DNA of 47,053 bases from Anaerolineae bacterium (GTDB lineage Bacteria > Chloroflexota > Anaerolineae > Anaerolineales > Villigracilaceae): the NCBI GenBank assembly GCA_030123675.1, contig JASJYH010000011.1, positions 1 to 47,053 of the forward strand, read 5' to 3'. A model generated the notes under the pieces. That model ran no database searches, was not told where the DNA came from, and saw only the letters and a program-made list of their open reading frames with translations. Shown piece by piece: positions 1 through 47,053 of the stretch. Every line of letters starts with the position of its first letter. Position 1 is the first letter of the stretch. The translations under genes and the position numbers were made by a program.

Positions 1-101
1 AGAGCCCTATTATCTACGAGTGTAAGGGTTATTATACTCAGTCCTTATATGCTCATATTATCTCTCTCCCCCAGTAGTGTCAAGTGGAAAATTAAGAAAT
101 A

Positions 102-2195
102 TTATCTTATAAGCTCTTTGAGGCGTTGCCAAAGGGATTTTGTTACCCGAGGAATATCTTCTTTCATTTCTTCTAGTTCTTTTAGAAATTCTTCTTCAAT
201 TTCTGGTCTTCTTTGTTCAACTTGCTGATTTAATATTCCTGATACTTTGTACCAAACATCATTAAATACCTCAAAACTTTTACCAAATGCCTCTTGCACA
301 GCTTGTTTTACACCATTTCCTATCGCAGCCTCTCTAAAATCATGACCGGAAATCATTCCGCCTATTCTAAGCTTGGGTAAATACGCTGATATATCCTTTT
401 TTATAGATGCATAATTGTGGTCACAGTCAATAAATATAAAATCCAAGCTATTATCTTCAAATGTAGCAGCCATTTCCCATGAAATTCCTTGCTTTATTTT
501 AATTACCTTTTCTAAAACTTTATTTGTTTCTAACAAAAGAGCGCGGAATGTACCTGGTAACAATCCACAGTTCACGGGAGGTGTGTATAACTTACCGCTA
601 ATTTCAACAACCAAATTTCCAACAGTAAATTCTGTCAGTTCCTCATTTTCATTGTAAAGGAGCACATCAAAAATTTCATTAGTGCCTATTTTAATATCTT
701 TTTCAATCGCATCTTGGGCGTTTGTATACACTACTCGGTGGGTAGTCTTGTGAAAAAGAAATATGTTACTTGAGTTTACAAAATCTTTCGCAAGGTAAAT
801 ATTAAGCACTGGTTGATTTTCTTTATATTGATAGGATTTTATTTCTGAGGTCAGTCTCCCAAATTTATCAAGTAGCAATTTTATCCTTTGTGGGGTTTTG
901 AATTTGAGTGATATATGATCTAATAGTTTTTCTAAATCTTGTTTTGAAATATCAAAATTAAAATAATGTGCCGAATCTAATAAGCGCGCAACATGTTTAT
1001 TTCGAAGAAAATATCCCTTTTCAGGGCTCCAGTACATAGTTTCGAAAAGTGAGAATTTAGGTGTCTGTTCTGTCACCACCCGAGCCTTTAAAATTGCTTC
1101 CGCGTATTCTTCTTTTATTATCGAGTCCCATACAATACCGCCACCAACACCATATTCTACAATCTGATTTTCAAGATCTATCAATGCTGTTCGGATAGCC
1201 ACATTGAATTTCGCTTTACGATTAGGGCCAATATATCCTATACTGCCTGTATAAATTCTGCGCGGAGTCGTTTCGAGCTCTTTTATTATCCGCATAGTGC
1301 TAACTTTCGGTGCGCCCGTAATCGAAGCAGGTGGAAAAAGTGCAGAGAAAATATCTGATATCGGGGAATTTGTTTTGGCTGTAATGGTAGACGTCATTTG
1401 CCAAAGGGTGAAATATTGTTCCGTCGAAAATAGGTCAGGGACTTGGACAGATCCTACTTTTGCGATCCTGCCGATATCATTGCGGATCATATCAACGATC
1501 ATTACATTTTCCGCTTGGTTTTTTTCCGATTCTTTCAACAATTGAGCTTGCTTCCGATCTTCTGCCGTAGTTCGGCCCCGCTCCCTTGTCCCTTTCATTG
1601 GCCGGCAAGTTAGTGTTTCTCCCTCTAGTTGGAAAAACAATTCAGGGGAGGCGGAACAGATGACGTAGCGTCCGGTATCGATGTAGCCTGCATTCTGGTT
1701 TTGGAACTGAGTAAGATATCGAAAGAAATTCCATGGGTCGCCTTTAAATTCTGCTAGTAACCGCAGAGTGTAATTTACTTGGTAGGTTTGAGCATTGGCA
1801 ATATATGCTTTTATTTTTTTAAGTGCCAATTTGTATGTTTTGCGATCTACTGATAATTCCCAATTTAATTCCTCAAATTGGGAGGTGGGCGACTCGAGTG
1901 AAATAATTTGGGGTTTTTCGTATAGCCCAAACCAGAGCAGAGGAAAATCAGTATCTGTATGGATTTGAAGGGCTGAATCAAAAGCGGAAGCAGCTTCATA
2001 ACTGAGAAATCCGGCTGCGTACCAATTATTTTTATTTACCAATCCTTCAATCTCATTCAACGCCGCGATAATATCCTCGGTTTTGTCCACGCTGATCAAT
2101 TGTTGAGGGTTAGTAAAGTGCAGCCAGTTTTCTTCCTCTTTAAGAAAAATATTATATGGGTCAGATAAATGGTTATATGGTTTAATCTTGTCCAT
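102..2195 (-). CDS. pabBC: Aminodeoxychorismate synthase I / ADC lyase fusion with a methyltransferase-like tail
   Basis: The first ~365 residues are a chorismate-binding PabB domain, which aminates chorismate to 4-amino-4-deoxychorismate for folate synthesis. The PMKGT motif carries Lys201, typical of PabB rather than anthranilate synthase, and DMIRND and ITGAPK motifs follow. Residues ~375-560 are a PabC-like PLP lyase domain with HKTTHR (Lys483 as the likely PLP lysine), a TEFTVGN segment and GLLPGTFR. PabBC fusions are common. What is odd is that PabC loses its usual end (the NSVRG-like motif). From about residue 565 the protein continues as the second half of a class I methyltransferase of the Methyltransf_24 type (IFIDCDHNY near 588, GGMISGHDF near 611), without the SAM-binding glycine motif. 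An acidic helical tail ends it. The start codon lies in a CCATGG shared with the divergent vanZ. The PabB call is firm; whether the lyase works is doubtful. Confidence 0.9.
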   Translation of the reverse strand: MDKIKPYNHLSDPYNIFLKEEENWLHFTNPQQLISVDKTEDIIAALNEIEGLVNKNNWYAAGFLSYEAASAFDSALQIHTDTDFPLLWFGLYEKPQIISLESPTSQFEELNWELSVDRKTYKLALKKIKAYIANAQTYQVNYTLRLLAEFKGDPWNFFRYLTQFQNQNAGYIDTGRYVICSASPELFFQLEGETLTCRPMKGTRERGRTTAEDRKQAQLLKESEKNQAENVMIVDMIRNDIGRIAKVGSVQVPDLFSTEQYFTLWQMTSTITAKTNSPISDIFSALFPPASITGAPKVSTMRIIKELETTPRRIYTGSIGYIGPNRKAKFNVAIRTALIDLENQIVEYGVGGGIVWDSIIKEEYAEAILKARVVTEQTPKFSLFETMYWSPEKGYFLRNKHVARLLDSAHYFNFDISKQDLEKLLDHISLKFKTPQRIKLLLDKFGRLTSEIKSYQYKENQPVLNIYLAKDFVNSSNIFLFHKTTHRVVYTNAQDAIEKDIKIGTNEIFDVLLYNENEELTEFTVGNLVVEISGKLYTPPVNCGLLPGTFRALLLETNKVLEKVIKIKQGISWEMAATFEDNSLDFIFIDCDHNYASIKKDISAYLPKLRIGGMISGHDFREAAIGNGVKQAVQEAFGKSFEVFNDVWYKVSGILNQQVEQRRPEIEEEFLKELEEMKEDIPRVTKSLWQRLKELIR

Positions 2196-2565
2196 GGCAA
2201 AATTTTCTCAATTGATACCCCGTTGGTTACCTGCCTTGATTGTAATGCTAATTATCTTTATATTCTCTTCTCAGCCATCGGATAACATACCAAATTTTGA
2301 TTGGGCTGATAAGATAGTGAAAAAGGGTGGCCATATAATTGGTTATGCAAGTTTGGCCCTCATGTTTTGGCATGCCATTGAAATGCAAAGTACAAAATGG
2401 TGGCTGGCTTGGTTATTGGCTGTCCTATTTGGAATATCGGATGAATTTCACCAATCGTTTGTTCCGGGGCGCCACGCCTCACCAGTTGATGTGATTTTAT
2501 ATGATAACGTTGGAGCATTGCTTGGGATTTTAGTTTGGAATTGGTATCGAAGAAGAAGAGCATGA
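2194..2565 (+). CDS. VanZ-like small membrane protein
   Basis: A 123-residue protein with about four hydrophobic segments (near residues 8-26, 45-60, 67-82 and 100-118). It has the VanZ family signature: a KKGGHIIGYASLAL segment, then DEFHQSFVPGR, then DV...DNVGA. VanZ of enterococci is linked to teicoplanin resistance, but most chromosomal members have no known function, so no resistance is implied. ATG at 2194 is preferred; a TTG two codons upstream (2188) is also open. There is no Shine-Dalgarno sequence. A TGGTTTAAT extended -10-like element at 2178-2186 would start transcription at about the start codon, so the message may be leaderless. It diverges from pabBC with overlapping start codons and converges on scpA. 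Confidence 0.8.
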   Translation: MAKFSQLIPRWLPALIVMLIIFIFSSQPSDNIPNFDWADKIVKKGGHIIGYASLALMFWHAIEMQSTKWWLAWLLAVLFGISDEFHQSFVPGRHASPVDVILYDNVGALLGILVWNWYRRRRA

Positions 2566-2643
2566 TTTGAATCCGTCAACCTACAATTGGCCCCTTTATA
2601 CTCAAATGGAATTGGGGCCTTAGTCAAGGATTATTATTAAGGG

Positions 2644-3417
2644 TTATTCAAATTCAATTTCGATTTCTACCTCTTCAGACCAATCGCCTGCACGCTCGAT
2701 TTCAATTTCAGAAAAGAGACTTTCTTGCTTGACGGAGACGTGATACCGCTTTACTAATTCAAGTAAAGCCAAGAAAGTGACCACTATTTCTATCCGAGAA
2801 GGATTATCGCCTAATAAATCAAGAAAGTGTGTATGTTCAGAATTTCCAAGTATTTTCGATATCAACTCGATTTTTTCTCGGATTGTGATTTTTGGGGCTG
2901 ATATTATTGTCCCGAGTGCCTGTTTATCAAGTTCTTTTTTATATATACTAGTTGCAGCTTCGAGCAAATCTGCAACTGAGATATCAGAAAGATCGAGTTT
3001 GGCCTCTACCTTCAAGGGAGGCGCTAGCCGCAGATAGGATCTCAAATTTTGAGCTTCTCGGTCTTGAAGAATATTGGCTATTTCTTTAAACCGTTTATAT
3101 AATTTTAATTGCTCTATAAGCGCTGCACCTATATCTTCCTCCCCTGGAACAATTTCAGGTGGCCTTGGTAATAGCGCTTCAGATTTTATCTGGATGAGCT
3201 TGGCCGCGATTACCAGGAAGGCGGAGATTTCATCTGGATGAGCTTTTTCCAGGCTATTTAAATATTTTAGATATTGTCCTGTAACAGACGCTAAAGAGAC
3301 GGCTGTAATGTCTAATTCAGTTCTTTCGATCAAGTTGAGCAATAGATCTAAGGGGCCTTCATAAACCTCAGTTTGTACCTTATAACCGCTTGTCTCATTA
3401 TCTAAAATTCTGTCCAT
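2644..3417 (-). CDS. scpA: Segregation and condensation protein A
   Basis: A 257-residue kleisin of the bacterial SMC-ScpAB condensin, which bridges the SMC heads and helps chromosome segregation. The N-terminal signature is clear ([19 protein letters not shown], then [20 protein letters not shown]), and the C-terminal winged-helix-like portion contains [15 protein letters not shown]. The length is normal. The usual partner scpB is not adjacent; the gene downstream is the convergent vanZ. The start codon lies about nine bases after an extended -10 on the minus strand (TATAAT at 3427-3432), so the transcript should have a leader of only a few bases. Confidence 0.93.
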
Positions 3418-3426
3418 AGCTCGCCG

Positions 3427-3453
3427 ATTATAACATTCCTACACTGTTATAAT
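3427..3453. promoter_or_regulatory. Symmetric bidirectional promoter for scpA and moaC
   Basis: Two identical 9-bp extended -10 elements, TGTTATAAT, face outward as a perfect inverted repeat (arms 3427-3435 and 3445-3453, 9-bp spacer). The plus copy predicts a start about seven bases downstream, at 3460, which is the A of the moaC ATG. The minus copy predicts about 3420, three bases before the scpA ATG. Neither gene has a good Shine-Dalgarno sequence. Neither promoter has a clear -35, as is usual for extended -10 promoters. The positions come from the sequence; the start sites are inferred. Confidence 0.7.
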
Positions 3454-3459
3454 TCGGTT

Positions 3460-3942
3460 ATGCCTGACCCTAAATTAACACATCTTGACCAAGATGGCCA
3501 AGTCCGCATGGTAGATGTGAGTGGCAAACCTGATACTGAGAGAACAGCTATCGCAAAGGCTGAAATTCACATGCTGCCGACCACATTGAAATTAATACGT
3601 GATGGACTAATAAAAAAGGGTGATGTTTTGACCATTGCCCAAATCGCCGGCATCAGCGCTGCAAAACGGACCTCAGAATTGATACCGTTATGTCATCCGT
3701 TGCCACTAACAAATGTTAAAGTTGAGCTCAGCTTGGATGAGAAACTGCCAGGAATCGTTGTTATTGGCACAGCCAAAACTATTGGTAAAACAGGCGTCGA
3801 AATGGAAGCCCTTACTGCCGTATCAGTTGCAGCTCTAACAATCTATGATATGGCTAAATCTGCTGAAAAAACAATCCGAATTCATAATATAAGATTGATT
3901 GAGAAGCACGGTGGTCAATCAGGGGATGTAATAAACGAGTAA
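3460..3942 (+). CDS. moaC: Cyclic pyranopterin monophosphate synthase
   Basis: A 160-residue MoaC, which with MoaA converts GTP to cyclic pyranopterin monophosphate in molybdenum cofactor synthesis. Family motifs are all present: MVDVSGK near the N-terminus, [18 protein letters not shown] in the middle, and [19 protein letters not shown] followed by the catalytic-region KHGGQSGD at the C-terminus. It heads a moaC-moaD-moaE cluster on the plus strand. No moaA is in the window, so the partner enzyme must be elsewhere. The start codon has no ribosome-binding site but sits exactly where transcription from the TGTTATAAT element should begin. Confidence 0.96.
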
Positions 3943-3988
3943 CCTATGATCGTCATTGTTTTGCGAATACAAATAACAAGGATAATTT

Positions 3989-4237
3989 ATGAACCAAATA
4001 AAAGTTCTTTTTTTTGCGACCCTTCGTGACCGTGCTGGAGAAAAATCAGTAAACATAGATATACCCGAAGAAACCACAGTTCAGGCGTTGAAAGATATAA
4101 TCGTAAAAACTTTCCCAGGGTTGCAAAAATCTATTGATTCCGTAGTTGTCTCCGTTAATCGTGAATTTGCATTTGATGAAAACATTATCCCTGAAAGCGC
4201 AGAAGTGGCTATGTTTCCTCCAGTGAGCGGTGGATAA
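3989..4237 (+). CDS. moaD: Molybdopterin synthase sulfur carrier subunit
   Basis: An 82-residue ubiquitin-fold protein ending in the diagnostic Gly-Gly (FPPVSGG), whose C-terminus is thiocarboxylated and donates sulfur to precursor Z within MoaE. The N-terminal beta-strand IKVLFFATLRDRAG is typical of MoaD. An AAGGAT Shine-Dalgarno sequence lies about five bases before the ATG. It stands between moaC and moaE, gaps of 46 and 74 bases. Confidence 0.95.
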   Translation: MNQIKVLFFATLRDRAGEKSVNIDIPEETTVQALKDIIVKTFPGLQKSIDSVVVSVNREFAFDENIIPESAEVAMFPPVSGG

Positions 4238-4311
4238 GATTAATTTGCGCGAGAAGGCATTCTTTTTTGATCAGAGATAGGAAATGACAATATATTTCAA
4301 ATTGGACGAGC

Positions 4312-4770
4312 ATGGATTACCCCACTATCTACGACATTACTAATTCCGAAATCGATATAAACGGACTATTGGCAAAATTAACCCTACTCAGCACAGGCGC
4401 TGCTGCAATCTTTACTGGTATGGTGCGTGGAAAAACAAAGAATGGTAATCCACACGAAACTACCTATCTCGAATATGAAGCCTATGTGCCAATGGCGGAA
4501 GCAAAAATGAAACAAGTAGCGGCAGAAATTCGTCAAAAGTGGCCCTCGATTGAGGGTATTGGGATTATACAAAGGATAGGAAAGCTATACCCCGAAACAC
4601 CGACTGTTTTAATCGCCTGTACCGCAGCCCATCGAGACACGGGTGTCTTTGATGCCGCCCGCTATGGAATCGACCGCTTGAAAGAAATTGTCCCGATATG
4701 GAAGAGGGAGGTAAGTCCTAGTGGTGAAGAATGGATCGAAGGGGATTATATGCCTAAGCCAGGAGAGTAG
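4312..4770 (+). CDS. moaE: Molybdopterin synthase catalytic subunit
   Basis: A 152-residue MoaE, the large subunit that transfers MoaD-borne sulfur to cyclic pyranopterin monophosphate to make molybdopterin. Supporting motifs are GAAAIFTGMVRG, LEYEAYVPMAEAKM, RIGKLYP, AHRDTGVFDAARYGID and the lysine-rich IVPIWKRE active-site segment. Its length is normal. The preferred ATG follows a GGACGAG ribosome-binding site. Together with moaD it makes a complete molybdopterin synthase. The 169 bases downstream, up to fabF, hold no feature I can support. Confidence 0.95.
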   Translation: MDYPTIYDITNSEIDINGLLAKLTLLSTGAAAIFTGMVRGKTKNGNPHETTYLEYEAYVPMAEAKMKQVAAEIRQKWPSIEGIGIIQRIGKLYPETPTVLIACTAAHRDTGVFDAARYGIDRLKEIVPIWKREVSPSGEEWIEGDYMPKPGE

Positions 4771-4939
4771 ATTAAACCCGAATTAGTCCATCAATTCATA
4801 TCTGGGAACCCAGAATTACTAATAAGACCCAGATTTCAAATCATCGCGTGACGAGTTAGCACATTCGGGGTTTTATGTAGGAAGTCAATATCTTTGTATA
4901 CAGCGGTAAAATTATATTCTATTATTTTTAGGAGGATTT

Positions 4940-6178
4940 ATGCAAGAACGGGTCGTTGTTACAGGAATGGGAACAATAAATTCCCTTGGCCTGAACGTTT
5001 CTGAATCTTGGGAAAACGTAATAAATGGCAAATCTGGAGTAGGGCCAATAACCTTGTTTGAGCCCAAAGATTTACGTGTAAAGATAGCTTGTGAAATAAA
5101 GGGCTTTAATCCTAATGACCATATGGAGCCTAGAAAGGCCCGCAGGCGTGATCGTTTTGAGCAAATGTCAACTGTAGCGGCCAAAGAAGCATTGGAAAGC
5201 TCTGGACTAGAGATAACCGAAAAAAATACAAGTCGAACCGGTGTGATCATTTCCTCATCTATCGGGGGCTTGAAAACCATGCAAGATGGAGTTATTACAA
5301 ATTATACCGAAGGCGCCCGGCGGGTCAGCCCATTTACTATTCCAATGTTTATGCCAAACGGAGCTTCTGGTATTGCGGCAATTGATCATAAGATTAAAGG
5401 CCCATGTTTTTCTGTTGCATCGGCTTGTGCTTCGGGCGCCGATGGAATTGGCGTTGCCTGGATGATGATAAATTCTGGGATGATTGATGCATGTCTAACA
5501 GGAGGTTCTGAAGCAACAATAACTTCCTTGGGAGTCGCAGCATTTGATCGACTAGGCGCAACATCACGCCGCAACCATGATTATTCAATGACACCCCAAC
5601 CTTTTGACAAAAATCGGGATGGCTTAGTGATCGGGGAAGGGGCAGCGGTTCTTGTATTGGAACGAGAATCGCATGCTAAAAAGCGTGGAGCAAATATACT
5701 GGCAGAACTTGCCGGATACGGATCCACAGCAGATGCATTCCACGTGACCGCACCTCACGAAGACGGAGAGGGTGGTGCTGCAGCCATTCAACAGGCTTTG
5801 ACAGCAGCCAAGGCCAATGCAGAAGACATTGGCTATATATCCGCCCATGGAACTGCGACGAAATTGAATGACTTGTCAGAGACAAAGGCGATTAAAGCAG
5901 CTTTAGGTGAGTATGCCTACCAAGTCCCAATCTCATCCTCCAAATCTATGACCGGGCATATGATGGGTGCGACCGGAGCATTGGAGCTTATATTTTGTAT
6001 TCAGTCACTAAAAGAGGGAATCCTTCCTCCTACAATTCATTACGATACTCCAGATCCAGAGTGTGATTTAGATTACATACCTAATAAAGCCCGTGAGAAA
6101 AAAATTGACCTGGCTATTAGTAATGCTTTTGGATTTGGAGGACATAACGCAGTCTTGGCTGTTCGTCGATATAGTTGA
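4940..6178 (+). CDS. fabF: Beta-ketoacyl-ACP synthase II
   Basis: A 412-residue condensing enzyme that extends acyl-ACP with malonyl-ACP in type II fatty acid synthesis. The Cys-His-His triad falls at Cys163 (SVASACASG), His303 (ISAHGTATKLND) and His340 (SKSMTGHMMG), the same numbering as Escherichia coli FabF, and the C-terminal NAFGFGGHNA loop is present. A strong AGGAGG ribosome-binding site lies at 4930-4935. It is not in a fab cluster here; acpP, fabD and fabG are absent from the window. It ends in a TGA stop, which confirms that TGA is a normal stop in this genome. Confidence 0.95.
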   Translation: MQERVVVTGMGTINSLGLNVSESWENVINGKSGVGPITLFEPKDLRVKIACEIKGFNPNDHMEPRKARRRDRFEQMSTVAAKEALESSGLEITEKNTSRTGVIISSSIGGLKTMQDGVITNYTEGARRVSPFTIPMFMPNGASGIAAIDHKIKGPCFSVASACASGADGIGVAWMMINSGMIDACLTGGSEATITSLGVAAFDRLGATSRRNHDYSMTPQPFDKNRDGLVIGEGAAVLVLERESHAKKRGANILAELAGYGSTADAFHVTAPHEDGEGGAAAIQQALTAAKANAEDIGYISAHGTATKLNDLSETKAIKAALGEYAYQVPISSSKSMTGHMMGATGALELIFCIQSLKEGILPPTIHYDTPDPECDLDYIPNKAREKKIDLAISNAFGFGGHNAVLAVRRYS

Positions 6179-6193
6179 TACCCTTCTGCAAAC

Positions 6194-6222
6194 TTGTTGT
6201 TTGCCATATTGCATGCTATAAT
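6194..6222 (+). promoter_or_regulatory. Sigma-70-type promoter of rplS
   Basis: TTGTTG (-35, 6194-6199), a 17-bp spacer, and an extended -10 TGCTATAAT ending at 6222. The predicted start is near 6229, giving a leader of about 38 bases before rplS. The same TGCTATAAT nonamer occurs in the sufC and acyl-CoA dehydrogenase promoters. Confidence 0.75.
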
Positions 6223-6266
6223 GCGCCGTCACGATAACCAATTTTGTTTTGTTAAGGAAGAGTAAA

Positions 6267-6617
6267 ATGTCAGATCAAATATTAAAATCTGTAGAAGCTC
6301 CGGTTAATGAGAACATTCCACAGATTCGTTCGGGTGATATTGTAAGCGTTCACTTAAAAATTAAAGAAGGCGACCGCGAACGAATTCAAGAATTTAAAGG
6401 CACGGTTATTCGCAAACGAAACAGCGGGAACAACGCGAATTTTACCGTTCGTCGAATAGCAAGTAATGGAATTGGGGTCGAGAGAACTTTCTTACTGCGC
6501 TCCCCGCGAATTGAAAAAGTAGTTGTTGAGCGCCACTCTAAAGTTCGTAGAGCCCAGTTGTACTTTTTACGGGAACGGACTGGCAAATCCGCCAGGCTTA
6601 AAGAAAAGTTCAACTAA
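6267..6617 (+). CDS. rplS: 50S ribosomal protein L19
   Basis: A 116-residue L19, a large-subunit protein at the 30S-50S interface. Family motifs include IRSGDIVSVHLKIKEG, RIQEFKGTVI, TVRRIASNGIGVERTF and the C-terminal KVRRAQLYFLRE. I chose ATG 6267, which has an AAGGAAG ribosome-binding site at 6254-6260; an upstream TTG at 6249 would precede that site and is not credible. The gene has its own promoter and a strong terminator, so it is transcribed alone. In many bacteria it follows rpsP-rimM-trmD, which are not here. Confidence 0.96.
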   Translation: MSDQILKSVEAPVNENIPQIRSGDIVSVHLKIKEGDRERIQEFKGTVIRKRNSGNNANFTVRRIASNGIGVERTFLLRSPRIEKVVVERHSKVRRAQLYFLRERTGKSARLKEKFN

Positions 6618-6637
6618 ATGGATAAAGGTTAATATTC

Positions 6638-6668
6638 AAAACCCCAAAGGTAACACCTTTGGGGTTTT
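6638..6668 (+). terminator. Intrinsic terminator of rplS
   Basis: A perfect 14-bp stem (AAAACCCCAAAGGT paired with its complement) with a 3-base loop and a closing T run, 20 bases after the rplS stop codon. The A run on the other side makes it potentially bidirectional. Confidence 0.9.
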
Positions 6669-6687
6669 GTGACTAACGTGAGGATTT

Positions 6688-7416
6688 ATGCAACCAGTTA
6701 TTGGTTTGACAACCACCGAAAAAATTAATGACAACGGATTGCCGATTGTAATGATGTATCAGGCTTATATTCGGGCGTTAATTAAGGCCGGGGGTGTGCC
6801 GGTGTTGATACCATCCAGGTTAACGGATGGTGGTTGGCAGGTTCTTTTTGAACGGTTAGATGGTGTTTTGTTAGCAGGGGGCGGTGATATTGAAATAAAA
6901 AACTTTAATGGAAAAGACCATCCCAGTATTGAACGCGTTGACAAAATTCGAGATTCTATGGAGTTGAAATTATTAATTGCTGCGATAGATCAAGAAAAGC
7001 CATTCCTAGGTATTTGTCGAGGGTTACAACTAGTTAATGTTGGATTAGGCGGTACGCTATATACACACCTCTCAGACCAATTTCCTAATGCGATTAAACA
7101 TACGTATCCCGATGACCAGTATTCTAAGATAGTCCACAAAGTTAATCTTGAAGAAGGGTCTCGGCTTGCAGATATTATGGGTGAGTCAAACCTTAATGTC
7201 AATAGCCTGCATCACCAGGGATTAAAAACAGTGGCCCCTGAATTGATTGTTACCGGTTATGCCACTGACGGCTTGGTTGAAGCAGTGGAGCTTCCAAAAC
7301 ATCCATTTGGCTTCGCTGTACAGTGGCATCCCGAATGGATCCCAGAGCAAAAGCCGTCTCAGAGATTGTTTCAGGCATTTGTAGACGCGGCGAAAATGGG
7401 GATAAAAAATAAATAA
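6688..7416 (+). CDS. Gamma-glutamyl-gamma-aminobutyrate hydrolase family protein (class I glutamine amidotransferase fold)
   Basis: A 242-residue peptidase C26 family protein, similar to PuuD-type enzymes that cleave gamma-glutamyl amides. The nucleophile is Cys110 in FLGICRGLQLVN, and the His-Glu pair is His214/Glu216 in VQWHPEW. An NSLHHQG segment and a glycine-rich LLAGGGD loop also match the family. The substrate cannot be read from the sequence; no putrescine or GABA genes are nearby, so the PuuD role is only a family analogy. It is followed 38 bases later by murI on the same strand. Confidence 0.88.
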   Translation: MQPVIGLTTTEKINDNGLPIVMMYQAYIRALIKAGGVPVLIPSRLTDGGWQVLFERLDGVLLAGGGDIEIKNFNGKDHPSIERVDKIRDSMELKLLIAAIDQEKPFLGICRGLQLVNVGLGGTLYTHLSDQFPNAIKHTYPDDQYSKIVHKVNLEEGSRLADIMGESNLNVNSLHHQGLKTVAPELIVTGYATDGLVEAVELPKHPFGFAVQWHPEWIPEQKPSQRLFQAFVDAAKMGIKNK

Positions 7417-7454
7417 AAATAAAATATTCTCCCATTAATCTGCGGAAAAAATTA

Positions 7455-8327
7455 ATGAATCACCCCAATTCACAATTAGCCCATTCTATTGGAATGTTCG
7501 ACTCGGGAGTTGGTGGCTTGTCTGTATTGCGAGCTATTAGGGCACTAATGCCAGAAGAGCCAATTTTATACTTGGCTGATCAGGAAAACGTTCCCTACGG
7601 CTCAAGATCGCTTGAACAAGTACGTAAATTTTCAGTAGCGATAACAAATTTCTTAATAGCTCAGGGTGCAAAATTAATCATAGTCGCCTGCAATACAGCC
7701 TCAGCAGCAGCTCTCAACCACTTAAGGGCTATCTTTCCCAAAATGCTATTTGTAGGAATGGAGCCAGCTGTCAAACCCGCTGCAGGACACACCCAGAGCG
7801 GCCTGGTAGGCGTCTTAGCGACACCGGCTACCTTTCAGGGGGAATTGTATGCATCCGTCATAGAACGCTATTCAGGAGACGTAGAAGTATTGCAGCATAC
7901 TTGTCCAGGGTTGGTGGATCAAATAGAGAAGGGGAATTTGGTTGGTGATCAGACCCGGAAAATTTTGGAAGATGCACTGGGCCCCATGCTAGATCGTGGA
8001 ATTGATACCGTTGTGTTAGGTTGTACTCACTACCCATTCGTGATTCCCCTAATCGAAGAAATTGTGGGTGATTCCGTGCGGGTGATAGATCCCGCCTGGG
8101 CTGTGGCGAAGCAAACCAAACGATTGTTGGAGCCGATTGAAGTAACTAATTTAAAAAGAAAAAATATTTCCCATCGATATTTCACTTCTGGAGATATTAA
8201 ATCCTTCAAGTCTTCATTAAAAAAATTGCGAGTTTGGAATGCTTCAATAGAAAAAATAGTTTGGGAATCCAAATCCCAATTGAAGATTGAGAGTCGAGAA
8301 AACAAACCTGTAAAAAACCAGTCATAA
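7455..8327 (+). CDS. murI: Glutamate racemase
   Basis: A 290-residue racemase that makes D-glutamate for peptidoglycan. Both catalytic cysteines are in place: Cys79 (VACNTASAA) and Cys190 (VLGCTHYPF). The N-terminal FDSGVGGLSVLR and the ADQENVPYGSRS segment are family hallmarks. The C-terminus after residue ~260 is a lysine-rich extension with little conservation. Its presence implies a peptidoglycan-related need for D-glutamate, although several Chloroflexota lack a typical wall. No clear terminator follows; the next 130 bases before the phosphatase relic show nothing. Confidence 0.95.
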   Translation: MNHPNSQLAHSIGMFDSGVGGLSVLRAIRALMPEEPILYLADQENVPYGSRSLEQVRKFSVAITNFLIAQGAKLIIVACNTASAAALNHLRAIFPKMLFVGMEPAVKPAAGHTQSGLVGVLATPATFQGELYASVIERYSGDVEVLQHTCPGLVDQIEKGNLVGDQTRKILEDALGPMLDRGIDTVVLGCTHYPFVIPLIEEIVGDSVRVIDPAWAVAKQTKRLLEPIEVTNLKRKNISHRYFTSGDIKSFKSSLKKLRVWNASIEKIVWESKSQLKIESRENKPVKNQS

Positions 8328-8456
8328 ATTATTCGTATTGATTGAATCTCTTTCCCTTCGATTCCATGAAGTGATAAGGATACTAACGGATCTGTAATTT
8401 TTTGGAAATCAATATTGACAATCCCAAAATTATTTTCTTGTATAAAAAAATGACGT

Positions 8457-9480
8457 TTATATGTTTTGACCGGCCGTGATTGTGTTCTGATTAATAGTCC
8501 AGGCTAAGGTGTTGGGAGTTCATTCGAATGGGGAAGCGCAAATTTCCGATAATGGTAACAGCTCCTTTTCTGGATTAGTTAAGGATGTTTCAATAACGTG
8601 GCCAGAATGTAAATCGCCAATTAATATAAAAAGGTTTTTGATTTTGTTATCAGAGATAAACTTTAATTAACGATTTCGGTCATCTGTATATCGATCCCAC
8701 AGAGCGCGAGTGAAATCACCGAGCATATTAAATAATTCCGATGATGAGGATACAAGTAATTTAACCAGATATGTTTTTGGCTTTTCAAGCAGCCAGATTT
8801 CAAGCTATTCCCATTGCTTTTTAGAAATAATAAGTTTTGTATTTCGAGCATTGATTCGGCCAGTACGTGTATCGAGTACGAAAAAACTGGCTGCCCCAAA
8901 CATAAATTGATAAGCTAATGAAGCCTCACTCTCGTAAATTTCAAATCGACCACTCGAGTCCCATTTTATCGGATCAATCGGCGTTGGTGCATGCAATCAC
9001 TGGTGTTCCCAATAGCTTCCAGGGCATCACGTACAGGGTGAATTCTGAGATAGCGTTCATCTTTTGGTCGCTGGCGAGTCCGGTCTTATGGGTTTTTCGT
9101 AGGCTGGGAATTCAAGCCAGCGCTTATTGGGATGATCTAAGTGCCAGTTGTTATTAACCTTTTGATCAGTTAAAATCATAAACGTTGATAAAATTTGTAA
9201 ATACTTTATGAATAGTTGGGCGTGACCAACTACTATGCATATACTTGCCGATATACATGGGTTTAGATGGAAAGTTTGTTGATGCCATTATTTTTCCAAT
9301 CATCGGCATAAATCCGATCCCCAACGAGCATAACAAAGCGAGGGTCCTGCTTAATGCGCTGGGCCTCAATAGACTTAAAAATCTTCCCTCCAGATGCAGC
9401 TATCGGTAAACAGCAAGAACCAAATGAAAATTTAAACGACTTCTTATCTCGAGGTATTGGAAACCTTTTGAGCGATGGGT
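8457..9480 (-). pseudogene. Decayed PhoD-like alkaline phosphatase (metallophosphoesterase)
   Basis: No intact frame exists, but successive minus-strand frames give consecutive PhoD family blocks in the right order. They are FSFGSC near 9430, DPRFVMLVGDRIYADD near 9315, then a WSRP block, a MILTDQKVNNNW block near 9170, YQFMFGAASFFVLDTRTGR near 8870, LFILIGDLHSGHVIE near 8620, and ICASPFE near 8535 followed by a TGA where Trp is expected. At least four frame changes and several stops separate the blocks, and the N-terminal part beyond 9480 is missing. Such enzymes are usually secreted or membrane-anchored phosphodiesterases/phosphatases. The metal-ligand blocks are still readable, so the decay is not ancient. 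Confidence 0.85.
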
Positions 9481-9502
9481 AAGAGCTACTAGATTTTTTG
9501 GG

Positions 9503-10276
9503 TTACCCTTTCAACAGGAAACTGTAATATTTTCCCAAATCACGAAACCTTGGCAGGAAAGCGGGTGTCTGCTTGCGGTATTTGGCATAATCATTACCTA
9601 AGTGTTTGAGCAAATCCTTTTCTTCAACCAGGATTACCCATGCAATGAAACCAAATGGAAGAACTATCACCCCAAAGATGATCGAAAATATATTACCATT
9701 TAGAATCGCCAAACCAAAACCCAGGCGCATCAAACCAGCATAGATTGGATGCCGCAGTACCTCGTAAATACTAGAATCCTCATAATGGCCCTCCTCATGG
9801 AAATATACATAGAGATGTGTAATGTTATCTATGCCTAAAATGTATATGGATCTGATCCACAAGACTCCCCCCGTGACCACGAAAAACCAGCCAATTGTAT
9901 TAGCAAATCGATCCCACCATAAAATTTGAATCCATGGTCCTGGGATGTAGCCTGTATAAGCAATTGTGGCAATTATGATTGCCATACCGGGTAGCGCAAA
10001 TCGCACAAAGGCATTGCGGTATGCTAATTCTCCATAACGGCTTGTGTATAATTCATTAATGGAAAAGAATTTCCACATTAAGTAGAACCCAAGCCCGAGG
10101 ACGATAACTTGTCCGTCTGGGCCCCATATCGGTAAAACGCGATTTACATTTATGAAGAAGATAGTGGTTGCAGTGAATACACCAACCGGTAACAGGCTTA
10201 ACCAAAAACTTTTGGCTCTGGATTGCAAATCGGGGAAATGTTTGCGCAATTTTTGAAAACCATTTATTTCCATCAT
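9503..10276 (-). CDS. Isoprenylcysteine carboxyl methyltransferase (ICMT)/PEMT family membrane methyltransferase
   Basis: A 257-residue polytopic protein with about six hydrophobic segments. The C-terminal signature of the ICMT/phospholipid methyltransferase superfamily is plain: YEVLRHPIYAGLMRL, then VEEKDLLKHLGNDYAKYRKQTP and a final PRF. In bacteria such proteins methylate lipids or small molecules; the substrate is unknown here. The N-terminal 100 residues are less conserved. A TTCCTCC complement upstream (GGAGGAA on the minus strand) serves as ribosome-binding site. Its stop lies 23 bases from the phosphatase relic. A second, broken ICMT-like gene lies at 40.9-41.3 kb. Confidence 0.82.
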   Translation of the reverse strand: MMEINGFQKLRKHFPDLQSRAKSFWLSLLPVGVFTATTIFFINVNRVLPIWGPDGQVIVLGLGFYLMWKFFSINELYTSRYGELAYRNAFVRFALPGMAIIIATIAYTGYIPGPWIQILWWDRFANTIGWFFVVTGGVLWIRSIYILGIDNITHLYVYFHEEGHYEDSSIYEVLRHPIYAGLMRLGFGLAILNGNIFSIIFGVIVLPFGFIAWVILVEEKDLLKHLGNDYAKYRKQTPAFLPRFRDLGKYYSFLLKG

Positions 10277-10330
10277 ATTCCTCCAAGAAAAGAGAAATTT
10301 TACAATGCCCCTTTTAATAAGTTGGTAAAA

Positions 10331-10363
10331 AGTAATGACCTGATTTACTTTAAGGTCATTACT
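10331..10363 (-). terminator. Terminator of the carboxylase operon
   Basis: An 11-bp perfect stem (AGTAATGACCT paired with its complement) and an 11-base loop, followed on the minus strand by a run of five T. It lies 37 bases after the biotin carrier stop codon and marks the end of the leftward operon. Confidence 0.75.
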
Positions 10364-10399
10364 AGATATTTCTGGTTAATTCTTTGGATTAACGTTTTA

Positions 10400-10897
10400 T
10401 TATTTTATACATAGTAAAATCTGTCTTTGCTCTACGGTTTCACCAGGTGCCACTCGTATTCTACTAATAATACCCTCTCTAGGAGATTTGAGTTCGTTTT
10501 GCATCTTCATAGATTCCAAGATGAGCAATACCTGTCCGCTTTCGATTTGCTGACCTTCCTCTACTGGAACCGTTATTACCATCCCAGGCATAGGTGACTT
10601 TAAAAAATATTCACCATTGTCATGGATTGAGCTTCCAGCAGCAGCCTTAAGTCGTTTTTCACGTTCATCCTCTACAATTACAGGATATTGACGACCCATC
10701 AATAGTACTTCCCATTCCTCTTCTCCAGGATATACAAATCCTTCATAGGATTTACCGTCTACAAGTAATGAGAAAACAGGCTGCCCAATTACTGGTTTGA
10801 AATCTACGGAAAGGACGCGACCATTTATCGAGATGTGGCTATCATCGATAATTTCAATCAAGTATTCAGTGTCATTAACTGTGCTAATGTATTTCAT
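10400..10897 (-). CDS. Biotin carboxyl carrier protein of an acyl-CoA carboxylase
   Basis: A 165-residue carrier whose C-terminal biotinyl domain has the ESMKM motif; Lys131 is the biotinylation site, preceded by the SPMPGMV turn. The first ~85 residues form a less conserved beta-rich linker domain as seen in propionyl/methylcrotonyl-type carriers. I chose ATG 10897, 13 bases after the accC stop; a longer open frame (to 10969) would overlap accC and adds residues unlike the family. The biotin shuttles carboxyl groups between the carboxylase and transferase encoded just upstream. It is the last gene of the operon. Confidence 0.9.
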   Translation of the reverse strand: MKYISTVNDTEYLIEIIDDSHISINGRVLSVDFKPVIGQPVFSLLVDGKSYEGFVYPGEEEWEVLLMGRQYPVIVEDEREKRLKAAAGSSIHDNGEYFLKSPMPGMVITVPVEEGQQIESGQVLLILESMKMQNELKSPREGIISRIRVAPGETVEQRQILLCIK

Positions 10898-10910
10898 AAA
10901 AAAATCCAGA

Positions 10911-12419
10911 TTAACGGTGCATTCGTTCCCAACGGCCGACCCATTTCCAATTGCTTGTGTCTCGCTCATTGCGGCGGACTATCTGAGCAGCTTTTTGGGC
11001 CTCTGAATGTGCGACCAGGGTCGCCAATATAGCAGCTATTTCACCATTAGATTTTTTGTCATCCTCTGTTTCTTTCATAGAAAAACGTTCTTCAATAAAG
11101 CGTGTATCATATTGACCACCCATGAAGCGGTGTGAGTCCATCAAGGTTTGATGAAAAGGGATATTTGTACGGACCCCAACGATGCGGTATTCTTCAAGAG
11201 CACGCCGCATTCGTAAGATGGCCTGGCCGCGAGTTTCTCCCCATGCGATCACCTTGGCAATCATAGAATCATAATATGGAGTTATTTCAATTCCAGGATA
11301 TACCCCTGTGTCGACCCGCAATCCGGGTCCGGTGGGCAGCAAACTATGTGTGATACGGCCGGTTGAGGGTAAAAAGTCATTGTAAGGATCTTCGGCATTG
11401 ATGCGGCATTCGATGGCATGTCCTTTAATGCGGATATCAGCTTGGGTATATTTTAAGCGTCGCCCACGGGCGATCCGAATTTGCTCAGCTACAATATCGA
11501 CCCCAGTTACCATCTCGGTTACTGGGTGCTCTACTTGCAGGCGGGTATTCATTTCAAGGAAGTAAAAATTTTTTTCTTTGTCAACCAAAAATTCGATTGT
11601 GCCGGCATTGATGTAATCCACAGCTTTTGATATTTTTATAGCCACTTCACCCATCTTGGCCCGCAATTCGGCATCGATAAACGAAGAGGGAGCTTCTTCT
11701 AACAGCTTTTGATGTCGTCGTTGGAGCGAACATTCTCGTTCGCCAAGGTGGATTACATTTCCATGCGTGTCCGCCAGAACTTGGATTTCAATATGTCTGG
11801 CACCCTTTACTAATTTTTCTAAATAAAGTTCTCCGTTGCCAAAAGAGGCTTCTGCTTCGCCTCGTGCGGATTTGAGTAAGGAAGGCATTTCCTTAATATT
11901 TTGGACTTCACGTATACCTTTTCCACCGCCACCAGCTGTTGCCTTGATAAGGAGCGGAAAGCCGATTATTTTGCTCTGCTCCAAAAGTTGTTCGTCGGTT
12001 AAGCTCTCAATATTTTCGGTACCTGGTACAACCGGCACACCCGCTTTAATCACAATAGAACGTGCGATTCTTTTGTCGCCCATTGTTGCAATAGTGGCTG
12101 GTTTTGGGCCGATAAATGTTATGCCTTCTGATTCGCAGTCTCTCGCAAAATCCTCGCGCTCTGCCAAAAATCCATACCCAGGATGAATGGCATTAGCCCC
12201 ACACTCTTTGGCAATTTTGATTATTTTGTCCCCTCTTAAATATGATTCGCGTGAGGGTGCCGGTCCAAGCAGATAAGCTTCATCTGCGTAACGAACGTGC
12301 AAGGCCTGGCGATCAGCTTCTGAGAATACGGCTACCGTTTCCAAACCACGTTCACGACAAGCACGTAATATTCGAACCGCTACTTCACCACGATTGGCGA
12401 CTAAAACTTTTTTAAACAT
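10911..12419 (-). CDS. accC: Biotin carboxylase subunit of an acyl-CoA carboxylase
   Basis: A 502-residue ATP-grasp enzyme that carboxylates carrier-bound biotin. Domains in order are the N-terminal pre-ATP-grasp (KVLVANRGEVAVRILRACRE), the ATP-grasp with the glycine-rich loop ATAGGGGKGIR near residue 160, the EMNTRLQVEHPVTE catalytic block near 290, and the C-terminal RMRRALEEYRIVGVRTNI. The length exceeds the 450 residues of fatty-acid AccC through a C-terminal extension, as in three-subunit propionyl/methylcrotonyl-CoA carboxylases. It starts nine bases after the carboxyltransferase stop codon. Confidence 0.94.
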   Translation of the reverse strand: MFKKVLVANRGEVAVRILRACRERGLETVAVFSEADRQALHVRYADEAYLLGPAPSRESYLRGDKIIKIAKECGANAIHPGYGFLAEREDFARDCESEGITFIGPKPATIATMGDKRIARSIVIKAGVPVVPGTENIESLTDEQLLEQSKIIGFPLLIKATAGGGGKGIREVQNIKEMPSLLKSARGEAEASFGNGELYLEKLVKGARHIEIQVLADTHGNVIHLGERECSLQRRHQKLLEEAPSSFIDAELRAKMGEVAIKISKAVDYINAGTIEFLVDKEKNFYFLEMNTRLQVEHPVTEMVTGVDIVAEQIRIARGRRLKYTQADIRIKGHAIECRINAEDPYNDFLPSTGRITHSLLPTGPGLRVDTGVYPGIEITPYYDSMIAKVIAWGETRGQAILRMRRALEEYRIVGVRTNIPFHQTLMDSHRFMGGQYDTRFIEERFSMKETEDDKKSNGEIAAILATLVAHSEAQKAAQIVRRNERDTSNWKWVGRWERMHR

Positions 12420-12428
12420 AAGACACCT

Positions 12429-13979
12429 TTACAGGGGAATATTCCCGTGTTTCTTGGCTGGGTTAGAATCGCGTTTGTTGCTCAGCATTTCTAGAGCATT
12501 AATTAATCGTGGCCGTGTTTCCCGCGGTTCGATAATATCGTCAATATATCCACGTTCTGCCGCAACATATGGATTAGCAAACTTTTCTCTATATTCTGCT
12601 ACGAGTTCCGCTTTGCGCTTGATTGGGTCTTTGGCATTTTTAATTTCTTTTCGGAAGATGATGTTTACGGCGCCATCGGGTCCCATTACTGCGATTTCTG
12701 CGTTTGGCCAGGCAATATTTATGTCCCCTCGGGTATGTTTACTGGACATGACATCGTAGGCACCACCGTAGGCTTTGCGAGTAATCACAGTGAGCTTGGG
12801 GACCGTAGCTTCACAATATGCGTACAATAATTTGGCTCCTGCGCGAATAATTCCACCGTGTTCTTGTTCTGTACCTGGCATGAAACCTGGCACGTCTTCG
12901 AATGTCAATATTGGTATGTTAAATGAGTCACAGAACCTAACGAAACGGCCGGCTTTTTCAGATGCATTAATATCCAGAACGCCAGCAAGTACAGCAGGTT
13001 GATTCGCAACAATACCAATAGAATGTCCACCCAGGCGCGCGAAGCCCACAACGATGTTTGCCGCAAAAGATTCTTGAATCTCAAAAAATTGTCCATTATC
13101 TACAATTTTTTGAATAACATCTTTCATATTGTAAGGTTTCCCAGGATCATCAGGAATAATGGTATCCAATGATTCTTCCATTCGAAGGGTTTCATCATTT
13201 GTTTGCACAAAAGGAACATCTTCCATATTATTAGAAGGTAGGAAACTTAAGAGCTTGCGAATGAGAAAAAGGGTATCGGCTTCACTATCAGCAACCACAT
13301 GGCATACACCTGATATTTCCGAATGTACACTAGCTCCGCCCAATTCTTCAAATGACACATCCTCGTGGGTAACTGATTTGACCACTTCTGGTCCAGTTAC
13401 AAACATATACGAAGAATCGCGCACCATAAAGATAAAATCAGTCAATGCAGGCGAGTAAACCGCGCCTCCCGCGCAAGGCCCCATAATTGCTGAAATTTGT
13501 GGGACTACCCCAGAAGCCATTGTGTTGCGCAGGAAAATGTCTGCATAGCCGCCGAGAGACACTATCCCTTCTTGAATTCGGGCGCCACCAGAGTCGTTCA
13601 ATCCAATCACCGGTGCACCGTTTTTAAGCGCCATATCTAATATCTTGACAATTTTCTCGGCATGCACCTCACCTAACGAGCCGCCAAAAACAGTAAAATC
13701 TTGTGAGTAAACGTAGACAAGCCTTTCGTCAATTGTTCCCCAGCCTGTTACCACCGAATCGCTTAAAAACTTTTGTTTTTCCAAGCCAAAGTCGTTCGTG
13801 CGATGTTGAACAAAGGCGTCAATTTCACGGAATGATCCTTTGTCAAGAAGCAGATCAAGCCGTTCTCGGGCGGTTAAACGTCCCTTTTTGTGTTGGGATT
13901 CGATTCTCTTTTCCCCACCTCCAAGACGAGATTGAACCCTTAATTCTCGTAGGCGTTGGATTTTTGAATTATCGGTCAT
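12429..13979 (-). CDS. Acyl-CoA carboxyltransferase subunit (PccB/MmdA type)
   Basis: A 516-residue carboxyltransferase with both crotonase-fold halves in one chain, as in PccB and MmdA. Visible motifs are [20 protein letters not shown], the oxyanion-hole [12 protein letters not shown], and the second-half [20 protein letters not shown], followed by [14 protein letters not shown] and [11 protein letters not shown]. Propionyl-CoA is the most likely substrate by family resemblance, but acetyl- or methylcrotonyl-CoA cannot be excluded. It overlaps the preceding membrane-protein gene by 11 bases, which suggests translational coupling. Confidence 0.92.
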
Positions 13980-14379
13980 GTGCCTCTCTTTGAGTTAGAT
14001 AAATCTTAGTGTTTGGTAGTAATACGCAAACGGATAATAGAATTAATAAGAATACATTTAGCAAAACTAAGAAAAATAGATTTACTTGAGAATGTTGAAG
14101 AAGTAGCTTGTCGAACCAAAACCAAATTGTTAATGCTGTTCCTGTGCCAATCAATACATATCTAATCCATCTTTTTCTTGTCCATGTACTCCAAATTAAA
14201 AATAGGCTAATGATGAACCAAAAACCAGCACTGCTAATCAAATAAAAAGGACCAGGCCTTTTTATGAATTCGACTAGTGTGTCTTGCCATAAATAAAAGG
14301 TGAGTAGGCGCAATCCGCTCCAAACCGTTAGTAGTATCACCAGCCAATATATAATCGTCACACTTAAGGGTCGTTTCAT
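13969..14379 (-). CDS. Small membrane protein of unknown function
   Basis: A 136-residue protein I do not recognise. It has four predicted hydrophobic helices (near residues 7-28, 44-62, 73-90 and 97-122) and a short basic tail ending in QREAHDR. The loops are short and no catalytic motif is visible. Its last 11 bases overlap the start of the carboxyltransferase gene, and it lies 53 bases after the glycosyltransferase-like gene, so it is cotranscribed with both. The overlap suggests coupling of expression but says little about function. Confidence 0.7.
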
Positions 14380-14432
14380 AAATAATCTTAGCTATGATGA
14401 TAATATCCGCGCAGCTAAAATTCTAATTGGTC

Positions 14433-16511
14433 TCATTGTGCAGCAGGTAAAAAATGCATGATTGCTTTTCCACCATAATAATCGATGATTTCTAGGCGGT
14501 TGGTATATTGACCGCGATAGGGTTGGGTCTCGAGAATATCTGGATTTGCAAATACGTAATCTAATCCCATATTATAAAGGAAATCGCTTCCTGCTTGAGA
14601 TTTGTGAGCTTGAATATAGGAGTAGCTATTGACTAGCCCATCCATATTTACAATTGTACGCTCACGAATGAAATATTCGACATTGCCACCACCTGTCATG
14701 CCAATGATACTTCCGGGCTCGGTATGAGTTTCTACGAATTCTACAATTTCCATATAAGGTGCTTTTGTAAATCTAGCTCCATGTGGCATTTGATTATCGA
14801 TAATTTGCTTGAAATTAATCAAACTGACATACCCATAGTATCCGACCAAAAAATATAGGATGATGGTAAATGCGGAAATACGGCGAAGTGGAAGGGAGAT
14901 TGTATCAAGTAAAATGCTGCCGACCAAAACTATAAGAACCATTTGGCTGACCCAGTACCATTCCTTGAGAGCTGCATAGCCTGAAATATTGTACTGGAGA
15001 ATTTGCAATCCAGCGCCTGCTAACATTGGGAATATAGCGAGTTGGTAGGTAAGTCTTGCAGCACGTTTGCGGTTAATCAACAACATAAATATAATCACAA
15101 GCAAAAAAATGGCCAGCAATAAGGTATATCTTAGATCATATTTAATCTGAATTGAATTAATCCAAGGAACATTTTTATTCCATTCACCCACTATCGTAGT
15201 TATTGGATGCCATGCGTTCAAGTCACCATTTGGATTAAGCCCGAAAAAAGAATTTACAGATCGGGCGGAACCGCCGTATACTTTGTCAGCGAATGAACCC
15301 CACCAGCGCTTTACTTGTCCACTAATTGGTGAGCCGATACCAAATACAATTTGGTTCCAAAGAATATAAATTCCAATGGAAGCTCCGAGAATGCCGTAGT
15401 ACAATCCAGAATCGAAGAGATAGTTGCGCCATTTTTCTTTGTGGGTTTTTTTCGATATGTCGAATTTGATGTTTGATTTTCGACTGAATAAAACAATGAA
15501 AAACCGGACAATAAGCAGCAGCGCCAGGGAAAGAGCACCATCAATCAATGGTGCAGTGCGAGGGAAACTTCCCTGAAGGATTCCAAATTTTGTTAACCCA
15601 AGAAATATGACCATAATTCCGACTGTGGAAGAGGCTATTGCAATTGCACTTTGCCGGAATAATTTAAGTAGTGATAGTTCTATTGGATGCTCATATAAGC
15701 CAAGAAAATATAGCAATGTCACTTTTATTGCTATGCCAATGGCTACCATTGCGATGGCCATGTTCGAATATTGGTAATATTCCGGTAACCCTGTCCGGAT
15801 GATAAATGCGGAGACAGTGCTTATCGTGAATACCAAAATATCAATCGGCAGCAAGTATCGGATTGGTTTGTCGCGGAAAATGATCCATAGCCCGAATATT
15901 CCAACTAAGAATATTAAGTCCAGGCGGCTGAAGACCACGAGTGTCCCAGCAATTGCTAGAATTGAAATCTCTTTGCGTGTGAAGTTTGATTGTGATTGAT
16001 TCCGTTCGTAGCGTTGTAGAATATACAAAAACAAGACAAGACAAAATGCGGCCAGGCCAGTTTCCAATCCTTGTTGATATGCGGTTTTATGAATAAATAA
16101 ATCGAATGCCCAATAAAAGCCTGCCAAAAGTGCGATTGGAAGGCTGAGGGTATTTTTTAGTATTCTGTACAAAAGTATGCTGGTGAACGCGCGTAATCCG
16201 CCAAGAACAATGATTAATATCCTTAAAGGCAAAATAGGATCAACCCGTGCAAGGCTGAATATTGGAATATTGACTAAGGTCCATAAGGGATGATATCCGT
16301 TGGTTAGGTTGATTCCATCGAAGGTGCTGCCCTTTCCCTCACTGATGTTTTGGGCTATTTTGAAATAGTAATAGGCGTCGTCACGCGTAAACCATTTGTT
16401 AGGCAGGTTATAAGCGTCCGAAAATGCCGCGTATCCATAGACACCCAAAACAGCGAATAAGATAAATATTTCAAACCAGGGCAGTGCGCTTAACTTTTTA
16501 AATAGATTCAT
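14433..16511 (-). CDS. Polytopic glycosyltransferase-like membrane protein (GT39/GT-C superfamily)
   Basis: A 692-residue protein with roughly twelve or more transmembrane segments. Near residue 35-75 it has TRDDAYYYFKIAQNISEGKG and GYHPLW, where the acidic DDAYYY pair in the first periplasmic loop resembles the catalytic loop of GT-C enzymes that use polyprenyl-phosphate sugars. The C-terminal soluble portion includes IIGMTGGGNVEYFIRERTIVNMDGL. The start is ATG 16511, four bases after the oxidoreductase stop; an upstream TTG would overlap that gene by 41 bases. The acceptor is unknown. Two other GT-C-like genes lie at 17.6 and 26.5 kb. Confidence 0.75.
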   Translation of the reverse strand: MNLFKKLSALPWFEIFILFAVLGVYGYAAFSDAYNLPNKWFTRDDAYYYFKIAQNISEGKGSTFDGINLTNGYHPLWTLVNIPIFSLARVDPILPLRILIIVLGGLRAFTSILLYRILKNTLSLPIALLAGFYWAFDLFIHKTAYQQGLETGLAAFCLVLFLYILQRYERNQSQSNFTRKEISILAIAGTLVVFSRLDLIFLVGIFGLWIIFRDKPIRYLLPIDILVFTISTVSAFIIRTGLPEYYQYSNMAIAMVAIGIAIKVTLLYFLGLYEHPIELSLLKLFRQSAIAIASSTVGIMVIFLGLTKFGILQGSFPRTAPLIDGALSLALLLIVRFFIVLFSRKSNIKFDISKKTHKEKWRNYLFDSGLYYGILGASIGIYILWNQIVFGIGSPISGQVKRWWGSFADKVYGGSARSVNSFFGLNPNGDLNAWHPITTIVGEWNKNVPWINSIQIKYDLRYTLLLAIFLLVIIFMLLINRKRAARLTYQLAIFPMLAGAGLQILQYNISGYAALKEWYWVSQMVLIVLVGSILLDTISLPLRRISAFTIILYFLVGYYGYVSLINFKQIIDNQMPHGARFTKAPYMEIVEFVETHTEPGSIIGMTGGGNVEYFIRERTIVNMDGLVNSYSYIQAHKSQAGSDFLYNMGLDYVFANPDILETQPYRGQYTNRLEIIDYYGGKAIMHFLPAAQ

Positions 16512-16515
16512 GGGG

Positions 16516-17547
16516 TTATTGAATAGTGAGCGTAATTTTGCCAATGTTATCGCCAATCGAAAGCCGTTCTTGGGCTTCGGCAGCGTTTTTTAAGGGGAAG
16601 GATTTGTCCAAAGTGGGTCTTAGTTTTCCAGCTACAACCAAATCCATTACAGTTTTAAAATCAGATATATTGCTCATGCTTGAACCGATAATCGAGAGAT
16701 GCCTTGCGAAAATGTAACGATTATCAATCTCAATTTTTGGCCCACTAGTGTTTCCTACAGTGAGTAAACGACCGCCTTTTTTAAGTGTGCGTATGCTTTG
16801 CATAAAAGTTGATCCCACGTTATCAACTACTACATCCACACCTACTTTTTTTGTTGTTAAATAGACGGCTTTGGACCAATCAGGCTCTTTTGAACGATCG
16901 ATTAGGATGTCTGCCCCCAAGGCCTCTGCATTTTCTAATTTTTTCGCACCTGAACCAACAACCATAACTTGCGCGCCACTATATCGGGCTATATCTATGC
17001 TGGCAGTGTTGACTCCACCTCCAGCTCCAACGATAAGGACTTTCTCCCCTGCTTGTAATTTTCCACGAGTGATAAGCGAGTGCCAGGCGGTTTGGTAGAC
17101 CAAGGCAGCTCCAGCAGCAATGTGGGGATCAAATATTTTTGGAAGTTTGTATATTTGACGGGCTGGTACGGAGATATATTCAGCGTAGGTGCCGTGGATT
17201 GTCTCACCAAGCAAGTTCCAATCTTCGCACATGTTATCCCAACCTGAAAGACAAAAGTCGCATTTACCACATCCAAGATTTGGATTGATAACCACTAGAT
17301 CGCCAATCTTAAAATCCTTTACTCCTTTGGTTAGGACAGCGATTTCCCCAGCTCCGTCTGCGCCGTTGATATGAGGCAAATCGACCTTAATCCCAAGCTG
17401 ACCATTCCGGCTAAGAATATCCATGAAATTAAGCGCGGCTACATGTAGCTTGACCAACACTTCGCCAGGTTTTGGGTGGGGTGTGCTGAAATCGGTGTAC
17501 TCAAGAACTTCCGGTCCACCGTGTTGATGGAAAATGGTTGCTTTCAT
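16516..17547 (-). CDS. Zinc-binding medium-chain dehydrogenase/quinone oxidoreductase
   Basis: A 343-residue MDR protein. The N-terminal catalytic domain has the structural-zinc tetrad CGKCDFCLSGWDNMC near residues 94-108 and an N-terminal segment like quinone oxidoreductases (HGGPEVLEY). The Rossmann domain begins at VLIVGAGGGVNTASIDIARY near residue 165, so it should bind NAD(P)H. A DGAGEI stretch replaces the usual GHExxG of zinc alcohol dehydrogenases, so the catalytic zinc site is uncertain. The gene lies between two GT-C-like genes with gaps of 9 and 4 bases, upstream of the carboxylase genes. The substrate is not evident. Confidence 0.85.
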   Translation of the reverse strand: MKATIFHQHGGPEVLEYTDFSTPHPKPGEVLVKLHVAALNFMDILSRNGQLGIKVDLPHINGADGAGEIAVLTKGVKDFKIGDLVVINPNLGCGKCDFCLSGWDNMCEDWNLLGETIHGTYAEYISVPARQIYKLPKIFDPHIAAGAALVYQTAWHSLITRGKLQAGEKVLIVGAGGGVNTASIDIARYSGAQVMVVGSGAKKLENAEALGADILIDRSKEPDWSKAVYLTTKKVGVDVVVDNVGSTFMQSIRTLKKGGRLLTVGNTSGPKIEIDNRYIFARHLSIIGSSMSNISDFKTVMDLVVAGKLRPTLDKSFPLKNAAEAQERLSIGDNIGKITLTIQ

Positions 17548-17556
17548 ATTTCTTAC

Positions 17557-19515
17557 TTACGGAAAATCGGATACTTCATAAAGTGAATATAAAATTTCAT
17601 TATTCCAGGCCCGTTCGATGATTAATGTACCATTCGGATAATCATTTTGCACAGCTTCAAATTCATCCTGGCGATCTGAAAGGAAAACAAATATCAACGG
17701 TCTACTTGCATAATCAAACTTATTTTCCAATGATTCCCATGGGTCTATGATATCGTACCCCGTTACTTTTGGCGCAAGATATTGAATACTGGGGATCGAG
17801 AAATAGCCCATATTATTGGTCCCGAAAAAAAGCACCTGCGTGCCTGGGGGTTTTAGTTTTAGTTCATTGGCTAACGTTTGAGCGATTACGTTATTACTGC
17901 GCGTATTTTGAATGATACTTATTTGTTTGTAATCAACAAAATAAAAACGCAGGTCGTTTGTAACTATAATTCCTATGATTACGAAAGTTATTATATTGAA
18001 ATATTTCGAAGCTTTCGGAATCAATGAAGATAGCATGCTAGAACTTTCGCTCAATCCTATTCCAATGAGCAGTGCACTAACCGGTGCCGCGGCAACAAAA
18101 CGCTGGGCTGCCGGGGTTGATTCTGACAAACTGCCGCCCAAGGTTATAGCTGTCAACCACAAGGCAATTAATGTGAGCCGGCCATCTCTATAACGAACTA
18201 CCAGCAAAATTAAACCAATGTAAAAGAATGAAGCAGCCAAAGGCAAAAGGATAGGTGTCTCGGGTTTATACCAAAATAATAATGGAGTGTAGGTATATGC
18301 TTTTAGCCCAATCAAAATTTGATTTATTACTATTTCCCACATTGGAAGACCGGTTAATTGCATTTGGACATCCATCCAATCACCGAAAATAGAAACTCGA
18401 TTCAAAGGAGCCAGATATTGATCTGGGAATTTTATGTAATACCAACCTAATGGCAAAAATATCACCAGTGTAGTAAATACCATTATAAATATATGTGCCA
18501 ATGATCTGCGCAACTTTTTCCGATTGAAAAAAAATGCGAGAACAAGGCTGGCTCCACACAACACAAACAATGCCCGACTGCTGGGATAAAAATATTGGGC
18601 TAGCCCAAGCCCTGCCCCTGCCAAAATATACGCGATACGATTTTCATAGCGCCAAGCGGTCCACAGAGTTCCAACGACAACGACATACCAGAGTCCATCC
18701 CATATATTGTTTAAACCTATTCGACTGAAATGAATGTGTAAAGGTAAGGCAATCAATGACATCGCTGCAATTAAACCCACCCGGTGGTTGAACATCTTTT
18801 TGCCAATTAAATATAATGCCAAGACTGTCAATGTGCCTACAACGCCAGAGAGATATCTAAGGGCTTCCGTATTTTGGCCAAATATTTTTATCGATAAAGA
18901 TTGGAAATAATAAAATAAATTTGGGAAGGAATACCAGCCTGTTATAAAAATATTATCCCACTCGCCAGTCAAGAATCGGGCAGCAAAGATACCGGATGAA
19001 CCTTCATCCCCAGTAAGATTAATCGGTATATGATCCGTAGCTATCCCGCGAATTGGCAACGAAGCAAGGGCCAGAATTGCCAGCCAATACATTGTTTGAG
19101 TTTTTATTATGAATTTATTAGTTTTGTAGGAATAGCCCCCAATCACGATCAGGCTAATGCTTACTAGCCATGCAAAGATGGCAGGAAAAGGGCTGTTCAT
19201 CAGACCGTTTCCTCCAGCAGCCAGCGGGACCATAATGGCAAATGGAATGCTTAGCGTTATCAGTACAATCTGTAATGGCTTGATTTCCAACCACTTACTT
19301 ATTTTTTGAATTCTGCTATCAAGGTACAAAAAAACTTTTTCGCTTTGGAACGTTAAGTAGCCCAGGGCGACCAGTAAAACACCCGAGAGCAGATGCCAAG
19401 CTGGATCATAGCCTTGAGTAAGCAAGCCATCCAATTTTATTTTTTGGCTTAGAAATAATAATAACCCACCGCCAAGCAGTAAGGTTATTGATATTTGTGA
19501 TTTTGTTGAGGGCAA
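17557..19515 (-). CDS. GT39-family (ArnT/PMT-like) membrane glycosyltransferase
   Basis: A 652-residue protein with about a dozen hydrophobic helices and a C-terminal soluble domain of roughly 130 residues. The hallmark is LTGDEGSSGIFAARFLTGEW near residue 170, where the Asp-Glu of the first large loop is the catalytic acidic pair of GT39 enzymes, followed by SFPNLFYYFQSLSIKIFGQN and EALRYLSGVVGTLTVLALY. Such proteins transfer a sugar from a lipid-phosphate donor onto lipids or proteins outside the membrane. It is the first intact gene of the leftward operon; a relic acyl-CoA dehydrogenase lies just upstream on the same strand. Confidence 0.82.
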   Translation of the reverse strand: MPSTKSQISITLLLGGGLLLFLSQKIKLDGLLTQGYDPAWHLLSGVLLVALGYLTFQSEKVFLYLDSRIQKISKWLEIKPLQIVLITLSIPFAIMVPLAAGGNGLMNSPFPAIFAWLVSISLIVIGGYSYKTNKFIIKTQTMYWLAILALASLPIRGIATDHIPINLTGDEGSSGIFAARFLTGEWDNIFITGWYSFPNLFYYFQSLSIKIFGQNTEALRYLSGVVGTLTVLALYLIGKKMFNHRVGLIAAMSLIALPLHIHFSRIGLNNIWDGLWYVVVVGTLWTAWRYENRIAYILAGAGLGLAQYFYPSSRALFVLCGASLVLAFFFNRKKLRRSLAHIFIMVFTTLVIFLPLGWYYIKFPDQYLAPLNRVSIFGDWMDVQMQLTGLPMWEIVINQILIGLKAYTYTPLLFWYKPETPILLPLAASFFYIGLILLVVRYRDGRLTLIALWLTAITLGGSLSESTPAAQRFVAAAPVSALLIGIGLSESSSMLSSLIPKASKYFNIITFVIIGIIVTNDLRFYFVDYKQISIIQNTRSNNVIAQTLANELKLKPPGTQVLFFGTNNMGYFSIPSIQYLAPKVTGYDIIDPWESLENKFDYASRPLIFVFLSDRQDEFEAVQNDYPNGTLIIERAWNNEILYSLYEVSDFP

Positions 19516-19532
19516 TTTTATTTTAATTTCAA

Positions 19533-20089
19533 TTAAAGTCGGCGGATTATAAGACGTAGAATTTTGCTAGTACCTTCAAATAATTCCGTGATTTTGGCAT
19601 CTCGGAAGGTCCGTTTACGGGGAACTTCTTGCTGTATCCCATGCCTCCATGAATCTGCACAGCAGCGTGAGCGCAGAACATGGCAGTTTCCGAAGCAAAT
19701 AATTTGGCAGTTGAGCAATAGAGGATATGGCGTTCGCCAGTATTTTTGGCTTCTTCCTTGGCTTTTACAGCATTATAGACCAAATAACGCACTGCTTCGA
19801 TGCGGGTCTTTATAACCAGCCAATTTAAAGAAGATCCCTTGAAATTCATCAATTTTCCGGCCAAAAGCTTCACGTGTTTCAGTGTCTAATTCGGCATCCA
19901 AGTATTTATCTGGAATTTCGATTCCCATAAATGCCATTGTCCCTATATTTCTTATGGTTTCGTAAGGAAATTCAGCGCTCTCGTCTAAATCCGCAGCGAT
20001 TTGCGCGATCTCCTTATGGGCATATCGCGAGCCGTATCGCGGATCAATATGTGTTCATCAATTAATGGGAACAATGCTGTTTCGCGCAC
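19533..20089 (-). pseudogene. Decayed acyl-CoA dehydrogenase with internal deletion
   Basis: A strong start region remains: an AGGAGGA ribosome-binding site at 20092-20098, GTG at 20087-20089, then HILIRDTARD. After a one-base deletion near 20030 the frame continues through AHKEIAQIAADLDE and GIEIPDKY. At about 19905 it jumps straight to LDAELDTETREAFGRKID, which belongs to the C-terminal helical domain, so about 190 residues (the middle beta-domain) are missing. Another shift follows near 19820, then RIEAVRYLVYNAVKAKEEA and AAVQIHGGMGYSKKFPV. A third shift near 19610 leads to FRDAKITELFEGTSKILRL. It cannot encode an enzyme. It sits just upstream of the operon carrying acyl-CoA carboxylase genes. 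Confidence 0.9.
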
Positions 20090-20120
20090 CTATCCTCCTA
20101 ACCTGCGATTTGGAATATAG

Positions 20121-20126
20121 ATTATA
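20121..20126 (-). promoter_or_regulatory. Extended -10 of the acyl-CoA dehydrogenase relic
   Basis: TATAAT on the minus strand, preceded by TGC, gives TGCTATAAT. A weak TTGTTA lies 15 bp upstream. It may still drive the downstream GT39-oxidoreductase-carboxylase genes, since no other obvious promoter precedes 19515. Confidence 0.5.
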
Positions 20127-20215
20127 GCATGGAGAATATTCTAACAAATCGTTCGGGAACAGCATCCGATCTTTCACCTCAAATTAGAGGTTATTATAAA
20201 GTCACATGTTTTAAA

Positions 20216-20246
20216 AAAAGAGCCTGAGTTTGACTCAGGCTCTTTT
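20216..20246 (-). terminator. Terminator after the pyrophosphatase relic
   Basis: A perfect 14-bp stem (AAAAGAGCCTGAGT and its complement) with a 3-base loop, flanked by A and T runs, 16 bases beyond the stop codon of the relic. The relic has thus kept its own terminator. Confidence 0.88.
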
Positions 20247-20262
20247 AATAGGGGCATTAGAT

Positions 20263-20815
20263 CTACTCTTCAAGTAATTCAGGCACATCCGCCTTAGAAC
20301 GAATAACCGCCCAAGTTAGGATGCCCAGCAAGATCAAAATAACTGACCAAGTTGTAAAGTTGAGCTCTTTATAAGTCACAACAACAGGAGCTACAATCAG
20401 CGCCACCAGATTGACGACCTTGATCAGTGGGTTCAATGACGGACCGGCCGTATCTTTGAATGGGTCACCGACCATATCACCTACCACTCCAGCTATGTGA
20501 CGTTCAGAGCCTTTGCCTGTATTGTTTTTGATGTCGGTAGGCTCGTCTTCGATAATTTTCTTGGCGTTATCCCAGGCGCCACCAGCGTTGTTCATGAACA
20601 CATCCAGCAGTTGCACGGAGACAATGATGCCAGCCAGAAAACCGCCCAACGCTTAAACGTTTAAATTGATTCCAACGACGATTGGCGTGATGTTGCCTAA
20701 CCAAGCCTGTGGCACCAATTCATTTTGTGCTGCGCTCATGAAGATTGCAACAGCCTGTTTGTAATCCAGCTTGACTTTTCCTTCCAGTACGTCCAGTGGA
20801 TTATTTATTTGTGCA
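20263..20815 (-). pseudogene. hppA: C-terminal fragment of a second membrane pyrophosphatase
   Basis: Read leftward from about 20815, the fragment begins with LDVLEGKVKLDYKQAVAIF, typical of the region just after TM helix 12 of membrane pyrophosphatases. It continues through AWLGNITPIVVGINLNV, hits a TAA at 20653-20655 where related proteins have Glu, then runs on in frame as [44 protein letters not shown] and a normal C-terminus. The first ~75% of the gene is absent. It differs clearly from the adjacent intact copy (GPSLNPLIK against GPSLNILIK, longer AKK loop), so it is a diverged paralogue rather than a recent tandem copy. Confidence 0.9.
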
Positions 20816-20945
20816 TTATTTGGGGAGGATCAAATGTATTATCGCATCCAAGGATAATAAAGTTGTTAATAAGGCTGTGTCAGACAAATTGACTATGAAG
20901 CAATCATTAATGTTGTCAGCTTTTGTAAGCATATATTTAATGAAA

Positions 20946-20977
20946 AAGCTGTGCGACCTATTTAGGTCGCACAGCTT
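20946..20977 (-). terminator. Terminator of hppA
   Basis: A 14-bp stem (AAGCTGTGCGACCT with its complement) and 4-base loop, followed on the minus strand by a T run, 30 bases after the hppA stop codon. Confidence 0.9.
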
Positions 20978-21006
20978 CGAGAAAAGCAAATCATGGCGGA
21001 TTTGAA

Positions 21007-23328
21007 TTAACCACCAAGTAACATGACTAGCAATCCTTGACCATTGGAGAAAAGGGTAATCAGTCCAGCAAATACAATCGAAGTCATGGCCATTAGCTTA
21101 ATCAAAATGTTCAAAGATGGGCCAGATGTATCCTTGAAGGGATCGCCGACTGTATCACCGACAATCGAAGCTTTATGGGCTTTAGATCCTTTGCCGCCGT
21201 AGTGTCCTTCTTCAATGTACTTTTTGGCATTATCCCAAGCTCCGCCAGCATTGGACATCATTACCGCCAAAGCAAAAGCGGTTACCAAAGTGCCTGACAA
21301 TAGACCTAACACTCCTGCAACACCAAAAATCACACCAATGATAATGGGCACCAAAAGGGCTAGTACGGAAGGAGCAACCATTTCTTTTTGGGCTGAAATG
21401 GTGCTGATTTCAACGCAACGAGCGTAATCTGGTTTTTCAGTCCCTTCTAGAATGCCAGGGTTTTCACGGAATTGACGGCGAACTTCTTCAACCATCACGC
21501 CAGCTGCCCGGCCAACCGCCCGCATGGTCATCGACGAGAAGTAGAACGCAGTTGCTGCACCAGCCATCATACCGATCAATACCGCAGGATTCAAAATGGT
21601 AACATTGTAAAAATCCATGAAATCCTGCATGGTCCATTCTGCGATTTGGCGTCCACCATTAATGGAAAGCAAGCCACCTTCCTTAATTGCGTGGCTGGCT
21701 AAGAATAAACGAATTTCTTCTAAATAAGCAGCTAATAATGCTAATGCTGTCAAAGCTGCAGAGCCAATCGCGAACCCTTTCCCAATCGCTGCGGTTGTAT
21801 TGCCTACAGCATCTAATTGATCCGTCCGTTCACGAACGATTGAGTCTAATTTGGACATTTCAGCATTGCCACCTGCGTTGTCTGCAATTGGACCATAAGC
21901 ATCTGTTGCAAGTGTGAAGCCCAATGTGGATAACATCCCCACTGCCGCAATTCCGACACCATACAATCCCATGGCAATATTATTGATACCCCCCATAACA
22001 TAAAAGCTAATTGCAATGCCAGTCATGATAGCCACAATGGGTATTGCAGTTGATTCCATGCCAACTGCCAATCCTTCGATCATCAAGGTAGCCGTGCTTC
22101 TTTCAGCATGTTCGGAAATTCTTTGGGTTGGTTTATAGGCAAATGATGTGTAATATTCGGTAGCCTTTCCTATTGTCATCCCAACAAGAAGACCTGCTGA
22201 AATTGCGATCCACACTTGCCAATAATTTGGAATCTCCAAAATATAAAGAATTGGAAGGGACAAAATCCAGATCCCAATTGAACTAACATAAAGACCGCGA
22301 TTTAAGGCTCGGATAAGTTGTCCTTGATTTGCGTCCTCTTCCGTCCGAACTAGGAAAACTGCAAGAATTGAAAGAAAAACACCAACCGCAGCTATTACCA
22401 GGGGGGCAGCTATATAACGTAACTGCATTTGTTGCTCTGTCATGCCTGCGCTTTGCCAAAAAGAAGCACCTGCTGAAATGACAGCAGAGACACCTAAAGC
22501 TGCTGTAGCCAAAATAGATCCTGCATAGGACTCGTATAAGTCAGCGCCCATTCCGGCTACGTCACCAACGTTGTCACCTACGTTGTCAGCGATGGTTGCT
22601 GGGTTACGGGGATCATCTTCGGGGATGTCATTTTCGATTTTGCCAACCAGGTCTGCACCAACATCAGCCGCCTTAGTAAAAATACCTCCGCCAACGCGGG
22701 CAAACAAAGCATAGGTGGATGCACCCATTCCAAAACTTAACATGGTTGCTGTAATCACTGGTAAAGGATTACCAAGTTCCATGAGGAAGCCGCCATCCGG
22801 CAGTATGCTAGGGATTGTGTAATATAAAAGGAGAAACCACACAGAGATGTCTAGCAAGGCAAACCCTACTACACCCAATCCCATTACAGCACCAGCGCGC
22901 AGGGCAATACGTAAAGCACTATCCAAACTTTTCCTGGCCGCGTTTGCTGTCCGTGCTGAGGCATTCGTTGCGGTTTTCATGCCAATGTAACCACACAACG
23001 CAGAGAAAAATCCACCTGTAATAAAGGCGAAAGGAACAATTGGATTTTGTAGCCCCAATACAGCCATTACTCCAAAGACGATGAGTAAAACAATAAATAC
23101 TTTGGTGACGACCCGGTACTGACTGGAAAGGTAAGCCATTGCGCCTTCGCGTACTGCTTGGGCAATTTCTACCATTGTCTCAGTGCCTTCGCTCTCTCTC
23201 ATCAATTGACGGTAAAAATACCAGGCGAATCCGAGCGCCACAATAGCTGCGATTGGTGCCAACCACCAGATGAGTGGTAATGTTTCTTGATTGCCGTTTT
23301 GAGCGGCAACAGAAAATAAAACTTTCAT
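21007..23328 (-). CDS. hppA: K+-dependent membrane-bound pyrophosphatase (ion pump)
   Basis: A 773-residue protein with about sixteen transmembrane helices that couples pyrophosphate hydrolysis to H+ or Na+ export. All substrate-site motifs are present: [32 protein letters not shown], the [16 protein letters not shown] block and the C-terminal [12 protein letters not shown] and [15 protein letters not shown]. The [10 protein letters not shown] motif has Ala where K+-independent enzymes have Lys, so this one should need K+. Whether it pumps H+ or Na+ cannot be settled by eye. GGAGG lies about a dozen bases before the start. It has its own terminator, and an unusually long ~560-base gap lies upstream. 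Confidence 0.95.
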
Positions 23329-23891
23329 AATCTAAAAAGCCTCCGAAAAAATACTTTTACTGCATTTGTGAGCGTAAAAAACTTTCACTGTTTTAATCTC
23401 ACTAAAATCATTCAATTGAAATATCATTTGGAATTTAATATTTTGTTATGAATGACCTAATAGAATAACAAACTTCATTTTTACCTTTTGTCCTTTATTT
23501 AAAAGTAAATCGCACAGCCTGAATTTATCAGCCAGAATGGGTTATCCATCTGTGATTGATAATCTGGAAATGCCCCACCTCTTTTTTGAAAGCAATTTAT
23601 CATTGGGAAAAAGATCCCAATTGCCATGCTCCCGAATATTCACTTGTGTATTATCAGGGGAAATTCTCTGACACGACACGCAACCAGCCGATGTAAGGTT
23701 CTGGAATAGCTGTGTCAAGCGATGTTCGCCTAAGATACGCAAAAAACATTTTACAGGGCATGATAGTATGTGTCAAGAAGGTTGCAACTTAAATATTATA
23801 TTGATCTCTCCCCCAATGTACACTTTAAAATGTCACACCTGGGTATCGAGAGGCGGCCGCATATTCAAGAAAATATGCGGGAATACATAAT
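23329..23891. other. 560-base intergenic region upstream of hppA
   Basis: No recognisable gene. A short leftward open frame (23542-23742) contains NTQVNIREHGNWDLF, which reads like protein, and a neighbouring frame gives AIPEPYIGWLRVVSEN; together they may be a relic I cannot name. A 9-bp hairpin (CCGCATATT, 6-base loop) lies at 23857-23880 just past the permease stop codon, without a T run. Confidence 0.4.
23748..23776 (-). promoter_or_regulatory. Sigma-70-type promoter reading toward hppA
   Basis: On the minus strand, TTGACA (23771-23776), a 17-bp spacer and TGTAAAAT-type -10 (TAAAAT at 23748-23753). If it drives hppA the leader would be about 410 bases, long enough for regulation, although no riboswitch family is recognisable. 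Confidence 0.55.
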
Positions 23892-26306
23892 TTAGTGTGT
23901 ATTATTGTTAATAATATCCGGAATTGGCATGATGAATACCATTTGGTCTGCACCTTGGACAACTTGTTCCGCTACACTTCCCAGGAAAAGTAATTTTAAT
24001 CCACCTCGACCCCGAGAGGTCATCATGATCATATCAACTTTTTTGGCTGCACCAACATCCACGATAGTTTTTGCAGGAATTGATCCTGTCACAATGGTAT
24101 GGACTTTGAGCCGGTCCTTGCGTAATCCTTTTGATACCGCTTTGAGAAATTTTCGCATATTGGTATCCTTTTTAGCACGAAGAGATTCAAGGTGTTCTGC
24201 AGGGGCGCGATAATCATTAGCATTTGGCACAGCAGGAACAGACACAAGAAAAATTTCGCATTTAAAGGCTTTTGCAAATGTACGCGTATACGGCAAGATT
24301 TGTTCCGAATAGATCGAACCATCTAGAGCAACCAGAATACGTTTAAGCCTTGGTAATTTATGGATATCTTTTACTGTAGCTTCAGTAGTTGCCTGAACCA
24401 TTAGTATAGGCTTGGTGATGTCGCGAACCAATTTTCGTGATGCGCCGCCTTTGTCCCAGTGCTTTTCTCCCGATTTCCCTCGGGTTGATAAAACAACAAG
24501 GTCGATATCATTTTTATTCAAATAAGCTGCAGTTGCTTCAGCAATAAATCCAGAGCGGAGCGAGACACGGATTTTGTAGCCTTCGCTTTCTAGTACGTGT
24601 TGTAAATTATTTAGATATTCCTTGCGCTCTTCTTTTCGTGCGGCGGCTTGTTTTTTAGAGCTGTCTTTGGATACTTTAATTGCAGAAAGTAAATGTAAAT
24701 TTGCTCCAGTTGTTTTGCATAGTAGTTTTGCTGTTGGCAAGGCCTGAGCCGCGTTACTCGATCCATCAAGTAAAACCAGGATATTATTTATTTCTTTGCT
24801 CTCATTACGCCAGGTACTTAGTTCCTTAGGATCTGGTTGCCAGGTAAACTCAAGCCCATTTTCATTACTTACCAAAGAAGTTTTAGAGGTAGCATACTGG
24901 CCGAAACCAAAACCGGCCAATTGGGCAGAGTCCAACATCCCTAAGTATTCTTGTTCAGCGGAGGGCGATCCCATTATTCTGCGGAAATAGGTAAAGGCAA
25001 CATAAAAGATTGGAATTAATATAAGGTAAACCCAAACACCCTCATTAAAGCGTTCTGCGAATATGATTCCAGTGGAACCAGTTGTCAATAAGGCTGCAAT
25101 AATTGTCCCACCAATCAAGAATAGCGTTCCGAAGGAAAATTCACTTTTCAGCATTCGGATTAACCGTTTTGTTACTGCCCAGCCTGTCATACTCAATAGA
25201 ATAAATACCCCCGCAGCATAAAGTGCCAGATAGGTCTCTTCATGAGTGCCAAATATTAAGAAACAAAAACAAACAATAATCACTTCTAACCAAACTGGTT
25301 TGTCTGCGACTTCGAATTTATTTTGTTTTCCCAGATAGCGTGGAATGTAATTTCTTTTGTGCAAACCAAGCGCCAGATTTTGTAAGCCCTGTGCGCTAGC
25401 TGCTGAAGCAGACATTAGGACAGCAACTCCCACAAGTGTCCCTATATATGGAAATGGATAAGGTAAGAGATAATCCATTGTCTGGGTAAAGACCGATACG
25501 TGGGTATTTAAAGGATCAGAAATATTTAATATTGCAGGGCCCACGATGAGCATCGTAACCGCGGTCGTTCCCATAATAATCAGCAAACTCGAGAAAGCTT
25601 TCTTGCTTTTTTGCGCGGGAGTTCCTCCATATGCTGCCACCAAATTGGCGAAAACCTCAATACCAGTCATTACAGCCAAAATGCGCGCGTACCCACTGAT
25701 CGTGAAGACAATAAATTCTGGTTGGAATGCTCGTAAGTCAAATTTTGGCAAATGAAAGCCGGTCTTTACGATGGTTGCGATCACCATGACCCATAGCAAT
25801 ATTAATACACCAGCGGTTGCAGGACCGAATGCCCGTGCCGCAACCTTAGGGCCGCGGTTGACCAGCCATCCGGTCAATACGCTGAGTACGATCGCGAGCA
25901 GGGTCCGATATTGCATCCACAAGAATTTCTGGTTGAGCACTGGCAGGCGATCGGCAACGAATGTCACCATAGCAGCCATACTGACAAGGAAGGTGAGCGT
26001 ATATTCGATGAAAGTAATGGCAGCATTAATTTTGACAGCCCAGCCTCCAAACTCCTCTTCGCTTAATCCGCTGCCCCCACTGCCATCGACGATCCAGCGC
26101 ATTACCAGCCGATACATGGCTGATACAACAGCGATAGTCAGGATCACCATCCATACCGAAGCCCCAAATGTAACGTGTGACACCCCTGCAACAACGATTA
26201 GCTTTAGAAAAGGACCGAAAACATACAAAGGGGAAGTGGCAGGGTCACCCCCACCGGCCAGGGCGCCTTCAAAAGCATTTTTTAGTTTGTTCGATGGTTG
26301 AGCCAT
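23892..26306 (-). CDS. APC-superfamily permease with two C-terminal universal stress (Usp) domains
   Basis: An 804-residue fusion. Residues 1-~450 are a twelve-helix amino acid-polyamine-organocation transporter with a GIEVFANLVAAYGG segment and an SASAASAQGLQNLALGLHKRN loop. After a ~50-residue linker, two UspA domains follow. The first (about 515-645) begins NNILVLLDGSSNAAQALPTA and ends VLSTRGKSGEKHWDKGGASRKLV. The second (about 660-800) begins KRILVALDGSIYSEQILPYT and ends MTSRGRGGLKLLFLGSVAEQVV. The second keeps the Gly-rich nucleotide loop more fully. Usp domains bind ATP or AMP and may gate transport by energy state. The substrate is unknown. Confidence 0.88.
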   Translation of the reverse strand: MAQPSNKLKNAFEGALAGGGDPATSPLYVFGPFLKLIVVAGVSHVTFGASVWMVILTIAVVSAMYRLVMRWIVDGSGGSGLSEEEFGGWAVKINAAITFIEYTLTFLVSMAAMVTFVADRLPVLNQKFLWMQYRTLLAIVLSVLTGWLVNRGPKVAARAFGPATAGVLILLWVMVIATIVKTGFHLPKFDLRAFQPEFIVFTISGYARILAVMTGIEVFANLVAAYGGTPAQKSKKAFSSLLIIMGTTAVTMLIVGPAILNISDPLNTHVSVFTQTMDYLLPYPFPYIGTLVGVAVLMSASAASAQGLQNLALGLHKRNYIPRYLGKQNKFEVADKPVWLEVIIVCFCFLIFGTHEETYLALYAAGVFILLSMTGWAVTKRLIRMLKSEFSFGTLFLIGGTIIAALLTTGSTGIIFAERFNEGVWVYLILIPIFYVAFTYFRRIMGSPSAEQEYLGMLDSAQLAGFGFGQYATSKTSLVSNENGLEFTWQPDPKELSTWRNESKEINNILVLLDGSSNAAQALPTAKLLCKTTGANLHLLSAIKVSKDSSKKQAAARKEERKEYLNNLQHVLESEGYKIRVSLRSGFIAEATAAYLNKNDIDLVVLSTRGKSGEKHWDKGGASRKLVRDITKPILMVQATTEATVKDIHKLPRLKRILVALDGSIYSEQILPYTRTFAKAFKCEIFLVSVPAVPNANDYRAPAEHLESLRAKKDTNMRKFLKAVSKGLRKDRLKVHTIVTGSIPAKTIVDVGAAKKVDMIMMTSRGRGGLKLLFLGSVAEQVVQGADQMVFIMPIPDIINNNTH

Positions 26307-26526
26307 ATTTATATTTTCTCGATTTTGCTTAATTTTAGATTATGACAATCGTGATTAGCAAATAATCCGAACAACATTTTACCTCTAATTTAATAAAATA
26401 TCCTTACAATATAAAGGGCTTGCCCAGCTGTAAAGAATAAAATTATTTTTGTGAACTTATATCAAGACCAGTTTTATTTTTCTGCCCTTAGGCTGGTAAA
26501 CTTGCTTTTGAGTTTTTATTATTCGA

Positions 26527-27969
26527 ATGAATTCAAGAATGACATCTCCCTGGCTAATATTTTTAATCTCCCTCTTCCTGCGCCTTGTGCCTGTATTGTT
26601 AACGCGCTCATTGGGAATTGGATTAGATGACATGTTTCAATACGATATGCTGGGCCGCAGTCTTGCCAATGGAAATGGATATCGCTGGTACGCCTATGAG
26701 GACTTACAAAGACTAGAACCCTATGTCGATTTTGACCTTTCCTCAGTGGACTATGATCCAAATAGGGGCGTCCTGACTTCTTTCCGCGCTCCTTTATATC
26801 CCGCATTTATTGGCCTTATTTATAGTATCACAGGAGTAGGGGCAACACGATTTATTGTAGTGAGACTAGTTCAGGCTGTCCTAAGCGCGTTGCTCGTGCC
26901 ATTAACCTTTTATCTCTCCCTGCGGCTCTTCCCGGAAAAAAAACTTGTTGCCGTTATAGCAGCCTGGATCGTGGCCCTTTATCCGATGCTGATCATTTAT
27001 CCTATTGGGCTCGCCACAGAAAACTTATTCTTCCTGCTTGTACTTATTTCATTGCTCTTATTGCTCAAAGCAGCCGATGATCCAAGGCCAAAGAATTTTG
27101 TTCTTTCTGGATTGTTCCTGGGCCTGGCTGCTCTGACCCGATCTGTCGTTTTACCGTTTGCTGGGTTGGCTGTCTTGTGGATGTGGATAATCCTAAAACA
27201 AAAACGGGGCGCAATAATAATAGCAATCACATTTTTGGTTTTGGTCACACCCTGGATAGTCCGAAATTCACTACTGCATAATAAATTGACCGGAATTGAA
27301 TCTTCGATGGGATACAACTTGTATGTTGGGTATCACCCCGAAAGTGATGGATCATTTACATACGGCGTCTCGCTTGATTTAATTTCAATCCTTGACGATG
27401 CGGACCGAGATTATTTGGGAATGACGAAAGCACTAGAATTTATCCAAGCCGATCCAACGCGGTTCTTCCCATTGGCTTTAAATCGGTTGGGGTTTTTCTT
27501 TGGATTGGAAAAGCGCGCGATTATGTATTTCTATTCCAATGATCTTTTGGGATATATTCCGCGTCTACAATTGTTGGCAATTACAACAGTTCTATTATTG
27601 CCATTTGTATTTGTCTCGGTCTCTGCAGTGCCAAGCCTTGTAATTACCCATTATCATTCACATTTGACCTTGATATATCTGTTTTTGGTAGCTTATATTG
27701 TGCCTCATGTGTTTATCTTGTCTGAAGACCGATTCCATTTGGCCATTGTTCCTTATCTGGCAATTTTTTCTGCAAAAACCCTGACCGCAGGCTGGGCCCC
27801 CTTTACATCTCGATGGCAAGCCTCAGTTTCCGGTAAGTTATTAATTGCTTCGGCTATTTTGGTAAGTTTCTTATTGCTGGTCAACTGGGGATTTGAGCTT
27901 GGGCGAGATACTGATAAAATTGCAGCTTTGCTGGGGCCAAACGGCAACCAGACATATTATCCATATTAA
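26527..27969 (+). CDS. GT39-like membrane glycosyltransferase
   Basis: A 480-residue protein with about ten to eleven hydrophobic helices. The first external loop has GIGLDDMFQYDMLGRSLANGNGY, with the Asp-Asp pair in the position of the GT39 catalytic acids, and then the FRAPLYPAFIGLIYSITG segment that typifies ArnT-like proteins. A later NLYVGYHPESDGSF and an EDRFHLAIVPYLAIF block are also family-like. It lacks a large C-terminal soluble domain. It diverges from the APC-Usp gene across 220 bases in which no strong promoter is obvious. The acceptor is unknown. Confidence 0.8.
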   Translation: MNSRMTSPWLIFLISLFLRLVPVLLTRSLGIGLDDMFQYDMLGRSLANGNGYRWYAYEDLQRLEPYVDFDLSSVDYDPNRGVLTSFRAPLYPAFIGLIYSITGVGATRFIVVRLVQAVLSALLVPLTFYLSLRLFPEKKLVAVIAAWIVALYPMLIIYPIGLATENLFFLLVLISLLLLLKAADDPRPKNFVLSGLFLGLAALTRSVVLPFAGLAVLWMWIILKQKRGAIIIAITFLVLVTPWIVRNSLLHNKLTGIESSMGYNLYVGYHPESDGSFTYGVSLDLISILDDADRDYLGMTKALEFIQADPTRFFPLALNRLGFFFGLEKRAIMYFYSNDLLGYIPRLQLLAITTVLLLPFVFVSVSAVPSLVITHYHSHLTLIYLFLVAYIVPHVFILSEDRFHLAIVPYLAIFSAKTLTAGWAPFTSRWQASVSGKLLIASAILVSFLLLVNWGFELGRDTDKIAALLGPNGNQTYYPY

Positions 27970-28041
27970 TGATTAGCTAAAATATGGTACCTGTATATAA
28001 AAAAACATCATCCAAATAAAGATATCTGAAATTAACGGTTT

Positions 28042-28671
28042 ATGATACCAATAAAAAAACTGTTTGGACCCAAACTTAATTTTGACAGCAAGATCGTCAC
28101 AATCACAATTGTGAGCACGCTGCTACTGATGATCGATTCATATCATCGTATTTTTGAATATAAATACTTTGATCGTCTAATCTTATACCTCATCATCCCC
28201 TTAATAATTATAATTTTTATTTATCGAGAAAATCCAAAAGAGTATGGGTTTACCCTGGGAGACTGGAAAGCTGGGCTGATCTTTACCTTAGCGGGAATTT
28301 CCCTGATGGCCCCAGTAATATGGTTTCTCGGAAAAAATGATCCTAGTATGACCGAATACTACAATACTCAATTGGATGGTTTGCCATGGGCGACATTCAT
28401 CGACCTGATCGGTTGGGAGTTTTTCTTTCGGGGATGGATATTGTTTGGTTTTGCTCGCAAATTTGGACCGGAAGCGATTTGGCTCCAAGCGGTCCCATTT
28501 GCATTAGTGCATATTGGCAAACCGGAAATTGAAACACTATCTACAATATTTGGCGGCTTCGTGTTTGGGTGGATAGCCTGGCGGACACGATCTTTCGTGT
28601 ATCCATTTATTATTCACTGGTTTATATCATCATTTATTATATTTGTCGCTGCTGGAGGGGTGCTTGGATAG
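28042..28671 (+). CDS. CPBP-family intramembrane metalloprotease
   Basis: A 209-residue membrane protein with about six helices. The glutamate/arginine motif appears as WEFFFRGWILFGF near residues 127-139 (the first Glu of the canonical EExxxR is Trp, a known variant), the second-motif histidine as FALVHIGKPEIE, and the last as YPFIIHWF. CPBP proteins include Rce1-like proteases and self-immunity proteins. The neighbours give no hint of a substrate. Its last eight bases overlap the following GNAT gene. Confidence 0.8.
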   Translation: MIPIKKLFGPKLNFDSKIVTITIVSTLLLMIDSYHRIFEYKYFDRLILYLIIPLIIIIFIYRENPKEYGFTLGDWKAGLIFTLAGISLMAPVIWFLGKNDPSMTEYYNTQLDGLPWATFIDLIGWEFFFRGWILFGFARKFGPEAIWLQAVPFALVHIGKPEIETLSTIFGGFVFGWIAWRTRSFVYPFIIHWFISSFIIFVAAGGVLG

Positions 28672-29131
28672 GAACCCAAGGGAACTAAACCAAGCATATA
28701 CTTTGCGACCTGCCATGCCATCAGACGCCTCGAAAATCAAAGCTCTTATTATAAAGGTGCGGATTAATCCCTTGAAATTGGACTGGCGTCGTTTTTCGGT
28801 AGCAGATGACAGGTCAGGGAAGCTGGTCGCTTGTGGACAATTGAAGCCGGTCCCTGGAGGTTTGATCGAACTGTCATCCTTAGCTGTGCATGTTTCTCAT
28901 CGTCATCAGGGTTTGGCTCGTGCTTTAATTGAAATCCTATTGGATGATACAACGGTTCCGATCTATCTTACATGCCGATCACGATTAAGACCTCTGTACG
29001 AAAAATTTGGATTTAAGACATTAATAGAAAGTGATATGCCGGTTTACTATCACCGCTTTAAGCGACTTGTAGAAATCTTTTTGAAATGTACACATCCCAA
29101 TGAAACCTTAGTGGTTATGAAATTAAGATAA
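28664..29131 (+). CDS. GNAT-family N-acetyltransferase
   Basis: A 155-residue acetyltransferase. After YTLRPAMPSDASKIKALI it has the core acetyl-CoA-binding motif as LSSLAVHVSHRHQGLARALIEILL (a variant of the V-x-x-x-R-x-x-G-x-G/A loop) and the C-terminal RPLYEKFGFKTL. I chose TTG 28664 because GGAGGGG lies five bases before it (28654-28660); it overlaps the CPBP stop by eight bases, implying coupled translation. A longer TTG start at 28643 would precede the ribosome-binding site. The substrate is unknown. Confidence 0.82.
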   Translation: MDRNPRELNQAYTLRPAMPSDASKIKALIIKVRINPLKLDWRRFSVADDRSGKLVACGQLKPVPGGLIELSSLAVHVSHRHQGLARALIEILLDDTTVPIYLTCRSRLRPLYEKFGFKTLIESDMPVYYHRFKRLVEIFLKCTHPNETLVVMKLR

Positions 29132-29146
29132 AATTGGTACAATCAT

Positions 29147-29728
29147 ATGAAACCAATTACATATATTTTTACTGGTATTTTGATAGGACTGTTATTAGCG
29201 GGGGGCATGTTTATTGTTGCACGCGCGCCAGAAGGGGAACCGATAAAATTACGGGAAGCGCCCACTATTGCTCCGTTACAGGTGCATGTAGCTGGCGCGG
29301 TAGTAAGGCCCGGAGTTTATTACTTGCAGGATGGCAGCCGTGTTTTGGATGCCGTCGAATCAGCAGGAGGTTTTATTGCGGAAGCCAATAAGAATGGATT
29401 GAACTTGGCAGCCCGTCTAGATGACGCACAGAGATTGGATATCCCCTATGTTGCTGGATTTGAGCCGGAAGCAGAAGATGGGTTTGTAGTTATTTCTGAG
29501 GGAACTCCCTCACCGCTTGCTGGAATCGAATTGGTAGACATCAACACAGCTTCGCTTGATGAGTTGGATAAGCTGCCCAGTATCGGTCCGACAACAGGCC
29601 AAAGAATCATTGATTATCGCGATGAGAATGGTCCCTTTGCACGTATAGAAGATATCATCAATGTATCCGGGATAGGGTCTGCAACATACGATGAGATTAA
29701 GGATTTGATTACAGTGGGGGAAGGCTAA
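29147..29728 (+). CDS. comEA: ComEA-like DNA-binding protein (SLBB + helix-hairpin-helix)
   Basis: A 193-residue protein with an N-terminal membrane anchor (residues ~7-27) and an SLBB domain (about 45-105, VHVAGAVVRPGVYYL). A linker leads to two helix-hairpin-helix repeats (about 128-190, VDINTASLDELDKLPSIG and FARIEDIINVSGIG). This is the ComEA architecture: a surface-bound double-stranded DNA receptor in natural transformation. The channel gene comEC, often next door, is not in the window. A TGGTACAAT -10-like element lies immediately before the ATG. A strong terminator follows. Confidence 0.9.
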   Translation: MKPITYIFTGILIGLLLAGGMFIVARAPEGEPIKLREAPTIAPLQVHVAGAVVRPGVYYLQDGSRVLDAVESAGGFIAEANKNGLNLAARLDDAQRLDIPYVAGFEPEAEDGFVVISEGTPSPLAGIELVDINTASLDELDKLPSIGPTTGQRIIDYRDENGPFARIEDIINVSGIGSATYDEIKDLITVGEG

Positions 29729-29821
29729 ATCAACAATATTTGATATTCATTCCGAGAATTTTCTTTCTGGGTGCTCATTAATACTATACAGTAATTTTCC
29801 CAAAAAAAATATTTTATATAT

Positions 29822-29851
29822 AAAACCCTGGTCACTATTGACCAGGGTTTT
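29822..29851 (+). terminator. Terminator after comEA
   Basis: A perfect 13-bp stem (AAAACCCTGGTCA and its complement) with a 4-base loop and flanking A/T runs, 94 bases after the comEA stop codon. Confidence 0.88.
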
Positions 29852-29961
29852 ATATTCTGTATTTGTAATGAAATTGGCTAGATTCCTAGTTATTCAATAC
29901 TAACAATCAATTGTAAGATGATGACAGGAAAAATGTTCACCTAAAATGTATTCTCCATTTC

Positions 29962-30729
29962 ATGACAACATTAAAGCGAATAAAAAATTCTTGGGAAAAA
30001 TTAGCATCATTAGTAGAGGGATCATTCGAATTCAGTTTTGCATTCCAGCCAATTGTCAATGCTCGAACCAAGAATGTGATCTGCTATGAGGCCTTAGTGC
30101 GTGGGCCTAATGGTGAACCATCAGCTGAAATATTTGCTAAATTAAGCGATAATAATCGCTATAGCTTCGATCAGGCCTCCCGTGTGAAAGCCATCTATAT
30201 GGCCAGCCACTTGAATCTCTCCACCAAACTGAGCATTAACTTATTTCCGAACTCAGTATATCAGACTGGATTCAGCATAAAGACCACTTTAGAAGCCTCG
30301 ATGGAATATGGATTCCCTATCGATAAAATCATTTTTGAGATTACAGAAGACGAACGAGTTACACATCCTAGCCGGTTAATCAATGCCATCAAAACCTACC
30401 AAAAACTGGGATTTCAAACTGCGATTGATGATTTTGGTGTGGGCTATTCTGGCCTTTTCCTATTGCAGGAATATCAACCAAACTTTATCAAGATCGACCG
30501 TAGGTTGCTCTCAGATATTGATACCAACACAGTCAAGAAGACGATAGTAAAAGGGATTTCTTATATTTGTGAGGAGTTGGATATTATATTGATGGCGGAA
30601 GGGGTGGAGACTTTTGAAGAATACGAATGGTTGTATCATATGGGCATAATTTACTTTCAAGGATATTATTTTGCCCGGCCGGAATTCGAAGCCTTTCCTG
30701 ATGTGAGGTCTGATTTATATATCAAATAA
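29962..30729 (+). CDS. EAL-domain cyclic-di-GMP phosphodiesterase
   Basis: A 255-residue protein that is almost only an EAL domain, without transmembrane or PAS/GGDEF parts. The catalytic and metal residues known for the family are all visible: Glu43 (YEALVRG), Asn93 (SINLFPN), Glu126 (FEITED), Asp156-Asp157 (IDDFGVGYSG), Lys177 (FIKIDR), Glu213 (AEGVET) and Gln233 (FQGYYFARP). It should therefore hydrolyse c-di-GMP to pGpG rather than merely bind it. A short PH-like gene follows 17 bases later on the same strand and may form a two-gene unit. No other c-di-GMP gene is in the window. Confidence 0.92.
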   Translation: MTTLKRIKNSWEKLASLVEGSFEFSFAFQPIVNARTKNVICYEALVRGPNGEPSAEIFAKLSDNNRYSFDQASRVKAIYMASHLNLSTKLSINLFPNSVYQTGFSIKTTLEASMEYGFPIDKIIFEITEDERVTHPSRLINAIKTYQKLGFQTAIDDFGVGYSGLFLLQEYQPNFIKIDRRLLSDIDTNTVKKTIVKGISYICEELDIILMAEGVETFEEYEWLYHMGIIYFQGYYFARPEFEAFPDVRSDLYIK

Positions 30730-30746
30730 AGTAAGTCTATGAGTAG

Positions 30747-31085
30747 ATGATAATGAAATTCAGACATCTTAAACCAACAATCCGCTGGTGGTCTATAGCC
30801 AATCCAAGACTGTTAGCTCATTTTACCGAATCCCTTGAAGTGCAGACAGATAGGTTTGTACATAAAAAAGGTGTATTCACAAAGCGAGAGAATGTTATCT
30901 TGTTCGCTCGCATCACCAACTATTCCATCTACCAGTCCTTTTTTGATCGAATATTCGGAGTCGCCAATTTATACATAGAGACTGAAGCTCACTCATTTGC
31001 CTCTGGGCTTGAATTGAAAAGCTATCCCTTTAAACTGCAAGAATTCATTACCACAATGATGCTAGCGTACGAAGTTGGAGATTAA
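30747..31085 (+). CDS. PH-like (bPH/DUF304-type) domain protein
   Basis: A 112-residue soluble protein. Residues ~30-85 follow the bacterial pleckstrin-homology pattern: TDRFVHKKGVFTKRENVILFARITNYSIYQSFFDRIFGVANLYIET, where the basic G-x-F-x-K-R turn, the I-x-x-Y-x-x-x-Q/S-x-F-x-R motif and the strand after FGVANL are typical. No membrane helices are present, unlike the longer YdbS/YdbT relatives. A second in-frame ATG lies two codons in. It follows the EAL gene closely, so a link to membrane or c-di-GMP signalling is possible but unproven. Confidence 0.65.
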   Translation: MIMKFRHLKPTIRWWSIANPRLLAHFTESLEVQTDRFVHKKGVFTKRENVILFARITNYSIYQSFFDRIFGVANLYIETEAHSFASGLELKSYPFKLQEFITTMMLAYEVGD

Positions 31086-31204
31086 TAATATTGTTACCTG
31101 TGCCCAGATAAATTGATAAACCCATTAGAGAAAATGGGAATGGGCATTAAGTAAATAAAATAAACCAAAAGTTCTTCGGTTTCTCTGAAAAATAAATATT
31201 CGAT

Positions 31205-31465
31205 TTATTCGTTGCTCTTACCGTCAGGTGCATCCAAACCGGTTTGATAAGATTTCAATCTCTCGCTGGCATCCTTTACTTTCTCTCGCGGCACAAAAAG
31301 TTCTACTCGTCCAAGGCCATCAAATGTGGTTGGGAATGCGTGGTGGCCTACAGCTTCTTGAAATAATTCGACTGGTATGCCGTGGGCCTCTAAAAAACTT
31401 TTAATAATGTCCGCTTCCATACGGCCATACACTTCGGTCAGCTTTTCCCATTTCATCTCACTCAT
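31205..31465 (-). CDS. DUF2007-like small protein
   Basis: An 86-residue soluble protein. The pattern KLTEVYGRMEADIIKSFLEAHGIPVELFQEA, then a V-E-L-F-V-P strand and DASERLKSY helix, matches the DUF2007 family of putative signal-transducing proteins (a ferredoxin-like alpha/beta fold). The ATG at 31465 has a GGAG ribosome-binding site about seven bases upstream; a TTG four codons earlier would sit on top of it. It lies after the terminator of the sufR-DUF59 transcript, so it may have its own weak promoter or depend on read-through. Confidence 0.72.
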   Translation of the reverse strand: MSEMKWEKLTEVYGRMEADIIKSFLEAHGIPVELFQEAVGHHAFPTTFDGLGRVELFVPREKVKDASERLKSYQTGLDAPDGKSNE

Positions 31466-31529
31466 AAGTTGCTCCAACGATTAACACTCGATGCAACATG
31501 GATTGTCTCCATTGCATATTATGATATAA

Positions 31530-31556
31530 AAAAGACGCCTGGATTAGGCGTCTTTT
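31530..31556 (-). terminator. Terminator of the sufR-DUF59 transcript
   Basis: An 11-bp perfect stem (AAAAGACGCCT with its complement), a 5-base loop and flanking A/T runs, 20 bases after the DUF59 stop codon. Confidence 0.85.
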
Positions 31557-31575
31557 ATTGTAGCCGATTATGAAA

Positions 31576-31950
31576 TTATGAGTACATGCCCCAATCTAAC
31601 GCAGACGGATCCTCCATCATCGAAAAGTCCCATACGTCCATACCCATTTCAATTGTCACAGGTTGATTGATTGCCTCGGTGGCTGCATTTTTCGTCATTT
31701 CTATCATTTCTGGGCCATATGGGCAAAAGGGTGTTGTCAGGATCATCTTAATCCGAGTTAGATCTTTCTCCAATTCAACATCGCGTATCAGCCCAAGCTG
31801 AATGATGCTCATTCCAATTTCAGGATCGATTACCTCGGAAAGCTTTTCTCGCATCGTCGGAACCATTTCAGGGTGTGTTTCATGAATTACCCAGGTAATT
31901 TCGTTAATCTCACCGGTTTCGTTTTTGTCTTTTGTTTTGGTTTCGCTCAT
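31576..31950 (-). CDS. DUF59/MIP18-family iron-sulfur assembly protein (SufT/PaaD-like)
   Basis: A 124-residue protein. After a hydrophilic N-terminal stretch, the family core starts at MREKLSEVIDPEIGMSIIQLGLIRDVELE and continues to MILTTPFCPYGPEMIE, with the conserved DPE and the single Cys of TTPFCPYG. An unusual C-terminal tail (FSMMEDPSALDWGMYS) follows. DUF59 proteins such as SufT assist iron-sulfur cluster maturation. It starts 11 bases after sufR, opposite the suf operon, so both are likely controlled by cluster status. A GAGG element precedes the ATG. Confidence 0.88.
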   Translation of the reverse strand: MSETKTKDKNETGEINEITWVIHETHPEMVPTMREKLSEVIDPEIGMSIIQLGLIRDVELEKDLTRIKMILTTPFCPYGPEMIEMTKNAATEAINQPVTIEMGMDVWDFSMMEDPSALDWGMYS

Positions 31951-31961
31951 AGATACCTCTA

Positions 31962-32588
31962 CTAAATCTTAGCAACTTCCGTTGGTTGCACTACATATGT
32001 GCAATGGGAGCTGCCATCAAGAATGCATTGTACTTTTTCAGCCGGGAGGGCCAACATTTGTGAAATTAATGTTTGATCAACTGTGCAGACTTCAGGATGG
32101 TTCTGGCCTATTTGTAAATAAGGGCACGTTTTTTCATGAATACGATATTGATCTCCGACTTTTTCCCACTCGACTGTAAAGCCTTCTTTTGTCAGAAGTT
32201 CGCTGACAAGATCCAATCGTTCCTCAATGTTCAAGCCTTGCACCTGTTCTGAATAATCTTCAGCCATGTTAGTGGCCATATCGGCGAACAATTTCGTAAC
32301 CGTAGGCGGTGGGAGCGATGATTTCATCTGATCGAGCAAGCGTGTGGTAAGGCGCAAGTAACGGGTCGGAAACTTCTCCATACCCAGCTCGGTAAGCGAA
32401 TAAATTAACCGTGGACGTCCCACACCATGTAGTTCCTCTTGTGCATCTACCAAGCCCTCGGCCTGGAGATTTGTTACGTGGTGCCTCACGGATATAGGGT
32501 TAATTCCTACTGCAGTAGCCAGATCATTAATAGTCGTTTTAGGCTTATTCAGTAAGGTGCGTAAAACTCGCTCTTTTGTACTTATCAT
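31962..32588 (-). CDS. sufR: SufR-like iron-sulfur transcriptional regulator
   Basis: A 208-residue regulator. Residues ~1-75 form a winged helix (TINDLATAVGINPISVRHHVTNLQAEGLV, then a GVGRPRLIYSLT wing). The C-terminal part carries four cysteines arranged CPYL...VC...VQC...HC, the pattern that in SufR of cyanobacteria and actinobacteria binds a [4Fe-4S] cluster. The start ATG 32588 has an AGGAAAG ribosome-binding site; a longer open frame to 32666 runs into the promoter and is not real. It is divergent from sufC and is probably an autorepressor of sufR-DUF59 and the suf operon. Confidence 0.9.
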   Translation of the reverse strand: MISTKERVLRTLLNKPKTTINDLATAVGINPISVRHHVTNLQAEGLVDAQEELHGVGRPRLIYSLTELGMEKFPTRYLRLTTRLLDQMKSSLPPPTVTKLFADMATNMAEDYSEQVQGLNIEERLDLVSELLTKEGFTVEWEKVGDQYRIHEKTCPYLQIGQNHPEVCTVDQTLISQMLALPAEKVQCILDGSSHCTYVVQPTEVAKI

Positions 32589-32637
32589 AATTAGATCTTT
32601 CCTAATCCCGTCTGTGGGTAAGGATAAGGTAAGCCAA

Positions 32638-32666
32638 AGTATATCAGGCCCAATAAACGTTGTCAA
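32638..32666 (-). promoter_or_regulatory. Promoter of sufR
   Basis: Minus-strand TTGACA (32661-32666), 17-bp spacer and extended -10 TGATATACT (-10 at 32638-32643). The predicted start is near 32631, giving a leader of about 43 bases. Confidence 0.8.
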
Positions 32667-32676
32667 TATATAAGAT

Positions 32677-32693
32677 AAATATCATAAATATTT
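32677..32693. promoter_or_regulatory. Candidate SufR operator upstream of sufR
   Basis: A perfect inverted repeat, AAATAT-N5-ATATTT, ending about ten bases upstream of the sufR -35. It contains TATCATAAATATT (32680-32692), which is identical to a 13-mer at the sufC promoter. Assignment to SufR is inference. Confidence 0.5.
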
Positions 32694-33054
32694 TTAGATA
32701 AATTCAGTAAATTACCGATTCGAACTTTGACCTTTCCGTAGTATCGAATTTAGTCGCTTTTTCAATTAAATATGTCCAAACCCAACGGCTTTGGTCGTTA
32801 AATGCTGACCCTGTGATTTCCTGATAAATACTTTATAGCATTCATTTAACAGGACTTATGCAGTTGAGCTGCATATTCCGATTTTAAAATTCACAAACCC
32901 CTATAAATGGGGGTGAATTGTGCTAATTTGACCGAACTGGGTATGTCCTATCATTCAAATTGGAGTAATATAATGATCATATGGTTCAGTACATGAGATA
33001 TAAAGCAAATGAGTGCCAAAATATTAAATTGATTGAATATTGTTAATTTACTAG

Positions 33055-33072
33055 AATATTATCATAAATATT
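33055..33072. promoter_or_regulatory. Candidate SufR operator at the sufC promoter
   Basis: AATATT-N6-AATATT (a palindrome on both arms) that overlaps the first two bases of the sufC -35. It contains the 13-mer TATCATAAATATT (33060-33072) found upstream of sufR. Its place over the -35 would suit repression. The roughly 370 bases between the two operator sites hold nothing else I can support. Confidence 0.5.
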
Positions 33073-33099
33073 GACATATTCCCTTCGTGCTGCTATAAT
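33071..33099 (+). promoter_or_regulatory. Consensus promoter of the suf operon
   Basis: TTGACA (33071-33076), 17-bp spacer, and TATAAT (33094-33099) preceded by TGC. This is a full consensus sigma-70 promoter with an extended -10. The predicted start is near 33106, about 46 bases before sufC. Such a strong core fits an operon held down by a repressor. Confidence 0.92.
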
Positions 33100-33151
33100 A
33101 CTCTTGAAACAACTTCCGCCCTTGGCGGTGATTTTTTGGCAAGGAGACTGC

Positions 33152-33928
33152 ATGTCGGAACTGGTAATTAAAAATTTGCAAGTCAGCATTGACGATAACG
33201 AAATATTGAAGGGCGTCAATTTAACGGTAAAGCAGGGTGAAATTCATGCTCTTATGGGCCCGAATGGTACCGGCAAATCAACGCTTGCCTATACTTTAAT
33301 GGGCCATCCTCATTATAAAGTGACCGCTGGGGAGGTTTGGTTCAAAGAAGAAAATATACTTGAAATGAAACCAGATGAACGTGCGCGCAAAGGTATATTT
33401 CTGGCCTTCCAATATCCGGTTGCTATCCCCGGAGTGACAGTAGCTAACTTCCTGCGCACGGCCATGAATGCGCGTCGGAAAGCTCAAAATCCTGAGGATA
33501 AGGGTATCCCTCTCCCTGAGTTTCGTAAGCTACTTAAAGAGAAGATGGACATACTCCAAATGGATCACGTTTTTGCCGGACGATATCTGAATGATGGATT
33601 TTCGGGCGGTGAAAAGAAACGGGCTGAGATTTTGCAAATGGCAACTCTGGAACCAGAAATAGCCATTTTGGATGAGACAGATTCAGGCCTAGATATTGAT
33701 GCGTTACGAATAGTCGCAGAGGGCGTCAACACTTTAACCGGTCCAGATATGGGCGTACTTATTATCACCCATTATCAACGTCTGCTAAATTATATCAAGC
33801 CAGATTTTGTGCACGTGATGTATAACGGTCTTATTGTTGAATCTGGTGGACCAGAGTTAGCATTAAAACTTGAAGATCAAGGTTATGATTGGATCCGAGA
33901 AAAATATGACAGCGTACCCGTAGGGTAA
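33152..33928 (+). CDS. sufC: Fe-S cluster assembly ATPase SufC
   Basis: A 258-residue ABC-type ATPase that powers the SufBCD scaffold. Walker A is GPNGTGKST (residues 36-44), the signature is [14 protein letters not shown], Walker B is [12 protein letters not shown], and the H-loop is [10 protein letters not shown]. The ATG at 33152 has AAGGAG at 33141-33146; the open frame extends to 33071, but that part overlaps the promoter and cannot be coding. It is the first gene of sufC-sufB-sufD-x-sufS-sufU-Rieske. Confidence 0.96.
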
Positions 33929-33940
33929 CAAGAGGTAATT

Positions 33941-35347
33941 ATGACAGACGAAAAACTTTTAGAAGATATCGGACAATATAAATACGGGTTCCATGATCCT
34001 GATGAGAACTATGTCTATAAGGCTGAAAAAGGCCTCAACCGCGAGGTTGTGGAAAATATCTCTAGTTTGAAGGAAGAACCACAATGGATGCTTGATTTCC
34101 GCCTGAAGGCCTACGATCATTACAGAAGCCGCCCGATGCCCACTTGGGGGCCGGATCTTGGAGTTATAGACTTAGAGGATATCTATTACTACGTCAAGCC
34201 AACCGAAGGCCAGGAAAAAAATTGGGATGATGTGCCCGAGGATATTAAGAATACATTTGACAAGCTAGGAATTCCGGAAGCTGAGCAGAAGTTTCTTGCG
34301 GGTGTCGGGGCGCAGTATGAGTCGGAGATGGTTTATCACTCCATTCAAGAACATCTCGAAAAACAAGGTGTCATTTTCCTTAGCATAGAAGACGGTCTGA
34401 AAGAGCACCCCGACCTTTTTCGTGAGTATTTTGGAACTGTGATTCCGATGGAAGATAACACTTTAGCCGCGCTAAATAGTGCTGTTTGGTCTGGCGGATC
34501 GTTCGTGTATGTACCGAAGGGCGTCAAGGTAGAATTACCTTTGCAGGCCTATTTCCGCATGAATATCGCCAATGTTGGCCAATTTGAGCGCACATTGATT
34601 ATTGTAGATGAGGGTGCTGAGGTTCACTATGTTGAGGGGTGTACCGCTCCAACGTACACATCGGACTCACTCCACAGTGGTGTGATTGAGATCGTGGTCA
34701 AAAAGGGAGCCCGTTCACGGTATTCGACCATTCAGAATTGGTCTACCAATGTTTACAATCTCGTAACGCAGCGCGCCAAAGTATATGCCAATGCTTCACA
34801 TGAGTGGGTGGATGCAAATCTTGGATCCAAACTCACGATGAAATACCCTTCTTGTTACCTGATGGAACCCGGAGCACATGGCGAAATGCTTTCTATGGCT
34901 TTTGCAGGTGCTGGACAAATCCAGGATGCAGGCACCAAAATGTATCATTTCGCACCGAATACGACCAGTAAGGTCACTTCTAAATCTATTAGTAAAGGTG
35001 GTGGGCGGGTATCTTATCGTGGCCTGCTCAAAGTGTATGCGGGTGCTAAAGGTGTTAAATCTAACGTAGTCTGTGATGCCTTGCTCCTTGACTCTGAGTC
35101 GCAGTCCGACACATATCCTTCTATCGAGATTGACGAAAACGATGTAAACATCGGTCACGAAGCCTCGGTTAGCAAGGTCGGTGACGAGCAACTTTTTTAT
35201 ATTATGTCTCGCGGCCTAAGCGAAGAACAAGCCACAACAATGGTAGTTACCGGTTTTATTGAGCCCCTGGTTAAAGAATTACCGATGGAATTTGCCGTCG
35301 AAATGAATCGCCTAATCCAGCTACAAATGGAAGGCAGCGTCGGCTAA
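33941..35347 (+). CDS. sufB: Fe-S cluster assembly scaffold SufB
   Basis: A 468-residue beta-helix scaffold of the SufBC2D complex on which nascent clusters are built. Typical blocks are [17 protein letters not shown] near the N-terminus, [27 protein letters not shown], the [11 protein letters not shown] segment with its conserved Cys, and [22 protein letters not shown] near the C-terminus. An AAGAGGT ribosome-binding site lies in the 12-base gap after sufC. About 195 bases separate it from sufD, with no feature I can support. Confidence 0.96.
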
Positions 35348-35542
35348 CAAACCAATATCGCAAGGGTGTACCCGTTGATAGAGTGAAATTCTAACAGGGG
35401 GTTTGCGACTTTCAAGTAATCAATCGACCTGAATCAACTGCATCAATCTGCCTCGCTGTGCACAATTAATCTTGCAAGCGATGCGATGTTCGTTGGGGTA
35501 AGCGGTCCGGTTACCAAATGTAGGTTGTAATAAGAGAATAAT

Positions 35543-36886
35543 ATGCCAGGCAAACCTAAAGTAGTTGTATCAAAAACAAGACGGACGCGTGTCATAGAGA
35601 GAGATTTTGCTTTCACAAATTCCGATGTACCAATTGCGAAAAATAAATCACTCGCTTCTTACCGGGCTCAGGCTTGGGAAGCGTTTAAACGTCTGCCAAT
35701 ACCGAAAACGACAGAGGAGCCCTGGCGCCGTACAGACTTACGCAAATTACCTGTGGAATCATTTGTGCTACCTGCTGAAGGTGCATATAAAGATTTGGCG
35801 CCTGTTCCTAAAGATCTGCTGAAGCCGCTTATCGCTGATCAACACGGTGGACAGATTGTATTTATGCCAGGTGGTGTAAAAGTTGAACTTGAAGATTCGA
35901 TTTCAAAACAAGGTGTTATATTTACTGATTTAGAAACAGCGCAGGAAAAACATCCTGACTTGCTATCACGAATTCTTGGTGAGGTTGTCAAGCCGGAAGA
36001 AGGCAAGTTCGCCGCACTAGCTGGTGCTTTAGCTCATAACGGGCTCTTGCTTTACGTTCCTAAAGGTGTCCAAATCGAGCAACCACTCCACAGCGTATAT
36101 TGGGGCCCGGGCGCATTTGCACATATTTCGCACATTCTGGTTTTGGTAGATGAAGGTGCCTCTATCACTTACGTTCACGAGTCTGCTTCACCGACTGAAC
36201 CGGATTCAAGCACTATGCACGTTGGTATTGTCGAGATCAAGGTCGAGGCTGGTGCCAATTTAAAATTCGTCGAACTTCAATCCTGGGGCAAGCATGTCTG
36301 GAATTTTAGCCACGAGCGGGCGCGCTTAGGGCGTGATGCCAATCTGGATTGGATCTTTGGCGCCATCGGCTCACGCCTGACCAAGAATTTTTCGGAGCTC
36401 GATCTGGCAGGCCAAGGCTCAAACGGACGCATGTCTGGGTTTTATTTTACCGATGGCAACCAACATCTTGACCATGACACCCAGCAGAACCACTTCGCGC
36501 CTAACACTACCAGTGATCTGCTCTTCAAAGGAGCATTAAAGGGCAAAAGCCGCTCAGTTTGGCAGGGTATGATCTATGTAGCGCCTGGAGCACAAAAAAC
36601 GGATGGCTACCAGGCAAACCGCAACCTGATCCTTGATGAACAGGCCCGTGCGGATTCTATCCCCGGTTTGGAGATCCTGGCAGATGACGTCCGCTGTACA
36701 CATGGAGCGACAATTGGAAATTTAGAAGAAGAGCCGCTCTTCTATCTTAAATCTCGTGGTATTCCGCAGGAAGAGGCTGAACGCCTGGTAGTTGAGGGAT
36801 TCTTTGATCCGATCATGCAGCGGATCCCATTTGAAGGAGTGCGGGCGCGGTTCCAATCCGCAATCTTGGAAAAGATGTTAAAATAA
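35543..36886 (+). CDS. sufD: Fe-S cluster assembly protein SufD
   Basis: A 447-residue SufB paralogue that joins SufB in the scaffold and helps iron acquisition. The N-terminal EEPWRRTDLRKL, the middle LLLYVPKGVQIEQPLHSVYW and the C-terminal DDVRCTHGATIGNLEEEPLFYLKSRGIPQEEAERLVVEGFF are SufD hallmarks; the THGAT histidine is the expected functional residue. It is the third gene of the operon. The weak ribosome-binding site (AGAG) before its ATG and the long gap from sufB suggest lower or separate translation. Confidence 0.95.
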   Translation: MPGKPKVVVSKTRRTRVIERDFAFTNSDVPIAKNKSLASYRAQAWEAFKRLPIPKTTEEPWRRTDLRKLPVESFVLPAEGAYKDLAPVPKDLLKPLIADQHGGQIVFMPGGVKVELEDSISKQGVIFTDLETAQEKHPDLLSRILGEVVKPEEGKFAALAGALAHNGLLLYVPKGVQIEQPLHSVYWGPGAFAHISHILVLVDEGASITYVHESASPTEPDSSTMHVGIVEIKVEAGANLKFVELQSWGKHVWNFSHERARLGRDANLDWIFGAIGSRLTKNFSELDLAGQGSNGRMSGFYFTDGNQHLDHDTQQNHFAPNTTSDLLFKGALKGKSRSVWQGMIYVAPGAQKTDGYQANRNLILDEQARADSIPGLEILADDVRCTHGATIGNLEEEPLFYLKSRGIPQEEAERLVVEGFFDPIMQRIPFEGVRARFQSAILEKMLK

Positions 36887-36981
36887 GGTCTTATGATTTA
36901 AAAAAAGAAAATCATAAGTGGTCAAAGTATGAATGATGAAACAAAATTAATGAATGACAAACTATAGAAATTAGGAATAAT

Positions 36982-37347
36982 ATGAATGCAACAACCACAA
37001 ATCCCAAAAAACGTAGCGTACCGGTAAAACGAAAAACGCGGAAAAGCACAATACAACCAATATCTTATATGCGTGACCCTGGCCAAGAGCATACCTTCAC
37101 GGTAGCTGAAAAAGTTGAAGCGTATTGCGATCATGAAATCAACGAAGACCGTACCCGAGATTGGCTAATGGGTACCATTGTCCAAATTGATAACAAAATG
37201 GTCGCGGTGCAATTTCGTACAAACGTTTATCTAACCGAGGGTTGGATGGTCCCGGATCGTATCTTGTGGTTTACGTTCAATTCAGAACACCTGCGCCAAC
37301 TCTCAGGGAAAAGACCCAAGATAGAAGATGAAATACCAGACTATTAG
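36982..37347 (+). CDS. Unknown protein in the suf operon, SH3/Tudor-like in outline
   Basis: A 121-residue protein that I do not recognise. It opens with a strongly basic stretch (residues ~8-22, seven Lys/Arg). Residues ~36-105 then read like a small beta-barrel: FTVAEKVEAYCDHEI, then DWLMGTIVQIDNKMVAVQF (a charged-W-x-x-G-x-V pattern as in SH3/Tudor/Agenet folds), and GWMVPDRILWF. A single Cys is present. There is no membrane segment. It lies 95 bases after sufD and 8 bases before sufS, so it is part of the operon. A role in Suf assembly or in binding nucleic acid is only a guess. An AGGAAT element precedes the ATG. Confidence 0.8.
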   Translation: MNATTTNPKKRSVPVKRKTRKSTIQPISYMRDPGQEHTFTVAEKVEAYCDHEINEDRTRDWLMGTIVQIDNKMVAVQFRTNVYLTEGWMVPDRILWFTFNSEHLRQLSGKRPKIEDEIPDY

Positions 37348-37355
37348 AGTTGTAA

Positions 37356-38600
37356 ATGGTAAACCAAAAATTAGTTGGTTTTGAAGTCAAACGTATTCGT
37401 GCTGACTTTCCGATCTTAGACAGAGAAACTCAACCTGGCATTCCGGTAATCTATCTCGATTCCACAGCCTCCTCGCAAAAGCCAATTGCCGTGATAGAGG
37501 CTATGAATGTGTTCTACCGCCGCTCAAATGCCAATATCCATCGGGGAGTGCATACCCTGGCTGAAGAAGCGACTGCTCTTTACGAAGAAGCACGCGAAAA
37601 GATCGCGAAATTTATTAATGCGCCTGCTGCAAAACAATTAATTTACACACGAAACACTACTGAATCCATCAATCTTGTGGCCCACACCTGGGCTCGTGCC
37701 AATCTCAAATCAGGTGATATGGTCATTTTGACGGAGATGGAGCACCATTCAAATTTGGTGCCCTGGCAGATGCTTAAATCGGAACGCGGGATTCGTCTTG
37801 AATTTATAACGGTGACTGAGGAGGGGCTGCTTGACTTGGACTCATACCGCTCGCTTCTGGACCAGAACCCAAAATTGGTATCGTTTACCCATATGTCTAA
37901 TGTGCTCGGGACGATCAACCCGGCTGAAGAAATCATCCGATTGGCACATGAGCATGGTGCTGTCACGCTAGTGGATGGGGCCCAGTCTGTGCCACATTTT
38001 GGTGTTGATGTCCAAAAGCTAGATGTGGATTTCTTGGCTTTCTCAGCACACAAGATGGTGGGTCCAACAGGAATCGGAATCTTATACGGAAAACAAGACT
38101 TACTAGAAAATATGCCGCCCTTCCTTGGTGGTGGCGATATGATCAAATCCGTTCACTTACAGGAATTTGTAGCCAATGAGCTGCCGTACAAATTTGAAGC
38201 GGGAACGCCCGCGATCGCAGAAGCGGTCGGATTTGGCGCCGCTGTAGATTATTTAACATCTGTTGGTATGGACGCCATTGCCGCCCACGAACACGAAATA
38301 ACGGAATACGCCCTTGAACGATTAGAAGAGGTGCCGGGGCTGAATGTGTTTGGGCCCAACTCGCAAGATAAAGGCGGAGTAGCTGCGTTCACGTTTGATG
38401 ATTTGCATCCGCATGATATAGCCCAAATCTTGGACAGGGACGGCATTGCCGTCCGGGCTGGTCATCACTGTGCACAGCCTCTGCATGAAAAATTTGGTGT
38501 TCGTGCTACAACACGGGCTAGCTTTTATCTTTACAACACAAAGGAAGAAGTGGATAAATTGATTGAAGGCCTATACAAAGTGAAGGAAGTTTTTAACTAA
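37356..38600 (+). CDS. sufS: Cysteine desulfurase SufS
   Basis: A 414-residue group II cysteine desulfurase that draws sulfur from cysteine as a persulfide for cluster assembly. The PLP lysine is Lys233 (AFSAHKMVGPTGIG), and the persulfide-forming cysteine is Cys372 (RAGHHCAQPL). The short active-site loop around that Cys is typical of SufS rather than IscS. TRNTTESINLVAH and EMEHHSNLVPWQ are also characteristic. It is followed directly by its sulfur acceptor sufU. Confidence 0.96.
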   Translation: MVNQKLVGFEVKRIRADFPILDRETQPGIPVIYLDSTASSQKPIAVIEAMNVFYRRSNANIHRGVHTLAEEATALYEEAREKIAKFINAPAAKQLIYTRNTTESINLVAHTWARANLKSGDMVILTEMEHHSNLVPWQMLKSERGIRLEFITVTEEGLLDLDSYRSLLDQNPKLVSFTHMSNVLGTINPAEEIIRLAHEHGAVTLVDGAQSVPHFGVDVQKLDVDFLAFSAHKMVGPTGIGILYGKQDLLENMPPFLGGGDMIKSVHLQEFVANELPYKFEAGTPAIAEAVGFGAAVDYLTSVGMDAIAAHEHEITEYALERLEEVPGLNVFGPNSQDKGGVAAFTFDDLHPHDIAQILDRDGIAVRAGHHCAQPLHEKFGVRATTRASFYLYNTKEEVDKLIEGLYKVKEVFN

Positions 38601-38996
38601 ATGGACGACCTTTATCGAGAACAGATCATTGAGCGCTACAAAGAACCACATTATCGCGGTCATCTTGACCCGAATGATATTCAATTTGAAGATGACAATC
38701 CGTTATGTGGTGACCACATTGAGATCACACTGCGTGTAGACAAGGACGATAAGGTGGTTGAAGCCGCCTTTGACGGCCACGGCTGTGCGATCTCACAATC
38801 GTCTGCTGATTTACTGGTCGAATCCATCCATGGAAAGGCTTTGGATGAGATTAAATCCATGAATAAGGATGCGGTACTCGATTTGTTAGGGATTGAACTT
38901 GGGCATGTGCGTCTGAAGTGCGCACTGTTGTCACTGAAAGTTCTCAAAGCCGGAGTGTATGGATTAGGGGAAGCCAATGACGATCTGGTGGCATAA
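38601..38996 (+). CDS. sufU: SufU-type sulfur acceptor
   Basis: A 131-residue IscU-like zinc protein that takes sulfur from SufS. Cys36 (NPLCGDH, with Asp38), Cys62 (GHGCAISQSSADL) and Cys107 (RLKCALLSLKVL) make up the zinc/active site of SufU, and the insertion between the second and third Cys, typical of SufU as opposed to IscU, is present though shorter than in Bacillus. The ATG immediately follows the sufS stop codon, so translation is very likely coupled. Confidence 0.94.
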   Translation: MDDLYREQIIERYKEPHYRGHLDPNDIQFEDDNPLCGDHIEITLRVDKDDKVVEAAFDGHGCAISQSSADLLVESIHGKALDEIKSMNKDAVLDLLGIELGHVRLKCALLSLKVLKAGVYGLGEANDDLVA

Positions 38997-39032
38997 GTAA
39001 ACTTTTACTCTCGAAAGAGGGGAGCAAATGTT

Positions 39033-39380
39033 ATGTTCAACTACACTGAAATTAAAGAAAACAAAGTAGATTATTTAGAGATTGCTCCTACCAGCGAGTT
39101 GCCGGAAGGTGAACGTTTATTCGTTGATATTGGAGATACGCCTGTGGTGATTTTCAATATCGCGGGAAAATTCTATGCCGTCGGGGATATATGCAGCCAT
39201 GACGATGGACCACTTGGTGATGGAGAAGTGGAAGAGTTTAGGGTGGTTTGCCCACGACACGGAGCCGAATTCGATGTGCGCTCGGGAAAAGCAGTCCGAA
39301 TGCCGGCTGTGGTGGATATTCCCGCTTATCCTGTACGGATTAAAGATGGCATGATTGAGGTAGGGGTTCCTAAGGATTAA
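39033..39380 (+). CDS. Rieske-type [2Fe-2S] ferredoxin
   Basis: A 115-residue soluble Rieske protein. The two cluster boxes are CSH (Cys54, His56 in GDICSHDDGPLGDG) and CPRH (Cys73, His76 in VVCPRHGAEFDVRSG). It resembles the small ferredoxins of dioxygenase systems. As last gene of the suf operon it could supply electrons or act as a carrier for cluster assembly. A GAGGGGAG ribosome-binding site precedes the ATG by about a dozen bases. A terminator follows. Confidence 0.93.
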   Translation: MFNYTEIKENKVDYLEIAPTSELPEGERLFVDIGDTPVVIFNIAGKFYAVGDICSHDDGPLGDGEVEEFRVVCPRHGAEFDVRSGKAVRMPAVVDIPAYPVRIKDGMIEVGVPKD

Positions 39381-39402
39381 ACGAAAATCCAGACATATGA
39401 TA

Positions 39403-39441
39403 AAAATAAATCCTCGCCAAAATTAGGTGAGGATTTATTTT
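39403..39441 (+). terminator. Terminator of the suf operon
   Basis: A 16-bp stem with one G-U pair (AAAATAAATCCTCGCC against its complement), a 7-base loop and terminal T residues, 23 bases after the Rieske stop codon. Confidence 0.88.
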
Positions 39442-39462
39442 ATTAATAATCGCACTAAGATA

Positions 39463-39828
39463 TTAAATCTTGTTAACTGATGAGTTTTCCAGGATAGATT
39501 TCAATTTAGCACTATCTTATTAAATTGAATGTTCAAGCGGTTTGGTGCCAGCACCCTCGGCCAGGTGGAAGAATCCACCTGGCTCGGCTTCGATTCTGTT
39601 CGTCATTATTGTTCAACCGGATTCTTGCCTGAAGGTGAAATCAAATTCAAATGGTATAGGCCCTTTTATTCTCCCGCCACTGAATTTCTTATTCTCTTCT
39701 GTGAAGTAATATAAAGAGGATTATTCAATTCTTAGCTGATAAATTTTCGTATTTTGCGAGTTGTTACCATAAGCATAAACCTCAGCAATTGGTATTTGGA
39801 TAACCACCTCGTATTCAAGTTTAATCAT
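39463..39828 (-). pseudogene. Decayed SRPBCC-family protein
   Basis: The start is intact (ATG at 39826-39828 with AAGGAT upstream) and encodes IKLEYEVVIQIPIAEVYAYG, the standard opening of SRPBCC lipid-binding proteins, before a stop near 39724. Other frames then give GGRIKGPIPFEFDFTFRQESG near 39640, TIMTNRIEAEPGGFFHLAEGA near 39580 and AKLKSILENSS near 39480, in the family order. At least two frameshifts and stops interrupt it. A 10-bp hairpin at 39560-39583 (loop AGAA) lies inside the relic and has no T run, so I do not call it a terminator. Confidence 0.82.
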
Positions 39829-39921
39829 CACAACATCCTTAAATTGTCAGGATACCGTGGATATTAAATCCAGCATTTATATTTATTCCATATCCCATAG
39901 AAAACGCCAGATAATTTATTG

Positions 39922-39927
39922 TATAAT
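39922..39927 (+). promoter_or_regulatory. Candidate -10 for the 54-residue basic protein gene
   Basis: TATAAT with TG directly before it; no good -35 is visible. The predicted start near 39934 leaves a ~59-base leader. Confidence 0.4.
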
Positions 39928-39992
39928 AATTTATCTATGGGGGAGTTGGAAAACCGCTATAGATTAGAATCTAATTTTGTTAGGAGGTTAAA

Positions 39993-40157
39993 TTGCCAAA
40001 AGTTAATTACAAATATAATAAGCGCCAAAAGGACATCGCTAAGAAAAAGAAGCGTGAAGAGAAAGCAAAGCGCCGCCAGGAGAAAAAGAAGAATTTATCT
40101 CTTGAAACAAACTCAGAGGCTCCCGCTGAGAAACCCCAGGAAACACCAGAAGGGTAG
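39993..40157 (+). CDS. Small basic, lysine-rich conserved-type protein
   Basis: A 54-residue protein starting at TTG 39993, with a very strong AGGAGGT ribosome-binding site at 39982-39988. It begins PKVNYKYNKRQKDIAKKKKR, continues as a charged Lys/Arg/Glu helix likely to be a short coiled coil, and ends in a Pro/Glu-rich tail. Similar MPK-x-N-Y-x-x-x-K-R-Q-x-E/D small proteins are known in many bacteria without function. A longer open frame over the same bases (from 39919) is out of register and lacks a ribosome-binding site. The NTF2-like gene follows 55 bases later. Confidence 0.78.
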   Translation: MPKVNYKYNKRQKDIAKKKKREEKAKRRQEKKKNLSLETNSEAPAEKPQETPEG

Positions 40158-40212
40158 GAACAAGAAAATGTAAGTTGTTTTATTTGGAACAAGTAGATAA
40201 AGGAGACCAACG

Positions 40213-40659
40213 ATGAGTGCAACAGAAGTTGTAAAGGAATTTTTTGAGGCTGTAAATGTGGGCAATATTGGTGCCGCAGCAGATCTGCTCGCCGATAATT
40301 TCGAATTCAGCGGACCTACTCCTGATCCAATCGGAAAGTTGCCATTTATTGGATTAACTCGCAACAATGCCATTGCTTTCCCAGACTGGACCTTTCAGCC
40401 TGGCGAATTTCAGGAAAGTTGGGATGAAGTCGTTGTATCAGTACGCATCTCCGGCACCCACTCAGGGGACTGGGACCTCTCAGCCTTAGGTATAGGCGTA
40501 AAATTGGCCACGAACAAATCCTTCGATTTGCCACCCGCGCCAGGTAATTGGACGGTGAAAGACGGAAAAATCACAGCCTTTGCTTCAAAACCCAGCCCAA
40601 CCAATGGCCTGCCGGGAATCCTCTCAGCGCTGAGATTTAACCCACCTAAAATGGATTAG
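40213..40659 (+). CDS. NTF2-like/SnoaL-like protein
   Basis: A 148-residue protein of the nuclear transport factor 2 fold. The opening ATEVVKEFFEAVNVGNIGAAADLLADNFEFSGP is typical of SnoaL-like proteins; AFPDWTFQ and VVVSVRISGTHSGDWDL follow the ester-cyclase-like pattern. Such folds serve as small enzymes or ligand-binding domains, and no substrate can be assigned. AAAGGAG lies just before the ATG. It may be cotranscribed with the small basic protein. Downstream are about 220 bases with nothing I can support before the ICMT relic. Confidence 0.82.
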   Translation: MSATEVVKEFFEAVNVGNIGAAADLLADNFEFSGPTPDPIGKLPFIGLTRNNAIAFPDWTFQPGEFQESWDEVVVSVRISGTHSGDWDLSALGIGVKLATNKSFDLPPAPGNWTVKDGKITAFASKPSPTNGLPGILSALRFNPPKMD

Positions 40660-40884
40660 TTTTCGCATAGCCATGAAACTAATGAGTGACTTTGTAACTA
40701 CACAGAACTTTCCAAAGGGAGACTCCTTTTTTGAACAGCTATATCACAATCATTATGTCAAAGTAACATAAATGGGAGTCGTATTATATTAATCTCGCAT
40801 AGCCATTAAATATTAAGTCTTCTAGGCTGAAGGTTCCTTGTGACAAAATTTATCTTATTTGTAAATTGTAATTTTAAATTTTGG

Positions 40885-41279
40885 AATTTTGGACTTGATT
40901 GTAATCACCGGCTTGGTTTTTGCTGCAAATCCGTGATTACTAGAACTTGAAGCCGCAATATTACTGCTAGGCACATAGGCTACCTTTACAATGAAAGTAG
41001 GATATATGAATATTTTGCCGGATGTAAAACGGAACATCCGGTTGGTAAGGGGAGGGACTTATGCTCTTCATTCGGTCATACGATGTACGCCGCTTTCTTG
41101 CTGACTACTCTGCCCCTGGTCCTGATAGCTTAAATCTCATCAGGGATTCGCTTTGCCTGTTCTTGATGGTCAATTTACTATTGAAGTTAACTTATGAAGA
41201 GCGATTGCTGAAACACGCGCTGCCAGAATATTCAGCGCATTTAGAAACATCCTATCTTCTGACCCCGTTCGTGTTCTAA
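40885..41279 (+). pseudogene. Decayed ICMT/phospholipid methyltransferase-like gene
   Basis: Fragments in successive plus-strand frames line up with the family: LIVITGLVFAANP then a stop near 40940, LPDVKRNIRLVRGGTYAL near 41020-41065, TMYAAFLLTTLPLVLIA near 41080-41130 (matching the RHPMYAAFLL region), and YEERLLKHALPEYSAHLETSYLLTPFVF at the end. Shifts between the fragments and two stops prevent a product. The start is not clear. Its best-preserved parts resemble other ICMT proteins more than the intact copy at 9.5 kb. A CCGGATGT hairpin at 41018-41041 lies inside. Confidence 0.78.
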
Positions 41280-41364
41280 GGATAATAAAAACGGTTATTG
41301 TCTCTGTGTCTTTAAGCAATCACTTTGTTATTGTTATTTATTGGGATATTTTTGGGCAGTCATC

Positions 41365-42843
41365 TCAAACAACTTTGCGTGTGGCATAGTTGATGTGATT
41401 GCCACCTTTTCCAGGTCCACGACCATAAAAATGCCATTGTGGAAAATTGAAGTCCGAAGTTACAGAACAAGGAAGCATATAGACAGCTTGCAAGAAAGAT
41501 TCTAAGTCTGGAACGTTATAGATGTTAACCTCGTACTCCCACTTATCCATTTGATCAAAAATAGTACGGAGCTCCTCGTGGGTCCATTTTAGTGAAAAAC
41601 GATTAATTCCCCAATTGGTAAGCATCTGTAATGTCTCATGAGCTTTGTCTGCTGTGGTGAGGATTAGCGGTGCTAGAAAATCTATCGAACATTGAATGAT
41701 TGCATTTGGGTGCGTTTTTGCCAGCCGTCTGAACCCTTGCTCCTTCAGCTTCTCGAGGTCGGAGTTGAACCACAGCTCCTCGTCGGCCAGATCGAATTTA
41801 ACGATCAACTCCAACACTTGATCCAACAAAATATCTTTCGACTTAAGGTCAAGCTTGATTGCCCGGCCCGCCGACTTGATTTTTTTCATCACTTCGCTCA
41901 GGGTGATCCACTCTTCGTCCGGACTTAACGGGGTTTCTGAAAATGAGTCGTGCCGAAGGATTACATTGTAATTTCCTGGATCTAATTGTACGTCTACCTC
42001 AACCCAGTGCACATCGGAAGCCAAATACTGGCGCAGATTGGCTTCATCATTCACTCCGTGCCAGACCAATTGGACATGGGAGGGTAGCACTTTCTCACTA
42101 GGGACCAGCTTCGACAAGCTGTATTCTTTACCGCGAACGGTTCCGCGCGGCACTCGCGTACGTATGGATTCAAATATGGTATTGGCGTGCAACAAAAGTA
42201 CCTGCTCGTTTAAATCAGCCCTATCCAACGCCTTTAAATTAAGCGGTTCATTATCAACAAATGCAAAAACATGGTAACCAGCTTCGTTAAAATGCTTTAG
42301 GCCGGCTACTTTGACGTCTGGAACCTTTTCATCAAAATTCCCGCGATTCATGAAAAGTAATTCATTCTTAAAAACGACCCGATAAGGTTTACCAAATTGG
42401 TTCAGCGAATGCAGTGTGTCTTCCCGCAAGGTTTCTGGACGGCCTGTCACTAATCCAACATCAGTATTTGGCTGAAGCTGGAACCAACGAATGACATCCA
42501 ACACACCCTGGAATGGATGGTGCATCTCGCGGATTGCAGTTTTTGTCCAACGCTGCTTCTTGTACCAGTTAAGAATATCCTTTCGTGCATCCTCGGGTAT
42601 ATTTAACTTCTCCACAAGTGCATCCACTTGATTTTCATGTACTGTTATCTGAGATAGCCTCAACTCCTCGAAGTAGTTGGTGCCTCGTTTGTGGTCAAAG
42701 GCTTGAAGCACCATCAAGATCATATAGCGCATATCGAGGATAGAGCCATCGATGTCAAACAGAATCATTTGTTGTTGATCGGGGAATTCGTCGCAAGCTC
42801 GTTTGTATTGCTCTGAGAGGGTTTTCATCCAATTTGTCTTCAT
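41365..42843 (-). CDS. HAD hydrolase fused to a FAM151/GDPD-like domain
   Basis: A 492-residue soluble protein. Residues ~25-230 are a HAD-type phosphatase: motif I as ILFDIDGSILDMR, motif II as VGLVTGRPETLRED, a later lysine near DVKVAGLKHF and the acidic motif as FAFVDNEP. Residues ~255-480 resemble the FAM151/menorin branch of the GDPD superfamily: VQLVWHGVNDEANLRQYLA, HWVEVDVQL, VILRHDSF, AIKLDLKS and ELWFNSDL. This joining is unusual. GAGGAA precedes the ATG. It is the last gene of the leftward sugar-ABC group, after a 128-base gap. A role in cleaving phosphoryl groups from an imported compound is inferred only. Confidence 0.7.
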   Translation of the reverse strand: MKTNWMKTLSEQYKRACDEFPDQQQMILFDIDGSILDMRYMILMVLQAFDHKRGTNYFEELRLSQITVHENQVDALVEKLNIPEDARKDILNWYKKQRWTKTAIREMHHPFQGVLDVIRWFQLQPNTDVGLVTGRPETLREDTLHSLNQFGKPYRVVFKNELLFMNRGNFDEKVPDVKVAGLKHFNEAGYHVFAFVDNEPLNLKALDRADLNEQVLLLHANTIFESIRTRVPRGTVRGKEYSLSKLVPSEKVLPSHVQLVWHGVNDEANLRQYLASDVHWVEVDVQLDPGNYNVILRHDSFSETPLSPDEEWITLSEVMKKIKSAGRAIKLDLKSKDILLDQVLELIVKFDLADEELWFNSDLEKLKEQGFRRLAKTHPNAIIQCSIDFLAPLILTTADKAHETLQMLTNWGINRFSLKWTHEELRTIFDQMDKWEYEVNIYNVPDLESFLQAVYMLPCSVTSDFNFPQWHFYGRGPGKGGNHINYATRKVV

Positions 42844-42971
42844 AGTTCCTCTAATTTAAGTACAATGAATGTCTTTCACAGTTCCTATGAATGTAAACAC
42901 CGCTCTCAAAATGATGAACATTCTACTCTATTTTTAAGACCCGGCATAGTACTTATAATTAACAAAAATGA

Positions 42972-43697
42972 TTACTTGAGGCTGTCAATTATCCAGGCCA
43001 ATCTTTCAGGGATCCATCGATAAAGTGCTGGCCATGGAACTAGAATATCAGGAGAAACGGGGAAGGAGTGGTTGAATTCATAACCTGGCTCAAATGTATG
43101 CCGTTGCAGAAAAGCGTAAACTAACCTATCAACCTCAGGAGTCTTTAAACTGGCGAGTTCTTTGAATACCGGATTTACCAACAGGCCTCCAGTGCCTGCC
43201 TTTTGACTGCATAATTGTCGTGTGTTTTCAGCCTCGTCTTGCAACCAAGTGATAATTGGTGCAAAGGCATGCTTGCCAGGCTCAGAAAACAAGGTAAGTC
43301 GCTCATTTGTCAGTGGAATAGTACCGTTTGCATTCATGTTGAGGTATTTACCATGCCAGCTGGCTTCAGCCCTAGCGATCTTTCCTTTAGCATCGATGAA
43401 AATCCAGATATGTTCAAGATCATACAGGTGTACGATGTCCCAATCCCACCATATCGCATATTCAATTGCTAATTCAGGATTTGAACCTTTTACTTCGTTT
43501 ACTTCGACCCGCCTTTGAAATGATGGTGAAGATGTGTTTTTCCGAATGATGCTATAGGCTACGGCTTGAGGCAAAAATGGTTCGCGGTCATCAAACTTGA
43601 GGATCGGGGCATAACGGACTGCCAGAGAATAATCTATGTCGTCGGAACTCGGGCGCGACGCGAAAAGTGAATTTAGGTTGAGGTCAGTATTGTTCAC
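42972..43697 (-). CDS. Protein of unknown function linked to the ABC transporter genes
   Basis: A 241-residue soluble protein that I do not recognise. It opens with SLAVRYAPILKFDDREPFLPQ, followed by an aromatic and acidic centre (IEYAIWWDWDIVHLYDLEHIWIFID and ASWHGKYLN) and a Trp-rich C-terminus. The Trp/His/Asp cluster near residues 80-120 looks like a ligand or metal site. There is no signal peptide or membrane segment. A GGAGGAAG ribosome-binding site is excellent. It lies 19 bases after the lipoprotein gene, so it is in the same operon. A catalytic role on a sugar or phosphate ester is conceivable but not shown. Confidence 0.72.
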   Translation of the reverse strand: MNNTDLNLNSLFASRPSSDDIDYSLAVRYAPILKFDDREPFLPQAVAYSIIRKNTSSPSFQRRVEVNEVKGSNPELAIEYAIWWDWDIVHLYDLEHIWIFIDAKGKIARAEASWHGKYLNMNANGTIPLTNERLTLFSEPGKHAFAPIITWLQDEAENTRQLCSQKAGTGGLLVNPVFKELASLKTPEVDRLVYAFLQRHTFEPGYEFNHSFPVSPDILVPWPALYRWIPERLAWIIDSLK

Positions 43698-43716
43698 TCT
43701 TCCTCCAGGTCTTAGC

Positions 43717-44904
43717 TCAATGCTCGCCAGAGAAATTGGTTATCCTAAGGATTTCCCCAACAATTGTTGTTACTCCATCCGGGCCAGGAATAGGACGGCC
43801 AGGGGTACCCTGACCAGTTGAAATATACAGCGCGCCATCGGGCCCAATAGTAATGTTGGTTGGCGCGTCAAGCCCCTTGGCCAGCACGCGAGGCTGGCAG
43901 CCGTTGGCTGGATACAAGGTAACACGTCCACTATATCGAAGATAGCCCCCATGAATAGGAGCTGCATGCGGGTCGTATAAATCAAAGCTTGATGGAATCA
44001 GCTTGGTAGGGGTGGATGCCATTTCGACGACGTAAATATTCCCGGCCTCATCAATAGCCACGTCCACAGCGGTAGTTAGATCGACGATCTCGTCAGTTAT
44101 TTTTCCCGTATCGGGATCAACACGGACTATTTTAGCGTCGCCAACAACAAATGAAATGATGTCGTCAATACTCTCCGCTTGTTCGTCAATCAGGTATCCT
44201 GAAAATAGGGCAACAAGAAGATTGCCGGTTATAGGATCTACTGCAAGACCCGCTGGCACTGCTTGTTGCCCGCTGTCCAAAAATGGGAAGAGCACGATGT
44301 CTCGAAATTCACCTGTGAATGAAATCTCAATAAGCATATTGAGACCACTCTCCACTGCAAATATTTTTTGTTGGTCACGATCAAATGCTATTCCATTCAT
44401 GTTATTGCGGTCGGCCAAGGTTAGCCCTATCCTTCCCTCCGGACTAATAACATGAAGTGCCATACTGTTACTCAGGCCACCGTCGTCCACCGATAGAAAC
44501 AAACGCCCATCACTGTGCAATAACAAATCGACGGGTCCGCTGACTTCATCCCGTCCTGTACCGTACGCTGAAAAGCCATTGTAGGTAGTGAAATGGCTGA
44601 ACCATCGCTCGGCTTCCGCTTTGTCTTCGAAGTCTCCATCACCATTTAGGTCGGTAAATTTGGTGAGTTTGCCATCCCATTTGGTTGGATCAAGCAAATG
44701 GAGCCCCGTTCCCGCCTCAACGACATACATTTCCCCTGTGAGGGATACCGCCACCCCACGAGGATTTTCTAGACCTGTGATGACGGTTTCAACAACAGGG
44801 CTAATCTTTATTGGTGAACAGATTGGTGGCGGGGAAATGGAGCAGCCTGCTAACGTAAATAGAATTGTTGTAATCACACCCGCAACCTTAGAATGGAATT
44901 TCAA
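43717..44904 (-). CDS. Beta-propeller lipoprotein (ScyD/NHL-like)
   Basis: A 395-residue secreted lipoprotein. A start at TTG 44904 gives a textbook signal peptide (KFHSKVAGVITTILFTLAGC) with the lipobox cysteine at residue 21; an ATG at 44982 would overlap the ATPase gene by 68 bases and add a poor 26-residue extension. The mature part has NHL/SMP-30-like blades, seen as GLENPRGVAVSLTGEMYVVE, VPAGLAVDPITGNLLVALF, VDVAIDEAGNIYVVE and GLDAPTNITIGPDGALYIST, resembling ScyD/ScyE family proteins. It may bind or process an extracellular ligand for the ABC transporter; a typical solute-binding protein is not in the window. Confidence 0.75.
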   Translation of the reverse strand: MKFHSKVAGVITTILFTLAGCSISPPPICSPIKISPVVETVITGLENPRGVAVSLTGEMYVVEAGTGLHLLDPTKWDGKLTKFTDLNGDGDFEDKAEAERWFSHFTTYNGFSAYGTGRDEVSGPVDLLLHSDGRLFLSVDDGGLSNSMALHVISPEGRIGLTLADRNNMNGIAFDRDQQKIFAVESGLNMLIEISFTGEFRDIVLFPFLDSGQQAVPAGLAVDPITGNLLVALFSGYLIDEQAESIDDIISFVVGDAKIVRVDPDTGKITDEIVDLTTAVDVAIDEAGNIYVVEMASTPTKLIPSSFDLYDPHAAPIHGGYLRYSGRVTLYPANGCQPRVLAKGLDAPTNITIGPDGALYISTGQGTPGRPIPGPDGVTTIVGEILRITNFSGEH

Positions 44905-44914
44905 ACTGCTGGGG

Positions 44915-45988
44915 CTAATTCCAAAGAAGCGAGCGTTCAGATTTGATGTCAAAGAATTGGGATTTTTTTGTATTGAAACCAAGTTTTACTGTGTCGCCAG
45001 ATTTCAAGCTTAGCGACGGGTCGGCCAACAAATAAAAATGAGAATCTCGAATTTTCGCGTCAATCAGGTGATCGCGGCCGAGCGGCTCGACGCCGTGGAT
45101 CTCGCCTGGGATGCCCTTACTATCAACAATGATATCTTCAGGGCGGATACCCATCATCACACTTCCCTTGCCAACCGCCTTTTCCGCTCGGTCGGCAGGG
45201 ATAACTAATTCGAGCCCTTCGCGACGGGCGTGGTAAGCACCGTTTATTTGAGAAAACTCCACTTCAGTAAAATTCATAGGAGGGTTGCCTATAAAACGAG
45301 CAATAAAAAGCGTGCGGGGCCGATCATACACTTCAGCAGGTGTGTCGTAGGCATGTAACTGGCCATCGTTTATAACAGCAATTCGGTCGGCCATCGTCAT
45401 CGCTTCTACTTGATCGTGGGTGACGTAGATAGAGGTGATGCCTAAATCTACTTGCAGCCGTTTAATTTCACTGCGCATTGAAAGACGCAAACGTGCGTCC
45501 AGGTTAGATAACGGTTCATCGAACAACAACAGCCCCGGTTCTTTAACCAACGCCCGGCCCAGGGCAACGCGCTGCTGCTGACCACCGGAAAGGTTCGCCG
45601 GCTTCCGGTCCATTAAGTGGCCGATTCCCATGATGTCAGCTACCCGCTGCGCGCGTTCTTGTATCTCTGCCTTGGGTGTTTTCTTGAGTTTGAGTGGGTA
45701 GCTGATGTTTTGGTAAACGGTCATATGAGGATAGAGGGCATAGCTTTGGAAGACCATGCCGATATTGCGACCCTTGGGCGCTACCTGGTTGACAACTCGG
45801 CCGTCAAAACGGATGGCGCCTGTTGTTGGCTTGTAGATACCGGCGACCATCAGTAATGTGGTGGTCTTACCGCAACCCGAGGGTCCCAGAAATACAACGA
45901 ACTCGCCATCTTGGATATCCAGATTGATAGAGTCAACCCCTATAACATCGCCCCATTTCTTGGTGAGGTTCTCAAGTTCTACCTTCAT
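44915..45988 (-). CDS. Carbohydrate ABC transporter ATP-binding protein (MalK/UgpC type)
   Basis: A 357-residue ATPase. Walker A is GPSGCGKTT (36-44), the Q-loop is VFQSYALYPHMTV, the signature is LSGGQQQRVALGRAL, Walker B is LLLFDEPLSNLD, and the switch is YVTHDQVEAMT. A C-terminal OB/TOBE region (about 235-357) contains GIRPEDI. This is the CUT1-type subunit shared by sugar and glycerol-3-phosphate importers, so the substrate cannot be fixed. It follows the permease by 68 bases. Confidence 0.93.
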   Translation of the reverse strand: MKVELENLTKKWGDVIGVDSINLDIQDGEFVVFLGPSGCGKTTTLLMVAGIYKPTTGAIRFDGRVVNQVAPKGRNIGMVFQSYALYPHMTVYQNISYPLKLKKTPKAEIQERAQRVADIMGIGHLMDRKPANLSGGQQQRVALGRALVKEPGLLLFDEPLSNLDARLRLSMRSEIKRLQVDLGITSIYVTHDQVEAMTMADRIAVINDGQLHAYDTPAEVYDRPRTLFIARFIGNPPMNFTEVEFSQINGAYHARREGLELVIPADRAEKAVGKGSVMMGIRPEDIIVDSKGIPGEIHGVEPLGRDHLIDAKIRDSHFYLLADPSLSLKSGDTVKLGFNTKKSQFFDIKSERSLLWN

Positions 45989-46056
45989 ATTTTTCTCCTC
46001 ATCATATACTTCGGGTTGGCGTAGTGTGGCTCATCAAGGCACCCAGCGTTCACGGA

Positions 46057-46902
46057 TCAGGCCCCACCCTTGCTGCCGCCGGCGTACATGTTCAACAGCA
46101 GGTCCTGCGTGAAGATGAAGAAGATGGCAACCGGGATTAATTGAAATAACCCCACCGCTGTGACTGCGCCCCAATCAACAGCCACTGTGTCGCTCTGAAA
46201 GTTCTGCAAATAGACCGACAGGGTAGCCTGCTGGCCTGCCCCGATAGTGAAAGTTTTGGGAATCAGCCAGGCATTCCAGCCGGAGATGAATGCGAAAAGA
46301 GCCAACGCTGCCATGCCCGGTTTGATAGTTGGTAGGATAATCTGCCACCACACTTGTAGCCGGGAGGCGCCGTCAATCAGGGCCGCCCGTTCCATATCCC
46401 AGGATACGTTGTCGAAAAAACCTTTCATCAACCAAATACCGAACGGCATCTCGAAGCCAACCATCACCAAGGCGACGCCTAAGATGGTGTTATAAAGCCC
46501 CAAGGCGCGCAGCACAAAGAAGATACCAATCAATAGGGTCACACTGGGGAAAGCGTGCAGGATCAGCGTTAGTGAGAGAAATGATTTGCGTCCGGGAAAA
46601 CTCAAGCGGGACAAGCCGTAGCCGGCCAATGCGGAGACAAGTACCACAGTAATGGTCATAAACGAAGCGATCAAAAATGTATTGAAAGTTACCCGCCATA
46701 TGCTGGGATAACCACGACCAAAGGGAGATTCTCGCAGGAAGCTAAAGTGCTCCAGTGTCAAATTCCCGACTGGTAGTAACCCTTCCGTCTGTGTTGAAAA
46801 AGAGCTAATCAACAACCAGAAATAGCCGATGAACATAGGTAAGACACTCACTACTAATATTAAATAGGGCACACCCGCCCAAATTCTTTTCTTTAGCGTC
46901 AT
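46057..46902 (-). CDS. Carbohydrate ABC transporter permease (MalG/UgpE type)
   Basis: A 281-residue inner membrane protein with six predicted helices. The EAA loop, which contacts the ATPase, reads MERAALIDGASRLQVWWQIILP near residues 178-199. The N-terminal FIGYFWLLISSFSTQTEGLLP and PSVTLLIGIFFVLRALGLYNT blocks are typical of MalG-type CUT1 permeases. GAGAGGAAT precedes the ATG. It lies 21 bases after the stop codon of the MalF-like permease, so the two form the membrane channel. Confidence 0.93.
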   Translation of the reverse strand: MTLKKRIWAGVPYLILVVSVLPMFIGYFWLLISSFSTQTEGLLPVGNLTLEHFSFLRESPFGRGYPSIWRVTFNTFLIASFMTITVVLVSALAGYGLSRLSFPGRKSFLSLTLILHAFPSVTLLIGIFFVLRALGLYNTILGVALVMVGFEMPFGIWLMKGFFDNVSWDMERAALIDGASRLQVWWQIILPTIKPGMAALALFAFISGWNAWLIPKTFTIGAGQQATLSVYLQNFQSDTVAVDWGAVTAVGLFQLIPVAIFFIFTQDLLLNMYAGGSKGGA

Positions 46903-46923
46903 ATCGCAATTCCTCTCATCATT

Positions 46924-47053
46924 TTAGACCAAATCGATCTTTGGCTCTTGCACCAGATCATCAAATTTAAATACTCTCATATAAATAATCGCGGCCACCA
47001 CCCCAATAATCACTAGAATCACAGCCCAGGCAGCGCCGTACCCCCATTGGGTG
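46924..47053 (-). CDS. Carbohydrate ABC transporter permease (MalF-like), C-terminal end only
   Basis: A 43-codon fragment cut by the window edge. It has one hydrophobic helix (AAWAVILVIIGVVAAIIYMRVF) flanked by a QWGYG start and an FKFDDLVQEPKIDLV tail, ending in TAA. This is how MalF/UgpA-type permeases end, and the position before MalG-like and MalK-like genes fits. The solute-binding protein is presumably further right. Confidence 0.75.
   Translation of the reverse strand, partial: TQWGYGAAWAVILVIIGVVAAIIYMRVFKFDDLVQEPKIDLV

Follow-up and report, generated by a model that had tools for sequence, protein, structure and literature searches.

An apparent PabB-PabC-methyltransferase fusion in an Anaerolineae draft genome is best explained as a chimeric contig end

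The open reading frame (ORF) at positions 102–2195 (minus strand) of the window analyzed here, a stretch of 47,053 nucleotides constituting a complete contig (C22) of a draft Anaerolineae genome (2.83 Mb, 204 contigs, 94.4% complete), very probably owes its unusual domain composition to an assembly error, as it runs into a chimeric contig end made from the DNA of two or three organisms. The contig contains segments of different taxonomic origin, a pabBC gene of the host family and a locus from the ultra-small Patescibacteria, and three gene fragments follow one another within its last ~500 bases. Contigs that combine reads from different genomes are a documented phenomenon (PMC7881036), to which species with low to intermediate coverage are particularly prone. 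The initial annotation of this DNA, which described a PabB-PabC protein ending in half a methyltransferase, had listed an assembly error among the possible explanations. This option is now strongly favored, because the contig end includes DNA from another phylum and at least two joins, all within these last ~500 bases; the three-part protein that had been envisaged instead is not supported.

Pfam analysis bore out the basic layout initially described, with PabB and PabC in one ORF, followed by a Methyltransf_24 domain reduced to its back half, without the SAM-binding front, and with the NSVRG end of PabC missing. The chorismate-binding domain (Chorismate_bind, PF00425) occupied residues 118–370 (5e-78) and was followed, as in PabB-PabC proteins, by a class IV aminotransferase (lyase) domain (Aminotran_4, PF01063) at residues 383–568. 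The latter matched positions 2–200 of a 223-position profile, such that its end, with the N[SA]xR motif of a complete lyase domain, was absent. Both matches were above their cut-offs, and that to TIGR00553 was marginally so. On the basis of these Pfam and NCBIfam matches and of comparisons with relatives, the fusion gene for aminodeoxychorismate synthase component I and aminodeoxychorismate lyase, devoid of its 3′ end, was assigned to positions 498–2195 (minus strand). The Methyltransf_24 domain (PF13578) matched residues 559–620 far above chance (E 2e-10), over profile positions 44–105 of 105, and its SAM-binding front (e.g. E-x-G-x-x-x-G) was therefore lacking. The reading frame is unbroken across its 697 codons, and its stop codon sits 101 bases before the contig end. 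At its other end, a 125-amino-acid ORF (window 2188–2565), VanZ-like on visual inspection, is oriented divergently from pabBC. With the TTG listed as its start, this ORF overlaps the pabBC start codon region by 8 bases.

The pabBC part is genuine host sequence, with closest relatives displaying 51–62% identity (up to 62% over residues 17–566). PabC had initially been thought to stop just after GLLPGTFR; the loss of its end is real, but the homology reaches about residue 566 (nt ~498), ~15 residues past GTFR, and a profile of the PabC C-terminus matched the window only as far as nt 492. The sequence continues in 17 aligned relatives as ..ERVIxxxELxxCxxIFLVNSVRGW.. and then stops, the ends taking the form NSVR, NSIR or NSLR, or the N-A forms NAVR and NALR. 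All 29 of the family homologues for which ends were read had NSVR, NSIR, NSLR or, in one case, NSVH. The fused form is absent from the relatives: in the 152 family genomes searched, ~75 homologues were found, none with the tail, and their matches ended mainly at query positions 185–191 (residues 565–571). A few looser alignments reached residues 584–612, two of them across a stop codon; in the family genomes G754 and G714, the alignment passed from PabC through a TAA codon to query position 232, which looks like a loose extension of the alignment. The only other genome of the same genus that was searched (65% complete) yielded no match. The downstream neighbors of pabBC are not conserved among relatives, and the true continuation could not be traced by synteny.

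The search for a second pabC in the host genome that had been suggested initially, performed with the profile of the PabC end, yielded nothing convincing: the second match had an E value of 0.87 and an internal stop. Only one other Aminotran_4 protein was found in this genome, a full-length protein of 332 residues on contig C87, which, judging from its length, would be of the branched-chain aminotransferase type. Most likely, the true host gene encodes an unremarkable PabB-PabC fusion of two domains, with an ..NSVR.. end, and the real pabBC is probably intact. The doubt that had been cast on the lyase step of folate synthesis is not supported by this contig.

The first foreign piece (positions 262–525, minus strand) was defined from the Pfam match and alignments as the back half of a Methyltransf_24-type protein. 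Residues 558–642 matched full-length methyltransferases from IMG/VR contigs (52% identity), an uncultured 735-kb phage (49%) and a patescibacterial genome (L051; 42%); the exact source was not found, the IMG/VR match being the best obtained. All the full-length relatives have a SAM-binding glycine-motif front before the shared region. As this front half is absent from the window ORF, no methyltransferase activity is expected of it. The direct abutment of the PabC and methyltransferase domains, with no stop codon between them, would fit an in-frame deletion in the host that fused pabBC to a neighboring methyltransferase gene, the biological option of the initial annotation. No such gene was present downstream of pabBC among the ORFs of the 14 relatives examined, and a deletion joins neighbors from the same genome, whereas the end of the tail, like the non-coding DNA that flanks it, is patescibacterial. 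The probability of a host deletion is very low, and this explanation can be excluded in practice because nt 44–268 match Patescibacteria, as described below.

The initial annotation did not include a third piece, consisting of residues 643–697 (positions 102–268, minus strand) and the DNA beyond. These residues share 76% identity with the last part (L044, 5001–5165) of a 98-amino-acid ORF from a Patescibacteria MAG (JAHJSY010000052.1), and the DNA match to this locus (77%) ran from nt 268 down to nt 44, past the stop codon and into non-coding DNA. For nucleotides 11–45, three other patescibacterial genomes gave matches of 93–96%, lying directly before xerC-like genes. Given this position next to xerC, nt 1–268, which are of foreign origin, read as an uninterrupted segment of a patescibacterial gltX-sORF-xerC locus, with its parts in the order expected: the C-terminal half of a small secreted-type protein followed, at positions 1–101 (minus strand), by intergenic DNA identified by DNA identity as a promoter-like stretch before xerC. 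This piece is cut by the contig end just before the expected xerC start, and there is no return to host sequence before the first base of the contig. The tail and its DNA occur only once in the host genome. No xerC of the patescibacterial type was found there (25% identity for the best match in this genome), and a search of viral contigs for the tail module revealed no relative.

The small protein belongs to a conserved patescibacterial family encoded between gltX and xerC, which is a side result of this analysis and is covered by no Pfam family. It bears on the apparent fusion only in having supplied the false tail. Members of this family, observed at L044 (4872–5168) and in L049–L078, are mostly ~100–180 residues long, with a signal-peptide-like start and the C-terminal tail ..EVExRKPxIEEEFxKExxEMKEExPKxxKSLWxRFKELIK. 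Of the 24 loci examined, 23 had gltX next to the family gene, and 19 a gene for a xerC-like recombinase. The window has the conserved C-terminal tail and the promoter region following it, with the methyltransferase piece in the place of the N-terminal signal peptide. The stretch TGAGTATAATAACCCTTACACTC (window 11–45) is near-identical upstream of patescibacterial xerC-like genes in L086 (1501–1530), L089 (1501–1526) and L091 (1501–1528), and may represent a conserved site with a promoter or regulatory role.

The origin of the methyltransferase piece bears on a variant of the chimera, in which methyltransferase and small-ORF tail truly belong to one patescibacterial gene, only the join to pabC being artificial. 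This variant is a sub-case of the main explanation, and the probability given to it overlaps with that of the latter. The existence of related methyltransferases in Patescibacteria (L051) is consistent with such a gene, but each of the matches in 290 patescibacterial genomes was either to the methyltransferase or to the tail, never to both, and the small ORF normally begins with a signal peptide. We consider the variant unlikely.

The single join initially placed at about 480–515 was close to the first of the joins identified here, but it is not the only one. The methyltransferase alignment starts at residue 558, and residues 558–567 can be aligned with both PabC and the methyltransferase; the first join therefore lies near nt 490–525 (minus strand). 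The second, at nt 255–270 (minus strand), was located from the DNA match to L044, which begins at nt 268, and from alignments, and falls in a stretch similar in both partners. The partners resemble each other at both joins (..VLEKVIKI.. at the first; ..VFNDVWYK.. versus ..IFENVWHK.. at the second). Every outer piece is truncated, the SAM-binding front being absent from the methyltransferase and the signal peptide from the patescibacterial protein. According to the mechanism that we propose, the assembler would have linked the host pabBC to part of a methyltransferase gene, and that part in turn to the patescibacterial gltX–small ORF–xerC locus, each join probably being mediated by short stretches common to the partners; a chimeric DNA template is a less likely source of the joins. 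The frame may have been kept open by chance, or by joins at similar codons.

Three observations count against a chimera: the open frame, for which the probability of being maintained across two joins by chance alone is about one in nine or lower; the GC content, which is uninformative (35% in the foreign piece versus 31.5% in the adjoining pabC stretch); and the failure to find the 3′ end of pabC on another contig. The continuous 697-codon frame and the failure to find an intact pabC end elsewhere in the host genome would also fit a real horizontal transfer, in which patescibacterial and methyltransferase DNA entered the living host and was inserted into, or recombined with, the pabBC 3′ end, so that the lyase was cut short and extended by foreign sequence. 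For this to occur, two illegitimate joins would be needed in a 250-base stretch, each interrupting a gene in its middle, and the only PabC found would lose its conserved end; the foreign DNA never reverts to host sequence before the contig end, and the arrangement was absent from all the other genomes searched. We regard horizontal transfer as very unlikely. A recent transfer from a patescibacterium, perhaps one living on the host cell, that cut the sole pabC of the host, replaced its end and left the host dependent on outside p-aminobenzoate is still less probable. We infer that the pieces were joined in assembly and not in a living cell.

Treating this contig end as chimeric prevents a three-domain folate enzyme from being wrongly reported as new, and the folate pathway from being wrongly reported as broken. 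It also illustrates a simple check, in which unusual fusions at contig ends are tested piece by piece against other phyla. The window ORF resembles the PabB-PabC fusions of the host family in having Chorismate_bind and Aminotran_4 domains in one chain and in the same order, at the level of identity given above, but differs from them in the replacement of the last ~30 residues (..NSVR..) by foreign sequence. It shares with the SAM methyltransferases of the Methyltransf_24 family the back half FIDxDHxY..DI..LPKL..GGMISGHDF, but not the glycine-motif front half. With the patescibacterial gltX/xerC small protein, it has in common the last ~55 residues and the non-coding DNA that follows, whereas the signal peptide and middle part are absent. 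The closest parallel for the whole is provided by chimeric metagenome contigs, in which, as appears to be the case here, pieces from different organisms have been put together where a contig of a fragmented genome ends.
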